The translations under genes were made by a program, and so were the position numbers. The notes beneath the pieces are model-generated. The model did not search any database. It was not told the DNA's origin and worked only from the letters and a program-made list of their open reading frames with translations. A DNA stretch of 54,011 nt. Source: Sphingobacteriales bacterium (GTDB taxonomy: Bacteria > Bacteroidota > Bacteroidia > Chitinophagales > CAIOSU01). Below, piece by piece: positions 1-54,011 of this stretch. The stretch covers positions 1 to 54,011 of the forward strand of contig JAIXOI010000052.1 in the NCBI GenBank assembly GCA_027486795.1, given 5' to 3'. Each line of letters begins with the position of its first letter. The stretch's first letter is position 1.

Positions 1-79
1 AGTGTTCTTCCACCACATGGCGCTTGAAGGCTTCGGTGTAAAATGTAGGGCGTTTTACCGTGCTCTTGTTCTTGGTCAT
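1..79 (-). CDS. IS3-type transposase OrfA, N-terminal fragment at window edge
   Basis: The minus strand reads from an ATG at 77-79 off the left edge for 26 codons without a stop. The peptide has a basic start and then FYTEAFKRHVVEEH, which resembles the first helix of the helix-turn-helix in IS3-family OrfA proteins (pattern: aromatic, E-x-FK-x-x-VV-x-E). The rest of the element, including any OrfB with its DDE residues, lies outside the window, so completeness cannot be judged. A perfect -7 element (TAAGTTTG, minus strand, 97-104) lies 17 bases upstream inside a dyad. The assignment rests on very few residues. Confidence 0.5.
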   Translation of the reverse strand, partial: MTKNKSTVKRPTFYTEAFKRHVVEEH

Positions 80-105
80 ATAAGTTTACTTTGGTGCAAA
101 CTTAT
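80..105. promoter_or_regulatory. Promoter dyad upstream of the transposase fragment
   Basis: ATAAGTTT at 80-87 and AAACTTAT at 98-105 form a perfect 8-bp inverted repeat with a 10-base spacer. Read on the minus strand it contains TAAGTTTG (97-104), a perfect Bacteroidota -7 element, 17 bases before the ATG at 79. The overlap of dyad and promoter suggests either a transposase operator or the inner part of the element's terminal repeat. This is inference from position and symmetry only. Confidence 0.45.
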
Positions 106-167
106 TTTAGGACGGGTCAAGCGCTTGGGAAAGGAGGGGGTAGGGGGTGGTTAGCACGTAACACCAA

Positions 168-1406
168 TCAATACAACACCCTAGCCCTAATAGTATGCTT
201 CACATCTTGCAAGGCCTTAAGGATGTCGGCAGAAGGGGCTTTGGCAATGTCGAGTACTACGTAGCCGATATCATCGTTGGTTTTTAGGTACTGGCCCGCA
301 ATGTTCACGTCCATTTTACCCATAATGCTATTTATCTCTGATAGCACGCCCGGCTTGTTGTGGTGTATGTGCAGCAGGCGGTTGGTGCCCTCTTGCAACG
401 GCAGGCTCAATGGTGGCACGGTGTGGCTGCCCACGGTGGCGCCGCTATCCAATAGGTTTATCAGTTTGCCTGCCACATCGCTGCCAATGTTTACTTGCGC
501 CTCTTCGGTGCTGCCGCCAATATGCGGGGTCAGTATCACGTTTGGTAAGCCTTGCAACGGCGATTCAAACTTCTGGCCCTTGCCCTCAGGCTCTACAGGG
601 AATACATCCACGCCAGCACCAGCCACATGGCCGCTAACCAGGGCTTCTTTCAAGGCATTCAAATCGACAACATCGCCACGGCTAAGATTAAGCAATATGC
701 TGCCTTTCTTCATTTGTTTGATGCGGGTAGCGCTCATCAGGTTTTTGGTGCCACTACCGCCCGGTACGTGCAGTGTAACAATGTCAGATTTCTTCAGCAT
801 ATCGCTCAATGAGCGAACGCCCGTAGCATTGCCCAAACCTAGTTTTGGCTCTATATCATAGTACAATACTTTTAGTCCCATAGCCTCGGCCATGATGCTT
901 ACCTGCGAACCAATGTGCCCATAGCCGATGATGCCCAAGGTTTTGCCACGCAACTCAAAGCTACCTTTGGCATCCTTCAGCCAATCGCCAATATGGGCGG
1001 CAGCGTTTTTCTCGGGTATGCGGCGAATGAGCATAATCGCTTCGGCAATAACCAACTCGGCTACCGAGCGGGTGTTGCTATACGGCGAATTGAACACCGT
1101 AACGCCAGCTTTGGTGGCGGCCTTTAGGTCGATTTGGTTTACCCCGATGCAAAATGCCCCGATGCCCCAAAGTTTTTGGGCGGCGTTGATTACCTTCTCG
1201 TTTATCTGCGATTTGGAGCGGATGCCCAGCAAGTGTGCATCTTTTATTTTCTTTACCAGTTCGGCTTCTTCTAGCGCTTTTGGTAAAGCTTCAATATTAG
1301 TGTATCCTGCACGGTGAAACTCATCAATAGCCGATTGGCTGATGCCTTCCAACAACAGTATCTTAATCTTATCCTTTGGGTACGAAGTAGTGCTCGCTTT
1401 GCTCAT
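168..1406 (-). CDS. serA: D-3-phosphoglycerate dehydrogenase
   Basis: SerA oxidises 3-phosphoglycerate to 3-phosphohydroxypyruvate with NAD, the first step of cytosolic serine synthesis. The 412 residues match the E. coli-type enzyme in length and layout. A substrate domain starts KDKIKILLLEG, the Rossmann motif IIGYGHIGSQV is at about 159-169, the catalytic Arg is in NLSRGDVVD, the catalytic His is in LTPHIGGSTEEAQ, and a C-terminal ACT domain (about 340-412, serine feedback site in this family) contains HHNKPGVLSEIN. It stands alone on the minus strand. A perfect TAATTTTG -7 element at 1411-1418 is only 4 bases from the ATG, so its transcript may have almost no leader. Confidence 0.95.
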   Translation of the reverse strand: MSKASTTSYPKDKIKILLLEGISQSAIDEFHRAGYTNIEALPKALEEAELVKKIKDAHLLGIRSKSQINEKVINAAQKLWGIGAFCIGVNQIDLKAATKAGVTVFNSPYSNTRSVAELVIAEAIMLIRRIPEKNAAAHIGDWLKDAKGSFELRGKTLGIIGYGHIGSQVSIMAEAMGLKVLYYDIEPKLGLGNATGVRSLSDMLKKSDIVTLHVPGGSGTKNLMSATRIKQMKKGSILLNLSRGDVVDLNALKEALVSGHVAGAGVDVFPVEPEGKGQKFESPLQGLPNVILTPHIGGSTEEAQVNIGSDVAGKLINLLDSGATVGSHTVPPLSLPLQEGTNRLLHIHHNKPGVLSEINSIMGKMDVNIAGQYLKTNDDIGYVVLDIAKAPSADILKALQDVKHTIRARVLY

Positions 1407-1410
1407 GCTG

Positions 1411-1418
1411 CAAAATTA
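1411..1418 (-). promoter_or_regulatory. serA -7 promoter element (TAATTTTG)
   Basis: The plus strand reads CAAAATTA, so the minus strand carries a perfect TAnnTTTG element 4 bases upstream of the serA ATG (1404-1406). In Bacteroidota, transcription usually starts several bases after this element, so the mRNA would begin at or next to the start codon. No clear -33 TTG was seen. Confidence 0.55.
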
Positions 1419-1500
1419 AGCAATGCGAATGAGTTAAGGGTAATTGACCACCTTATTTACTGCGCTTGTGAATTGCTATAATGCCTACCTTTACCCTTGC

Positions 1501-1920
1501 ATGAGCGACAACATAAAACGAGAATTGCTTTGGTTATTGCCAACTATGCTGTTGAGCTTGGTGATTCTTTGCATTATTTCGTGGCAAACAGGATGGGCGT
1601 TGAGGCCAGGGAATGAGCTTGAAATTGTTGTACACGATAGCTATTACCTTTTAGATTTTAAGCTCATAGCCATTTATGTTTTTACACACGTGCTTATGCT
1701 GGTGTACACAGCTCGTTTGCTAATATCCAACTTTAAGGTGCTTAAACTAAACCTAGTAATGCTAGTAGTATATGGCTATGTAGCGTTTGTAAACTATACC
1801 CTTTATGGTATGTTGCACGCTTACACATCCTTGTTTTATGGCCTTTTGGGCGGGGCCATTTTTATGGCGGCTTTTACGGTAGCAATAATGATAACAAGGC
1901 TAGTGCGGAAAAAAGGCTAA
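1501..1920 (+). CDS. Small integral membrane protein, unknown function
   Basis: This 139-residue protein is not a family I can name. After a short polar start (MSDNIKRELL) it has four hydrophobic stretches, consistent with four membrane helices, and it ends in a basic RLVRKKG tail (positive-inside). The loop VVHDSYYLLDFKLIAI recalls the HDTYY-V-x-x-H segment of haem-copper oxidase subunit I, but the rest of that family is absent. I prefer ATG 1501 over the in-frame ATG at 1444 because 1501 begins a normal membrane protein and TACCTTTA, a near -7 element, lies just before it. It runs divergently from serA and convergently with the next gene, with 7 bases between the stops. Confidence 0.6.
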   Translation: MSDNIKRELLWLLPTMLLSLVILCIISWQTGWALRPGNELEIVVHDSYYLLDFKLIAIYVFTHVLMLVYTARLLISNFKVLKLNLVMLVVYGYVAFVNYTLYGMLHAYTSLFYGLLGGAIFMAAFTVAIMITRLVRKKG

Positions 1921-1927
1921 GCAACTA

Positions 1928-2638
1928 CTATTTCTCACTATTAACGGTGGAGATTTCGCCGAACACTTTTTCCTCAATCTTTTCAGCCAATTTCCAAGCC
2001 ACGTAGGCAAAGAATGGCGCTACCAATACATCAACGGTGTAGTGGACGTGTTGCTTTAGTAGCAAACCTGCCATTATCATGGTGCAGAAAACAAAAAAGG
2101 CTTTCAAAAACTTGTTAGGCACCCCAAATGCCAATATAGCCATAGTAGCGGTGTGGCCCGAGAAGAATAAGTCTTTAGTAACGGTTACCTCTTGGTACAC
2201 TATCAAACTCAAAATGGGATCTACCAAGTAAATCATTTCCTTAGGAGCTTCAAGAGGAACAAACAACATCACTATCATTCTCAAACAAGTGAGAATGGAA
2301 TAGGCCCAAGCGCCTTTTAGTAAAAACTTAGGGAAATGGGCTAAAAAGCCAAGACAAATTGAGGCGCAACTATATAGCAGTGCAAAAATGAATAATGATA
2401 CATCAACTGGGGTAAGGAGTTGCAATACTGGGTCGGTAATATACATACCTGCCCTGCCTTGTATATAGCCAAAGTAATAGGGCAAAAAATTTGCTATAAC
2501 ACCACAAACTATTAAGGTAACCAAAACCACCACCTTAAAATAGTTTGAATCAAGGGCTGTAGTCCAGTTTTGCCTGATACTGACTTTTTCTATCTCGTTA
2601 GGGATAGCGTATTTCCATATGTGTTTTTGTGTATCCAT
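1928..2638 (-). CDS. PAP2-fold membrane enzyme, sphingomyelin-synthase-like (PAP2_C)
   Basis: This is a 236-residue polytopic membrane protein with about six hydrophobic segments. Near its C-terminal half it has KDLFFSGHTATM and, about 50 residues later, KQHVHYTVDVLVAPFFAY. These match the SGHT and HYTxDV motifs of the PAP2_C group (sphingomyelin or ceramide phosphoethanolamine synthase-like), and the predicted catalytic triad His-His-Asp is present. The usual CGD before SGHT is KDLFF here. Family members move or remove phospho-headgroups on lipids, but the substrate cannot be read from sequence. The neighbour at 2888, divergently oriented, is an ordinary PAP2 phosphatase, so both may act on membrane lipids. 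Confidence 0.75.
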   Translation of the reverse strand: MDTQKHIWKYAIPNEIEKVSIRQNWTTALDSNYFKVVVLVTLIVCGVIANFLPYYFGYIQGRAGMYITDPVLQLLTPVDVSLFIFALLYSCASICLGFLAHFPKFLLKGAWAYSILTCLRMIVMLFVPLEAPKEMIYLVDPILSLIVYQEVTVTKDLFFSGHTATMAILAFGVPNKFLKAFFVFCTMIMAGLLLKQHVHYTVDVLVAPFFAYVAWKLAEKIEEKVFGEISTVNSEK

Positions 2639-2887
2639 ATGCTTATGCCCTTTGTGCGAAGTTAACTTAAAGCTTACTAAACGTTAAGAGAGGGTTAAAG
2701 ATATGCATAAAGGTTATCATTGTAAATGGCTATTGTAAAAACATACTAAAGTTTTAACTTTTGTAACTGTTGGCTACTTTTAAAATGGTTACCCTGTAGG
2801 GTATTTTGCAATAAAACGGCAAAAGGCACGTATGGGTTGCCTGTGGGCAATATCGAGGTTCTCGCCTGCTATTTTGTATCTTCGAGT

Positions 2888-3670
2888 ATGCAATCACGAT
2901 TTTTGATGTTGTTGTTTGCCATTAGTCTGCCAAGTATGGCGCAACATCGGTTACCTTTTTTTGATAATGCTACCTCGCCATATGCGGTTAGCTGGAAAGC
3001 CGATGCTTTTTTGGCACCAGTGGGTGCTGGCTTTATAGGTGCTGCCCTAATAGTAGACAAAAGCAAATCTAATGCAGTATTTGGTAGTTACGACAAACAA
3101 GATGTTTGGAAGTTTGATAGGCACTTTGTGCGCCCCATAAACCACCGGGCCGCTAGCGCCAGCGATGTGTTTATGTTTACATCGTTGGGTGCGCCAGCAT
3201 TGCTGTTGATTGATAAAAAGATACGGCGAGATAAATCGTTCTATGTAATGTGGGCAGAGGTGATGGCATTAAACGCGGGCTTCACGCAAATAACCAAAGC
3301 TTTGGTTGATAGGCCGAGGCCATATGCCTATGCCACCAACAGCAATCCACAAACAGTAACGGGCAAAGAGCCGCTACGCTCTTTTTTTTCGGGGCATACC
3401 TCATACACTGCTGCATCGTTGTTTTTTATAGCCAAAGTATATCACGACTATCACCCACATAGCCCTTGGCGCTATGTGTTGTGGGGCAATGCTGCGGTTA
3501 CCCCTGCGCTTACGGGTTTTTTGAGAGTAAGGGCTGGCAAGCATTTCCCTACCGATGTTACGGTGGGTTATATAGTAGGTGCGGCAACCGGTATATTGGT
3601 GCCGTATGTGCACCAAAAAGTAAGGCAGCGCCACAACAGGCATATAAACGAGCCAGTAGAAGGGTTTTGA
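2888..3670 (+). CDS. Secreted PAP2-family phosphatase
   Basis: The protein has 260 residues with a signal peptide (MQSRFLMLLFAISLPSMAQ, cleavage expected after SMA). It carries all three PAP2 signature motifs in order: KALVDRPRP (KxxxxxxRP), RSFFSGHTS (SGH with the catalytic His) and RVRAGKHFPTDVTVG (Rx5HxxxD with the nucleophile His and Asp). Related enzymes are class A acid phosphatases or undecaprenyl/phosphatidate phosphatases, acting outside the cytoplasmic membrane. The start at 2888 is chosen because it begins a clean signal peptide; an in-frame ATG-less extension back to 2837 would bury it. It is transcribed away from the PAP2_C gene. Confidence 0.88.
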   Translation: MQSRFLMLLFAISLPSMAQHRLPFFDNATSPYAVSWKADAFLAPVGAGFIGAALIVDKSKSNAVFGSYDKQDVWKFDRHFVRPINHRAASASDVFMFTSLGAPALLLIDKKIRRDKSFYVMWAEVMALNAGFTQITKALVDRPRPYAYATNSNPQTVTGKEPLRSFFSGHTSYTAASLFFIAKVYHDYHPHSPWRYVLWGNAAVTPALTGFLRVRAGKHFPTDVTVGYIVGAATGILVPYVHQKVRQRHNRHINEPVEGF

Positions 3671-3745
3671 TTCATTTACTATTGCTTGGATTAAACCCGC
3701 AGCTTACATAGTAGTCAAACCATGCAGAAACTAAAAATAAACGAC

Positions 3746-4171
3746 ATGAGAACGATTGTATTAATGCTTAGCCTGGTGTTACTGGGCGGAACTATGAACT
3801 TTGCTACGGCACAAGACAAAACAAAACAGAAGCCCTCTGCTGAGGAAATGGCCACCAAGCGCACGACCAAACTTACCGAGGTTCTGAAACTTAGCGATAC
3901 CCAAAAGGACGAGGTGTACAACCTAATATTGGCCAACGCTAATCAAATGGATGAGGTGAATAATACCAGACTTACCCAAGACGAACGCAAAGCAGCCATG
4001 AAAGAGCTTCGCACATCGTTCGACAGTAAGTTACAAGGGGTATTAACAGCAGAACAATACAAGACTTTTTTGGCGCACAAAGAAGAAATGCACGACGCCA
4101 AAAAAGGTACTAATGTTGGCTGTTGCTCTGAAGGCGGCAGTGAATGCCCACACGGCAAAGGCGGAAAATAA
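3746..4171 (+). CDS. Spy/CpxP-like periplasmic protein with Cys-rich tail
   Basis: The 141-residue product begins with a signal peptide (MRTIVLMLSLVLLGG, mature from about AQDKTK). The mature part is charged and helical, with two LTxxQ-type stretches: LKLSDTQKDEVYNLI and LTQDERKAAMKEL, followed by LQGVLTAEQYKTFL. This is the LTxxQ helical-hairpin style seen in small periplasmic Spy/CpxP-like proteins and in DUF4890-type proteins of Bacteroidota. The end is unusual: CCSEGGSECPHGKGG, with three Cys and a His, could bind metal. ATG 3746 is preferred over ATG 3722, since an A-rich stretch typical of Bacteroidota initiation regions precedes it; 3722 would add eight residues. It ends just before a strong terminator. 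Confidence 0.65.
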   Translation: MRTIVLMLSLVLLGGTMNFATAQDKTKQKPSAEEMATKRTTKLTEVLKLSDTQKDEVYNLILANANQMDEVNNTRLTQDERKAAMKELRTSFDSKLQGVLTAEQYKTFLAHKEEMHDAKKGTNVGCCSEGGSECPHGKGGK

Positions 4172-4194
4172 CCGATGGGAGTAGCTAATTGAGC

Positions 4195-4232
4195 AAAGGA
4201 GGCATGCCGCAGGGTTTGCCTCCTTTTTTGTT
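4195..4232 (+). terminator. Rho-independent terminator
   Basis: AAAGGAGGCA at 4195-4204 pairs perfectly with TGCCTCCTTT at 4217-4226 and is followed by a T run ending about 4229. It sits 23 bases after the stop of the Spy-like gene and abuts the 3' end of the convergent PhoD-like gene, where the A run on the other side could also serve the minus strand. Confidence 0.85.
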
Positions 4233-5776
4233 TAGTCCCAATTGAGTTGCAAATGCTGTTTCATTCCCTTCTCGGTGCTGCTGTGGTATACCTTAAAGCT
4301 GCTTATGATGCAGTTGTCTTCATCAACAAGGCTAAGCTCAACAAACTCGTTGTTTACAATGCGTACCTTGCCAAATGCGTTTTTAAAGTTTTTGTTGCCT
4401 AAGCCATTGCCACCTTGGTTCCAGATTTCTTTGCGCATTTTAAACAGCCCAGTTGCTTTGCCCACAACATTGAGGTAATAGGCCAAGTAAGTTTCAGTTA
4501 CGCTTAGGCCGCTGGCATTCATTTCGGGTAGCCCAGCGTTGCGGCCATCATCCATTACATTGTGGTGCGTATCGCCACTGATAACGATAATGTCCTTAAT
4601 ATTCTCGTTGCGCAGCCAAGCGTAAAAGTCGTTTATCTCTGCTGGGTGGCCTGCCCAATAGTTAGAGAAGCCGGTTGCCATTCTAAAACCATTGTTATCT
4701 TTCCAGCCTACATTCTGTATTTTCATACCTGCATCCACCAATACATTAGTGCTGCGGTTTAGGGGCACACCGCTTACTATAAACTTCCAATCGGCTGTTG
4801 AGTTTTTAAGACCGTTCTTTAGCCAATCCATCTGTTCTTTCCCAAATAGTACATGGTCGGCCGGTGGGTCAAAAACGTAACGTTTTCGTTTCTCATCATA
4901 CCTAAAGGCATACACGTTGCCATGCGGGGTATTGGCACATCTATCTAAAAAGAAAAACTCTGCATTACCGAACTTAAAGCTATGGAATATGCCGTGGGTG
5001 GTATCAACCATTTCGTACCCGGGAAAGAAATCCATATAACCCCTTATGCAGTTGCTGCGCCAAAAATCGGGGAAGGAGTCGGTCCAAATCTTGTTTTCGG
5101 TTTTGAAAAACAAGCGAGAGTCTTGGCTATTGTAATCCTTCTCGTGCAAGCCGCCACTAGAGCCTACGTAGTCGTTGTCGTCGTATATATAGTCAATAGG
5201 TATGTTGTGCAGCATTTGTTTCATCACCTTCTCATCGTAGCGCTTTTGGTAGCTATAAGCCATTTGCCCGTAGTGGGCGCTATAGTCGGGCGATATTTGG
5301 TAATCGGGGTAAGTGTAGTCGCCGGTATGCAACAAAAAGTAAGGGTTGCAAAGGGGCAAAACATCAAACACCTTCATGTTTTCGGTCTCTTGGCAAGAAC
5401 CGGTCACGAACGTAAAGTCGCCACGCGTGCCAGGCATAGGGAACGTTTTGAACCAAGCACTGATGGTATCTCGCACGCCGTTTGCATAAAGGCGGTAGTA
5501 ATATTTAGTGTCGGGCTGAAGGCCTGTAATGCTAAGTATTACTGAATTATCCAAGTATTGCCTCGATTGGCCTTCAACAGACTGTACACTGGCAAAGGTA
5601 CTATCCACTGACCATTCAATTTTGAGTGTTGAAGGCTCCAAGGTGCGCAGGTAAACCTTGGCACTTTGGTGGGTCATACCTCCGAAAGCAGGGCCTTGCG
5701 TTATCATTTGGGCTAGTAACCCCTTACTAGCAAATAATAGCAAAAGCGCGAGCGCACAGCGGATGTAGTTGTTCAT
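4232..5776 (-). CDS. PhoD-like alkaline phosphatase family phosphoesterase, secreted
   Basis: The protein has 514 residues and a signal peptide (hydrophobic to about residue 22, ASKGLLAQ). Residues about 25-115 look like the N-terminal Fn3/purple-acid-phosphatase-type beta domain (VYLRTLEPSTLKIEW, LQPDTKYYYRL). The metallophosphoesterase part follows, with GSCQ, LHTGDYTYPDY, DYIYDDNDYVGS and, near the C-terminus, IIVISGDTHHNV. These motifs supply the metal ligands in PhoD-type enzymes, which hydrolyse phosphomono- or diesters in the periplasm or outside. Its ATG overlaps the stop of the Kazal gene (ATGA, 5773-5776), so translation is probably coupled. Confidence 0.88.
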   Translation of the reverse strand: MNNYIRCALALLLLFASKGLLAQMITQGPAFGGMTHQSAKVYLRTLEPSTLKIEWSVDSTFASVQSVEGQSRQYLDNSVILSITGLQPDTKYYYRLYANGVRDTISAWFKTFPMPGTRGDFTFVTGSCQETENMKVFDVLPLCNPYFLLHTGDYTYPDYQISPDYSAHYGQMAYSYQKRYDEKVMKQMLHNIPIDYIYDDNDYVGSSGGLHEKDYNSQDSRLFFKTENKIWTDSFPDFWRSNCIRGYMDFFPGYEMVDTTHGIFHSFKFGNAEFFFLDRCANTPHGNVYAFRYDEKRKRYVFDPPADHVLFGKEQMDWLKNGLKNSTADWKFIVSGVPLNRSTNVLVDAGMKIQNVGWKDNNGFRMATGFSNYWAGHPAEINDFYAWLRNENIKDIIVISGDTHHNVMDDGRNAGLPEMNASGLSVTETYLAYYLNVVGKATGLFKMRKEIWNQGGNGLGNKNFKNAFGKVRIVNNEFVELSLVDEDNCIISSFKVYHSSTEKGMKQHLQLNWD

Positions 5777-6006
5777 TTCTTAAGTGGGCACTCGCCCAGG
5801 GTATATTGGGTTATGCCATGGCACTCGGCAATACAAGCATTGCTGTAGGTTTTTTCGTTGCAGCCGCAAACGGGTTTGTATTCTTTGGTGCAGGGGCTTT
5901 CGCAAGTTTTTTCTACACAAGCAGTATTGCTTTTGCCTGCAGAGCCTTTGCAGCCAATGGCAGTAACAAGCATTAGGCTAGTGGCAATGGTTATAAGGGT
6001 TTTCAT
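5773..6006 (-). CDS. Kazal-type protease inhibitor lipoprotein
   Basis: This 77-residue protein begins with a lipoprotein-like signal (MKTLITIATSLMLVTAIGC, lipid Cys at about 19). One Kazal domain follows, with the six-cysteine spacing CVEKTCESPCTKEYKPVCGC, then TYSNACIAECHG and GEC. The PVCGxxxxTYxNxC core is the hallmark of Kazal inhibitors of serine proteases. It would be anchored in the envelope, with the partner protease unknown. The start at 6006 is an ATG; a TTG at 6019-6021 in frame would only lengthen the signal peptide. Its stop overlaps the start of the downstream PhoD-like gene, an uncommon pairing. Confidence 0.85.
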   Translation of the reverse strand: MKTLITIATSLMLVTAIGCKGSAGKSNTACVEKTCESPCTKEYKPVCGCNEKTYSNACIAECHGITQYTLGECPLKK

Positions 6007-6044
6007 AATAGCAAGATACAATTTTGGGTAATATTATCCATTCC

Positions 6045-7691
6045 TCACCGCTTAATCAACCTCAAACCGGGCCATTTATCAAAGTCCCTGCTTAAGCCAG
6101 ATTCTTCGCTGGGTAGTATTACCCAGGTATTTTTTTTGCTGTCAAGGTTGTAGCGTATTAGTTCTCGGTTGGGCAGGCGTATTTCTTGGTATAGCAACTC
6201 GGGGTCGGGGTTAAGGTCTTGTATTTGGGTTAGCAGCAATTCTGGGTTTAGGGTCCAATCATCGTAAATGGCCATGATGCCTAAGTCGGCCTTAGAATAA
6301 ATGGCCACCAAAAGACCATCAGTTGGTGCCAATATTTGCCAGCCGTTACCTTCGGCAATCGGCTTCATAGCTTCAGGTACTGCAGCCCCGCCGTTGCTTA
6401 CTGCAAACTTATCAAACACACCGGTTTGGTTCCACGCTTTGTGGGGACCTTGGCTTTTCAAGTGTATGGTACCCTCTAGGGTTGGTACACTGTCGTTTAC
6501 AAACAGCACTATTGGCCGTGGCACTATTTGCGATTGCCTGCCGCGCTGCACCCCACCAGCACTAATCAAAAAACCTGGGCCGCTACTATACACCTCCGGC
6601 GATGCTTTTTTGCCGTGGCCTATAAGCGCTAAGTATGGTTGGTGCGGTTGTGTGATTAATTGGTAGAGTGTATCTGGCAACTGGTAGTCGCTTACCCAAG
6701 CTATAAGCGATTGGTGCCTAGCGTGCAATAGTTGTTCCATTTGCAAAGGGTTGCGCTCATATTTCAGCAGCAGCACTTGCATTATAGCAGTATTTGGGTC
6801 TGATGCAAACTCAATGTTTCCAGCATAGTTCAACCTACGGCGGAAAGGTGGGTAACGGCGCATACCAAGGCTACCTAGGGCATAGTCAAGGTGCACTTTA
6901 TCCAGCAGTTGTTGGGCAAGTAACTTTATGTGCGGGTTTTGGGCATGATTGTATAGCACCTCTAATGCCGTTATGGTATAGCCAATGTAGGGTTGCCCGT
7001 TGAATTCATAAAAGCCCGTGTGCAGCATTTCCTCCAAATGGTGTTGCAGCCAAATTTCCAGCGAGGTAATGGTAGTATCGGTCAACCCTCTGCTTCGGCT
7101 ATATTCCAGATTTAGATAACGGCTTATTTCGCGCATTAAAATGTGGTTCTCCGTATCGCTCATTAGGCGCAGCGTTCGCGGCGTGCGGGTGGCGGTTTTT
7201 AAGCCTTGGTCAGGTATCAATACATCCGATAAATGCATAGCCGTGGCCGTATATAGCACATTTGGCTGGTCTCGAAACCGCATCAATATATCGGCGAATA
7301 TGATTTGTGTGAAATCGTAATCGCCATTTTTATTGAATGCCCAAGTAGACCCCAAGGTGCCCCAAGGCTCTAAGCTTAGCAGGTATTTATTGGTGCTATC
7401 AATATTTTGGCCCAGCAGCAGGTTGGCCAGAACCACGCGTGGCACTCCTATCTTACCGTGTTCTCTCCAATCACTATATAACCCTGTTTGCGCTGCCCAA
7501 TGCTGCAACAGCTCAGCGCCTAAGAGGGTATTCAGGCTATCACTCAATGGGGCAGGGCGGCTACCTATAGTTAGGTAAGGCCTATCGCCGCCAGCAGCAA
7601 AACTCTTCTTCCAGCTATTGCTGAAATAATACGTGCAGCTTTGCAATATAAGCACAACCACAACAATTATCAACCATAATTTAGCTTTCAT
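6045..7691 (-). CDS. Large lipoprotein, unknown function
   Basis: I do not recognise this 548-residue protein. It starts with a signal peptide and a lipobox-like end (LILQSC), so it is probably an envelope lipoprotein. The first about 320 residues look alpha-helical with repeated aromatic-rich helices (IGYTITALEVLYNH, DPNTAIMQVLLLKYE). The last about 200 look beta-rich (FLISAGGVQRGRQSQIVPRPIVLFV, WNQTGVFDKFAVSNGG). A helical toroid followed by a beta-sandwich is the layout of several polysaccharide lyases such as heparinases, but no catalytic motif could be identified. It lies 23 bases upstream of the Kazal gene, on the same strand and possibly in the same operon. Confidence 0.6.
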   Translation of the reverse strand: MKAKLWLIIVVVVLILQSCTYYFSNSWKKSFAAGGDRPYLTIGSRPAPLSDSLNTLLGAELLQHWAAQTGLYSDWREHGKIGVPRVVLANLLLGQNIDSTNKYLLSLEPWGTLGSTWAFNKNGDYDFTQIIFADILMRFRDQPNVLYTATAMHLSDVLIPDQGLKTATRTPRTLRLMSDTENHILMREISRYLNLEYSRSRGLTDTTITSLEIWLQHHLEEMLHTGFYEFNGQPYIGYTITALEVLYNHAQNPHIKLLAQQLLDKVHLDYALGSLGMRRYPPFRRRLNYAGNIEFASDPNTAIMQVLLLKYERNPLQMEQLLHARHQSLIAWVSDYQLPDTLYQLITQPHQPYLALIGHGKKASPEVYSSGPGFLISAGGVQRGRQSQIVPRPIVLFVNDSVPTLEGTIHLKSQGPHKAWNQTGVFDKFAVSNGGAAVPEAMKPIAEGNGWQILAPTDGLLVAIYSKADLGIMAIYDDWTLNPELLLTQIQDLNPDPELLYQEIRLPNRELIRYNLDSKKNTWVILPSEESGLSRDFDKWPGLRLIKR

Positions 7692-7789
7692 GTCGTTAAA
7701 GTAGTGAATGATAGTTGAATTAATAGCAAGGCAAGTATTACCATTTGCTAAATTTTCAATCTTTAATTTTAAGTTTTCAATTAACCCCT

Positions 7790-7797
7790 ACCTTTGT
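7790..7797 (+). promoter_or_regulatory. -7 promoter element (TACCTTTG) for the TrpF-like gene
   Basis: A perfect TAnnTTTG lies 3 bases before the ATG at 7801. This fixes the start codon, since the in-frame codons further upstream read into A/T-rich non-coding sequence. It also predicts a transcript that begins at or inside the start codon. Confidence 0.6.
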
Positions 7798-7800
7798 TGC

Positions 7801-8421
7801 ATGAATATCAATGACCGATTGGTGCTAAAGGCGGGAGGAATACAGAACCTTACCGATGCCCGTTATTTTTCTTCGAAAGCAGTAAATATTGTAGGCTTTT
7901 GCTTTGATACGGCTTCGCATAACTACATTAACCCGCGCAATGCACAGCAAATAATGGGTTGGCTAGAAGGCCCAAAGCGTTGCGGTGAGTTTGGGCGTAC
8001 GGACGTTAAAGCTATCTGCGAAGCGGCATTGATACTGAACCTAGATTATGTGCAATTGATACCCGAGGGTAGTGCTGCCGACTATGCGAGCATTGAGTTG
8101 CCTATTATTTTAGAATTGCCAGGCAGTATGCTGCTAAGCGATTTGCTGGCATACGCTGAAGCATGGAAAGGCCAAATAGCCTACATTCAGCTCAATTTTC
8201 AAGAAACAAATTTGCTGCCTGAGTTGTCGTTTTTAGAGCCATTGATGGCTAAATATCCCGTGTTGATTGATTGCCCCGTAACCGACCCTAATGTTTTCTA
8301 TACTTTGCTTGAGGCTGGCGCTGCAGGTGTAAACCTACAAGGCACCCCCGAAGCCGTAACAGGCGAAAAATCGTTTGACGATTTGAATGGTTTTTTTGCC
8401 TTAGTGCAAAGCGAACTGTAG
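7801..8421 (+). CDS. Phosphoribosylanthranilate isomerase-like protein, catalytic Cys missing
   Basis: The 206-residue protein has the outline of TrpF, the (beta/alpha)8 enzyme of tryptophan synthesis. It starts LVLKAGGIQNLTDARYFSS where TrpF has a KICGITN-type strand, continues NIVGFCFDTASHNYINPRNAQQI (TrpF: G-F-x-F-x-x-x-SPRYVxPxxA), and ends in GAAGVNLQGTPE and FDDLNGFFALV. The Cys that acts as general base in TrpF is Gly12 here, and the usual AGGL phosphate-binding loop near the C-terminus is not evident. It is probably not an active isomerase. No trp genes are nearby. Its 3' end overlaps trmB by 21 bases. Confidence 0.65.
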   Translation: MNINDRLVLKAGGIQNLTDARYFSSKAVNIVGFCFDTASHNYINPRNAQQIMGWLEGPKRCGEFGRTDVKAICEAALILNLDYVQLIPEGSAADYASIELPIILELPGSMLLSDLLAYAEAWKGQIAYIQLNFQETNLLPELSFLEPLMAKYPVLIDCPVTDPNVFYTLLEAGAAGVNLQGTPEAVTGEKSFDDLNGFFALVQSEL

Positions 8422-9090
8422 GTACATAGCGGTATTGCTGCCCGATATGTTTAGCCCCTCGTAGTATGTTTTAATGCCCAATGGGCCTTCGGGTTTACCG
8501 TTTTTATAAATGTCGTCGTTGCGCTCCAGTATAGGCAAGCCAAGTTGCGCGCAAGTTTCTGCACTCCATTCATGCAATATGGGGTCATCGGTTTTGTGGT
8601 GCACTATTGCGCCATGTTTGGCAACATTACGATATAGCTCAATGAATTTAGGAGCGGTTAGGCGGTTTTTCTCAGCGCCTTTCTTCAAATGCGGGTCGGG
8701 GAAGGTTATCCAGATAGCATCTACTTCGCCAGGTGCAAAAAAGCGTTCCAATAGCTCAATGCGGGTGCGCAGAAATGCCGCGTTGGTAAGGCCCAGTTGC
8801 AGTGCATGCATAGCGCCCGTATACATTCGGTTACCTTTAATATCGATGCCGATATAGTTGTTTTCAGGAAACTGCTGCCCAAGGCTTACCGAATACTCAC
8901 CCCGGCCACAAGCCAGCTCCAGCACAATGGGCTTGCCGTTTTTAAACACGAGCTCGTCCCATTTGCCTTTAAGCTCAATAGGGCCATGTGCACCCAATAG
9001 TTGAGGCTGCTTGTAGTCGAAGTTCTGGAACACGTGTGGCATTTGCCCTAGTTCCGCAAACTTTTCCAATTTACCCTTACCCCCAGCCAT
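8401..9090 (-). CDS. trmB: tRNA (guanine-N7-)-methyltransferase
   Basis: TrmB transfers a methyl group from SAM to G46 of tRNA variable loops. The 229 residues have the family outline: PIVLELACGRGEYSVSLGQ (SAM site, motif I), NYIGIDIKGNRMYTGA, IWITFPDPHLKKGAEKNRLTAPKF (the FPDPxxKxxHxxxR-type TrmB signature, with K-N-R here) and a C-terminal HKTDDP with YEG. A perfect TATCTTTG -7 element at 9112-9119 on the minus strand is 21 bases from the ATG. The end overlaps the convergent TrpF-like gene. Confidence 0.93.
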   Translation of the reverse strand: MAGGKGKLEKFAELGQMPHVFQNFDYKQPQLLGAHGPIELKGKWDELVFKNGKPIVLELACGRGEYSVSLGQQFPENNYIGIDIKGNRMYTGAMHALQLGLTNAAFLRTRIELLERFFAPGEVDAIWITFPDPHLKKGAEKNRLTAPKFIELYRNVAKHGAIVHHKTDDPILHEWSAETCAQLGLPILERNDDIYKNGKPEGPLGIKTYYEGLNISGSNTAMYLQFALH

Positions 9091-9111
9091 TTGGTTTTAC
9101 TTTTAAAGGGG

Positions 9112-9119
9112 CAAAGATA
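9112..9119 (-). promoter_or_regulatory. trmB -7 promoter element (TATCTTTG)
   Basis: The plus strand reads CAAAGATA, giving a perfect TAnnTTTG on the minus strand 21 bases upstream of the trmB ATG. No TTG at the expected -33 distance was seen. Confidence 0.5.
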
Positions 9120-9277
9120 ATGGATTGTGCAAACTATAAGAGCGGTCTTTCTTGAAAGTGAAATCACTCCAAAAGCGAGCTCTGTTTTCATCATTTTTGA
9201 ATAGCTACTACTTTCAAGTAATCACAAAAGGTTAATTTTAGTCTTGATACTTGATACTGACTACTTGATACCAGCAA

Positions 9278-10420
9278 TTGATTTACCTAGACCATAACGC
9301 CACCACACCCGTTGATGCCTTAGTGCTAGAGGCCATGTTGCCGTATTTTACGCATAAGTACGGCAATGCCGCCAGCACGGCTCACCGCTTTGGTTGGGTA
9401 GCAGCGGATGCCGTGGCCTTGGCTAGAGAGCGGGTAGCCATGTTGTTGAACTGCGAACCGAACGAGATTACATTTACCTCGGGAGCAACGGAATCAATTA
9501 ACTTGGCGCTGAAAGGTGTATTTGAGGTATACCAAACTAAGGGCAAACACATCGTAACCGTGGCCACCGAGCACAAGGCCGTACTGGATGTTTGCGAAAG
9601 TTTGGAGCGCCGTGGGGCACAAGTAACCTATTTGCCTGTAGACTTGACTGGGCTGATTGACTGGGCTGACTTGGAAAAAGCCATAACCCCCGAAACCATA
9701 TTGGTTTGTATAATGATGGCTAATAACGAAACGGGTGTAATACAACCCATTGAGGCCATCGGTAGGCTTTGCAAAGAGCGTGGCGTATTGTTTATGAGCG
9801 ACATTACCCAAGCCGTGGGTAAGTTGCCCGTTGATGTGCAAGCGCTGGGCATCGATATTGCGCCATTAAGCGCACACAAAATGTATGGCCCAAAAGGGGT
9901 GGGCGCTTTATACTTACGCAGACGAGGCCCAAGGGTAAAGCTGACGCCAATGATAGAGGGCGGTGGGCACGAAAATGGCCTGCGCAGCGGCACGCTTAAC
10001 GTACCGGGTATTGTGGGGCTGGGCATGTCTGCTGAATTGGCCCACCAACAGCAAAACATGTACTATAACCGTACTTTACGTATACGCCAAATACTGGAAA
10101 AGGCATTACTGGCATTGCCCCAAGCATCGCTAAACGGCCACCCAACCCAACGATTGCCCAATACAACCAACATCTCTTTTGGTGGTATACGCTCAGGCGG
10201 TTTATTAAAATCGTTAAGTAATACCGTTGCTGTTTCGTCGGGCTCGGCGTGCACCTCGGCGCTCATGGAGCCGTCGTATGTACTTAAGGCCATGGGGGTG
10301 CCAGATGAATTGGCTTACAACTCTATCCGCTTTAGTTTGGGGAAAGATAATACCGAAGTAGAGATAATAGAAGTAACCACGCTGGTGCAACAGTTATTGG
10401 AAAGCTTACGCAACGGATAA
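9278..10420 (+). CDS. Cysteine desulfurase (IscS/NifS family), TTG start
   Basis: This PLP enzyme removes sulfur from cysteine for Fe-S cluster and thio-cofactor synthesis. The 380 residues start IYLDHNATTPVD, the family's N-terminus. They contain ATEHKAVLD (PLP-stacking His), DITQAVGKLPVD, the Schiff-base Lys in PLSAHKMYGPKGVGAL and the catalytic Cys in SSGSACTSALMEPS (class I, long Cys loop). Upstream in frame is TGA TAC CAG CAA TTG ATT, so TTG at 9278 is the only normal initiation codon that keeps the conserved start. Three TTGATAC copies lie directly before it. No scaffold (iscU) gene is adjacent. Confidence 0.92.
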   Translation: MIYLDHNATTPVDALVLEAMLPYFTHKYGNAASTAHRFGWVAADAVALARERVAMLLNCEPNEITFTSGATESINLALKGVFEVYQTKGKHIVTVATEHKAVLDVCESLERRGAQVTYLPVDLTGLIDWADLEKAITPETILVCIMMANNETGVIQPIEAIGRLCKERGVLFMSDITQAVGKLPVDVQALGIDIAPLSAHKMYGPKGVGALYLRRRGPRVKLTPMIEGGGHENGLRSGTLNVPGIVGLGMSAELAHQQQNMYYNRTLRIRQILEKALLALPQASLNGHPTQRLPNTTNISFGGIRSGGLLKSLSNTVAVSSGSACTSALMEPSYVLKAMGVPDELAYNSIRFSLGKDNTEVEIIEVTTLVQQLLESLRNG

Positions 10421-10449
10421 CCCTTTTGAGGGATATTGATAGCAAACCG

Positions 10450-10478
10450 TTGGTTTAAGCTTGTTTTGGTTACTTTTG
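10450..10478 (+). promoter_or_regulatory. Heme oxygenase promoter (TTG-N18-TACTTTTG)
   Basis: TTG at 10450-10452 and TACTTTTG at 10471-10478 are separated by 18 bases, a full Bacteroidota-type promoter. It predicts a start near 10485 and a leader of about 45 bases before the ATG at 10529. Confidence 0.65.
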
Positions 10479-10528
10479 TAGAATCATTCTAAATAGCGAC
10501 CGTTTTCTGACAAATCATTAATATCATT

Positions 10529-11113
10529 ATGAGCGAAATTATAGGTGCCCTCAGGGCCGGAACCAAGCAACATCACGACGATGTAGAAGCGGCCATGCAA
10601 AGTGGCCAAATTATGGATAAATCGCTTACGCATGGGGGTTTTGTGCGCCTATTGCGCATTAACTATTTGTATATGAGCGCACTGGAGCAGGAACTTGCCA
10701 AACGAAAAGATTGGTTTGAGGGGTTGAACCTTGACGAGCGCTTGGGCAAAACCGCAAATTTGGTGAACGACCTTGAGCTTTACGGGGTAGAATTGCCAGC
10801 AGTTGAACCCTTTTTTGCCGATTGGAGCATGCCACGCTTGTTGGGTGCACTGTATGTAGGCGAGGGTTCTTCATTGGGCGGGCAGGTAATACAACGCACG
10901 TTGTTGGCAAACGAGAACTTGCACAATGTAGACCAAACCCTATTTTATAAAGGATATGCCGAGCAAACTGGCCCTATGTGGAAACAATTTATGGCATACT
11001 TGGAAACAATGCCTGTAAGTGCCGACCAAATACCGGGCGTAGTATCGGGTGCGCAAGATGCATTTGGCGTAATGATGCGCTTGGGTCAACGCTACGAACT
11101 GATAAAAGCATAA
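10529..11113 (+). CDS. Heme oxygenase-like protein, biliverdin-producing
   Basis: The 194-residue protein matches bacterial heme oxygenases (BphO/PigA type), which open haem to biliverdin, iron and CO. It begins EIIGALRAGTKQHHDDVEAAM, with the proximal haem His expected in the QHHDDVE stretch. LYVGEGSSLGGQVIQ is the distal-helix glycine-rich segment, and WKQFMAYLE and GAQDAFGVMMRL form the C-terminal helices. It has its own promoter and a terminator just downstream. No bacteriophytochrome or haem-uptake gene is adjacent, so iron recovery or pigment synthesis cannot be told apart. Confidence 0.85.
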   Translation: MSEIIGALRAGTKQHHDDVEAAMQSGQIMDKSLTHGGFVRLLRINYLYMSALEQELAKRKDWFEGLNLDERLGKTANLVNDLELYGVELPAVEPFFADWSMPRLLGALYVGEGSSLGGQVIQRTLLANENLHNVDQTLFYKGYAEQTGPMWKQFMAYLETMPVSADQIPGVVSGAQDAFGVMMRLGQRYELIKA

Positions 11114-11137
11114 GCAACATCGAAAAATGGAGACATT

Positions 11138-11174
11138 AAAAAGCCCAATAGATTTGATTTCTGTTGGGCTTTTT
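11138..11174. terminator. Bidirectional terminator between heme oxygenase and kynU
   Basis: AAAAAGCCCAATAG at 11138-11151 pairs with CTGTTGGGCTTTTT at 11161-11174 (14 bp, one wobble, 9-base loop). The A run on one side and T run on the other make it work for both converging genes. Confidence 0.88.
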
Positions 11175-11200
11175 AATACAATCTTAAGTATCCTTGCCTG

Positions 11201-12445
11201 TTAGCTATTCAATACTTCTGCCAAGCGGTATACATCGGCAAAGGTGTTGTAAAGCGGCGCTGGAGCTACTCTTATTACATTAGGTTCGCGCCAATCAGCG
11301 ATGATGGCATTTTCTTTCAGCTTGTTAAACAATGCTTTGCCCTCTTTTTGGGTAAGTAGGCTCAATTGGCAGCCGCGCTCTTCGGGGTTTTTAGGAGTTA
11401 TGATGGTAACATTTTTATTGCCCTTCAGCAAAAACTCTAAATAGCCCGTAAGTTTTAAGCTTTTGGCTCGTAGGTTTACCATGCCAGCTTCTTCAAAAAT
11501 ATCCAACGATGCCTTGTGCATAGCCATTGCAAACACAGGAGCATTGCTCACCTGCCAACCTGCTGCGCCGGCCTGTGGCTTAAAATGTTTGTTCATCTGG
11601 AAACGAGTAGCCTCCTCGGTGCCCCACCATCCGCCCAACCGGGGCAAATTGATATTGTTTCCGTGCTCTTCGTGCACAAATAGACCACCCACAGCACCAG
11701 GGCCGCTATTAAGGTACTTGTAAGTGCACCATACGGCAAAATCTACGCCCCAATCGTGCAATTGTAATGGAACATTGCCTACGGCATGTGCCAGGTCCCA
11801 CCCTACAACGGCACCGGCCTTTTTTGCTGACTTGGTTATGGCTGCAATATCAAAAAGTTGGCCAGTGTAGTAGTTTATGCCACCTAGTAATACCATGGCT
11901 ATTTCTAGTCGGTTTTCGTCAATGGTTGCAATTAAATCTTCAGTGCGCAGGGTGTGTTCGCCATTACGGGGCGTCAATTCCAAAATAATATCTGTTGGGT
12001 CAAGATTGTTTAGTTGCAAGAATGATTGCACAGCATGGAAGTCGCTCGGAAAAGCGGACGACTCCATAACAATTTTACGGCGCTTGCCCCTGTTTTTGTA
12101 AAAGCTTGCCAGCATCAGGTGCAGGTTCATGGTGAGGCTGTTCATCACCACCACTTCCTTTTTTTGGGCACCTACTAGCGTGGCGGCGCTCTCAAAAAAA
12201 TGATGATACGAAAACCAAGGGTTTTTGGCCTCTAAATGACCTTCTACACCCAAGTTTTTCCAATCTAGCAATTCCTGCTCAATGTAAAACTTAACAACTT
12301 TGGGTTGCAACCCAAGCGAGTTGCCGCAAAAGTAAGATACTGAGTTGCCTTGGTAATCAGGAATAAAAAACTGCTTTCGGTATTCTCTTAGCGTATCTTC
12401 TTTATCAAGTTGTTGGGCATACTTCAAATCGTTTTGAAATTCCAT
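11201..12445 (-). CDS. kynU: Kynureninase
   Basis: KynU cleaves kynurenine or 3-hydroxykynurenine to (3-hydroxy)anthranilate and alanine in tryptophan breakdown. The 414 residues carry the family outline: YFCGNSLGLQPK near the N-terminus, ESSAFPSDFHAVQSF, VVGWDLAHAVGNVPL (PLP Asp), the Schiff-base Lys in WCTYKYLNSGPGAVGG, HFKPQAGAAGWQVSNAPVF and a C-terminal ADWREPNVIRVAPAPLYNTF. It is monocistronic between a terminator and an intergenic gap. No kynurenine monooxygenase or dioxygenase is in the window. The leader has two mutually exclusive hairpins (12451-12486). Confidence 0.95.
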   Translation of the reverse strand: MEFQNDLKYAQQLDKEDTLREYRKQFFIPDYQGNSVSYFCGNSLGLQPKVVKFYIEQELLDWKNLGVEGHLEAKNPWFSYHHFFESAATLVGAQKKEVVVMNSLTMNLHLMLASFYKNRGKRRKIVMESSAFPSDFHAVQSFLQLNNLDPTDIILELTPRNGEHTLRTEDLIATIDENRLEIAMVLLGGINYYTGQLFDIAAITKSAKKAGAVVGWDLAHAVGNVPLQLHDWGVDFAVWCTYKYLNSGPGAVGGLFVHEEHGNNINLPRLGGWWGTEEATRFQMNKHFKPQAGAAGWQVSNAPVFAMAMHKASLDIFEEAGMVNLRAKSLKLTGYLEFLLKGNKNVTIITPKNPEERGCQLSLLTQKEGKALFNKLKENAIIADWREPNVIRVAPAPLYNTFADVYRLAEVLNS

Positions 12446-12450
12446 TATGG

Positions 12451-12486
12451 GGTATTTTGACGTATAAAATACCTACAGATAGGTAT
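12451..12486 (-). promoter_or_regulatory. kynU leader with two mutually exclusive hairpins or overlapping operators
   Basis: Read on the minus strand, segment A (ATACCTA, 12486-12480) pairs perfectly with B (TAGGTAT, 12475-12469) over a 4-base loop. The same B segment (GGTATTTT, 12473-12466) pairs perfectly with C (AAAATACC, 12458-12451) over a 7-base loop. C ends 5 bases before the kynU ATG. The two stems cannot form together. This could be an RNA switch controlling ribosome access or two overlapping DNA operators; the transcription start is not known. Confidence 0.5.
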
Positions 12487-12678
12487 ATAAAATGCTACTA
12501 GTATTGCTTTACGAGTATCTCAAAACTAATAAAAATTCACGATAAAAAAGTATCAGATTATGTTTAATTGATGTATAACATCCGCTAATTAGGATGCAAA
12601 AGAGCGTATAAACTTTATAAAAATCTAAATTTAACTGTGCGAGTGCCGATTAGCTTAAATATTGCTTGTGGTAGATAA

Positions 12679-13965
12679 TTAATTTGGCTTTTGAGATTTG
12701 CCATCTTCTTTTAACCGCGCAACTGGGTCGCCATCTTTCAAAACCCGCGAAATAATGCGATATGGACCGGTAATTATTTCTTCGTCACCGGTCAGTCCGT
12801 TTTTAATCTCGATATAGAAATTATCTTGTAGCCCAGTCACTACTTTTATTTTTTTAGCAACGCCATTATCAAATACAAACAGAACCTCTTCAGGCTCGGC
12901 ACCCGGTTCGTCTTCGCTGAGTGTTATGGATTGTATCGGCACCGAAAGCGCGTCGTTTGCTTGGTTGGTATAAATATCTACTGATGCCGACATGCCTGGC
13001 TTAAAAGGAAACAGTGCCCCAGGGTTTATCAAATCTTCGTAAGAACTATAAAGCAGCTGTATTTTCACCACGAAGTTGGTTACCGATTCGCTGGCCATAT
13101 TCGCTTCAGCCTTCGATGAGTTTGAAATATAGGTAACAATACCCTTAAACTTACGGCCAATGTATGCATCTACCTCAATTTCGGCTGTGTCGCCAAGGCT
13201 CACCCGTAGTATATCGTTTTCGGTTACATCTACTTGCACTTCCATCACACTTAGGTCGGCTACCCGTAGCATTTCGGTACCGGCCATTTGGGTAGTACCT
13301 ACTACGCGCTCGCCTTTTTCAACATTAAGCATGCTTATGGTACCGGTAGTAGGTGCGTATATGTTGGTTTGGCGTAGGTTGTCGTTGGCCTCTTTAAGGG
13401 CAGCTTCGGCAACTTTTACACTGAATTTGCTGGCTTCAACAGTTTGCTTTGCCGCCGATAGCTCACCTTCTGATGTTTTAAAAGCCGAAAGGGCATTTAG
13501 GTAATCGGCTTCCGACAATACTTTTTGCTGCCAAAGTTTCTGGTTGCGCTCGTAAGTGGCCTTGGCATTATCAAATTGGGCTTGCACTTGCACTAGCCGT
13601 GCTTCTGAGCTGGCTAGGTTGGCTTTGCTTTGGTTAACCGATGCATCGGCACGGTTTTGAAGCGAGATGTAAATATCAGGTCTTATTTTTACCAACAAGT
13701 CACCTTCTTTTACGCTATCGCCTTCTTCAGCGTATATTTCAATTATTTCACCTGATACATCGGGACTAACTTTAACCTCCAATGCAGGGTATATTTTACC
13801 GCTTGCCGAAACGGTTTCTACAATATTGCGGCGCTCAACAGTTTTGGTTGATACTTCTACAGTTGAGCTTTGGCCCCACCATCCTGCTTTTTTGCCTACA
13901 ACAGACATCGTGCCTAGCAAAACCACGGCAATTAACAAATAGATGAGGATACGGGAGAATGACAT
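12679..13965 (-). CDS. Efflux pump periplasmic adaptor (HlyD/MacA/RND type)
   Basis: The 428-residue membrane fusion protein has one N-terminal membrane anchor. Residues about 35-110 form the first half of the barrel-sandwich domain (VSASGKIYPALEVKVSPDVSGEI, EEGDSVKEGDLLVKI), followed by a long coiled-coil hairpin (about 105-200). The second lipoyl half contains IYAPTTGTISMLNVEKGERV, and beta-barrel and membrane-proximal domains follow. Such adaptors join an inner-membrane transporter to a TolC channel. The TolC-type gene directly upstream overlaps it by one base (TAATG). No inner-membrane pump follows; the next gene is kynU, 233 bases on, so the transporter must be encoded elsewhere. Confidence 0.9.
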   Translation of the reverse strand: MSFSRILIYLLIAVVLLGTMSVVGKKAGWWGQSSTVEVSTKTVERRNIVETVSASGKIYPALEVKVSPDVSGEIIEIYAEEGDSVKEGDLLVKIRPDIYISLQNRADASVNQSKANLASSEARLVQVQAQFDNAKATYERNQKLWQQKVLSEADYLNALSAFKTSEGELSAAKQTVEASKFSVKVAEAALKEANDNLRQTNIYAPTTGTISMLNVEKGERVVGTTQMAGTEMLRVADLSVMEVQVDVTENDILRVSLGDTAEIEVDAYIGRKFKGIVTYISNSSKAEANMASESVTNFVVKIQLLYSSYEDLINPGALFPFKPGMSASVDIYTNQANDALSVPIQSITLSEDEPGAEPEEVLFVFDNGVAKKIKVVTGLQDNFYIEIKNGLTGDEEIITGPYRIISRVLKDGDPVARLKEDGKSQKPN

Positions 13966-15335
13966 TATTCGAGCTTAATGGGCTTACCTTGATAAAAATC
14001 AAGCACTTTTACCTTAAAAATATAGTCGTACTTGGCTGTAATAAGGGTAACCTGTGCTTGGGCTAAATTAGCCTTTGCTGTGGAATAATCCAAAGCATTT
14101 ACTGCACCAAGATCAAACATGCTTTGGGTGTAGCTAAACGCTGTTTCGAGGGCTTGCACATTTTTGCCTGAAGCATCGTACCTTTTCGCTGCCGATTTGG
14201 CATCGGTATATGCTTTGTAAACATCTTGCTTTAGCTGGTCTTTTACCTGTTGCTGTTGGTATCTAGAGCGTTCTAATTGCAAGTGACTGTTTTTGATGCT
14301 GTAATGGGTAGTAAGGCCATTAAATATAGGTATGTTCATGCTCACGCCTATGGTTTGGCTAAGGTTATTGTTTATCTGCGTAAAATAGGGGTCTTTTATC
14401 ACAAACGGGGGCAGCTCATAGCTAGAGTAATTGGTACGCACGTTGGCCCCCAAAGATATAGTGGGCGAATGAAGCCCCTTATTTGCCAATAGTCCTTTCT
14501 CGGCAGCTTTAAGTGAAAATTCAACACGTTTAATTTGTGGTTGGTTACCCAATGCTGTATTATACACTGTTTCGGCGCCACCCAACAAATCTGGCAAAAG
14601 CTGTTCTATGCTTATGTCACCTTGTGCAAATTCAATTTCGGTTGACGGATCAACTTGCAACAACAGTTTTAGCGTAAGCACTGCCAGGTCGTAGTTGTTT
14701 ACTGCGTTTATATAGTTTAGGCTATCGTTGGCCAATTGGGCCTTTACATTCAATAGGTTGCCCTCAGGTACTACACCAGCATCTACCAGTTTTTGGCTGC
14801 GGTCCAGTTGCTCCAACGAAATGCTGATTTGTACCTCTTGCGATTTGATGTTTTCCCTACTCATGAGCACTTGCAAAAATCCGGCCGTAACGTTCAGCAT
14901 TACACTGTTTCTCGTTTCCTCGGTAAGAAAATGCGAGGCCATCAAGTTGAATTTATTTTGCTGAACATTATTTAATTGGGTAAGACCTGAGAAAAGAATA
15001 ACCGATGAGTTGAGCGAAAAACTACTGGTTTGTATGCGTTGGGTTACAAATTGGTTTGATGTAGGATCGGTGCTTCGGCCAAAGTTTATACCATAAGACG
15101 CCGAGCCATTGAGTGAGGGGTACATACCTGCTTTGGATTGCGAAAGTTGGTATGCCGAAAGTTGCTCCGAAATTTCTTGCAGCTTTATTTGCAAGTTATT
15201 GTTTACAGCATGGTTAATGCACTTTTCCAAATCCCAAGCTTCTTGGGCAACCAATTGAGAAGTGCCTACCGACAGCAGCAAAAACAAGCAAACAAGCAAG
15301 CCGGAGCTAAAGCCTTTTTTTAAAACTTGGAACAT
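13965..15335 (-). CDS. TolC-family outer membrane efflux protein
   Basis: The 456-residue protein has a signal peptide (cleavage near SQLVAQEAWD) and two internally related halves rich in alanine and glutamine helices. Each half contains the outer membrane beta-hairpin region (GSASYGINFGRSTD; LGANVRTNYSSYELPP) and helices such as NLLNVKAQLANDSLNY and NALDYSTAKANLAQAQVTL, the OEP repeat pattern. It forms the outer membrane channel for the adaptor encoded immediately downstream. A perfect TAGTTTTG -7 element (minus, 15359-15366) lies 23 bases upstream of the ATG. Confidence 0.9.
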   Translation of the reverse strand: MFQVLKKGFSSGLLVCLFLLLSVGTSQLVAQEAWDLEKCINHAVNNNLQIKLQEISEQLSAYQLSQSKAGMYPSLNGSASYGINFGRSTDPTSNQFVTQRIQTSSFSLNSSVILFSGLTQLNNVQQNKFNLMASHFLTEETRNSVMLNVTAGFLQVLMSRENIKSQEVQISISLEQLDRSQKLVDAGVVPEGNLLNVKAQLANDSLNYINAVNNYDLAVLTLKLLLQVDPSTEIEFAQGDISIEQLLPDLLGGAETVYNTALGNQPQIKRVEFSLKAAEKGLLANKGLHSPTISLGANVRTNYSSYELPPFVIKDPYFTQINNNLSQTIGVSMNIPIFNGLTTHYSIKNSHLQLERSRYQQQQVKDQLKQDVYKAYTDAKSAAKRYDASGKNVQALETAFSYTQSMFDLGAVNALDYSTAKANLAQAQVTLITAKYDYIFKVKVLDFYQGKPIKLE

Positions 15336-15358
15336 AAAACAGACTTCTAGTATAGGGG

Positions 15359-15366
15359 CAAAACTA
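15359..15366 (-). promoter_or_regulatory. -7 promoter element (TAGTTTTG) of the tolC-hlyD operon
   Basis: CAAAACTA on the plus strand gives a perfect TAnnTTTG on the minus strand, 23 bases before the TolC-type start. This is the likely promoter for the two-gene efflux operon. Confidence 0.5.
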
Positions 15367-15448
15367 GGGTATTTTAACCTTTAAGTTTTTCATCCGCTTG
15401 CTAATTTAGACAAACTGGGTTTTCTAGTCTGCAAACGACTGGAAATGG

Positions 15449-15481
15449 GAGGCCCGATTGATTGGGGGTCAATCGGGCCTC
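15449..15481. terminator. Strong hairpin, probable terminator of the 58-codon gene
   Basis: AGGCCCGATTGA at 15450-15461 pairs perfectly with TCAATCGGGCCT at 15469-15480, with one further G-C pair outside and a 7-base loop. It lies 34 bases beyond the stop of the small gene at 15515-15691. Neither side has a clear T run, so it may be a transcript stabiliser instead. Confidence 0.55.
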
Positions 15482-15514
15482 TGGGAAAAAGGGCAACGAA
15501 TTTTACTGCTTGTT

Positions 15515-15691
15515 TTATTTTACCTCGTCTTCGTAAATTGCAATAATTGAACCGTACTCTTCTGGATATTCAGCCTCTATTTGGTTAGCGTTTATTTGAA
15601 AAAGTTCGGTTGCTTCATTTTCTGCTAGGTAAGGCATTTCTTCTTGCGTGATTACACCTACCCATAGTAATACTGCTAATAAAAGTTCCAT
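15515..15691 (-). CDS. Small acidic protein with hydrophobic N-terminus, 58 residues
   Basis: The minus-strand reading frame encodes MELLLAVLLWVGVITQEE, then a strongly acidic remainder (EAEYPEEYGSIIAIYEDEVK at the end). The hydrophobic start could be a membrane anchor or a short signal. An A-rich stretch (AAAACAAAAACA) typical of Bacteroidota initiation regions precedes the ATG, and a strong hairpin follows the stop. It stands alone in an otherwise non-coding region between tolC and the orphan at 16075. I know no family for it; coding status rests on start context, composition and flanking signals. Confidence 0.45.
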   Translation of the reverse strand: MELLLAVLLWVGVITQEEMPYLAENEATELFQINANQIEAEYPEEYGSIIAIYEDEVK

Positions 15692-16074
15692 GTTGTTTTT
15701 GTTTTGCTGTTAGTGAATTATCAATTTGTGCACAACAAAATTGGAACTATTAGGGGCCTTAGTAAAGGCAATATAAAAGAACTATTTGACAGACTCGTAT
15801 CTATCAAACAAAAATAAAATAGCTGATTATCAGCAATTTATAAAATAAATTAGCATCCCATTTTGACACACTATGTCAAAATGATAATTTTAGCTCTAAG
15901 CTATTTATCTTTAGGGTCTTCCCTAAAATGTTTTCATTGATTGTTCTGTTCTGTTTTACCAAAACAAAGAAGAAAAGTTACAACAACTTTATTTAGGCTA
16001 CTAGTGTACGTATTTTGACTTAGTTTGCGTGAAGGGTCAACGTGCAACATATTGATAATCAATAGGCTAATACG
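15692..16074. other. Gene-free regulatory stretch with three palindromes
   Basis: This 383-base AT-rich region holds no supported gene. It carries GCTGATTATCAGC (15822-15834), a 25-base dyad CATTTTGACA-N5-TGTCAAAATG (15859-15883) and ATTGATAATCAAT (16051-16063), the last only 11 bases before the ATG at 16075. All three are perfect inverted repeats. They look like binding sites for dimeric regulators of the divergent genes at 15691 and 16075. Confidence 0.5.
15859..15883. repeat. Perfect 10-bp inverted repeat, operator-like
   Basis: CATTTTGACA and TGTCAAAATG are exact reverse complements separated by CACTA. The TTGACA-N5-TGTCAA core resembles sites bound by Crp/Fnr-type dimers, but no regulator gene is adjacent, so the protein is unknown. 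Confidence 0.6.
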
Positions 16075-17550
16075 ATGAAAATATTGACACAGATTATACG
16101 GATTTTGAAGCCGTCGGAGGTAAGATTAATTCGAAGCTTTTACAAAGTGCAGCCCAATGGTGAGGTAAAACGCCGCTTAGAGTTATTTGAGCTTGCCAAA
16201 AGCGGCAAAGCCAACTCTGATGCGGAGGCTGCAATGGCCGTATATAATGGCGAGCCCAACTCGGCTTTTTCGCACCTTAAAAATAGATTGCAAAAGGATG
16301 TACTCAATATACTATTGCTAAAGGAAGGAAGCAAGAAATATGAGACCAAGTATGCTCAAGCTATTTTTGATTGCCGCCGGATGCTCATTGAAGGCCAAAT
16401 ATTGTTTGAGCGTGGTGCCTACCGAGCTGGCGAAACCGTGCTTCAAAAAGCACATGACTTAGCAGAAGAATATGAACTATATGCTGAATGCGTGCAGATA
16501 AACGATTTGTTACGCACCAATATAGGTATACGGAAAGGGGAAGGCGCTTATCTGAGTTTTGAGCCCAAAATTGCTGATAACGTAAACAAGCTTCAAAAAT
16601 ACCTAAGTGTAAAGGATAGTTACAATCGCTTCGGGGTGATAAGCCATTTTAAAAAGAATTTTGAAAAACAATCGATGGCGCCGCTTGAAGCGGCATTGGA
16701 TGAAGCGGGTAGATTTTATAAAGAAACAAATAGCGCCACCATTGGATACTACTACAACTATTTGGGCATTTTTTATGGGCACTTTTTGGGTGACAACGAG
16801 CTTGCAGAGAAATATGCCAAAGACTACCTGCGCTTAATTGAAGTCAGCCCGGCAATTTCTTCCGATACACGTATTGCATCGGCCAACCTCCAGATTGCCT
16901 CCATTTCTATTAATAAAGGCGACTATGCCGCCGCCTTTGAATATGCTACAACAGCTAAGGATAGGTTTGTTGGCGGTTTGTTTAACGAACTATTGGCCAT
17001 TGAGGTGCAATTTGTGGCTAAGTTTCACAGCATGGATTATAAAGCTGCTGCTGAAATTGTTGAAATTGCCCGCCAGCACCCTAAGTATAAGGCTAATAAG
17101 CAAATACCGGCCAAGTGGGAGTATTACAAGGCTAACCTATCATTTGTAAATGGTAACTACAATGATGCGGCAGTGGTACTGATGAAGGAAACCGAACTGA
17201 CCAAAGATAAGGCTGGCTGGCTAATGGGCTATAGGGTGCTTGAGCTTATGTGTGCCGTTGAGCAAGACGATTTGGATGTTTTTGATTACCGCACTGAGAG
17301 TTTCAAAAAATTATTGCAACGAAACAAAGAGGAGAACGTGTTGCGCCCACGCACTGCTCTAAAAATACTAGGCACTTACATAAAAACAGGTGGCGACATT
17401 AAAAAAACCATGGTAGAGGAAAATAATAGCATTGAGTTGTTGCGCGAAGGCAAAGGCAAATTTACCTGGGATGCTATGGGCTTTGAGCTTATTAGATTTG
17501 ATACTTGGTTAGATAGGCTGGCCAAAAAGAAACTGAAAATACGCGGCTAG
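16075..17550 (+). CDS. Helical repeat protein of unknown function
   Basis: This 491-residue protein is not a family I can name. It appears cytoplasmic (no signal peptide) and all alpha-helical. Paired helices with TPR-like spacing and Ala/Gly/Tyr packing residues occur throughout ([52 protein letters not shown]). The opening [20 protein letters not shown] is basic and could contact nucleic acid or a partner. A TGATAATCA palindrome sits just before the ATG. It converges on ruvB, and the two stop codons overlap within a single CTAG (17547-17550). No conserved catalytic motif is visible. Confidence 0.75.
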
Positions 17551-18581
17551 AGCTCAAATAAACCACCTTGCACTTGGCTGGGGGGTGTTTTGCCCAAGTG
17601 CTTATATGCCTGCAAGGTAGCCTCGCGGCCCCTTGGGGTGCGCTTTAGGTAGCCCTCTTGTATCAAGTATGGCTCATACACTTCCTCTATAGTCCCCGAC
17701 TCTTCGCCCACGGCTGTGGCTATGGTAGTAAGGCCAACGGGGCCACCGCTAAACTTATCTATTATAGCAGCCAATATACGATTGTCCATTTCGTCAAGCC
17801 CGTGCTCGTCTACGTTCAAAGCATCTAGGGCATAGCGCGCTATTTTGCGGTCAATGGTTCCGTTGCCTTTAATTTGGGCAAAATCGCGCACACGGCGCAG
17901 TAGCATATTGGCTATACGCGGTGTTCCTCGGCTGCGGCGGGCAATTTCGTCAGCGCCCTCAGGTACTATTTCGGTTTTGAGTATACCTGCCGAACGAACC
18001 ACGATACGCGCCAACGTTTCGGCGGTGTAGTACTCCATGCGGCTAGTTATGCCAAAGCGCGAGCGTAGTGGCGAAGTGAGCAAGCCAGAGCGCGTGGTGG
18101 CACCTACCAGCGTAAAGGGGCTTAGCTCAATTTGTATAGAGCGGGCATTGGGCCCACTATCAATCATAATATCAATCTTAAAATCCTCCATAGCCGAGTA
18201 AAGGTACTCTTCCACTACGGGGCTAAGGCGGTGTATTTCGTCAATAAACAGTACGTCGCGCGCCTCTAGGTTGGTAAGCAGGCCAGCCAGGTCGCCGGGC
18301 TTTTCTAATACAGGGCCACTGGTTATTTTAATGTTTACCCCAAGCTCATTGGCAATAATATGCGATAGGGTGGTTTTCCCCAGCCCCGGGGGGCCGTGCA
18401 GCAGCACGTGGTCAAGCGGTTCTTCGCGGCGGCGGGCAGCTTCAATAAATACCAACAGATTGTCGATGATGCGGGGCTGGCCCATAAACTCCAAAAAACC
18501 TTGCGGACGCAATACTTTCTCAATATCGCGCTCTACGGGCGATAGGTTGCTGTCGTTGGGGTCAAGGTTCGAGTTTTTCAA
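17547..18581 (-). CDS. ruvB: Holliday junction DNA helicase RuvB
   Basis: RuvB is the hexameric AAA+ motor that drives branch migration with RuvA. The 344 residues have the family length and motifs: [12 protein letters not shown], Walker [32 protein letters not shown] (Walker B), [21 protein letters not shown] (sensor 1 and arginine finger region), [17 protein letters not shown] (sensor 2) and the winged-helix end [12 protein letters not shown]. RuvA and RuvC are not adjacent. A TAATTTTG -7 element (minus, 18598-18605) lies 16 bases upstream of the ATG. Confidence 0.97.
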
Positions 18582-19013
18582 AAACGGATGTTTGAATCAA
18601 AATTAACGGATTCAAGCCACATTAACAGCAGGGGTTTTTCACATCAACAAAAGCTAAGGAGTGCTAATTGAGGAAATGGGGTTATACGTATTAAAGCGTA
18701 CTATTCATCCCCTATTTTTTCGAGAATCAAGCATTTACAGGGGTTTCAGAGGTTTTTGAAAGATTTATTTTCATTAAATTTTCATCCCAAATATCAACAT
18801 ATAGCACCTATAGTAAAGGTGTAAATGGCATTTAATTGACCTTGATAATCAATGGATTAAATGAGGTATAAAAAATTAAACGGCGCTGAAATGCCCTACT
18901 TATCAACATCGCAGAATTTTCGCGATGCTTGTTTCTTTGGTTTATAAGTATAAATTTGCCTGTAATGCTTGATATTAAAGCACTTTAATTAATCCCGTAA
19001 ACCTTCAATCGTC
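18582..19013. other. Intergenic region between ruvB and HU genes
   Basis: No gene is supported in these 432 bases. The left end has the ruvB -7 element (18598-18605, minus strand). TTGATAATCAA at 18842-18852 repeats the palindrome seen before the gene at 16075. CATCGC at 18907-18912 and GCGATG at 18922-18927 form a 6-bp dyad abutting the HU -33 element. The right end is the HU promoter. Confidence 0.5.
18929..18958 (+). promoter_or_regulatory. HU promoter (TTG-N19-TAAATTTG)
   Basis: TTG at 18929-18931 and TAAATTTG at 18951-18958 match the Bacteroidota -33/-7 consensus with a 19-base spacer. A start near 18965 would give a leader of about 49 bases before the HU ATG at 19014. A CATCGC/GCGATG dyad lies directly upstream. 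Confidence 0.75.
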
Positions 19014-19283
19014 ATGAACAAAGGAGATCTGGTTACACAAATCGCAAGTGAAGCAGGTTTGAGCAAAGCTCAAGCTGGTGCAGCACTTAATTCAGTACTT
19101 GATGCCGTTACTGGCAGCCTAAAAAAAGGCGACAAAGTTACTTTGGTAGGCTTTGGTACATTCTCTGTATCTGAGCGTGCAGCCCGCACTGGTCGTAACC
19201 CACGTACCGGTAAAGAGATTAAAATCTCGGCTAAAAAAGTAGTACGTTTCAAGCCAGGCAAAGAGCTAGCTGGTAACGTTTAA
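19014..19283 (+). CDS. HU-family DNA-binding protein
   Basis: HU is a small dimeric nucleoid protein that bends DNA with little sequence preference. The 89 residues show the whole family pattern: [49 protein letters not shown] (the beta arm with the conserved Pro) and a C-terminal [10 protein letters not shown]. It has its own strong promoter and an efficient terminator, as expected for an abundant protein. Confidence 0.97.
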
Positions 19284-19308
19284 TACTAGTACTGCCAAAC
19301 CGATTTAG

Positions 19309-19347
19309 AAGGCGATTCCACGAGGTGGTATCGCCTTTCTTGTTTTT
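19309..19347 (+). terminator. HU terminator
   Basis: AAGGCGATTCCAC at 19309-19321 pairs with GTGGTATCGCCTT at 19325-19337 (13 bp, one mismatch, 3-base loop), followed by TCTTGTTTTT. It lies 25 bases after the HU stop. Confidence 0.9.
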
Positions 19348-19362
19348 AGGGGGTTTTCAAAA

Positions 19363-19411
19363 TGCGTGTCTTCCCATCTCGTTTCAAACGAGAAGTCGTG
19401 ACACGCCATTT
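19363..19411. other. Second hairpin after HU, function unknown
   Basis: TCTCGTTT at 19377-19384 pairs perfectly with AAACGAGA at 19386-19393 over a one-base loop centre, and GTGTC (19366-19370) pairs with GACAC (19400-19404) outside an internal loop. The structure lies beyond the HU terminator and before the end of the convergent pdxH gene. It lacks a T run in either direction. It may be an extra terminator, a small structured RNA or a repeat remnant. Confidence 0.35.
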
Positions 19412-19448
19412 CACAATCGTACTTCGTCAATCTAAAATCGTAAATAAA

Positions 19449-20096
19449 TCAGGGTGCTAAGCGCTGCCTAAGCCATTGGCCGTTGGGCTGAGGGGTGTAA
19501 GTTATGCGGTCGTGTAGGCGGCTGGTGCGGCCTTGCCAAAACTCAAAGTAAGTAGGTTGCACCATATAACCGCCCCAGTTTTCGGGCCTGCTAATGTCGC
19601 CATACGGAAACTCCTGTTCCCATTTTTTAAAGTAGCCCTCCAGTTCTTCTCTAGAGGCCAATACCTTGCTTTGTGGCGATGCTGCTGCGCCTAACTTGCT
19701 ACCGGCTGGCCTACTGCGGAAATATGCATCGGATACCGCCTCGGGCGCTACCAGCACGTTTCCTTCTACGCGTACTTGGCGCTCAAGGGTGGGCCACCAA
19801 AACAGCAACGAGGCCTTTGGGTTGGCCAACAACTCGTTGCCTTTGCGGCTATGGTAGTTGGTATAAAATATAAAACCTTCAGTTTCGGAGAAACCTTTGA
19901 GTAGCACCATGCGAGAGGAAGGTTTGCCATCAGTCGAAACCGTGGAAATAGCCATAGCGTTGGGCTCCATTAATCCAGATTGGGCAGCCTCGGCAAACCA
20001 AACCTCGAATTGCTTAAAGGGCGATTCGTTTGCAAGTGCCTCGCTAAACTCGCTCATGGTATAGTTTTGGCGCAAATTTTCCAACTCTTCTTTCAT
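19449..20096 (-). CDS. pdxH: Pyridoxamine 5'-phosphate oxidase
   Basis: PdxH uses FMN and oxygen to convert PNP or PMP to PLP. The 215 residues have the family features: NAMAISTVSTDGKPSSRMVLLKG (FMN site), GFIFYTNYHSRKGNELLANP, LLFWWPTLERQVRVEGNV, SDAYFRSRPAGSKLGAAASPQS and the C-terminal WGGYMVQPTYFEFWQGR with RLHDRITY. It stands alone. PLP supply serves several enzymes in this window (cysteine desulfurase, kynureninase), but there is no sign of co-regulation. Confidence 0.95.
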   Translation of the reverse strand: MKEELENLRQNYTMSEFSEALANESPFKQFEVWFAEAAQSGLMEPNAMAISTVSTDGKPSSRMVLLKGFSETEGFIFYTNYHSRKGNELLANPKASLLFWWPTLERQVRVEGNVLVAPEAVSDAYFRSRPAGSKLGAAASPQSKVLASREELEGYFKKWEQEFPYGDISRPENWGGYMVQPTYFEFWQGRTSRLHDRITYTPQPNGQWLRQRLAP

Positions 20097-20217
20097 TATC
20101 TATCTATTTTATCGTTACCACTTAAAACTTAATGTAAAAAGCGTAAGGTATTAGGAATTTCCAACAAAATGTCTATCTTTAAATTCATGTAGTATTTTTA
20201 GTCCACCAATCCGACTT

Positions 20218-20790
20218 ATGGTAAAGATACAAGTAAACCCGCTAGAAGCCACAACGAATAACACGGTAGATATTGCAGAATTTCTGCAGGAGCATGCTGA
20301 TTTTGAGCGTAAATCGTCAGATTACGCGCTCTCTATTGTAGGCAAGTTTCCGGAAAAGTTTGAAGGGGTAAGTACATTGGCCCAAATAGGGTTAGGGTCG
20401 CTTACCATTTTTGCGGAGTTGTGCAACCTTATGCAACAACGAGGTGTGATGTTGATTCCCGAATCGCCGCAGAACCTTTACCTTAAGCAACTGGCCTGGC
20501 TTAATCGCTCAGGCCGCGAAGAGCGTTATTTGGATAGGTTGATACTGGGTCGCATTTCAGAAACCCGCTGTGCGAAGCGTTTTCAACAAGTGTCAGATTT
20601 ACTTGAGGACTTAGAGCTTTCAAGCTTTTATGCGCAGTGCGCTCGAAGAAAGCAGCAACACGCCGACCAATATATGCAGCTAGCATACGAAGCCATGGAT
20701 ACTGCCATTGTAAACCTGCGTTTAGAAGAGCTTATTATGGAAGAAGAAAAGGTAATGGCTTCGCAACAAGGCGTATCGGGCATTTTCTAA
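20218..20790 (+). CDS. MiaE-like ferritin-fold protein with missing metal ligands
   Basis: The 190 residues follow the four-helix outline of tRNA-(ms2io6A)-hydroxylase MiaE. HADFERKSSDYALSIVGKFPEK is like its first ligand helix, LIPESPQNLYLKQLAWLNRSG like its loop, LDRLILGRISETRCAKRF like its third helix and SSFYAQCARRKQQHADQY like its fourth. By alignment from memory, Glu30, Glu115 and His148 are kept. The EExxH of helix two reads IGLGSL (ligands replaced at 58 and 61), and the ExxH of helix four reads KQQH (Glu to Lys145). A working di-iron site is therefore unlikely. It overlaps the convergent lipoprotein gene by 4 bases. Confidence 0.6.
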   Translation: MVKIQVNPLEATTNNTVDIAEFLQEHADFERKSSDYALSIVGKFPEKFEGVSTLAQIGLGSLTIFAELCNLMQQRGVMLIPESPQNLYLKQLAWLNRSGREERYLDRLILGRISETRCAKRFQQVSDLLEDLELSSFYAQCARRKQQHADQYMQLAYEAMDTAIVNLRLEELIMEEEKVMASQQGVSGIF

Positions 20791-21170
20791 AAATAGAAAT
20801 ACTCGTAAGCATACACCACCGAAGTAGACATGCTTACACGTTCCTCCTTGCGGCCAAACTGGCTGTGGGTGAGCACTACTATAAAATCGCCGGCCTTAAT
20901 GTTGCCAAAGGTGAGCTTACCGCGGCTATCTGTTGTATCGCTACGGTAGTAGCGGTTTAACAGCTGCTCTTCTTCGTTTTCATATAGCGTAATAGCCACA
21001 TTGGGCAACAAACTATCGGCTACATTAATGTATCGGTGGGTAGTCTCGATAATTAGGTAGCGTTCAATGGGGTTCTCGGTACCATCGTTTATATCTACCT
21101 TTCTAGCCTCCTTGCTACATGAAGCTAGAGTTGCCAAAGAAAGTGCTGTTAAAACCAAATACTTAAGCAT
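20787..21170 (-). CDS. Small lipoprotein with an Ig-like beta domain
   Basis: The 127-residue product begins with a lipoprotein signal (MLKYLVLTALSLATLASC, lipobox LASC). The rest is polar and beta-rich: HRYINVADSLLPNVAITLYENEEE, then SDTTDSRGKLTFGNIKAGDFIVVLTH, resembling the carboxypeptidase-regulatory-like or Cna-B-like fold in which a short sandwich carries a GxxxFxNLKxGxY-type turn. No function can be given. It follows the aldehyde dehydrogenase start region in the opposite sense of expression order: it is downstream neighbour of no gene on its strand except by 3 bases, as the aldehyde dehydrogenase stop is at 21174. Confidence 0.65.
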   Translation of the reverse strand: MLKYLVLTALSLATLASCSKEARKVDINDGTENPIERYLIIETTHRYINVADSLLPNVAITLYENEEEQLLNRYYRSDTTDSRGKLTFGNIKAGDFIVVLTHSQFGRKEERVSMSTSVVYAYEYFYF

Positions 21171-21173
21171 CCC

Positions 21174-22631
21174 TTATAAGTACCTAAGCGTAAAGGCAAT
21201 CAGCTTTTTCACCATACCATTGTATGGCGGGAACATGCCCTCGGCCGAAGTAAACCACGATGGTTGGCGCAACAAAGCACGCTCGTGCGAGAATGCCTTA
21301 AAACCCCAGAATGCGTGAGCATTGCCAATACCACTGTTGTTGGCACCACCAAATGGTAAGTTAGGGTGGCCTACATGCGTTACCACATCGTTTATAGCCG
21401 AACCCCCTGCAGAAGTATTATTCAATATCTGTTTAATATTCTTCTCTTTGGTACTGAATACATATAGCGCCAATGGTTTCTCTTTGCTATTGATTACTGC
21501 CAAAGGCTCGTTGATATTGCTGTACTTAAACACTGGCAGTATCGGCCCGAAAATCTCTTCTTGCATTATTTTCGAATCGAGCGCGGCATCGGTAACTACG
21601 GTAGGGGCAATGTAGTTTTCCTTATCATCTACTTGTCCGCCACAGGCAAGGTTAGCGCCGTTTTCAATGGCGTTTTCCAATATCTGTTTCAACCTATCGT
21701 GGTGGCGGGCATTCACTACGCGGGCATAGTCAGGGGTTTGTTTTTTGGCAGCAGCATCTGCACCATAAAAATGGTCGATGCTCTTTTTCAATTCATCTAC
21801 AAACTGGTTGTATTTGCTCTCGTGCACATATAGGTAGTCGGGCGCTACGCAGGTTTGGCCATTGTTCATAAACTTGCCCCAAGCAATGCGGCGAGCCGCT
21901 TTGGCTATATTGGCGGTTTCGTCAACTATCACGGGGCTTTTGCCGCCTAGCTCCAGCGTTACGCTGGTAAGGTGCTCGGCAGCAGCTTTCATTACTATTT
22001 TGCCCACTTGTGGGCTACCGGTAAAAAATATGTGGTCAAACTTCAGTTTCAGCAGTTCGCTGCTGGTGCGGTAGTCGCCCTCAACCACGGCCACTTCGTT
22101 TTCTTTAAACAACTCAGCTATCATGCTTTTCACCAATTTTGCGGTGTTGGGCGTGTATTCTGAGGGTTTCAATATGGCAGTATTACCCGCTGCAATAGCC
22201 GATACCAATGGTATCAAACAAAGGTTGAAAGGGTAGTTCCAAGGAGCGACAATCAAAGTAACGCCTTTGGGCTCGTACATAACCTCGGCCGTAGAGCCAA
22301 TAAACGAAATCGGGGTTTCAACGGGCAATGGCCGAACCCACTCTGTAACGTGCGCTATAGCATGGTTTAATTCAGTCAATACCGGATATATTTCGGTCAT
22401 GTCCGTTTCGGCTTCCGGCTTCCGGAAATCGGCAGATAGGGCATCGCGAATGTCTTGTTGGCGTTTGAAAATCAAATCTTTCAAGGCTTTCAATTTCTTC
22501 CGGCGCTCGCTAGCACTGGTGTTTTTTACGTTTTGCTTATTGGCTGTTTGAGCAGCAAATAGGCGTTGTATTTCCGCTAGTTCCGTGTTTGGACTAGTGG
22601 CTATCGGGCGAGATTGAACGGCGGTATCCAT
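21174..22631 (-). CDS. Aldehyde dehydrogenase (class 3-like)
   Basis: The 485-residue enzyme oxidises an aldehyde to its acid with NAD(P). It contains EPKGVTLIVAPWNYPFNLCLIPL, FTGSPQVGKIVMKAAAEHLTSVTLELGGKSPVIV (NAD site and general-base Glu), the catalytic Cys in NNGQTCVAPDYLYVH, and EEIFGPILPVF with NINDVV-like segments further on. The motif set and the short C-terminal hydrophobic tail (PYNGMVKKLIAFTLRYL) are like class 3 fatty-aldehyde dehydrogenases. No partner gene suggests the substrate. It is the upstream neighbour, 3 bases away, of the small lipoprotein gene, so the two may share a transcript. Confidence 0.9.
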   Translation of the reverse strand: MDTAVQSRPIATSPNTELAEIQRLFAAQTANKQNVKNTSASERRKKLKALKDLIFKRQQDIRDALSADFRKPEAETDMTEIYPVLTELNHAIAHVTEWVRPLPVETPISFIGSTAEVMYEPKGVTLIVAPWNYPFNLCLIPLVSAIAAGNTAILKPSEYTPNTAKLVKSMIAELFKENEVAVVEGDYRTSSELLKLKFDHIFFTGSPQVGKIVMKAAAEHLTSVTLELGGKSPVIVDETANIAKAARRIAWGKFMNNGQTCVAPDYLYVHESKYNQFVDELKKSIDHFYGADAAAKKQTPDYARVVNARHHDRLKQILENAIENGANLACGGQVDDKENYIAPTVVTDAALDSKIMQEEIFGPILPVFKYSNINEPLAVINSKEKPLALYVFSTKEKNIKQILNNTSAGGSAINDVVTHVGHPNLPFGGANNSGIGNAHAFWGFKAFSHERALLRQPSWFTSAEGMFPPYNGMVKKLIAFTLRYL

Positions 22632-22986
22632 ATGGGTTATGCTATTTTTGGAAATGATAAGTTACTAAGATACAACGACATTTGGAAATAAATAGTTTTG
22701 TTAGCCATTAACTATTAAGTATCAACTATCAAGAGCCCCATTTTGTAAGGGTTAAAGTTGGCTCAGGAAATGGCTTCTGAGATACTCTTATGAATAGTAA
22801 TGGTTTTTAAGCCTTGGCACAATAGTTATAAATACTATCCGCTGGAACAAAAAATTCCTTCAATCCGTTACTCAATGGTGTTTAACAAAGTGGTAACGAT
22901 ATTTTGATGCTTGACAGCCAAATCTTAGTCTAAAAAGTTACCTTTTTTAAAACGGATTCTGTATTTTAGTTAAAACCTTTAATGAA
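22632..22986. other. Intergenic region between aldehyde dehydrogenase and clpS
   Basis: These 355 bases hold no reading frame I would support and no clear tRNA or hairpin. TACCTTTT at 22939-22946 is a near -7 element for clpS, but the nearest TTG (22911-22913) is 25 bases away, longer than usual. The two genes diverge from this region, so both promoters must lie in it. Confidence 0.4.
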
Positions 22987-23277
22987 ATGGCAAATTACCA
23001 AACCAGAGAGGATGTTTTAGTTGACGAACTGATTGACCGCGTAGAAAAGTTGGTTGATGAGAAGTTTTTAGTGGTGTATAATGATGATGTAAACACCTTT
23101 GACCACGTTATCGAGTCGTTGGTTGATGTTTGCGACCACAGCGAAGAGCAGGCCGAACAATGTGCTATGATGGTGCACTTTAAAGGCCGTGCATCGGTAC
23201 GCCAGGGGCCCTTTAATAAACTACACCCTATGAAAACCGCATTGACCGATAGAGGTATTAACGCAGTTATCGAATAA
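22987..23277 (+). CDS. clpS: ATP-dependent Clp protease adaptor ClpS
   Basis: ClpS binds N-degron substrates and delivers them to ClpAP or ClpCP. The 96 residues show the core fold: FLVVYNDDVNTFDHVIESLVDVC (the YNDDxxxxxxVI substrate pocket), HSEEQAEQCAMMVHFKG and a C-terminal LTDRGINAVIE. The N-terminal tail is about 25 residues. clpA is not adjacent. A hairpin follows the stop. Confidence 0.93.
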   Translation: MANYQTREDVLVDELIDRVEKLVDEKFLVVYNDDVNTFDHVIESLVDVCDHSEEQAEQCAMMVHFKGRASVRQGPFNKLHPMKTALTDRGINAVIE

Positions 23278-23306
23278 TGATTTTTCGCTTTTTAGCTACA
23301 AATAAC

Positions 23307-23334
23307 CAAGGCCTTGACATCAGTCAGGGCCTTG
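23307..23334. terminator. Terminator between clpS and the methyltransferase-nuclease gene
   Basis: CAAGGCCTTGA at 23307-23317 pairs with TCAGGGCCTTG at 23324-23334 (11 bp, one wobble, 6-base loop). It sits between the two converging stop codons and abuts the methyltransferase stop at 23336. The T run is weak. Confidence 0.65.
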
Positions 23335-23335
23335 C

Positions 23336-24970
23336 TTATATATCAAAAAGTCCTTTTTGTTCCTTAGTGCTAATTTTTCTTTCTGCGCTTTTGAAGGTAG
23401 AGCGTAAACTTTCAGGATAACTTGGCCGAATACCGTGCATCAAATCTTCAATAGTAACTAATTGTACTTTAGGATAACGGGCACCAAACAAATCCTCTCG
23501 GAAATATCCTGCTTGCTTAAACTCTAATTCCATCCCTTTTGTAACATTTTCCGCAAAACAAACGAAAAAGCCCATGCTGGCACTTAAACTATTAATTGTA
23601 TTAACGAATGCCCTTGTCATATTGATGTTAACTTTTCCGCTTTTAGTTTCAATCAAAATGAACTCCTTTTTTTCGGGCATGTCGAAAGTTATGTAACCGT
23701 CATACCCGCCGTCACCTGATTTTTTAGTATTACATACACCACCCAATAGAACTTCAATTGCCCACTCCTGAAAACTATATCTGCCATCTTGTGTCTCCTC
23801 TGCCAACATTTTGGCGGAAGGTATGTCTTTTGGGAAGCCAAAGACCCTAATTTTTTGATACGCAGTTTCGCCATGAGCATCTCTAATGCGTTTTAAAATT
23901 AGCCTTATAGCTAAATGGGAAATATCAACACCCAACCACTTACGGTCGAGCTTTTGGGCCACACTTACAGTAGTTCCACAACCGCAGAAAAAATCCGCTA
24001 CCAAATCGCCGGGATTGCTGCTGGCAGTTATTATCCTTTCTAAAAGAGCCTCTGGCTTTTGAGTAGGATAACCTAAAGATTCTGAGCGAGAAGGTATTGG
24101 GATATCCGTCCAAATATTTGACATTTGTTTACCTTTTACAAGCCTTTCGCTTAGGTAGTACTTTTCCCTTATACTGTTTTTAGTAAAGTGTAGTCTTCCA
24201 TCTCTCTCCAAATCTCTCATCCTATCCTCATTAAACCTCCATCCTTTGGTAGGTGACTTCCATTCTTTTCCGTTAACATCAACATATGTATACTTTAAAT
24301 TTGGCCTATCGTCAGGATTAATAATTGGCTGAGTATTGTAAGGACCCCTTCCATCATTATCATCTAAGTTAAAAGTTGCCATATCTACTTCTGTTAATGC
24401 ATCCTTAACCAAGTTAAACATGTAATTATCTGATTTAGAATACCAGAATATGTTGTCAGCATTGCGTGGCAAATTCCTAAAAATGGGTTTACCGGCACTG
24501 GTTCTTTTCCAAATTATTTCATTACGATAATTTTTGTATCCAAAAACTATATCGCATATAATTTTTAAATAGTGGCTCATTGTATTATCACAATGCAAAT
24601 AAAAACTACCTGTATTTTTCAAAAGTTTATGCATGTAATGCACTCTTATAGCCATAGTAGTCAAATAAGCAACACCACTTTTTCCAAAACTGGGGATACT
24701 ATCTAAAGCTTGAATAAAATCGTAAAGGTTTTTATCCAATACTGCAAGTTCACGCTTCTCATCAATATAACTTATGTTACTCCATGTATCGGCAAAAGCT
24801 TGCTTTTGGGCATTGGCATCTTTAGTCAGTATGCTTTCAAAGAGCACATTATAGTTTCTTTTACTGTTAAAAGGAGGATCAATGTATATAAGATCAATGA
24901 ATGGTTCACTGTTCTTTTGTTGTAATTCTTTTAGTATGTCTAGGCAATCCCCAAAGTATAGCTCATTCAT
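23336..24970 (-). CDS. Adenine-N6 DNA methyltransferase fused to an Mrr-like nuclease domain
   Basis: The first about 370 of 544 residues form a beta-class N6-adenine methyltransferase. DPPF (motif IV, 31-34) comes first, a recognition region lies between about 150 and 310, and GYPTQKPEALLERII leads into motif I, DFFCGCGTT. The C-terminal part (about 390-480) carries WAIEVLLGGVCNTKKSGDGGYDGYI and, 15-20 residues later, EFILIETKSGKVN. This gives the D...ExK layout of an Mrr-type PD-(D/E)XK nuclease with the family's KxGDGGxDG turn. One polypeptide could thus modify and cut, or the nuclease could act on other methylation states. It stands alone, and its base composition is visibly richer in A+T than its neighbours, suggesting transfer. 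Confidence 0.85.
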   Translation of the reverse strand: MNELYFGDCLDILKELQQKNSEPFIDLIYIDPPFNSKRNYNVLFESILTKDANAQKQAFADTWSNISYIDEKRELAVLDKNLYDFIQALDSIPSFGKSGVAYLTTMAIRVHYMHKLLKNTGSFYLHCDNTMSHYLKIICDIVFGYKNYRNEIIWKRTSAGKPIFRNLPRNADNIFWYSKSDNYMFNLVKDALTEVDMATFNLDDNDGRGPYNTQPIINPDDRPNLKYTYVDVNGKEWKSPTKGWRFNEDRMRDLERDGRLHFTKNSIREKYYLSERLVKGKQMSNIWTDIPIPSRSESLGYPTQKPEALLERIITASSNPGDLVADFFCGCGTTVSVAQKLDRKWLGVDISHLAIRLILKRIRDAHGETAYQKIRVFGFPKDIPSAKMLAEETQDGRYSFQEWAIEVLLGGVCNTKKSGDGGYDGYITFDMPEKKEFILIETKSGKVNINMTRAFVNTINSLSASMGFFVCFAENVTKGMELEFKQAGYFREDLFGARYPKVQLVTIEDLMHGIRPSYPESLRSTFKSAERKISTKEQKGLFDI

Positions 24971-25079
24971 GCACTAAAATTATGGAATTATAATTTGCAA
25001 AAGCGCTCCATTAATAAATTTTAGAGATTTAATGGATTGGTTGTGATTTTTGCTTATATTAGTTATAAATAAGTCTGTA

Positions 25080-25976
25080 ATGAACCCGCAACCTATAACT
25101 GCACTACCCGAAATAAATAAACTGTGGAACTACAGCGACCCAGCTGGCACCGAATTGAAATTTAAGGAGCTGCTCCAGGTAGCTACCGAGCAGGGAGATG
25201 TATCGTACCAAGGAGAATTGCTTACCCAAATAGCCCGCACCTATAGCCTTCGAAAGATGTTTGACAAGGCCCACGAAACCTTAAACCAAGTGGAGCAAAT
25301 GCCACTGGAACAGTACCCGTTGATATCGGTGAGGTATTTACTAGAGCGAGGTCGGGCCTATAACAGCGCTAACGAAAAGTTTCGCGCCCGCGAATTATTC
25401 CTAAAGGCTTGGGATATGGCTAAGTTGGAGCAATTGGATTATTATGCTGTTGATGCGGCGCATATGTTGGCCATAGCTGAACACAACCCTACCGTGCAGC
25501 TACAATGGAACGAGGCCGCTATACGCTATGCTGAAACGGCTGAAGACCCCGCAGCTATGCAGTGGCTAGGTAGCCTGTATAACAACACGGGCTGGAGCCA
25601 CCACGACCAAGGTAACTTTGAAAAGGCCTTAAAAGTGTTCGAGAAAGCGTTGGTTTTCCGTACCGTGCACAACCACCCTATCAATACCATATTGATAGCT
25701 AAATGGTGCGTAGCTCGCGCTCAGCGTGCAGTGGGTAATATTGACGAGGCCTTGCGCTTGCAACAAAACCTAAAAGCCGAATACGAAAAGCGCGAACTAA
25801 ACAGCGATGGCTATGTATTTGAGGAATTGGCCTTATTATACGACGCAAAGGGCGATAAAGCCGCTGCCGCCGCCGCAGCTAAAACCGCTTACAATCTGCT
25901 ATCAAACGACAACTACTTTAAAGAAAACGAAACGGCTAGGTTTGGTAAGCTGAAGTTGCTGGCGGGTGTATGGTAA
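25080..25976 (+). CDS. TPR-repeat protein
   Basis: The 298-residue protein is made of tetratricopeptide-like helical pairs, clearest in LGSLYNNTGWSHHDQGNFEKALKVFEKAL (about 170-200, a full TPR consensus with W-x-x-x-G-x-x-x-x-x-A), in EALRLQQNLKAEYEKR and in LLYDAKGDKAAAAAAA. It lacks a signal peptide and is probably a cytoplasmic scaffold. The ATG at 25080 is chosen; a TTG at 25050 in frame would add ten residues with no conserved look. No partner is indicated by the neighbours. Confidence 0.8.
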   Translation: MNPQPITALPEINKLWNYSDPAGTELKFKELLQVATEQGDVSYQGELLTQIARTYSLRKMFDKAHETLNQVEQMPLEQYPLISVRYLLERGRAYNSANEKFRARELFLKAWDMAKLEQLDYYAVDAAHMLAIAEHNPTVQLQWNEAAIRYAETAEDPAAMQWLGSLYNNTGWSHHDQGNFEKALKVFEKALVFRTVHNHPINTILIAKWCVARAQRAVGNIDEALRLQQNLKAEYEKRELNSDGYVFEELALLYDAKGDKAAAAAAAKTAYNLLSNDNYFKENETARFGKLKLLAGVW

Positions 25977-26034
25977 TGAAGAAACTGAAAAGTTTAAAGT
26001 TTTTAAACAACTTCTAAGGAGCTGTAAGGTGGTC

Positions 26035-26072
26035 TTAAGGGTGGTTGTAAATATTTGACAGACCACTCTTAA
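26035..26072. terminator. Hairpin between converging TPR and hutH genes
   Basis: TTAAGGGTGGT at 26035-26045 pairs with ACCACTCTTAA at 26062-26072 (11 bp, one wobble, 16-base loop). It lies between two converging stops, 5 bases from the hutH end. The lack of a T run lowers confidence in a termination role. Confidence 0.5.
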
Positions 26073-26076
26073 TCTG

Positions 26077-27561
26077 CTAAACTTTCCTCAAAAACCCCAG
26101 CGTAGCTTCCATATCCTTGTACAATTCTCTATCCTGGTCATTGAAGGTAATAATGGCGCGGTAGTTGGTGTGCAGTTTTTCGATTCGGGGGCTGCTGGTA
26201 AGCGGCTTCCGGAAATCGAGGGCCTGCATGGCTGTGAGCAGTTCAATGGCAAGGATGCGCTCTAGGTTTTCGGCTACGTGCAGAGCTTGTACAGCGGCAT
26301 TGGCTCCCATGCTCACGTGATCTTCTTGCCCAGCACTGCTGGGTATGCTATCCACCGAAGCTGGGCTGCACAATTGTTTGTTGCGGCTTACCAACGATGC
26401 CGCGGTATACTGCGGTATCATCAAGCCGGAGTTTAAACCTTCCGAAGCAGCCAAATAGCGGGGTAAATCGCGGTGCCCGGTAATAAGCTGATAAGTGCGC
26501 CTTTCGGATATGGAGCCGTATTCTGACAGTGCTAGTTTCAAATAATCCAAAGCAAGCGCTAATGGCTGCCCGTGGAAATTGCCGCCCGACAGTATCTCAT
26601 CCTCTTCAGGGAAAATCAATGGGTTATCGGTAACGGAGTTGATTTCTGTTTCGAATACTTGGGTAACGTGTTGCACCACATCCCAACTGGCACCATGTAC
26701 CTGCGGTATGCAACGGAATGAGTAGGGGTCTTGCACGTAAGGTTTGCTGGCTTCGGCAATGGCGCTGCCCGCCCGCCATTCGCAAATGTTTTGTGCTACG
26801 GTTTTTTGTCCTCTAAACGGGCGAACCTGATGCACCAGAGCATTAAAAGGCTCGGTTTTGGCATCGAAAGCATCCAAAGCCACCGCACTTATCATATCGG
26901 CTTGCCCGGCCAAACGGTGCGCCAATAGCAAGGTATGCACACCATAGGCGGCCATAAACTGGGTACCGTTTAATAGCGCCAAGCCTTCTTTGGCCTTCAG
27001 CGTAAGCGGCTCCAAACCTTCGGCCTGCAGCGCTTGCAACGATGGAACGGTTTCGCCTTTATAATACACTTCGCCTTTCCCGATAAGGGTAAGGCTCATG
27101 TGCGCCAGTGGGGCCAAATCGCCGGAAGCGCCCAGCGAACCTTGCTCGTAAATTACAGGGATAATATTGCGGTTGTATAACTCCAGCAAGCGCTGCACTA
27201 ACGCTACCCGCACTCCCGAATGCCCCAGCCCCAAGGCATGTGCCTTGAGCAGCAGCATGAGCTTGATGATGGGTTTCGGCACTAATTCACCTATGCCGCA
27301 TGAGTGGCTCAGCACTAGGTTTTCTTGTAGTTGTTCTATCTGGGTTTTATCAATCGCCACATCGCAGAGGCTACCAAAACCCGTATTGATTCCATAGTAA
27401 AGGTCGTTGGTATCGTTTAGTTTACGCTCCAAGTATTCACGGCAGCGCTGTATGCGCTGCTGGGCCTCGGTTGCCAGTTCCAATTGGTGCTGACCCGACA
27501 ACAACGTTTTCAGTTGTTGTGCACTCAGTGGCCCTGCCCCGATATGGAAAGTGATGCTCAT
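26077..27561 (-). CDS. hutH: Histidine ammonia-lyase
   Basis: HutH converts histidine to urocanate and ammonia, the first step of histidine breakdown. The 494 residues contain YGINTGFGSL, the Ala-Ser-Gly that cyclises to the MIO cofactor in QGSLGASGDLAPLAHMSL, LLNGTQFMAAY, VQDPYSFRCIPQVHGA (YSxRCxPQVxG, family signature) and TDNPLIF with GGNFHGQPLA. The start overlaps the hisS stop as ATGA (27558-27561), so expression is coupled to histidyl-tRNA synthetase. hutU, hutI and hutG are not in the window. Confidence 0.95.
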   Translation of the reverse strand: MSITFHIGAGPLSAQQLKTLLSGQHQLELATEAQQRIQRCREYLERKLNDTNDLYYGINTGFGSLCDVAIDKTQIEQLQENLVLSHSCGIGELVPKPIIKLMLLLKAHALGLGHSGVRVALVQRLLELYNRNIIPVIYEQGSLGASGDLAPLAHMSLTLIGKGEVYYKGETVPSLQALQAEGLEPLTLKAKEGLALLNGTQFMAAYGVHTLLLAHRLAGQADMISAVALDAFDAKTEPFNALVHQVRPFRGQKTVAQNICEWRAGSAIAEASKPYVQDPYSFRCIPQVHGASWDVVQHVTQVFETEINSVTDNPLIFPEEDEILSGGNFHGQPLALALDYLKLALSEYGSISERRTYQLITGHRDLPRYLAASEGLNSGLMIPQYTAASLVSRNKQLCSPASVDSIPSSAGQEDHVSMGANAAVQALHVAENLERILAIELLTAMQALDFRKPLTSSPRIEKLHTNYRAIITFNDQDRELYKDMEATLGFLRKV

Positions 27562-28922
27562 GCTTGATGCAGCAAAGTAATCAATTGTTCAATCACCAAC
27601 TCGTTTTGCTCGCCGGTAAGCATGTTTTTCACCGTTATCTTCTCACGTTTCAACTCTTCTTCGCCCACAAACACTACAAAGTGTACATTTTTGGCGTTGG
27701 CATATTTCATTTGCTTGGCCATTTTATCGTCACTAGGGAAAAGCTCGGCACTGATACCTGCTTTGCGGAGTTTTTGCAAATAGCCCAAAGCAACTCGTTC
27801 ATGTTCTCCACCAAAGTTGATAAACAGCGCCATTGTGCCGCGCGCAACGGTATTCGGAAAAAGTCCCAATTCCTCCATTACATCATAAATACGCTCTGCA
27901 CCAAAGCTCACACCCACACCCGATACACCGTTCAGGCCAAACATGCCCGTAAGGTTATCATATCTGCCACCGCCACCAATGCTACCCATCTCTGCAGCAT
28001 TGGCTTTTACTTCAAAAATAGTGCCCGTGTAGTAATTGAGACCACGCGCCAAGGTTAGGTCAAACTCAACGTTAGCGCCATAAAGCTTGGCCATATCCAA
28101 GTAGTTCAGTACCGTTTCCATTTCGGCAACACCTTGCAACCCAATTGCTGAGTTTTTGAGGTGCTCTTTTATTTTGGCTAGCTTTTCGCGGTTTTCCATG
28201 CCATCCGTTTCAATCAAAAAGTCGAGCACGCTCGGGTTAATACCGCGGGTAATCAATTCTTTAGTAACGCCTTCGGCACCAATTTTATCCAACTTATCAA
28301 TGGCTACGGTCAAGTGGATGAGCTGGTCGCTTACGCCCGACATTTCGGCTAGGCCCGCCAATAGCTTGCGGTTGTTGAGTTTAATGGTAACGGCAACACC
28401 TAGTTTATGAAACACCTCATCATATATCTGCACTAGTTCGGCTTCGTTTAGCAAGCTATTGCTGCCCACCACGTCTACATCGCATTGGTAAAACTCGCGG
28501 TAGCGGCCTTTTTGGGGTCTATCGGCACGCCACACCGGTTGTATTTGGTAGCGCTTAAATGGGAACGAAATCTCGTTTTGGTTCATTACCACGTAGCGTG
28601 CAAATGGTATGGTCAAATCATAGCGCAAACCCTTGCTAGCTATGGCAAACGACAACTTTTTGGCATCTTTGCTCTCGTAAACATCGGGCTTTACGTCTTT
28701 CAAAAAGTCGCCACTATCTAGCACCTTAAACAACAGTTGGTCGCCCTCTTCGCCGTATTTTCCGGTCAGGGTTTCCAGGTTTTCCATGGTAGGCGTTTCC
28801 AGCGGCTGGTAGCCATACTTCTCAAACACACTGCGAATGGTACCGAATATATAGTTGCGTTTATACACCTCCTTCGGTCCGAAATCGCGGGTGCCTTTGG
28901 GTATGGTGGGTTTAATTTTCAT
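27558..28922 (-). CDS. hisS: Histidyl-tRNA synthetase
   Basis: HisS charges tRNA-His. The 454 residues hold class II motif 1 around KPTIPKGTRDFGPKEV and RSVFEKYGYQPLETPTMEN, motif 2 in RYQIQPVWRADRPQKGRYREFYQCDVDVVG, the histidine-specific LARGLNYYTGTIFEV, SIGGGGRYDNL and motif 3 in GVGVSFGAERIYDVM, then an anticodon-binding C-terminus. It is the first gene of a two-gene unit with hutH. A perfect TATCTTTG -7 element (minus, 29017-29024) predicts a leader of roughly 85-90 bases that ends in a tandem 14-bp repeat next to the ATG. Confidence 0.96.
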   Translation of the reverse strand: MKIKPTIPKGTRDFGPKEVYKRNYIFGTIRSVFEKYGYQPLETPTMENLETLTGKYGEEGDQLLFKVLDSGDFLKDVKPDVYESKDAKKLSFAIASKGLRYDLTIPFARYVVMNQNEISFPFKRYQIQPVWRADRPQKGRYREFYQCDVDVVGSNSLLNEAELVQIYDEVFHKLGVAVTIKLNNRKLLAGLAEMSGVSDQLIHLTVAIDKLDKIGAEGVTKELITRGINPSVLDFLIETDGMENREKLAKIKEHLKNSAIGLQGVAEMETVLNYLDMAKLYGANVEFDLTLARGLNYYTGTIFEVKANAAEMGSIGGGGRYDNLTGMFGLNGVSGVGVSFGAERIYDVMEELGLFPNTVARGTMALFINFGGEHERVALGYLQKLRKAGISAELFPSDDKMAKQMKYANAKNVHFVVFVGEEELKREKITVKNMLTGEQNELVIEQLITLLHQA

Positions 28923-28950
28923 TTACGATGTACGATTTACGATGTACGAT
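28923..28950. repeat. Tandem 14-bp repeat abutting the hisS start codon
   Basis: TTACGATGTACGAT occurs twice head to tail with no mismatch, beginning one base beyond the hisS ATG (28920-28922). A related TTACGA-rich leader precedes typA (42681-42714). It would occupy the ribosome-binding part of the hisS leader. Confidence 0.8.
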
Positions 28951-29016
28951 AGGATTGGAAAGTGGCTGTTTTGATAAAATCTTCGCCACCAGTGTCATCC
29001 ACATTTATCTGCGGCT

Positions 29017-29024
29017 CAAAGATA
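29017..29024 (-). promoter_or_regulatory. hisS-hutH -7 promoter element (TATCTTTG)
   Basis: CAAAGATA on the plus strand gives a perfect TAnnTTTG on the minus strand, 94 bases from the hisS ATG. It is the best promoter candidate for the hisS-hutH unit. Confidence 0.5.
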
Positions 29025-29071
29025 GTAGGTTTTTGTGTGAAGGGGTTTACCCTTAATTTGAAAACAACCCG

Positions 29072-30013
29072 CTATGCCCGATTTGGCTTCCGATACTCGT
29101 CCAGCCAGGCAAATTTGGTATCGATGATGTGTTGTTTCTGCAGGCGGATGTGTTGCAGAAAAAGCTCGGCAATGGGCGAGAACTTTTTCTCTTCCAGCCA
29201 AACTAATTGCCAGTGCGACAATATTGGAAATCCTTTAGCAGGAATTATCTTTAAGCTGCCATTGTCCAATTCATTCTGCATACCAACCAATGGCATAATG
29301 GAATATCCTAAGTCTGCCAATACCGCTTGTTTCACCGCTTCGTTGCTAGTTAGTTCCATCTTTTTCCTTATCGGCAATTGATATTGGGCAATAAACTTTT
29401 CCATCACAGTTCGTGTGCCAGAACCCATTTCGCGATATATGAGCGGCATGTTTTCGAGCATATGGTTAAACGTATTTTTGGCCTTGTTAGACCCCTCGGT
29501 ATTGGCAACTACAAACAGCTCATTAGGCATCAGCGGCTCCGAAGATAACTTTAGGTTTTCGGGCAAAACCGAAACCAACGAAAAATCTACGTCATTGGCA
29601 TAAAGGCTCTCAATAACTTTAGTTTTGTTGGTTACATCCATTAGCAACTCAATGCCTGGGTGCAGTTTCAAAAAATCTGCTAAAAAGTACGGCATCACAT
29701 ACTTCCCGGTCGACACCACCGAAATTTTCAAGCGTCCGCTTAAAAGTCCCTTGTGAGCTTGGGTCTTAAAGTCCATGGCATACACTTCGTTCAAAATTTT
29801 CTCGGCTGCTTTAGCTATTTCTTTCCCAAAATCGGTGATAAAAATCTTCCTACCCACCACCTCGGTTAGCGGCACATCAAACTGCCCTTGCAGGTTTTTA
29901 AGTTGAATGGAGACTGCTGGCTGGCTAAGATGCAAAGCCTCCGCAGCCTTTGATACGCTTTGCTTTTCGGCAATGGTCATAAATATTTGCAGCTGCCTAA
30001 TGGTATAATTCAT
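29072..30013 (-). CDS. LysR-family transcriptional regulator
   Basis: The 313-residue regulator has the LysR winged-helix start (YTIRQLQIFMTIAEKQSVSKAAEALHLSQPAVS) and a two-lobed substrate-binding domain (about 95-300) with LKISVVSTGKYVMPYFL, IELLMDVTNKTKVIESL and LIYREMGSGTRTVMEKF. The last resembles the REPGSGTR segment of the CbbR/CysB-like branch. It is divergent from the isocitrate dehydrogenase gene, with a T-N11-A palindrome and a second inverted repeat in the 91-base gap, so dehydrogenase control and self-control are the obvious roles. The ligand is unknown. Confidence 0.9.
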   Translation of the reverse strand: MNYTIRQLQIFMTIAEKQSVSKAAEALHLSQPAVSIQLKNLQGQFDVPLTEVVGRKIFITDFGKEIAKAAEKILNEVYAMDFKTQAHKGLLSGRLKISVVSTGKYVMPYFLADFLKLHPGIELLMDVTNKTKVIESLYANDVDFSLVSVLPENLKLSSEPLMPNELFVVANTEGSNKAKNTFNHMLENMPLIYREMGSGTRTVMEKFIAQYQLPIRKKMELTSNEAVKQAVLADLGYSIMPLVGMQNELDNGSLKIIPAKGFPILSHWQLVWLEEKKFSPIAELFLQHIRLQKQHIIDTKFAWLDEYRKPNRA

Positions 30014-30028
30014 AAATTATCGTTATGG

Positions 30029-30041
30029 TTTACATAGTAAA
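30029..30041. promoter_or_regulatory. LysR-type T-N11-A palindrome
   Basis: TTTAC-ATA-GTAAA is a perfect dyad with the T-N11-A form recognised by LysR proteins. It lies 15 bases upstream of the lysR start and 63 bases before the dehydrogenase start, inside the divergent promoter region. Confidence 0.6.
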
Positions 30042-30060
30042 GATAAATGTTTAGTTATGA

Positions 30061-30092
30061 TTTTTAGTATCAACTTTGCACCATACTAAAAA
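30061..30092. promoter_or_regulatory. 10-bp inverted repeat upstream of isocitrate dehydrogenase
   Basis: TTTTTAGTAT at 30061-30070 and ATACTAAAAA at 30083-30092 are exact reverse complements with a 12-base spacer. The spacer includes CAACTTTG, one base from a -7 element. It may be a second regulator site overlapping the promoter, or a weak AU-rich RNA stem in the leader. Confidence 0.55.
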
Positions 30093-30104
30093 CACTAAGA
30101 GCGG

Positions 30105-31544
30105 ATTAAAAAAATTACGGTAGCGAAAGGAGATGGCATTGGACCAGAAATTATGGATGCTACGCTTCGCATTATTTTGGCAGCAGGAGCGCAAATCGAG
30201 GTTGAGGAAATTGAAGTAGGCGAAAAAGTATACTTAGCAGGTAACACCGCAGGCATTGCTAAAGAAAGTTGGGAGGTAATAAGGCGCAACAAAGTATTCT
30301 TAAAGGCACCAATTACCACTCCACAAGGTGGGGGCTATAAGAGCCTAAACGTTACTACCCGAAAATTCTTAGGTCTGTATAGCAACGTAAGGCCATGTGC
30401 TAGTTTACACCCTTTTATTAAAACGAAGCATCCTATTATGGATATCGTTATCATCAGGGAAAACGAAGAGGACCTATATGCTGGCATTGAGCACCAGCAA
30501 ACCGACGAGGTAGTGCAGTGCCTAAAACTGATAAGCCGCCCGGGATGCGAGAAAATTGTACGCTATGCGTTTGAATATGCCAAGCAATATGGCCGCAAAA
30601 AGGTGACCTGTTTTACCAAAGACAATATTATGAAACAAACCGATGGGCTGTTTCATAAGGTGTTTGACGAGATTGCTGCCGAATACCCTGGAATAGAAAA
30701 CGAGCATTGGATAATTGATATAGGTGCGGCAAAAATGGCCGATACTCCAGAATTATTTGATGTAATAGTGATGCCTAACCTATATGGCGATGTATTGTCT
30801 GATGTAGCTGCGCAAATAACTGGTTCAGTTGGGCTAGCGGGCTCAGCAAATATTGGCGAAGAGTGTGCCATGTTTGAAGCCATCCACGGTTCGGCACCAA
30901 GAAGAGCCGGACAAAATTTGGCCAACCCATCAGGGTTGTTGCAAGGTGCCATATTAATGCTAAACCACTTGGGCGAAACCGCAGCAGCAGAGAAGGTGCA
31001 AAACGCTTGGCTAAAAACCATTGAAGAGGGTACACACACCTACGACATTTTTAAAGAAGGCACTAGCAAACGTAAGGTTGGCACCAAAGAGTTTGCCGAT
31101 GCGGTAATAGAAAATTTAGGTCAAACTCCTACCATATTGAGCCCCGTGAACTATGCCCAAGGGGGTGCTCTTGTGTTGCCGAAGTATGTGCGCAGAACCC
31201 CAGCTAAAAAAGAGTTGGTGGGCGTAGATGTGTTTATAGACCTTGATAGCAAAAACCCGGATAAGGTAGCCAGTTTGATACAAAAAATAGAAGAAGATTG
31301 TGCAGTTACTTTAACCATGATAACCAACCGTGGCATTAAAGTATGGCCTGAGGGGTTTGAAGAAACCTTTTGCACCGACCACTGGCGTTGCCGGTTTAAG
31401 CCCGTTGCTGGCTCAAAGATGACCAAAAGCTTGATAGCACAAGTGCTGCTCAGTGCCGATGCCTTGAAAATAGATACAATTAAAACTGAGAATCTATATG
31501 AGTTTGACGGTATAGCCGGCTACTCGCTTGGCCAAGGCCAATAA
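30105..31544 (+). CDS. Isocitrate dehydrogenase, ATT start
   Basis: This TCA-cycle enzyme oxidises isocitrate to 2-oxoglutarate. From codon 30105 it has 479 residues: KKITVAKGDGIGPEIMDATL, LNVTTRKFLGLYSNVRPC (substrate Ser/Arg region), IIRENEEDLYAGIEHQ, a lysine-tyrosine region KVTCFTKDNIM, IVMPNLYGDVLSDVAAQ (metal Asp) and IHGSAPRRAGQNLANPSG. A C-terminal extension of about 130 residues resembles the long Thermus/Rickettsia-type enzymes. The frame is closed by TAA at 30096-30098; between it and the first ATG (30153) there is no ATG, GTG or TTG. Starting at 30153 would delete GDGIGPEI. ATT at 30105 is the best initiation codon. Whether NAD or NADP is used was not decided. Confidence 0.88.
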   Translation: MKKITVAKGDGIGPEIMDATLRIILAAGAQIEVEEIEVGEKVYLAGNTAGIAKESWEVIRRNKVFLKAPITTPQGGGYKSLNVTTRKFLGLYSNVRPCASLHPFIKTKHPIMDIVIIRENEEDLYAGIEHQQTDEVVQCLKLISRPGCEKIVRYAFEYAKQYGRKKVTCFTKDNIMKQTDGLFHKVFDEIAAEYPGIENEHWIIDIGAAKMADTPELFDVIVMPNLYGDVLSDVAAQITGSVGLAGSANIGEECAMFEAIHGSAPRRAGQNLANPSGLLQGAILMLNHLGETAAAEKVQNAWLKTIEEGTHTYDIFKEGTSKRKVGTKEFADAVIENLGQTPTILSPVNYAQGGALVLPKYVRRTPAKKELVGVDVFIDLDSKNPDKVASLIQKIEEDCAVTLTMITNRGIKVWPEGFEETFCTDHWRCRFKPVAGSKMTKSLIAQVLLSADALKIDTIKTENLYEFDGIAGYSLGQGQ

Positions 31545-31645
31545 TGATAATACTGGCCTCGTGCACCCAAGCCCTTTGTGTCCGCTCAGGACGAAGGTTT
31601 CGTGGCCAGTACCCGCCTTTTCCTGGTACCCCTCACTTGCTTCTT

Positions 31646-31675
31646 AGCCCTTCAGGAGCAGGTGGGGGCTTTTTG
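31646..31675 (+). terminator. Possible terminator after isocitrate dehydrogenase
   Basis: AGCCC at 31646-31650 can pair with GGGCT at 31666-31670, followed by TTTTTG. The stem is only 5 bp with a 15-base loop, so this is tentative. It lies in the 216-base gap before the large T9SS protein. Confidence 0.35.
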
Positions 31676-31760
31676 TATTGGTTTGGTAAGGAGTTAATTG
31701 GTGCCAACTACTTTTTAACCGTCCTATTTTTCGTTAATTTGTAACCACAAAACACAACCG

Positions 31761-34700
31761 ATGTTGCGCCTTTGGATAGGGATGATATTGTTAATGATGT
31801 CTGGGCTGCTTGCCGTGGGTCAAAACCCTTATGCATCTCATTTTCAAGAGGCCTATCAGCGTTTTCCCAACATTCCGCGAGGTATGTTAGAGGCTATAAG
31901 TTACACCCAAACGCATGTAAGGCACCTTTTGCCCGATGAAGCAGCAGGGTGCAGTGGCATACCGCAATATGTGGGTGTAATGGGTCTTATTGAAGATGGG
32001 AAAGGAGTGTTTAGGGAAAACATGCGTTGGATTTCTAGCATTTCAGGCACGCCAATGCACGATTTGGCGAACAGTCCTAAGTTGCAAATTGAAGCCTTTG
32101 CCTACGCCTACAACTTTGCACATCACGAAATTGAGTCGTTCAGCAACGAAGCCCGCGATACCTACTTGCCCGTTTTAACGGCCCTCAGCGAATTGCCCCT
32201 TGATACCACCGTTGGTTCTGATTATGCACTCAATAGCTATTTGTACAGCGTGCTTTCCTTCCTAAACAACCCAACCCATGCGGCAACTTATGGTTTCCCG
32301 GTGTATCACATCGATTTGCGCCAGGCGTTCGGGGCCAATTACGATATATTGAGCAGCAGCTTCATAACCATGAGCAGCCAAGGTATAACTAATGGGCAAG
32401 GGCAACAATACGGAAACAGTCGCATGGCTGCCGAATACCCAAACGCCCTGTGGAATCCCGCTGCCAGTTGCAACTATAGCACCCGGGGTGGTGTGGCTAT
32501 TTCGGCCGTAACCATACACACCATACAGGGCAGTTATGCAGGAGCTATTTCTTGGTTTAGGAACTGCAACGCTAATGTTAGTGCACATTATGTGTTGCGC
32601 AGCAGCGATGGGCAGGTAACCCAAATGGTACCCGAAGCCAACAAGGCATGGCATGTGGGTAGCGAAAACCCCTACACTGTGGGCCTTGAGCACGAGGGCT
32701 ACGTAAATGACCCCAGCTGGTATACACAAGCTATGTACCAAAGTTCGGCCAACTTAGTGAAGTACTTGGCCGCCAAATATGCAATCAACCCACTTTCCAC
32801 TTATAAAGGCGTGGCGCAGGTGGTACTAAATAGCTGCTACCGCATTAAGGGGCATGTGCATTTTCCCAACCAATCCCACACCGACCCAGGCACCAACTGG
32901 AACTGGCGGTTATACTACAACTTAATAAACGATGTTATTGCCACCACTCGAATTACGGCCTGTAGCGGCACCTTTACCGACAATGGCGGCACCAACGGTA
33001 ACTACACCGACCTTACCAAATACCTCACCATTATTCAGCCAACAGGGGCCGCTTCGGTAACGATGAATTTTACCAGTTTCAGCACCGAAGCTGGTTACGA
33101 CTCATTGTATGTATACGATGGCAATGGCACGGGCGGTACTTTGTTGGGCCGCTATACAGGCACTCAAAACCCAGGCACCGTAACCGCTAATAGCGGAGTA
33201 ATGAGCTTATTGTTTACTTCCGATTGCAATACCAATAGCACAGGCTGGGCAGCTACTTACAGTTGCGCAGCTTGCCCTGGCACTTTGACGGTGGTAGTGG
33301 ATAGTTTGATGCCCGTAACCTGTAACCCTGGCTATATACGGGTAACAGGCACTGGCGGCACACCGCCCTATACCTACGTTTGGGGCAACGGCACCCCTGG
33401 ACCAGTGCGCACCAATATGCCCGTGGGCGCATTTACAGTAAGCGTTACTGACGGAGCAGGTTGTGTGGTAAATAAGGTATTCTCAATACCATCTACTCCG
33501 AACCCAACCGTTCAACTTAGCGCAAACCCTATACTTTGCAACGGCGGCAAAACCAATATTACGGCGGCACTTTCAGCAGGTACTGCGCCATATAGCTATA
33601 TTTGGAACGTAACTGGCTCAACAGCAACCCTCACCAATGTTGGTGCAGGTAGTTATAGCCTTACCCTTACCGATGCGGCAGGATGCACCGCCACGGCCAG
33701 CACCACCATAACCCAGCCAACCAGCATTGTTATAAATACCGATAGCTTAAGCGATGCGAGTTGTTTGGGTGGCTACATTGCTGTAAGCGCCACAACCGGC
33801 AACGGTCCATATACCTATCGTTGGAGCGATGGTAACACTTCCGCCATCCGCAGCGGTCTGAATGCTGGAAACTATACCGTAGTGGCTACCGATGCTAGCG
33901 GCTGCACAACCAGTAAGGGCTTTACTTTATCGAACATTAGCAGCATTGCCATTTCGGCTACCATAGATACTTTAAACTGCCCCGGTGACGCCGATGCAGG
34001 TATAACCGTTACAGCAACAGGTGGCACTGCCCCTTATAGTTATTTATGGACCAACGGCGCAACAATACCCCAAATCATAAACCTTGCGCAAGGCATTTAT
34101 GGCCTTACCTTAACCGATGCAGTTGGTTGTTTGGCTAGTGCTACGTTTGTTATAGCCCAACCCGATAGTCTGCTGGTAGACGCAACGCTAAGCCAAGTAA
34201 CTTGTTTCGGCAATGCCAATGGCGCTATTACCCTAACCCCTACTAGTGGGCAAGCACCTTTTCAATACCAATGGAACGTGGGTAGTGGCAGCGCGCTTGC
34301 GCAGTTGCAACCAGGTGGCTATCTGCTCACCGTTACCGATGCCCGCGGATGCCAGATAACCGATAGCTACACCATAACCCAACCCTCAAACTTGGTAATA
34401 ACTACTGATAGTATTGCCGATGTATCTTGCTTGGGCGCAGGCTATCTAGCAATAAGTGCGGCTGGTGGCATTGGCCCTTACACATATCTTTGGAATGATG
34501 GCGACACGGTGGCTGAGCGCAGCGGCTTGCTTGCCAGCAACTACTCTTTAACCGTAACAGATGCCAATGGCTGTAATAATGTTGGCAACTATACTATAGC
34601 CAACATTAGCGGGATAGCAGTTACTAGCCAAATTGATACTTTAGTTTGCCCCGATGATGCCAATGCCAGCATTAACATTGCCTCAACAGGAGGCACCGCG

Positions 34701-35543
34701 CCGTATACTTACCTGTGGAGTAATGGCCAAACTAGCACACAACTTAGCAGCTTATCAGCAGGCACTTATACCGTAACCATAACCGACGATGCAGGCTGTG
34801 TATCCGTGCAGACCTTTGTATTAGCCGCGCCAGCCACTTTTGTAGTTGATGCCACGGTAAGGAGTGTTTCATGTGCTGGCGAAGGCAACGGTTCGATAAC
34901 TTTAGCCCCAACCAGCGGCTTAGCGCCGTTTCAATACCAATGGAGCACTGGTGGCATTGGTACCTCGCTTACCCTACTACAGGCAGGTAATTACTTGCTC
35001 ACAGTTACCGATGCCCGCGGATGCAACATAACCGATAGCTATAGCATACTTGAGCCAGCACCCCTGCATGTTTGGCGTGCTTACGAAACCTTTGATAGTA
35101 TTGGCCTTGCTTGGGATAGCATAACGGGCGGCACCCCGCCATACACTATTGAGCACCTAGAGTGCTGGGTATATTTGGGCCAAATAGCAGGAGATCCTGC
35201 CAGACAATGCAGCTTGCGCGTAGGGGATGCCAACGGATGTTTATTTGATACTATTTACCCCTTCGGGCAATGGCAAAGTGCGGATGACATTGCCGCTGCC
35301 AACATCAATATTTATCCCAACCCAACTAATGGTGTAGTGAATGTTACTTGGCAAAAGCAAGGAGCATTTGTGCGTTATCACTTGGTTAATACGCTAGGTC
35401 AAACTTTGCTTGTTGGCGACATTGCCTCTACTGAAAGCCAATTTCAACTTAATTTGCAGCCGTATACAATGGGTAGTTATTGGCTGGTAATGGAAAACAA
35501 AGATGGACGAAGGTCTACCACGCCATTGTTACGGGTGCAATAA
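31761..35543 (+). CDS. Secreted N-acetylmuramoyl-L-alanine amidase with CUB-like, SprB-repeat and T9SS sorting domains
   Basis: The 1260-residue protein has a signal peptide (about 1-20). A lysozyme-like helical region follows (about 30-135; IPRGMLEAISYTQTHVRHL, with the usual catalytic Glu absent). An amidase_2 domain (about 240-390) has TIHTIQG, SAHYVLR, GLEHEGY and GHVHFPNQSHTDPG, the zinc-type peptidoglycan amidase pattern. A CUB-like domain (about 397-500) has CSGTFTDNGG and YDSLYVYDG. About ten SprB/Ig-like modules (GTAPYSYLWTNG, GxYxLTVTDAxGC style) span about 505-1150. A type IX sorting domain (NIYPNPTNGVVNV, GSYWLVMENKDG) ends it. It is probably surface-attached or released and cuts peptidoglycan peptides. 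A block of three modules is duplicated (period 666 bases). Confidence 0.9.
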   Translation: MLRLWIGMILLMMSGLLAVGQNPYASHFQEAYQRFPNIPRGMLEAISYTQTHVRHLLPDEAAGCSGIPQYVGVMGLIEDGKGVFRENMRWISSISGTPMHDLANSPKLQIEAFAYAYNFAHHEIESFSNEARDTYLPVLTALSELPLDTTVGSDYALNSYLYSVLSFLNNPTHAATYGFPVYHIDLRQAFGANYDILSSSFITMSSQGITNGQGQQYGNSRMAAEYPNALWNPAASCNYSTRGGVAISAVTIHTIQGSYAGAISWFRNCNANVSAHYVLRSSDGQVTQMVPEANKAWHVGSENPYTVGLEHEGYVNDPSWYTQAMYQSSANLVKYLAAKYAINPLSTYKGVAQVVLNSCYRIKGHVHFPNQSHTDPGTNWNWRLYYNLINDVIATTRITACSGTFTDNGGTNGNYTDLTKYLTIIQPTGAASVTMNFTSFSTEAGYDSLYVYDGNGTGGTLLGRYTGTQNPGTVTANSGVMSLLFTSDCNTNSTGWAATYSCAACPGTLTVVVDSLMPVTCNPGYIRVTGTGGTPPYTYVWGNGTPGPVRTNMPVGAFTVSVTDGAGCVVNKVFSIPSTPNPTVQLSANPILCNGGKTNITAALSAGTAPYSYIWNVTGSTATLTNVGAGSYSLTLTDAAGCTATASTTITQPTSIVINTDSLSDASCLGGYIAVSATTGNGPYTYRWSDGNTSAIRSGLNAGNYTVVATDASGCTTSKGFTLSNISSIAISATIDTLNCPGDADAGITVTATGGTAPYSYLWTNGATIPQIINLAQGIYGLTLTDAVGCLASATFVIAQPDSLLVDATLSQVTCFGNANGAITLTPTSGQAPFQYQWNVGSGSALAQLQPGGYLLTVTDARGCQITDSYTITQPSNLVITTDSIADVSCLGAGYLAISAAGGIGPYTYLWNDGDTVAERSGLLASNYSLTVTDANGCNNVGNYTIANISGIAVTSQIDTLVCPDDANASINIASTGGTAPYTYLWSNGQTSTQLSSLSAGTYTVTITDDAGCVSVQTFVLAAPATFVVDATVRSVSCAGEGNGSITLAPTSGLAPFQYQWSTGGIGTSLTLLQAGNYLLTVTDARGCNITDSYSILEPAPLHVWRAYETFDSIGLAWDSITGGTPPYTIEHLECWVYLGQIAGDPARQCSLRVGDANGCLFDTIYPFGQWQSADDIAAANINIYPNPTNGVVNVTWQKQGAFVRYHLVNTLGQTLLVGDIASTESQFQLNLQPYTMGSYWLVMENKDGRRSTTPLLRVQ
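33741..35060 (+). repeat. Tandem duplication of a three-module SprB block, 666-bp period
   Basis: Within the large secreted protein, the segment starting at 33741 (SCLGGYI, then LNCPGDADA, then VTCFGNANGAI) recurs from 34407 (SCLGAGYL, then LVCPDDANA, then VSCAGEGNGSI). Corresponding modules resemble their counterparts more than their neighbours, for example LLTVTDARGCxITDSY in both third modules. The period is exactly 222 codons by position of the first repeat codons. Confidence 0.7.
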
Positions 35544-35682
35544 GTAATCATTAATGGTAGTTTCCTATTTCGTATTTTTACTGATAGAGCAACCAATTAC
35601 AGTTTCAATTAGTCAACTTACGGTATTGGAACTATTAGCCCCCTAATTTCATATACACAGTAAACTAAAACCCTAAAGCTCA

Positions 35683-36759
35683 ATGAAAATGCACCCTGCG
35701 GTAATATGGAACGGCTTGCACTTTAAGTGGCAAAAGTACCCGCATAGGTTGTCAATATTGGGCTCTAGGTTGTTCCCCATTTGGAGCGAAGACCGCAAGC
35801 AGCTGCTTACCTACGACCACGAACTAAGCCTAAAAATAGGCAATTGGCCACCCGAGCATGCCGAGTATTTTGTACCGTTTACTAAGCTACATGCCCAACA
35901 AGGGTTTCTGGGTACGGGCCATGCTATAGTGCCCATTAGTTGCCCCATAGAGGTGGGCGGCCAGCACCAAGAAACCATTGAGGTGAGCGTGCCCAACTTG
36001 GTAAACTACACTAAGCAAACCGATATACCAACCGGAAACAGGGTAAAAGTATTGCTCAATGGATTTAGGGTACAGAGCGAAAACAATGTATCGGGCTGGC
36101 ACTTTGGCGGCTTGGGTATTGAAATTAGCAAAGCCAAATTAGTGGCCGATAACAAGGTGCAATTTGATGTTGAAGTATATGTTCGCCCAGCACGAAGTCC
36201 CGAGCCACTAACGCATGGCAATGGTAGCTGGAAGTTTAAAAAAGACGACTGCAATTATTTTATCCATTTCGACTTTATGGTAGTGGCCGGTTCAAAGGAA
36301 GAGGTACATTTTACCGAATCAAAGGTGGAGATGATAGAAAATACGGCGCGCAAACAATATAAGGGTTTGCTAAAAGCCACCATGCCCGGGAAAGACAACG
36401 AGCGCTATGAAAAGGCTTTTTCGGGCATTACAGGCTTTAAGTTTAAAATTGATAAGCAAGATAGTGCCATATTGAAACAACGCACCGGTAGGTATATAAG
36501 AGAGATGGGTTTTTTTAACGAGCACTTTAAATACGACTCAGTCTCGGGCATTGGCGAAATAGCCATGAATTTGGCCTTTTCCAACCTCGGCGACCGCGTA
36601 GGCTACCTAGCCAATAAATGGAAGCTCGAAACCAGCGTGCACCTTTGCATGGTACAAATGAACGGACTGGAAAACATGGAGCACGGGAACGTAAATGGCA
36701 TTACTGCTAGCAACCGCAAAGCCGTAAGCCAAACCAAGCCGCTGTGGGAGGTTGAGTGA
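35683..36759 (+). CDS. Protein of unknown function, beta-rich
   Basis: I do not recognise this 358-residue protein. It has no signal peptide or membrane segment. The N-terminal two thirds appear beta-rich (ETIEVSVPNLVNYT, GWHFGGLGIEIS, VQFDVEVYVRPARSP, YFIHFDFMVVAG). The last third is mixed, with SGITGFKFKID, RTGRYIREMGFFNEHF and IGEIAMNLAFSNLGDRVGYL. No catalytic motif is evident. It follows the T9SS protein by 139 bases, and a shared transcript is possible but not shown. Confidence 0.65.
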   Translation: MKMHPAVIWNGLHFKWQKYPHRLSILGSRLFPIWSEDRKQLLTYDHELSLKIGNWPPEHAEYFVPFTKLHAQQGFLGTGHAIVPISCPIEVGGQHQETIEVSVPNLVNYTKQTDIPTGNRVKVLLNGFRVQSENNVSGWHFGGLGIEISKAKLVADNKVQFDVEVYVRPARSPEPLTHGNGSWKFKKDDCNYFIHFDFMVVAGSKEEVHFTESKVEMIENTARKQYKGLLKATMPGKDNERYEKAFSGITGFKFKIDKQDSAILKQRTGRYIREMGFFNEHFKYDSVSGIGEIAMNLAFSNLGDRVGYLANKWKLETSVHLCMVQMNGLENMEHGNVNGITASNRKAVSQTKPLWEVE

Positions 36760-36929
36760 TTGGTTGATTAGTTATTGGTTCGTGAATATCTTTTTCATCC
36801 TCCAGCAGGAAAATTTAGCTTATACCTGTGGCACAGGGGCCCTCTTGTTATTGGTTGAAGCTCAATATTAAATTACAAATCCTCTAGTAAGTAGTAACCA
36901 ATCAACTAATATACTTCTCACAAAACCAT

Positions 36930-36937
36930 TATCTTTG
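36930..36937 (+). promoter_or_regulatory. -7 promoter element (TATCTTTG) for the DUF1295 gene
   Basis: A perfect TAnnTTTG ends 5 bases before the ATG at 36943, so the mRNA would start at or next to the start codon. No clear -33 TTG was seen. Confidence 0.55.
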
Positions 36938-36942
36938 GCTAT

Positions 36943-37845
36943 ATGCCACTAAGCCCTAAAAACCGTCCTGGCTGGATTTGGGTACTGCTTGCCTACGTAG
37001 CAGCCGGTATAGTTTCGGTATTGGTGACCCAAAGTGCCCCTGATAGCTGGCACCCGTTGCTGGTTATTTTAGCTGCCGATGTGGCCGCTACCGTGGCAGT
37101 GTTTCTATTCAGCCTTGGTTTCAACAACTCAAGCATTTACGACCCCTATTGGAGCGTTGCTCCCATAGTAATTGCAGGCTACCTCATTGCCCAAGCCGAA
37201 GTAGATGCATGCCTAATTCGCCAACTTATGGTTTTTGGCGTTATCTGCACTTGGGGCGGCAGGCTTACCTTCAATTGGTGGCGACAGTGGACGGGTACGG
37301 CCCACGAAGATTGGCGGTATATACAGCTTAAGCAACAAACCGGCAAAGCCTATTGGTTGGTAAGTTTTACAGGTATACACCTGTTCCCTACGGTGTTGGT
37401 GTATTTAGCTTGCTTAAGTCTTTACCCGGCGTTAGATAGCCAAAACAGCCCATTCAATTTCTTGGATGTGGTGGGTTTTGTTATTTGTGGTGTTGCCATC
37501 TGGACCGAGGCCAGCGCCGATAAACAACTCTATCGATTTGTAAACACCAAACCTGCCCCAGGCACCATACTCAAAAGCGGTCTTTGGCGCTATAGCCGCC
37601 ACCCCAATTACTTGGGCGAAATTATGTTTTGGTGGGGCATCTTCTTTTTTGCCTTGGCCAGTGGTTGGCACAATTGGTGGTACATAATAGGGCCCATTGC
37701 CATTAATGCCCTGTTTATTTTCATTAGCATACCCATGCACGAAAAGCGCTCCCTTGCCCGCCGCCCTAACTATGCCGAACACATGCAACGCGTACCGCGA
37801 TTGTTGCCGAGGTTGAGTGATTTGATGATGAGCGGGAAGGGGTAA
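36943..37845 (+). CDS. DUF1295 / steroid 5-alpha-reductase-like membrane protein
   Basis: The 300-residue membrane protein has about seven hydrophobic segments. Its C-terminal half carries the signature LKSGLWRYSRHPNYLGEIMFWWGIFFF followed by FISIPMHEKRSLARRPNYAEHMQRVPRLLPRL, the pattern of DUF1295 and the related isoprenylcysteine methyltransferase/steroid reductase fold, where RHPNYLGE contacts the cofactor. Family members are thought to reduce or methylate lipid-like substrates; none is defined here. The polyprenyl synthase gene follows 101 bases downstream on the same strand. Confidence 0.85.
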   Translation: MPLSPKNRPGWIWVLLAYVAAGIVSVLVTQSAPDSWHPLLVILAADVAATVAVFLFSLGFNNSSIYDPYWSVAPIVIAGYLIAQAEVDACLIRQLMVFGVICTWGGRLTFNWWRQWTGTAHEDWRYIQLKQQTGKAYWLVSFTGIHLFPTVLVYLACLSLYPALDSQNSPFNFLDVVGFVICGVAIWTEASADKQLYRFVNTKPAPGTILKSGLWRYSRHPNYLGEIMFWWGIFFFALASGWHNWWYIIGPIAINALFIFISIPMHEKRSLARRPNYAEHMQRVPRLLPRLSDLMMSGKG

Positions 37846-37946
37846 GCTATTAGATACACGCACTTATCTTGTAATACACTAACCTGGCACTTTAGGCAAA
37901 TCCGATTGTTTGGGCTACCTTTACGTTGGTTTAAAAACAAGCATTC

Positions 37947-38921
37947 ATGGCAGTTAAGCTGCACAACATAAAGGCCCCTATTGCAGCTGAGCTCGATATT
38001 TTTGAGGAGAAGTTCCGACTTGCCATGAAAAGCCGCGTGCCGATGCTAGACCGAGTGACGCACTACATTGTACAGCGCAAAGGCAAGCAAATGCGCCCCA
38101 TGTTTGTTATGCTTTGTGCCAAATTGCATGGCGACATTACCGAAAAAACATACAACGCTGCCGCATTAATAGAACTGTTGCACACTGCTACCTTGGTGCA
38201 CGACGATGTAGTGGACGACAGCCACAAACGCCGTGGTTTTTTTAGCATCAATGCTCTTTGGAAAAACAAAGTAGCCGTGCTGGTGGGCGATTACCTACTG
38301 AGCAAAGGCCTCTTGATTTCGTTGGATAACGACCACTTCGACCTTTTGAAGATAATGGCCAGCTCGGTGCGCGAAATGAGCGAGGGCGAGCTGTTGCAAA
38401 TGGAGAAAGCCCGTAAGCTGGATATTAAGGAGGATGTTTACTTCGAGATTATCCGTCAGAAAACCGCTACGCTCATAGCATCGGCTTGCGCGTGCGGCGC
38501 TGCAAGCACTACCGACGATAAAGATGCTATTGATAAAATCCGCCTATTTGGCGAAAAGGTGGGCATTGCCTTCCAGATAAAAGATGACTTGTTTGATTAT
38601 GGCAGCCACGAAATTGGCAAGCCCAAGGGTATCGATATTAAAGAGCGCAAAATGACCTTGCCGCTTATTTATGCCCTCAACAAGGCCAGCCGTAGCGATA
38701 AGCGCCGCATCATCAATATCGTGAAAAACGAAAACCACCTACCCCGCAAAGTAGATGAGGTAATACAATACGTTCGCGAAAGTGGCGGCATTGAGTACAC
38801 GGAGCAAATAATGGAAACCTACAAACAGCAAGCCCTCGACATACTACTCACCTATCCCGCCAGCCCTGTGCGCGATAGCTTAGAAGAGGTGATAAGATAT
38901 ACTACCGAAAGGAAGATATAA
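37947..38921 (+). CDS. Polyprenyl diphosphate synthase
   Basis: This trans-prenyltransferase of 324 residues builds long isoprenoid diphosphates, for example the side chain of menaquinone. It has the first aspartate-rich motif in LHTATLVHDDVVDDSHKRRG, the chain-handling EMSEGELLQME, and the second motif in AFQIKDDLFDYGSHEIGKPKGIDIKERKMTLPLIYAL. An octaprenyl-type (IspB-like) enzyme is most likely, but chain length cannot be read. A TACCTTTA near -7 element lies upstream. Confidence 0.92.
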   Translation: MAVKLHNIKAPIAAELDIFEEKFRLAMKSRVPMLDRVTHYIVQRKGKQMRPMFVMLCAKLHGDITEKTYNAAALIELLHTATLVHDDVVDDSHKRRGFFSINALWKNKVAVLVGDYLLSKGLLISLDNDHFDLLKIMASSVREMSEGELLQMEKARKLDIKEDVYFEIIRQKTATLIASACACGAASTTDDKDAIDKIRLFGEKVGIAFQIKDDLFDYGSHEIGKPKGIDIKERKMTLPLIYALNKASRSDKRRIINIVKNENHLPRKVDEVIQYVRESGGIEYTEQIMETYKQQALDILLTYPASPVRDSLEEVIRYTTERKI

Positions 38922-39015
38922 GGATTGTAACTCTTCTGCTCAATGCCTTTCAACAGACCTTTTTGTTTAGAGATAGCTTAACGGTGCGCAGCAGCCAAGT
39001 CACGACAACCGCTAG

Positions 39016-39150
39016 CTAAGAATTTGTAGGGGCTCGCCTCAATCGTATATCGTAAACGGCTTTGTTACCATCGATTGCAACACCCTGGTTATTGACAATA
39101 CACCCGTTGATGGCCCACGGAAAACATACAGCCGTGTGCCAGAGGATTGA
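39016..39150. pseudogene. Possible coding remnant, open on both strands
   Basis: Between the prenyl synthase and the PhoX-like gene, 45 codons on the plus strand (SYIVNGFVTIDCNTLVIDN) and the in-register minus frame (INGCIVNNQGVAIDGNKAVY) are both free of stops. Neither has a start codon with a plausible initiation region. I cannot assign a family. A decayed gene end is one reading; chance is another. Confidence 0.2.
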
Positions 39151-39169
39151 GGGCAATAGATTTTCGGTA

Positions 39170-40627
39170 TTAGAAACAATTCGTGATTGCCACTACTATT
39201 GATCGGTTAAAGGGCTCCGCGTTTCGTTTATCGGGGTTTTGCACTACCATAAACATGGTTTTACTATCAGGGGTAAAAATGGGCCCCGTCTGTTCGCATC
39301 CACGCGGGCCAACACTAAAACGCACCAAATTATTGCGAGAAGGATTGGGTTTGGAAAGGTCTAAAAAATACATTTCGTTGTATTTTTCCCCTTTGGCGGC
39401 TGCTGTTTGGCCTACTCGGTTTCGCTTGGTGCTTCCAATATCTTCACAAATTACTAAATAGGGTCTGGCATTTATCGTAGCTGCAGTTAAAGCATCGGGC
39501 TGCGAAAAGTTTCCGCCATCATTTAAGTCTCCGCCGGTAATCAGCACTTGCATCAAATTGGTTATTGGGTCTAGCACAAGCACATGGCCATATGGGGCAT
39601 CGTACAAGGTGTCGTTTATACGGTTGGGTGCTTGGCTAAGATGATAAGCCGGTTTGCCGCCTAAGCGAATGGCCTTGGCAAAGTTGCTGGTGTCGCCGCC
39701 TGTCTCGGTTATGTATATTTTACCATTAACTACCTCTACCCATTCGTGGCCTTTAAACAATGTAGCGCCTAATTTAAAAGCCACTTCACGGGTATTTATC
39801 ATGCTGAAGGTATCTCTGGGCAATGCCAACCAATTGCCACCTTTGCCATCCAGCGTTTGTTGGTAGGCGTAAAGCTGACCTTTGGTATAATCATCTTTTT
39901 TGTCGGCCACGAACTTAAAAAACACACCAGGGCTTTGGTCGTCAGTTAGGTACACGGTCTTGCCGTCGGGCATGCAGTGCACATCTTCGTGGCTATAGCG
40001 GCCCATAGCATAAAGCTTATGCAGTGGCTTATTGGTTTTCGGGTCAACTTCAACCATCCAACCCATATGCTCGTAGCGTTTAAAACCATTAAAGTCAGAT
40101 GTATCTTTAAAATGCGTACCGTTTTTAGAAAGCTCAGCATTGCTATTGGTTGGATATTCTTCGGCGGTTAATATGCTACCTTTAGGTGTAACTCCACCAC
40201 CGCAGTTGTGCCAAGTACCTCCCAAATTATCAAAGCTGATGTAGTGAAAATCGTTTACCACTTTCCAATGGCCGTTTTCCTGCTGTACTTCAAACCAGCT
40301 CATACCACCGCCATCGCCTAGCAAATCGTTGGCGTTGCGAAGCTCGTGGTTTACGTATATATACCCGTGCTGGCTAGAACCGTTAATAGGCAGATAAGCC
40401 AAAAAATCTTGTTTGCCTTTTGCAGGAAGTTTGCGCCCATCGTCGGTAAGCACAGAGTCTAGTTGCTCCGAAAATAGTATGTCGTATTGTGCCCCAGCTG
40501 GTAGCAGTAAATCTTGTGTGGTATCATTGGGTGCTATGCCCTTAAAAGGCAATTCGCCCGTTGGCAAAAAAGCAAAAGCTAACCCAACAATAGCACTTAG
40601 CACCAAAACGACAGTAAAGCGGTACAT
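39170..40627 (-). CDS. PhoX-like (DUF839) secreted phosphatase
   Basis: The 485-residue protein has a signal peptide (cleavage near AFA-FLP). It shows the PhoX/DUF839 beta-propeller pattern: YIYVNHELRN, WHNCGGGVTPKGSILTAEEYP (close to the PhoX NCSGGxTPWGTxLTxEE motif), YEHMGWMVEVDPKTN, MGRYSHEDVHCMPDGKTVYLTDDQ and a C-terminal CEQTGPIFTPDSKTMFMVVQNP. PhoX enzymes are calcium/iron-dependent alkaline phosphatases. Membership is clear, but phosphatase activity in this branch is inferred. It lies on its own on the minus strand, 242 bases after the typA stop. Confidence 0.85.
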   Translation of the reverse strand: MYRFTVVLVLSAIVGLAFAFLPTGELPFKGIAPNDTTQDLLLPAGAQYDILFSEQLDSVLTDDGRKLPAKGKQDFLAYLPINGSSQHGYIYVNHELRNANDLLGDGGGMSWFEVQQENGHWKVVNDFHYISFDNLGGTWHNCGGGVTPKGSILTAEEYPTNSNAELSKNGTHFKDTSDFNGFKRYEHMGWMVEVDPKTNKPLHKLYAMGRYSHEDVHCMPDGKTVYLTDDQSPGVFFKFVADKKDDYTKGQLYAYQQTLDGKGGNWLALPRDTFSMINTREVAFKLGATLFKGHEWVEVVNGKIYITETGGDTSNFAKAIRLGGKPAYHLSQAPNRINDTLYDAPYGHVLVLDPITNLMQVLITGGDLNDGGNFSQPDALTAATINARPYLVICEDIGSTKRNRVGQTAAAKGEKYNEMYFLDLSKPNPSRNNLVRFSVGPRGCEQTGPIFTPDSKTMFMVVQNPDKRNAEPFNRSIVVAITNCF

Positions 40628-40806
40628 AAAAAATTATTTGAGCTTCAATTTACAAGTCAATAAATTGCAAACCAAGCAGTGCTTGTTAAGATTTCAACAA
40701 TTGCACGTAAGGTTCTTGTTATCGGCACATTGATAGTAGCAATGAGGGTTTTGGCAGGTTCAATTGTTTGTTCAACATAACGCCCGATCAGCCATTCTCA
40801 GTAAGC

Positions 40807-40841
40807 AAAAAAAATGCCCGACACATTGCTGCATCGGGCGT
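40807..40841 (-). terminator. typA terminator
   Basis: On the minus strand TCGGGC... the stem pairs TCGGGC (40834-40839 on plus) with GCCCGA (40816-40821), with a 12-base loop, followed on the minus strand by eight T (plus A run 40807-40814). It lies 29 bases after the typA stop. Confidence 0.85.
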
Positions 40842-40869
40842 TTTATATTTAGTTACTAATTCCTAGTTA

Positions 40870-42678
40870 CTACTTACCACCGTAGCGTTTACGGTCGGCT
40901 TCATCCAAGTACACCTTACGTAGGCGGATCGATTTTGGCGTAACTTCCACGTACTCATCAGCTTGGATGTACTCCAATGCTTCTTCCAAACTGTGGCGGA
41001 TTGGTGGCATTAGTTTCATCTTATCATCCGTGCCTGATGCGCGCATGTTGGTAAGCTGTTTCTTTTTGGTAACGTTGATAACCAAATCATCGCCACGGTT
41101 GTTTTCGCCGATAACTTGGCCAGTATATATTTCGTCGCCAGGGCCGATGAAAAACTTGCCACGGTCTTGTAGCTTGTCCAATCCATAAGCGATGGCAGTG
41201 CCTAATTCCATAGAAATCAATGAACCATTGATACGGCCTTCAATCTCGCCTCTGAAGGGCTCGTAGCCTTTCAAACGATGCGCCATAATGGCCTCGCCCG
41301 CTGTAAGGGTCAATATCCGGTTACGCAAACCGATGATACCACGAGAAGGGATAACAAACTCCAATGATACGCGGTCGCCTTTAGGCAACATGCTTACCAA
41401 TTCACCTTTACGTTTGGTAACTGCTTCAATCACCTTACCGCTCACGTTCTCCGGCAAATCCACGGTCAAATCCTCAACAGGCTCACATTTGCGGCCGTCA
41501 ATTTCTTTGAACAATACCTGCGGCTGGCCAACTTGTAATTCATACCCCTCGCGGCGCATTGTCTCAATCAATACCGAAAGGTGGAGTACGCCACGGCCAA
41601 ACACCAAGAAGGTATCGGCACTGTCAGTCATTTCAAGGCGCATGGCCAAGTTTTTTTCCAACTCTTTCTCCAAACGGTCTTTAATGTGTCGGCTGGTTAC
41701 GAACTTGCCTTCTTTACCAAAGAACGGTGAGTTGTTGATGGTAAAGGTCATGCTCATAGTAGGCTCGTCGATAGCAATTGGTACTAAGCCCTCTGGGTTT
41801 TCAAAATCGGCAATTGTATCGCCAATGTCAAAACCTTCGATACCGAGCACACCGCATATTTCGCCGTTAATTACCGGGTCTTTTACGCGTGTTTTTCCAA
41901 AACCTTCAAATACGAACAATTCTTTCACACGAGTTTTAAGGATAGAGCCATCGCGCTTAACCAAGCTAACTGGTTGACCTTCCTTAAGGGTACCGCGGTG
42001 CAAACGACCAACGGCAATACGGCCTACGTAGCTGCTATAATCCAATGAGGTAATCATTAACTGCGTGGTGCCTGGGTGAGGGATTGGTGCAGGTATGTGC
42101 TCTAGGATGGCATCCAACAAAGGAATCACAGTAGTAGTTGGCACTTTGTAGTCGGTGCTCATCCAACCGTTCTTAGCCGAACCGTATATGGTAGGAAAAT
42201 CCAACTGCTCTTCAGAAGCATCCAAGTTAAACATCAGCTCGAAAACTGATTCTTGAACCTCATCGGGGCGACAGTTTTCTTTATCTACTTTATTGATAAC
42301 TACGATAGGCTTAAGACCAAGAGCCAAAGCTTTTTGCAGTACAAAGCGGGTTTGTGGCATTGGGCCCTCAAAGGCATCTACTAGCAACAATACACCGTCG
42401 GCCATGTTCAATACACGCTCTACCTCACCACCGAAATCGGCGTGACCAGGAGTGTCTATGATGTTAATTTTAACGTCCTTGTAACGTACCGCTACGTTTT
42501 TAGCCAAGATGGTGATACCGCGCTCACGCTCCAAGTCGTTATTGTCTAGTATCAATTCTCCGGGAATCTCGTGGTCCGAAAAAAGTTTACATTGTAGTAG
42601 CAACTTGTCTACTAGGGTAGTTTTGCCGTGATCGACGTGTGCGATAATGGCGATGTTTCTAATTGGAATTTGATTCAT
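40870..42678 (-). CDS. typA: Ribosome-associated GTPase TypA/BipA
   Basis: BipA is an EF-G-like GTPase that acts on ribosome assembly and stress translation. The 602 residues contain [16 protein letters not shown] (G1), [12 protein letters not shown] (G2), [17 protein letters not shown] (G3), [13 protein letters not shown] (G4) and the EF-G-like domains III and V, ending in the BipA-specific C-terminal domain ([27 protein letters not shown]). It is monocistronic. Its leader of about 100 bases carries TTACGA repeats next to the ATG. Confidence 0.97.
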
Positions 42679-42680
42679 TT

Positions 42681-42714
42681 CGATTTACGAATTACGATGT
42701 ATGAGTTACGATTG
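42681..42714. repeat. TTACGA-rich repeat abutting the typA start codon
   Basis: The segment holds three TTACGA copies (TTTACGA, ATTACGA, GTTACGA) within 34 bases, directly upstream of the typA ATG (42676-42678). The spacing is irregular compared with the exact tandem repeat before hisS (28923-28950). It falls inside the predicted 5' leader. Confidence 0.7.
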
Positions 42715-42786
42715 TATCTTGGCTTTGAGACCATTATACAATCTATCTTCTTACATTCCCTAATAAAGGGAATTCTAAAAGATGCG

Positions 42787-42794
42787 CAAAGATA
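42787..42794 (-). promoter_or_regulatory. typA -7 promoter element (TATCTTTG)
   Basis: CAAAGATA on the plus strand gives a perfect TAnnTTTG on the minus strand, 108 bases upstream of the typA ATG. The predicted leader is thus about 100 bases. Confidence 0.55.
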
Positions 42795-42898
42795 ACCTTA
42801 TTATTTCACGCCCGCTACTATTTATTGTTTTTTAATGGTTTGGTGATGTTGGGGAGGAGATAGTCCCTGCAATTATCATCAACTCAAGCCATAATTAG

Positions 42899-42910
42899 CG
42901 GCACGTGCCG
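42899..42910. promoter_or_regulatory. 12-bp perfect palindrome
   Basis: CGGCACGTGCCG is a perfect 12-bp palindrome in the 301-base gap between typA and the lipocalin gene. It lies 14 bases beyond the lipocalin terminator and over 200 bases from the typA start. A protein-binding site is possible; nothing else in the gap (42716-42898) was recognised. Confidence 0.35.
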
Positions 42911-42923
42911 TGGGGTAAACAAA

Positions 42924-42953
42924 AGAGCCCCAGCGAAATTTTGCTGAGGCTCT
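42924..42953 (-). terminator. Lipocalin gene terminator
   Basis: AGAGCC at 42924-42929 pairs with GGCTCT at 42948-42953, and CAGC (42931-42934) with GCTG (42943-42946), with one mismatch between. On the minus strand it is followed by CTTTTGTTT. It lies 27 bases after the lipocalin stop. Confidence 0.75.
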
Positions 42954-42979
42954 ATTAATATGTAAATATGCTTTGTTGT

Positions 42980-43522
42980 TTATACGCCAGTGCAAGTGCC
43001 TTGCTCAGTCCTTTTCAGCTTGCTGGTATCAAAACACATACCCTTAGCTTTGTTTACCAAGTTGTTGTAAGTGCCTTGGTTAAGACTAGCTGTGCGGCTC
43101 AGAATAAACAAGGTGTTTTTGTCAGGGTCTCCTACCAACATGTAATCGCCATTCGGCCCGAAATCCAATATCCAGTAATCCGCATCAACAGGCGAAACTG
43201 GGAAACGTACTTTTATTTTCGCAAACACATTTGGATCGGGTACTGTAGCAGTACCTGTTATATTGTTAGGTATACCAATCAAAGCGCCACCTAGGCGGCA
43301 ACTGTTTTTTACGATGATGTTGCTGCCATTGTCAAGATACTCTGCAGTAGTGCATTGGCAACCAATATTGAAAAACTGTGGAATGCTAGCAATTTCATAC
43401 CATTTACCTAGAAATTGGGCTTTATTGGCACTAGTATCAACCGTTACAGGTAGGCAAGTAGGTTTGCTGCAGGTAGCCGACATAAGGGTTACCATCGTTA
43501 ATAGAACAATAAAATACTTCAT
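42980..43522 (-). CDS. Lipocalin (Blc-like), exported
   Basis: The 180-residue protein starts with a signal peptide (MKYFIVLLTMVTLMSATC). It then shows the lipocalin GxW motif in FLGKWYEIASIPQFFN, followed by CQCTTAEYL, ITGTATVPDP, WILDFGPNGDYMLVGDPDKNTLFILSRT (the Blc-type YxWVLGxP region) and a final CFDTSKLKRT. Bacterial lipocalins bind lipids in the outer membrane or periplasm. The Cys at the end of the signal may carry lipid, although the box (SATC) is poor. ATG 43522 is preferred to an upstream ATG at 43555. Confidence 0.88.
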   Translation of the reverse strand: MKYFIVLLTMVTLMSATCSKPTCLPVTVDTSANKAQFLGKWYEIASIPQFFNIGCQCTTAEYLDNGSNIIVKNSCRLGGALIGIPNNITGTATVPDPNVFAKIKVRFPVSPVDADYWILDFGPNGDYMLVGDPDKNTLFILSRTASLNQGTYNNLVNKAKGMCFDTSKLKRTEQGTCTGV

Positions 43523-43649
43523 TGGTGCGGAGGTTGGTTTTGTAGGTGAATACACTTAACAACCTAGTCAACAGTTTTGTTGAGCACTTTTTAAAAATAA
43601 ATGGATAAATATTGTATCCTGCCCTTTTTTATTGATGTTTCCTTAGTTG

Positions 43650-45143
43650 CTACAACCAGAAAAAAACGAGCCAAGTAAGAAACAGCACTGGCAATAAGAT
43701 GGGTACTGCAAACTTTATGATATAGTTTAAGAAGCTGGGCATACCAAGGCCCTCTTCTTCGGCAATGGCTTTTACCATAAAGTTGGGCGCATTGCCTATG
43801 TAGGTAAATGCCCCAAAAAATACCGATGCTATTGATACTGCTGCCAAATAATCCATAGAGCTTACCCCGTCTAGCATTACCCCATCAGCAAATTGTCTTA
43901 CCTGCTCTGGGTTACCAATGTCCAGCCCTATTTTGCCCATGGCCGCTGCCAGAAAGTTAAGATACGTGGGGGCATTATCGAGCACGCCCGAAAGGCTTCC
44001 TGCTGTCCAATATAGGCTGTTGGCGGTAACGAGATGGGCATTTTCTTGGGCAAATGCCCCGATTAGCTGCAGTGCGGGCATCATGGTAGCGAAAATGCCA
44101 ATGAACAGAAAGGCCACCTCCTTTATAGGGTCGAAGTTGAAGTGATTTTCTTCGAGAGCTGCACTATTAGATGTTTTGTAGGCCACCACCGCTGTAATTA
44201 GCATAATAAGCTCTCGCAAGTATGATATTTTATCGCCGTGATAGTTGATGTATAAGAAAGTTGGCAGTTCAATTACATTTGGGTCGATAAAAATGGCACC
44301 GATAACCGCCACCAAAAACAAGATGTTGCGCGCACCCATAATGCTAATTTTGCCAGTGTGTGGTTTACGGTGCACCACTTCAATTTTATTACGCTTATCA
44401 AACACAAAGAATATAGCCAGTAATAACCCAATAGCAAACATCCATGGACCCCACAGATTTAGCAAAGTCCACTCAAATGGTACCCCTTTCAAGAAACCAA
44501 GAAACAGCGGCGGATCGCCCATGGGTGTAAGGCTTCCGCCCACATTGCTTACTATAAAAATGAAGAACACCACATGGTAGGGCAACAACCGACGCCTGTT
44601 GAGGCGCATATATGGCCGTATGAGCAACATAGAGGCACCAGTGGTACCTATAAAATTGGCCAACACGGCACCGAAGAGCAGCAGTATTACGTTTACCATG
44701 GCAGTGCCCTGCTTATCAACCTTGATTAATATGCCGCCGGAAACCACGTATAGTGCACCAAGCAGGGCTATAAATGAGGCATACTCGGCCAAGCTGTGCA
44801 CGGGGTGGTGCTGGTCGTGCAGTATAAAGAGATAATAACCCACCACCACTGCCCCTAAACCAACAGCAATTACTGGGTAATATTTATGCCAAAAACGACC
44901 ATAAAACAGCGGCCCAGTGGCAATCATGCCCAGCAGCAGCAAAAACGGTATAACCGACCAAATGGCAGGCATGGCATGAAGGCTGGAAACGCGTACATCA
45001 GTTGATTGCACTGCCACTGGGTCTTCGAGTATGGGCAGCGTATCGGCAAAAGCGGGTTGTGCCGCAAAGGCGAGGCATACAAGAAGAAGCCCTAGTATAG
45101 TAGGGTAACTAAAAATCTTGCGGAAGTAGGTACTTAAACTCAT
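43650..45143 (-). CDS. nhaD: Na+/H+ antiporter, NhaD type
   Basis: The 497-residue protein has a signal-like N-terminus and about 12 membrane segments. It matches the NhaD branch of the ion transporter superfamily: ANFIGTTGASMLLIRPYMRLN, FIVSNVGGSLTPMGDPPLFLGFLKGVPFEW, SGVLDNAPTYLNFLAA and TYIGNAPNFMVKAIAEEEG. These paired helical-hairpin motifs are diagnostic. It exports sodium or lithium for protons at the cytoplasmic membrane. The glutamate dehydrogenase gene ends 44 bases upstream on the same strand, so the two may be co-transcribed. Confidence 0.93.
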   Translation of the reverse strand: MSLSTYFRKIFSYPTILGLLLVCLAFAAQPAFADTLPILEDPVAVQSTDVRVSSLHAMPAIWSVIPFLLLLGMIATGPLFYGRFWHKYYPVIAVGLGAVVVGYYLFILHDQHHPVHSLAEYASFIALLGALYVVSGGILIKVDKQGTAMVNVILLLFGAVLANFIGTTGASMLLIRPYMRLNRRRLLPYHVVFFIFIVSNVGGSLTPMGDPPLFLGFLKGVPFEWTLLNLWGPWMFAIGLLLAIFFVFDKRNKIEVVHRKPHTGKISIMGARNILFLVAVIGAIFIDPNVIELPTFLYINYHGDKISYLRELIMLITAVVAYKTSNSAALEENHFNFDPIKEVAFLFIGIFATMMPALQLIGAFAQENAHLVTANSLYWTAGSLSGVLDNAPTYLNFLAAAMGKIGLDIGNPEQVRQFADGVMLDGVSSMDYLAAVSIASVFFGAFTYIGNAPNFMVKAIAEEEGLGMPSFLNYIIKFAVPILLPVLFLTWLVFFWL

Positions 45144-45187
45144 TAAACCCGATTAACAAATCAACCAAAAAACTGATTAACCCAACC

Positions 45188-46429
45188 CTACTGCTGCGCA
45201 ACCAATTTGCCCAACGCAATGTTCAAGGCCCTACGGGTAAGGTGTAATTGTCCGCCAGGCAGTTGGTTCAACTCTTCAATGCCCTTTCGTATGGTAGCTG
45301 ATACATCCTCAAAAATGGCTTCATCAGTTACCTCTATCTCGGTTTTTTGCATTAGGTATGCAAAAACGCGCGCCATACCACAGTTAGCTATAAAGTCGGG
45401 TATAAGGCTTAGTTTGCCATCAACATACTCGGTAGTATCCCCAAAAAACACATCGCTTTCTTTAAACGGCACATTGGCACCGCTACTTATTACCTGGCAA
45501 CCTGCTGCCGCTAGCCTATCAATATGCTCCCGGGTAAGCAACCTACTGGCCGCTGCAGGTATAAATATGTCAGCTTTCACGTCCCAAATTCGGTTGTTCA
45601 CTTCTTCAAACGGGATAACCTTGTCGCTAATCAGCTTGTTTTGTTTGCGGTTGAGCAATAAAGTACGGATGGCCGCAAAATCGAGTCCATTGGCATCAAT
45701 GATGCCGCCCTCACGGTCGATAATGCCTACGATTTTTACGCCGTTTTGTGCCAAATAGTATGCCGCTGCACCTGCCACATTGCCCCAACCTTGGAGAATG
45801 GCGGTTTTGCCCACTAAATCGGTTTTACGCACCAAATCGTAATAATGCCTCACCGACTCCGACACTCCAAAGCCCGTAATCATGTCGGCAACCAGTATCT
45901 TTTGGCTAAGGTCGGGCGAGTAGCGTGGGTCTTCCAGTTTTTTCGATACCCCTTGGCGCAATTGGCCAATGATATGGATTTTCTCTTTTTGACTTGCTTG
46001 GAAGTGGCCCGTTACAATACCCTCTTGCGGGTGCCAAAGGCCGTAGTCTTCGGTTATGGGTATTACATCGTGTATTTCGTCAATATTTAAGTCTCCACCC
46101 GTGCCGTAGTAGTTTTTCAATAACGGTATTACGGCCTGGAACCAACGGTTGAGCACCTCGTTTTTGCGCGGGTCGCTCGGGTCGAAGTTGATACCACTCT
46201 TAGCGCCGCCAATCGCAGGACCCGACACGGTAAATTTTATCTCCATCACTTTAGCCAAGCTCTCCACTTCGCTGCGGTCAAGACCCTTGCGCATGCGTGT
46301 GCCGCCACCGGCCGCACCACCGCGCAACGAATTGATAACCACCCAGCCTTCGGCATCGGTAAATGGGTCTTTCCACTCAAATACGATCTCCGGCTTTTTG
46401 CTTTTGTACTGGTTTAGTAAAGCGTCCAT
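45188..46429 (-). CDS. Glu/Leu/Phe/Val dehydrogenase family protein
   Basis: The 413-residue enzyme catalyses NAD(P)-linked oxidative deamination of an amino acid, most likely glutamate. It contains LRGGAAGGGTRMRKG, the catalytic Lys segment SGPAIGGAKSGINFDPSDP, YYGTGGDLNIDEIHDV (active-site Asp), the Rossmann stretch LQGWGNVAGAAAYYLAQNGVKIVGIIDREG and FIPAAASRLLTREHIDRL. The substrate cannot be assigned firmly, as leucine and glutamate enzymes share these motifs. A perfect TACCTTTG -7 element (minus, 46450-46457) lies 20 bases upstream of the ATG. Confidence 0.9.
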   Translation of the reverse strand: MDALLNQYKSKKPEIVFEWKDPFTDAEGWVVINSLRGGAAGGGTRMRKGLDRSEVESLAKVMEIKFTVSGPAIGGAKSGINFDPSDPRKNEVLNRWFQAVIPLLKNYYGTGGDLNIDEIHDVIPITEDYGLWHPQEGIVTGHFQASQKEKIHIIGQLRQGVSKKLEDPRYSPDLSQKILVADMITGFGVSESVRHYYDLVRKTDLVGKTAILQGWGNVAGAAAYYLAQNGVKIVGIIDREGGIIDANGLDFAAIRTLLLNRKQNKLISDKVIPFEEVNNRIWDVKADIFIPAAASRLLTREHIDRLAAAGCQVISSGANVPFKESDVFFGDTTEYVDGKLSLIPDFIANCGMARVFAYLMQKTEIEVTDEAIFEDVSATIRKGIEELNQLPGGQLHLTRRALNIALGKLVAQQ

Positions 46430-46792
46430 AGCGGGGTTTTGGTTTCGGGCAAAGGTAATGATTTTGGTTGACGGGGGAATGGTTAAAGTATTGGTTGGTT
46501 TTTTGCGAAAAGGTGGGTTTTGTCGTCCTCGAAGTGTGTTTTGGTTGGGGTTTCAGCGCTGTTATCGGTCTATATTACATGTCAAGTTTCCCGTTGGTAA
46601 GTTGCTTGGGGCATGTGCTTGGGTGGCGGCATATTGCAACCCCCACACCATCCCGTGCTACAACAACAAAATTGGGTTGGTGCTACATGTTAATAAAGCC
46701 TATTTTTAGTTAATTATTGTTGAGGCGGTTATCGGCCCCTTTTGCCGTTAACTGGATTGTCTTACTTTCAAGGTTCAACTAACCCAACACAC
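46430..46792. other. Intergenic region with a dispersed repeat
   Basis: No gene is supported in these 363 bases. The glutamate dehydrogenase -7 element is at 46450-46457 on the minus strand. A 21-base segment at 46515-46535 recurs with one mismatch in opposite orientation at 52925-52945. A GGTTA/TAACT-type imperfect hairpin lies around 46728-46754. TACTTTCA near 46763 is a weak -7 candidate for the next gene. Confidence 0.45.
46515..46535 (-). repeat. Dispersed 21-base repeat, copy 1
   Basis: On the minus strand it reads ACTTCG, then A, then GGACGACAAAACCC. The copy at 52925-52945 (plus strand) differs only in the A (T there). The upstream flanks (CCCCAACCAAAAC against CCCCTAACAAACAT) are also alike. 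Both copies are intergenic. Confidence 0.65.
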
Positions 46793-47338
46793 ATGAGTAA
46801 TACAGCAAAATTTGCATTAACCACTATTTGGATATTGTTTTCTAGAAGTTACGATGCTTATTGCACTCACCAGCTTACGCCAGACCTAAGCAAAGAAGCC
46901 AACCCATTAGTATCGGTTTTGGGTTTGGGCTGGGCGCCGTTATTGCTGGTAATAGGTGCATTAACCCTATATACCATTTACATCTATTATCTAGCGGTTT
47001 TTAAACCAAAGCCTTTGCTGCCCAGCGAACCAGGATATTCTTTTGGCAATGTGTTTGTTTACCTGTACTTGGGCCGGAAAGACAATTGGCTTGCCCTGTT
47101 TTACAAGCTCCCTAACAGTTTTGGTAGGTTTAATCAATACATGGGGCATGTATTCACCCGCTGCTTGGTATTTGCAGGCGTAGTATCTACTACCATGTGG
47201 CTTCTTATAAACCACACGGCCAGCTACAAAACCATGCATAGCGCACCAGTTGTATACGCCATCCTTGTTTCGGGCATTGCCATTATTGTATACCAATGGA
47301 GTCGGCAGCAATACCAACTGTATCTTGCGCAGCAATGA
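46793..47338 (+). CDS. Integral membrane protein, DUF5658-like
   Basis: The 181-residue protein has about four hydrophobic segments. Near its start it has SRSYDAYCTHQLTPDLSKEANPLVSVLGLGW, which recalls the lDxxxTxxxL...E-x-NP turn of DUF5658-type small membrane proteins. The match is by pattern only. A cytoplasmic loop (FKPKPLLPSEPGYSFG) and a basic tail follow. ATG 46793 is preferred; the ATG at 46742 would add 17 residues with no conserved look. A terminator follows the stop. Confidence 0.65.
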   Translation: MSNTAKFALTTIWILFSRSYDAYCTHQLTPDLSKEANPLVSVLGLGWAPLLLVIGALTLYTIYIYYLAVFKPKPLLPSEPGYSFGNVFVYLYLGRKDNWLALFYKLPNSFGRFNQYMGHVFTRCLVFAGVVSTTMWLLINHTASYKTMHSAPVVYAILVSGIAIIVYQWSRQQYQLYLAQQ

Positions 47339-47378
47339 GTAGAGTGTAATTTAAGCAACTAAAAATACAAGGGTACAG

Positions 47379-47416
47379 CCTCATGCGGTTGATTGACCGT
47401 TTTTGAGGTGTTTTTT
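47379..47416 (+). terminator. Terminator after the DUF5658-like gene
   Basis: CCTCA (47379-47383) pairs with TGAGG (47404-47408), and CGGT (47386-47389) with ACCG (47396-47399) inside it. TGTTTTTTC follows. It is 41 bases after the stop. Confidence 0.7.
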
Positions 47417-47429
47417 CTTCTGCTGTGCA

Positions 47430-47460
47430 GTTTAACTTTTCCGCTTTTGGAAGTTTAAAC
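47430..47460 (-). terminator. Imperfect hairpin after the DUF2256 gene
   Basis: GTTTAACTTTTCC and GGAAGTTTAAAC form an imperfect stem around CGCTTTT. It lies 8 bases beyond the stop of the minus-strand DUF2256 gene and may end that transcript. Confidence 0.4.
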
Positions 47461-47467
47461 ATGCTGA

Positions 47468-47620
47468 TTAAGGTTTTGCTTGCTTTTCAGTTTTATGCTT
47501 TCGACATCGCTCGCTGCAGTATTTTACTTCGTGCCAAACCTTTTCCCACTTTTTGCGCCAAGTAAATGGCCGGCCACAGGTGGCGCAGGTTTTGGTAGGC
47601 AGGTGGGGCTTTTGGTGCAT
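47468..47620 (-). CDS. DUF2256 small zinc-ribbon-like protein, 50 residues
   Basis: This short gene encodes [19 protein letters not shown], then [20 protein letters not shown] and a lysine-rich tail. The CxxCGRPFxWRKKW...W-x-x-VKYCSxxC pattern is the DUF2256 family, in which four Cys presumably bind zinc. Typical family length is about 45-60 residues, so it is complete. Members are often found with photolyase/cryptochrome genes, but none is in this window. It is easily missed because of its size. Confidence 0.85.
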
Positions 47621-47803
47621 ATCACTTAAACAAGGTTGCGGGCACTTTGTTTGTGCAATGCCTTTTTGTTGGCAGGGCTACAGGCACCCCAAAACGGGAT
47701 AGTTAAAAATTAAAAGGGCAAATACCAATCTCACTAGCCGATTATCAGCTAGTGCAATTAGTACATAAGTAAAGCTGGTATTTTGGTATGCGGTGCCTGA
47801 GAG

Positions 47804-48310
47804 TTAAGCAAACGCCCAATTATTCTCATCGGCACTGGGGCCATAGCTGCCCGGTATCGGTATATTCAACAAGCGCAGGTATAGCCCCAATTGCGCCCGG
47901 TGGTGTATTATTTGGTCGAAAGTATCGCGTATGCTTTCGTACTTGGTGCTTTCGTCATAGATGTCAGCGCCATTCCGCATGGTCCAGATGTCGGTAAGTT
48001 GGTCTTCTTTGGCTTTTTGTAGGCCCGCCCTACCATCAATCAGTTTTTTCTCGAAAAAAGCCAGCAAATCGGGTGTGTTGTGTATCATGGTAGGTTGGTA
48101 AGGCATTATGGCAAAGTCGAGTCCATCGGTAGTTACCACCATATCAACCCAAGCTGGTATTTCGGCAATGTGGGTGGCCAGTTCTCTCAAGGTCATGCTC
48201 TTTTCGTGCGGGCGAAACTCAAACTGCTCGGTCGGCATGCGCTCTAGCATTTTGCGGGTAGTTTGGGCTTCTTTTTCTAGTTCTTTTTGTAGCAATGCAA
48301 TAACGTTCAT
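47804..48310 (-). CDS. DinB-family four-helix protein
   Basis: The 168-residue protein begins MNVIALLQKELEKEAQTTRKMLERMP and has the DinB/DUF664 pattern: FRPHEKSMTLRELATHIAEIPAW (first metal His) and DQIIHHRAQLGLYLRLLNIPIPGSYGPSADE (His pair plus the family's P-x-x-YGP-x-x-D end). Members are metal-binding, often DNA-damage-inducible or thiol-dependent transferases of mostly unknown substrate. ATG 48310 is chosen; a start at 48349 would add a non-conserved leader. Confidence 0.85.
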   Translation of the reverse strand: MNVIALLQKELEKEAQTTRKMLERMPTEQFEFRPHEKSMTLRELATHIAEIPAWVDMVVTTDGLDFAIMPYQPTMIHNTPDLLAFFEKKLIDGRAGLQKAKEDQLTDIWTMRNGADIYDESTKYESIRDTFDQIIHHRAQLGLYLRLLNIPIPGSYGPSADENNWAFA

Positions 48311-48470
48311 AGTGCTTTGTTTTTGGTTATGCCCCAAAGTTGCAGGCACCCACTGACAACCCTATGGCAGTGCCTTTTTTACAACGAAAAAGATTTTTTC
48401 GGCCATGCATCTTTTTGCACCGTATAACCCTCTTATTAGCAATAACCACATATCTAAAACCCATTCGATT

Positions 48471-49013
48471 ATGTATATCCTCCTCGCGCTGGCCATTGGC
48501 ATTACCTGCTGGACTTTAACCGAATACCTCCTGCATCGTTTTTTGGGCCACGAGCACCAAGGCAAAAACTTTTTTAAGGCTGAGCACGCCGTGCACCATA
48601 GCAAGGCCAACTACTTTGCGCCGGCTTACAAAAAGGCTACCGCGGCTTTGGTGGTTTCAGCAGGCATGCTTGCTTTATTAAACCTAGTGTTGCCTTTCAT
48701 GGTTGCCTTGGCATTTATTATAGGTTTTGTGGGCATGTATGGCGTTTACGAAGCCACCCACTTCCGTTACCATGCGGCCAACCCAGTGCCAGTATTCTTG
48801 TTTTTGCGCAAGCACCACTTTTATCACCATTTCCATAACCCGCGTAAAAACCACGGCGTAACCACTCGTGTTTGGGACCGTGTATTTGGCACCTACCACC
48901 CCATACGCGAAACCACGGTGCGCATACCGCGCGCTATGAGCATGCGCTGGCTGGTAGAGGGCGATGAATTAAAAGACCGCTACGTGGGTCACTTTAAGCT
49001 ATCGGGTAGGTAG
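48471..49013 (+). CDS. Fatty acid hydroxylase / sterol desaturase family protein
   Basis: The 180-residue membrane protein carries the eight-histidine di-iron set: LHRFLGHEH, EHAVHHSK, HFRYH and RKHHFYHHFHNPRKNHGVTTRVWDRVFGTYHP. Four hydrophobic segments surround the motifs. Family members hydroxylate or desaturate lipids, for example the 2- or 3-position of fatty acids in Bacteroidota sphingolipids, or carotenoids; the substrate is not evident. The ATG at 48471 starts a clean first helix. It overlaps the convergent WYL regulator by 20 bases. Confidence 0.88.
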   Translation: MYILLALAIGITCWTLTEYLLHRFLGHEHQGKNFFKAEHAVHHSKANYFAPAYKKATAALVVSAGMLALLNLVLPFMVALAFIIGFVGMYGVYEATHFRYHAANPVPVFLFLRKHHFYHHFHNPRKNHGVTTRVWDRVFGTYHPIRETTVRIPRAMSMRWLVEGDELKDRYVGHFKLSGR

Positions 49014-49716
49014 CAGTAGGCTGGTAATCTTCATGTTTCTTCAGCTCTTCAACGTAATCGCTCAAGGGCATGTGTTCCAGCTTTTTGAAAGGCACATCCA
49101 AACAGCGCATGGCTTGTATGCGCGTTACCTTAAAATCGCGATATTCTTGGCGCAGGTGGCACCAAGCAATTAAGTGCCAGGCCAGGGCATAAAACACCAG
49201 CCCAATGGGCTCTACTTGGCGTTTGCTGGCAATGCCGCCCTTGTTTTGGTATTCTAGTTCTAGTATATGGCTGCTGGTAATGGCCGCTTGTAGCACCGAG
49301 AGATACTCTTGGTCGTATTTAAAGCAATCGGGCACATGAAAACTGATGCGGTTATGCAGCGTTTCTAGCTGCTCTTTTTGCGCTGTGCGCAGCACTGCCT
49401 TTACCTTATTGAGCGCCGTAGAGTAGTGTTTTTGGATGCTTTTATCGGCAAAGGCGCTCACCACGCTTTCCATCAGCAGCAAGGCATTGGCCTCATCGCT
49501 GCTAAACGATACGGGCGGCAGAAAATACCCTTGCACCAAAAAGTACCCTTTAGTAGGCTCAAACCCCACCGGAATGCCCTGCTCGCCGAGCGCCTTAATA
49601 TCCCGATACACCGTGCGCACACTAATACCGAAATGCTCCGCAATACCCTCGGCGGTATAGTGCTTTTTACCTTGCAACAGGGTTATGATGGACAATAGGC
49701 GGGTGAGGCGGTGCAT
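48994..49716 (-). CDS. YafY-type transcriptional regulator (HTH plus WYL domain)
   Basis: The 240-residue protein has an N-terminal DeoR/HTH_11 winged helix (HRLTRLLSIITLLQ, YTAEGIAEHFGISVRTVYRDIKAL, EQGIPV) and a WYL-type domain (about 135-230) with ITSSHILELEYQN, RQVEPIGLVFYALAWHLIAWC and EYRDFKVTRIQ, which correspond to the WYL-domain core. WYL proteins are ligand- or nucleic-acid-sensing regulators, often near DNA-damage or defence genes. The divergent restriction-modification locus starts 138 bases away. ATG 49716 is preferred over 49746. Confidence 0.88.
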   Translation of the reverse strand: MHRLTRLLSIITLLQGKKHYTAEGIAEHFGISVRTVYRDIKALGEQGIPVGFEPTKGYFLVQGYFLPPVSFSSDEANALLLMESVVSAFADKSIQKHYSTALNKVKAVLRTAQKEQLETLHNRISFHVPDCFKYDQEYLSVLQAAITSSHILELEYQNKGGIASKRQVEPIGLVFYALAWHLIAWCHLRQEYRDFKVTRIQAMRCLDVPFKKLEHMPLSDYVEELKKHEDYQPTATYPIA

Positions 49717-49813
49717 GGGGGTGGGTGGGTAAAGGTTATAAAGCAATTGTTGGTAAAGTTAACAGGTTGTTACTTTTCTTTTTTAGTAACTTAGCTTTTA
49801 TTTGCAAATATAT

Positions 49814-49831
49814 TTAGCATATCTTTGCTAA
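49814..49831 (+). promoter_or_regulatory. Promoter dyad upstream of the C5-methyltransferase
   Basis: TTAGCA (49814-49819) and TGCTAA (49826-49831) form a perfect 6-6-6 dyad that includes the -7 element TATCTTTG (49820-49827). The start codon is at 49855. A bound dimer here would block transcription, a common arrangement in restriction-modification control. Confidence 0.6.
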
Positions 49832-49854
49832 GGACCACATACACATCGATAATT

Positions 49855-51189
49855 ATGGATCTGCTAGAGAAAATAAGTATAGAGGAACTGAAGAATATCA
49901 ATCATAAAAAATTACTTACGCAATACTCTGAATTTGACAAAGCAGCTTTTACTCACTACTTGCACAATAGCAAAAATGGTGTATCAAAATCGTATAAGAA
50001 CACGGCCGTTTCTTATATCAAAAAGTCTTTGGCATATAAGTTTCCAAACGAAGAAATTACTAATGTTCTAGCGGAATCAGCATTACAATATGTTTTATTT
50101 GAGCAGTTAAAATCTGAAATCCCCTTTCCATCTCCTGAAAATCCAAAATTTACATTTATTGACCTGTTTGCTGGTATCGGTGGATTTCGTTTAGCAATGC
50201 AGAATTTAGGTGGTAAATGTGTGTTTACAAGTGAGTGGGATGAACAAGCCCAGAAAACATATGCTGCGAATTTTGGTGAAGTGCCTTTTGGGGATATTAC
50301 TAAAGAGCAAACCAAAAATTTTATTCCAGATGGGTTCGACGTTTTGTGCGCAGGATTCCCTTGCCAGGCATTCTCTATAGCTGGTAAACGTGGTGGATTT
50401 GAAGATACGCGTGGCACCTTGTTTTTTGATGTTGCCGAGATTATTAAACGTAAAAGGCCCAAGGCAATATTTCTAGAGAACGTTAAAGGTTTGTTTAATC
50501 ATGATAAAGGTAAAACGTTAACGACAATACTAAATGTGTTGAGAAATGATTTAGGATATTTTGTACCAGACCCTAGGATAATGAATGCCAAGGACTTTGG
50601 TGTTCCACAAAATAGAGAGCGAATATTTATAGTGGGTTTTCGTAAAGATTTAGAAATCAAAGAGTTTGAGTACCCAAAACCTTTTGACAAAAAAGAAACA
50701 ATAGCCAAAATTAAAGAAGACGATGTTGTTTCTGTTAAGTATTATCTTTCAAATACTTATTTGCGTACTTTAGTTGAGCATAAGAAGCGACACGAGGAAA
50801 AAGGTAATGGTTTTGGTTTTGAGATTATACCTGATGACGGTATTTCTAATGCTGTGGTTTGTGGCGGCATGGGTAGGGAACGTAATTTAATTTATGACCA
50901 TAGACTAACTAACTTTACGCCAGTAACCCATATAAAAGGCGAGGTAAATAAACAAGGAATAAGGAAAATGACTCCGCGCGAGTGGGCGAGGCTTCAAGGA
51001 TTTCCTAATGAGTTTATAATCCCAGTGGCAGATGCCTCTGCATATAAGCAATTTGGGAATTCTGTTGCGGTTCCAGCGATTCAAGCTACGGGTAAGCAAA
51101 TCATAGATAAAATCGTAACACCTAATGCTTACAGGAAACAAGGGAGAGTGGAGCGAAATTTACGCACTGCTAAAGATGCTGTCAGATAG
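49855..51189 (+). CDS. DNA (cytosine-5-)-methyltransferase of an HpaII-type R-M system
   Basis: The 444-residue enzyme has the ordered C5 motifs: I FIDLFAGIGG (101-110), IV with the catalytic Cys in AGFPCQAFSIAGKRGG (Cys170), VI AIFLENVKG, VIII PQNRERIFIVGF, a target-recognition region (about 290-390), then REWARLQGFP and X in GNSVAVPAIQATG. An N-terminal extension of about 100 mostly helical residues (SIEELKNINHKKLL, AVSYIKKSLAYKF) precedes motif I. In some C5 enzymes such a part binds their own promoter. The last 65 bases overlap the endonuclease gene. The locus is AT-rich compared with its surroundings. Confidence 0.94.
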   Translation: MDLLEKISIEELKNINHKKLLTQYSEFDKAAFTHYLHNSKNGVSKSYKNTAVSYIKKSLAYKFPNEEITNVLAESALQYVLFEQLKSEIPFPSPENPKFTFIDLFAGIGGFRLAMQNLGGKCVFTSEWDEQAQKTYAANFGEVPFGDITKEQTKNFIPDGFDVLCAGFPCQAFSIAGKRGGFEDTRGTLFFDVAEIIKRKRPKAIFLENVKGLFNHDKGKTLTTILNVLRNDLGYFVPDPRIMNAKDFGVPQNRERIFIVGFRKDLEIKEFEYPKPFDKKETIAKIKEDDVVSVKYYLSNTYLRTLVEHKKRHEEKGNGFGFEIIPDDGISNAVVCGGMGRERNLIYDHRLTNFTPVTHIKGEVNKQGIRKMTPREWARLQGFPNEFIIPVADASAYKQFGNSVAVPAIQATGKQIIDKIVTPNAYRKQGRVERNLRTAKDAVR

Positions 51190-52204
51190 GAATTTGTATC
51201 CAGGGGATGCCAATTTGGAAAAAGTACAAGGATTGGTGTTTCCCATCGTTAAGATTTTAAGGGATGAGTCTGAAGGAACTTATGAATATACGTATGACCA
51301 AGATTTAATAATTATCAATGGATGTGACAAAGAATACCGTATTCCAATTACCCAATTTCATAGCAACGCATCTTACCTTTTAAACCAAATTAAATCTGCT
51401 TCTTCAGGTACCTTTGCAATTCCAGAAATTGAATCATTTATAAGGTCCTTCAGCTGTAATTCTATCAAAGCTCGATCATCAAAAAAGAGTGATATTAGGG
51501 TTCTTATACACGACTTGCGCACAGGAGTTAATCCTGAACTCGGCTTTAGCATCAAGTCGCAGCTAGGTGGTGCGTCAACTTTGCTAAATGCTGGAAAGAC
51601 AACGAACTTTGTCTTTAAAATTGAAGGTTCAACAATTACTTCGGAAGACATTGTTGCAATCAATTCAATCGAGTCGAGAAGTAAGATTAAGGATAGAATT
51701 GAAGCTATTGCGAAACTCGGAGGGGTTTTCAAATTCCTTAATACCGAAACTTCGATTTTTGGTAATAATTTAACGTTAATTGATAGTGCGCTTCCTGCTC
51801 TTTTAGCAAGTATAACCCTAAAGTTTTACTCCTCTTATCTTAACAACCTTACAGATTTAGTGGAGGCAGCTTCAAAAGACAACCCACTTCAATATAACAT
51901 TTCAGAAGGCCACCCATTTTATGAATATAAGATGAAACGCTTTTTGACAGATATAGCTTTAGGCATGATGCCATCTAAAGTATGGACGGGTGAACTCGAT
52001 GCTACTGGCGGATACCTAATTGTAAAGGATGACGGAGAATTGCTGTGTTACCATATTTATAATAGGAACCAGTTTGAAGATTATCTTCTAAACAATACAA
52101 AACTTGAAACAGCTAGCAGTAGCAGACATGAATTTGGAAATGTTTATTCAGAAAAAGGTAACTTATATTTCAAATTAAATCTTCAGATACGATTTTTAAA
52201 ATAA
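51125..52204 (+). CDS. HpaII-family type II restriction endonuclease
   Basis: The 359-residue protein begins LTGNKGEWSEIYALLKMLSD, the family start of HpaII-type endonucleases (usual length about 350-360), which cut CCGG in HpaII itself. A possible PD-(D/E)XK variant is D123 in KSDIRVLIHD with FSIK (Ser142, Lys144). Its start lies inside the methyltransferase gene (65-base overlap in another frame), so the two are translationally linked. That the target is CCGG here is inference from the family. Confidence 0.85.
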   Translation: MLTGNKGEWSEIYALLKMLSDRNLYPGDANLEKVQGLVFPIVKILRDESEGTYEYTYDQDLIIINGCDKEYRIPITQFHSNASYLLNQIKSASSGTFAIPEIESFIRSFSCNSIKARSSKKSDIRVLIHDLRTGVNPELGFSIKSQLGGASTLLNAGKTTNFVFKIEGSTITSEDIVAINSIESRSKIKDRIEAIAKLGGVFKFLNTETSIFGNNLTLIDSALPALLASITLKFYSSYLNNLTDLVEAASKDNPLQYNISEGHPFYEYKMKRFLTDIALGMMPSKVWTGELDATGGYLIVKDDGELLCYHIYNRNQFEDYLLNNTKLETASSSRHEFGNVYSEKGNLYFKLNLQIRFLK

Positions 52205-52225
52205 TATTTCCAATCATTTAGTCCA

Positions 52226-52849
52226 ATGAGTCAATTAATTAAATTAGGGATTGTCAAAGACAGGAAGGGAGCAACTCTTAAAATCTTTAATAGGCTTTTC
52301 CCAAATTTTCTCGAGATAAACTATTTGACTCCTTCGGAATATATTAATACTTGCTGGAGTCAATTTAAAAAAGAGAACAATAACGATAAAGCGACCAACG
52401 GGAAAATGTTTGAATACATAATTGCATCTCTTTTTGTGAGAGAAAATTTACTTCCCTTTTTCGTCGCTCCTCAAATAACTTTTGTTCCAAATGTCATATT
52501 TGACTTCATGTTTTATAGTGAAGAGTATGGTCCAATTTGTATCTCTTTAAAAAAATCGTTGCGCGAAAGGTATAAGCAAGCTGACCTTGAAGCAATGGCA
52601 TTAAAGCAGGTTCACCGTCGAGCTCAAACTTATCTTTTAACTTTAGACAAAGGGGATGCAGAAAATGCTAACAAAAAAATAAAAGATGGCGAGATTTCAG
52701 CACTAACTGAAGTCATTACTGCTACTGAAAATTCGTTTGACACTTTGATATTATACCTGAAATCACTGACTCTGATTATTCCTAGGGAGGTACCAATAAT
52801 AAAGGCCCAACAAATAATTACTCTAGAAAATGCGGGCAAGGTTAGGTAG
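52226..52849 (+). CDS. PD-(D/E)XK nuclease-like protein linked to the R-M genes
   Basis: The 207-residue protein lies 21 bases after the endonuclease gene on the same strand. A likely PD-(D/E)XK core is visible: Glu63 in NGKMFEYIIASLF, Asp93 in PNVIFDFMFY and Ser107-x-Lys109 in ICISLKKSLRERYKQADLEA, followed by a VHRRAQTYLLTL helix. The layout is that of restriction-type nucleases, with a highly basic SLRERYKQ loop. It is not a Vsr repair nuclease by motif. Its role may be a second cutting specificity, nicking or accessory control; the family is unknown to me. Confidence 0.7.
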   Translation: MSQLIKLGIVKDRKGATLKIFNRLFPNFLEINYLTPSEYINTCWSQFKKENNNDKATNGKMFEYIIASLFVRENLLPFFVAPQITFVPNVIFDFMFYSEEYGPICISLKKSLRERYKQADLEAMALKQVHRRAQTYLLTLDKGDAENANKKIKDGEISALTEVITATENSFDTLILYLKSLTLIIPREVPIIKAQQIITLENAGKVR

Positions 52850-52924
52850 GGTGTTTATAAGTCCAGTATCTCTCAAAATTGAAGCTTCCGTAAGCCTACT
52901 ACCCCACAACCCCTAACAAACATC

Positions 52925-52945
52925 ACTTCGTGGACGACAAAACCC
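52925..52945 (+). repeat. Dispersed 21-base repeat, copy 2
   Basis: ACTTCGTGGACGACAAAACC plus one C matches the minus-strand copy at 46515-46535 with one mismatch. It lies between the nuclease-like gene and the long inverted repeat. Confidence 0.65.
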
Positions 52946-52952
52946 TAAAAAA

Positions 52953-53025
52953 GATGTACAAAGTACAAGGTACGAAGTACGAGGTAAGGCAAGTCAATCA
53001 CATTGTACCTTGTACTTCGTACATC
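52953..53025. repeat. 21-bp inverted repeat with 31-base loop
   Basis: The 21 bases at 52953-52973 and 53005-53025 are reverse complements with one mismatch that would be a G-U wobble in RNA. Both arms are built from GTAC-rich words (GATGTAC, AAGTAC, AAGGTAC) related to the TTACGA/GTACGA leader repeats of hisS and typA. It sits between convergent genes and could end both transcripts. It could also be a small mobile or regulatory repeat. Confidence 0.85.
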
Positions 53026-53030
53026 GTACA

Positions 53031-54011
53031 TCACGAAAGATGTTTCCTCAAAAACCCGCACATAGCTTTATAGAACTCAAACTTGTTTTCTTGGTTGCGG
53101 AAACCGTGGCCTTCGTTGGCTTTTACGAGGTAGGGCACTTGCACGCCATGGGCACGCAGGGCTTTTACAATCTGGTCGCTTTCGTCAATGTTCACGCGAG
53201 GGTCTTTGGCGCCCTGCACAATAAACAACGGGGCCTTTATTTTATCTACGTGAAACACCGGCGAGCTGGCGTGCATCATGGCTTTGTCGCGCTCGGGGTG
53301 GCCCACCATTTCGTACATCATATCTAGGTATGGTTTCCAGTACGGCGGTATGGTTTCTAAAAAGCTGAACAGGTTGCTCACGCCAACATAATCAATGGCG
53401 CATCGGTATAGTTCAGGCGTGTAGGTAACACCCGACAGGGTAGCATAGCCGCCGTAGCTGCCGCCATATATGGCAATGCGGGCGGGGTCGGCAATGCCTT
53501 GGCCAATGAGCCAGTTTACGCCATCGGTTATGTCGTTTTGCATGGTTTGGCCCCACTGCTTAAACGAGCTTTGCCAAAACGCGCGGCCATAGCCCGTGCT
53601 GCCCCTAAAATTCATTTGAAACACGGCATAGCCGCGGTTTGCCAGCAACTGCACTTCGGGGTTAAAGCCCCAGCCATCGCGGTGCCAAGGGCCGCCGTGA
53701 GGGTTTACCACCACGGGCAGGTTTTTGCCCGCCGAGCCTTGTGGTATGGTGAGGTAGCCGTGTATGGTTAGTCCGTCGCGGCTGGTGTAGGTTATGGGCT
53801 TCATTTCGGCCATTTCGGCTTCGTTCAGCTTAGGGCTCACCTCGGCCAGCTTATCCAACTTACCCGTTACGGCGCTATAAAAATAGTAGCTACCCAAGCT
53901 GCGGTCGCTATACGTGCGCACCACAAACAGCTCTTCGGCTCGGTCGTGCGAGGTAAGCACCACCTCGTAGCCCGGCAATAGCTCAAACAAATGCTTGTAA
54001 ATGCGCTCGGC
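53031..54011 (-). CDS. S9-family prolyl oligopeptidase-like peptidase, C-terminal part
   Basis: The gene runs off the right edge, so the 326 visible codons are the C-terminal part. The alpha/beta-hydrolase catalytic domain is complete: VVNPHGGPWHRD (oxyanion region), GYAVFQMNFRGSTGYGRAFW, the nucleophile Ser in IYGGSYGGYATL, the Asp in FIVQGAKDPRVNIDESDQ and the His in VKANEGHGFRNQENKFEFY. The part further upstream reads as the end of a beta-propeller. Such enzymes cut short proline-containing or dipeptidyl substrates. The reading frame stays open to base 54011, so no start is called. Confidence 0.9.
   Translation of the reverse strand, partial: AERIYKHLFELLPGYEVVLTSHDRAEELFVVRTYSDRSLGSYYFYSAVTGKLDKLAEVSPKLNEAEMAEMKPITYTSRDGLTIHGYLTIPQGSAGKNLPVVVNPHGGPWHRDGWGFNPEVQLLANRGYAVFQMNFRGSTGYGRAFWQSSFKQWGQTMQNDITDGVNWLIGQGIADPARIAIYGGSYGGYATLSGVTYTPELYRCAIDYVGVSNLFSFLETIPPYWKPYLDMMYEMVGHPERDKAMMHASSPVFHVDKIKAPLFIVQGAKDPRVNIDESDQIVKALRAHGVQVPYLVKANEGHGFRNQENKFEFYKAMCGFLRKHLS

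Follow-up and report, generated by a model that had tools for sequence, protein, structure and literature searches.

A restriction-modification insertion with one C5 methyltransferase, an HpaII-family nuclease and a small predicted CCGG-family nuclease

We suggest that a mobile Type II restriction-modification island lies in the window, a stretch of 54,011 nucleotides from a Sphingobacteriales bacterium, and that its single C5 methyltransferase (M), specific for CCGG, would shield the host from two nucleases that evolved independently: R, an enzyme of the HpaII family, and X, a self-sufficient small protein. A Type II system is usually viewed as a pair, one nuclease and its dedicated methylase. 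We give the present reading a probability of about 0.77; a sequence-only reading of this DNA had already raised it, with two nucleases kept in check by one methyltransferase, and it is the best supported of those considered. It builds on the identities of the genes, the fold and motif of X, the occurrence of M-R and M-X as separate pairs, the presence or absence of the block at its site and the recent exchange of X, all taken from sequence or from a structural model, and we infer the methylation and cleavage steps.

An ORF check of the window returned the three genes on the forward strand where they had been drawn: M at 49855..51189, R (359 aa) at 51125..52204 and X (207 aa) at 52226..52849. 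The 65-base overlap between M and R (51125-51189) and the 21-base gap between R and X (52205-52225) are likewise correct. M starts at the ATG at 49855 and has its stop at 51189; a TTG at 49825 could also serve as the start, but a number of relatives have theirs at the site matching this ATG. The start of R overlaps the final ~22 codons of M. G+C is low in the block (49718..52953, no strand assigned), at 31-38% for 50000-52999 compared with 43-56% for 44000-49499 and 53000-53999. M-R-X is an insertion of ~3.2 kb whose site is empty in two sister genomes (G003 and G002); there the corresponding flanks meet with 5-6 bases between them, and this empty site backs the proposal that the three genes form one unit.

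M is a C5 methyltransferase, as had been read from its sequence (PF00145, E = 1.1e-103). Its identity to methylases that adjoin PF09561 genes is 70-77% at four loci (L032, L034, L039 and L040) and 59% at L038, and we infer from sequence that it is specific for CCGG. The assignment of R to the HpaII family holds: PF09561 (RE_HpaII, E = 1e-141) matches it over positions 1-359 of 359 with 472.8 bits, against a cut-off of 25, and PADLOC reports REase_II (E = 1.1e-117). HpaII cuts C^CGG. R has a C5 methylase of HpaII type as its partner, as in an HpaII-type system, and no R was confirmed in viral contigs. The FpsJI system of F. psychrophilum and a katablepharid mitochondrial HpaII are described as HpaII-like (PMC11837570, PMC8099122); the kind of methylase and the PF09561 nuclease family of HpaII-type systems are those of M-R, with these two likened to it by description rather than by sequence. 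Such systems are described as having a single nuclease and a single methylase, whereas M-R-X adds a second, unrelated nuclease.

The model of X and its profile matches place this restriction-endonuclease-like protein in the CCGG family (PspGI/EcoRII-C/Ecl18kI/BsaWI), listed here as PspGI, the EcoRII catalytic domain, Ecl18kI, BsaWI, NgoMIV, Bse634I, Cfr10I, SgrAI, AgeI, Kpn2I and PfoI. The AlphaFold2 model (pLDDT 87.8) contains the PD-(D/E)XK-type fold that had been anticipated. In a Foldseek search of the PDB its best match was PspGI (E = 4.7e-5), the only one of 628 matches at E <= 0.001; BsaWI and Kpn2I were among the top five, and the second rank was taken by BbvCI, from outside the listed family. 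With a structural aligner, ranks 1-8 were all CCGG-family entries, and ten family members scored Z 8.5-13.8 (PspGI 13.8, EcoRII-C 12.8, Ecl18kI 11.7, Bse634I 10.2, and 8.5-9.8 for Cfr10I, SgrAI, NgoMIV, PfoI, AgeI and Kpn2I), with BsaWI at 7.1. A profile of 15 X sequences matched Ecl18kI (E = 9.7e-5) and PspGI (E = 0.0043), and all 15 members of the alignment matched PF18643 (RE_BsaWI) at E <= 1, the best at 8e-6; the window X itself, with 19 bits, is under the curated cut-off of 26.2. There was no match for X alone with phmmer against PDB chains and none in PADLOC or NCBIfam, and PHROGs gave a single weak match to a restriction endonuclease (E = 0.11). Against this placement, some nucleases outside the listed family (BbvCI 9.9, NucC 9.5, BsoBI 8.8, Can2 8.6) reach Z values against X equal to the middle values of several CCGG-family members.

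The sequence-only reading had recognized nuclease-like residues in X, but overlooked the CCGG family and its recognition motif. The residues it named, E63 (the helix glutamate; codon at 52412..52414, forward strand), D93 (a metal-binding aspartate by family analogy; 52502..52504, forward strand), S107 and K109, are correct and invariant in all 15 aligned sequences, the window's included, so that the pattern is not a product of chance. Equally invariant (15/15) are R113-E114-R115 and E122, which place X in a specific family; residues 107-122, with S107-x-K109, the R-(D/E)R motif R113-E114-R115 and E122, are encoded at 52544..52591 on the forward strand. X shows the permuted active site PD...K...D/E plus helix glutamate (E63, D93, K109 and E122, the latter at K+13), with the P of 'PD' missing and F92 preceding D93 in the window, and it shows the R-(D/E)R motif for CCGG recognition after the catalytic lysine. 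Its RER aligns with R186-E187-R188 of Ecl18kI and R164-E165-R166 of PspGI (numbering counted from the alignments). Spacing is the same as in X for K, RER (+4 to +6) and E (+13) of PspGI, and for K and RER of Ecl18kI. BsaWI is described with K165 followed by R169-D170-R171 (PMC4652773), and X shares with the family the predicted fold, the D...S-x-K...E site and an uninterrupted R-(D/E)R motif that likewise begins four residues past the lysine. The family's restriction endonucleases are described as reading sites of 4-8 bp, and as far as the excerpts of PMC4652773 and PMC6344858 go, bare CCGG is the target of 0/11 members listed. X differs from them in its length, 207 aa against chains of 222-338 residues (222 being the EcoRII catalytic domain alone), and in its partner, an HpaII-type CCGG methylase. 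Next to the catalytic lysine, the window X has K110, where the 14 other rows have T (13) or V (1), and its end branch in the tree is 0.96 (median 0.41, range 0.08-1.66). Because of these two features a loss or shift of function is conceivable, and X may have undergone one in M-R-X.

R and X of the window do both contain the S-[IL]-K active site that they were said to share, but this is no sign of likeness between them, because the S-x-K lysine of R varies (of 11 HpaII-family rows, eight have K and three have R) and the fold searches gave no common best match; kinship through S-x-K is thus unsupported. For the R model (pLDDT 81.5), none of the PDB matches reached E <= 0.001 and HinP1I ranked third (E = 0.22); such a weak or missing structural match is no proof that the folds of R and X differ.

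Across genomes, the regular neighbor of X is a methyltransferase, not an HpaII nuclease. Among 25 distinct X loci, a methyltransferase accompanies X in 19, either as its neighbor or within one M-R-X run, and it lies directly beside X with no HpaII gene in 17 (15 C5, two of N4/N6 type). These 25 loci are 29 rows minus L033 (the same as L001, the window), L045 (the L021 protein), L014 (a near-copy of L013) and L064 (weak, with no X match); L011 and L046, near-copies from different records, count as two, and L002-L005, L017, L050-L052, L056, L061 and L062 are pieces of loci already counted. Among the six loci that lack such a methyltransferase, a contig edge lies upstream of X at L012 and L047, X is broken at L016 and an N4-type match lies ~1 kb off, an HNH gene separates the N4-type match from X at L025, and L020 and L021 have no match to our methylase queries within ~6 kb on each side of X. 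Weak profile matches in G163, G298, G396, G149, G400, G294 and G057 were not counted as X; Pfam, run on three of the uncounted weak loci (L026, L028 and L030), found EcoRII-C or RE_BsaWI there. The hosts of X are Bacteroidota, Pseudomonadota and Bacillota genomes or plasmids, a Patescibacteria MAG and phage contigs. The search found no R in 13 of the 15 other X-bearing genomes (two had it), and in a sample of the phylum X occurred in only 1 of 10 genomes with R over the cut-off, namely the window's; other genomes carry a methylase and an HpaII gene without X. Recurrence of X near HpaII-type pairs is thus limited to this genus (two genomes) and to one other lineage, a Paludibacter contig with the order X-R, in whose genome the best methylase match lies elsewhere, at 35% identity; the two are mostly found apart. 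M is 41-73% identical to the methylases of C5 M-X pairs outside the genus, and one clade of the tree mixes methylases of M-R pairs with those of M-X pairs. Because M and X occur without an HpaII gene, M and an HpaII gene without X, and the methylases of both kinds intermix, X is most likely a complete second nuclease and not an HpaII accessory.

Divergence between the two M-R-X genomes is uneven along the block. The values of dS are 1.1 for M, 1.3 for S9, about 0.54-0.56 for R and ~0.01 for X (0.019 for residues 1-92, 0 for residues 176-207). A near-identical tract spans 52101..52870 (forward strand), with 96-100% identity against 71-96% in M and the remaining R; in the other genome, G001, positions 52504-52748 are missing, as contig ends interrupt X and remove 83 codons. 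Changes in X between G000 and G001 are too few to gauge selection. From the drop in dS from M through R to X, we conclude that X has recently spread or been exchanged between genomes. Its recent arrival or exchange also favors the alternative that survives best, which we hold to be possible yet doubtful: X would be a passenger in a transition in which one nuclease replaces the other, with X or R heading to loss and no joint benefit. The different nucleases found behind interleaving methylases in different genomes, and the occurrence of R with X in one other lineage only, point the same way. Against it, purifying selection on R is strong, as a comparison of the two M-R-X genomes shows (dN 0.024, dS about 0.54-0.56), and X retains every residue invariant in the family alignment. 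This alternative bears on the reason for the arrangement, not on the identity of X.

That X is a subunit or a nicking/accessory factor of the HpaII nuclease, acting only jointly with it, would fit the tight gene order with its 21-base gap and the presence of BbvCI and the small BspD6I subunit among the structural matches of X. There are also operons with two jointly required nuclease genes: the Type II clusters of LlaJI and C. cellulovorans have two per operon, like M-R-X, and all four LlaJI proteins are described as needed for phage resistance (PMC11779793). These clusters have two methylases where M-R-X has one, however, and unlike in LlaJI, each nuclease family of M-R-X is found elsewhere without the other. 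BbvCI (Type IIT), itself a structural match of X, resembles R plus X in its two different nuclease chains, each described as cutting one strand of an asymmetric target with a catalytic site of its own (PMC6326814). R and X show no such mutual dependence across genomes, and the co-occurrence that a heteromeric, Type IIT-like enzyme requires is lacking. Because the X and HpaII families are mostly found apart, and given the complete active site and CCGG-reading motif of X itself, we regard this reading, proposed earlier for X, as improbable.

It is most improbable that X, as a small protein of nuclease fold adjoining a C5 methylase in a block filled by M, R and X with no Vsr match among them, substitutes for Vsr, a mismatch-repair endonuclease frequently encoded alongside C5 methylases, since 4 of the 15 direct C5 M-X pairs already have a Vsr-like gene beside M (L022, L006, L008 and L015 by tblastn, with L006 confirmed by Pfam) and X also adjoins methylases of N4/N6 type, which do not make 5-methylcytosine. 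The original HpaII locus presumably includes a Vsr-like gene. X had no match to Vsr (PF03852), its sole Pfam match at E <= 1 being RE_BsaWI.

If one methyltransferase does serve two nucleases, M would methylate CCGG, X would cleave unmethylated CCGG or a longer site containing it, and the mark of M would block X. With the family's reported cleavage position, before the first C of a CCGG/CCNGG core, X would leave 4-base ends and HpaII 2-base ends. X probably joined because M already protects any CCGG-containing site, which would allow a second nuclease to be gained without a second methylase. More tentatively, and unlikely on balance, the benefit may be redundancy: R, cutting within CCGG, and X, cutting ahead of it, would have unrelated folds and obey one methylation mark. 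If so, a phage that inhibits one nuclease, or repair of a single end type, would not defeat the island, and a common methylase would let nuclease genes be added at no cost and spread faster than the methylase itself.

In the open-licence literature we found no report of one methylase common to two independent nucleases. Were one methylase to host two unrelated nucleases, an added nuclease would need no new methylase and could spread alone, and the divergence falling from M to R to X suggests that such independent spread is occurring here. X further indicates a CCGG-family branch of small proteins, about 190-220 aa long, with no curated model in the libraries searched; it may represent the smallest version of a well-studied recognition fold and perhaps read a bare 4-bp target.

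The three genes that the sequence-only reading had placed in a row at this locus, a C5 methyltransferase followed by an HpaII-family endonuclease and a second nuclease-like protein of 207 residues, are present as it described them. Pfam searches identify the first, M (49855-51189, forward strand), as a C5 methylase and the second, R (51125-52204, forward strand), as a full-length HpaII-family nuclease. The third, X (52226-52849, forward strand), reached no curated family: its only Pfam match is RE_BsaWI, at 19 bits versus a cut-off of 26.2, NCBIfam and PADLOC searches gave no match, and its match in PHROGs is weak (E 0.11). M and R overlap by 65 bases (51120-51189 region), M entering the start of R by about 22 codons. 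This overlap is kept in G001, a genome of the same genus, and was found in the window's genus only; M-R relatives overlap by 4 bases (loci L034, L039, and L040) or 17 (L032). Upstream of M, an inverted repeat GTTACT...AGTAAC at 49769-49790 (present in G001 too) and a TAnnTTTG box at 49820-49827, which we take to be a Bacteroidota promoter element, lie in what is possibly a promoter or operator.

We assign X to the CCGG family of nucleases (PspGI, EcoRII-C, Ecl18kI, and BsaWI types). Searches for X gave matches in 4 of 99 related genomes, one of them the window's own, 12 genome-contig loci, three plasmids, one phage record, and six viral contigs, counts per collection in which some entries are the same place or near-copies. 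Across an alignment of 15 sequences, N58, G59, E63, D93, S107, K109, R113, E114, R115, K117, Q118, D120, E122, K127, V129, H130, and T139 are invariant. As two sources describe it (PMC4652773, PMC6344858), the active site of the CCGG family is a permuted PD...K...D/E arrangement that includes KX12-13E, and an R-(D/E)R motif located on a helix recognizes CCGG; in BsaWI this motif is continuous (R169-D170-R171) and lies 4 residues past K165. The residues K109, R113-E114-R115, and E122 of X show the same spacing. X lacks the proline of "PD." Against PDB sequences, the 15-sequence profile of X matched Ecl18kI (E 9.7e-5) and PspGI (E 0.0043), with K and RER aligned to both and the E at +13 aligned in PspGI. 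The structure predicted from 11 sequences (pLDDT 87.8) has PspGI as its best match (Foldseek E 4.7e-5; Z 13.8, rmsd 3.4, 170 aligned), followed by EcoRII-C (Z 12.8), Ecl18kI (11.7), and Bse634I (10.2), and six more solved family members match at Z 8.5-9.8. Since nucleases outside the family score like its middle members (BbvCI, which is Foldseek rank 2, 9.9; NucC 9.5; BsoBI 8.8; Can2 8.6) and BsaWI itself reaches only Z 7.1, the assignment rests on the top ranks together with the motif. Among 395 phylum genomes, the profile gave six further weak matches (E 8e-6 to 8e-4); three were examined by Pfam, yielding two RE_BsaWI and one EcoRII-C. The window's X carries K110 adjoining the catalytic lysine, where the other 14 rows have T (13) or V (1) and PspGI, in the profile alignment, has R; its end branch in the X tree is fairly long (0.96 versus a median of 0.41). 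Both features speak for some caution about the activity of this copy.

The 29 loci examined represent 25 different X loci if two near-copies that come from separate records are counted individually. At 19 of the 25, a methylase gene adjoins X or lies in the same M-R-X run: a C5 methylase followed by X in 15, an N4/N6-type enzyme (Pfam N6_N4_Mtase) before X in L009 and after it in L044, and the order M-R-X in the window and G001. A Vsr-like gene stands just ahead of M in four of the 15 C5 pairs. The N4/N6-type partners are informative in that X switches between unrelated methylases, as would be expected of a nuclease needing protection. The other six loci have no methylase directly beside X; two are at a contig edge, two have an N4-type match about 1 kb off, and in two (L020 and L021) nothing matched a methylase in the roughly 6 kb to either side of X. 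L021 comes from a 636-kb phage record, and its X (6001-6600; same protein as L045) is a predicted phage nuclease without visible protection of its own; L020 comes from a Priestia megaterium plasmid, with X at 5932-6537 and a Vsr gene about 4 kb off. At L025 (588-1349, genome G356), an HNH nuclease gene (Pfam) sits between the N4-type methylase match and X, possibly another two-nuclease arrangement.

HpaII-family genes over the cut-off were found in 10 of 395 phylum genomes, among which only the window's has X. Window-type M lies beside R in five others (L032, L034, L038, L039, and L040), with X absent from the stretches examined around R. Around three further R loci (L035-L037), nothing matched the window's M; their R proteins form an HpaII-family branch in which arginine replaces the S-x-K lysine, possibly a divergent or inactive group. 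In G195, R is in pieces. R occurs in two of the 15 other X-bearing genomes, several of which are drafts. One is G001, which also has M-R-X in that order; the other is G487 (Paludibacter), with R beginning 20 bases after X and a contig edge cutting off the sequence before X. Because the Paludibacter X joins two proteins from M-X pairs (100/99), apart from the window's X, in a tree whose deeper forks are poorly supported, the two combinations of X and R look like separate events. The methylases of M-R and M-X loci interleave in a tree of 21 sequences, of whose 18 inner branches 8 are well supported; two M-X enzymes and the M-R enzyme of L040 share a clade supported at 96/98.

The three genes lie in an inserted block (49718-52953) whose G+C is below that of its flanks. 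In G002 and G003, of the same genus, both flanks match and the block is missing, so that the WYL-regulator and S9-peptidase genes adjoin. G001 has the same S9 gene on the right, on a contig starting inside X; on the left only a WYL stub was matched (L024 5902-6055; 39 residues at 74%, frame open for 51 codons), and thus this side of the site is rearranged. In G004, the fifth genus member, X was not found, nor was a WYL match in the 1.5 kb beside S9. Close to where the block ends on the right, a short stretch that follows X (52899-52945) recurs on contig 2 of G001 (L017 481-516 and 639-683) and beside S9 in G004 (L055 2548-2583), and is possibly a repeat tied to insertion.

When the window is compared with G001, synonymous sites diverge by 1.3 in S9, by 1.1 in the part of M that does not overlap R, and by 0.54-0.56 in R, versus 0.019 in residues 1-92 and 0 in residues 176-207 of X; residues 93-175 (83 codons) fall between two contig ends in G001. 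X has one synonymous change in ~72 sites, R 90 in 233 (Fisher p 8e-12). Nucleotide identity climbs to 96%-100% from ~52101, with 49-50 of 50 positions identical until ~52870 where both are assembled. These differences of X from M and R indicate that X and its border were exchanged between the two lineages, or gained in both, much later than M and R.

We propose that M would mark CCGG, as methylases closely related to it are encoded beside HpaII genes; PMC8099122 and PMC11837570 describe other HpaII-type pairs with demonstrated or predicted activity on CCGG. R, judging from its family, would cut unmarked CCGG, and X would read a CCGG core through its R-E-R motif and cut DNA without the mark. 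Because that mark would also protect longer sites built around CCGG, X and R could differ in their exact targets. The two nucleases may benefit the host in combination, or X may simply be taking the place of R. We found no report in the open-licence literature of one methylase common to two independent nucleases. The CCGG family is described in PMC6344858 as cleaving before the first C; if X keeps this position, R and X would leave different ends.
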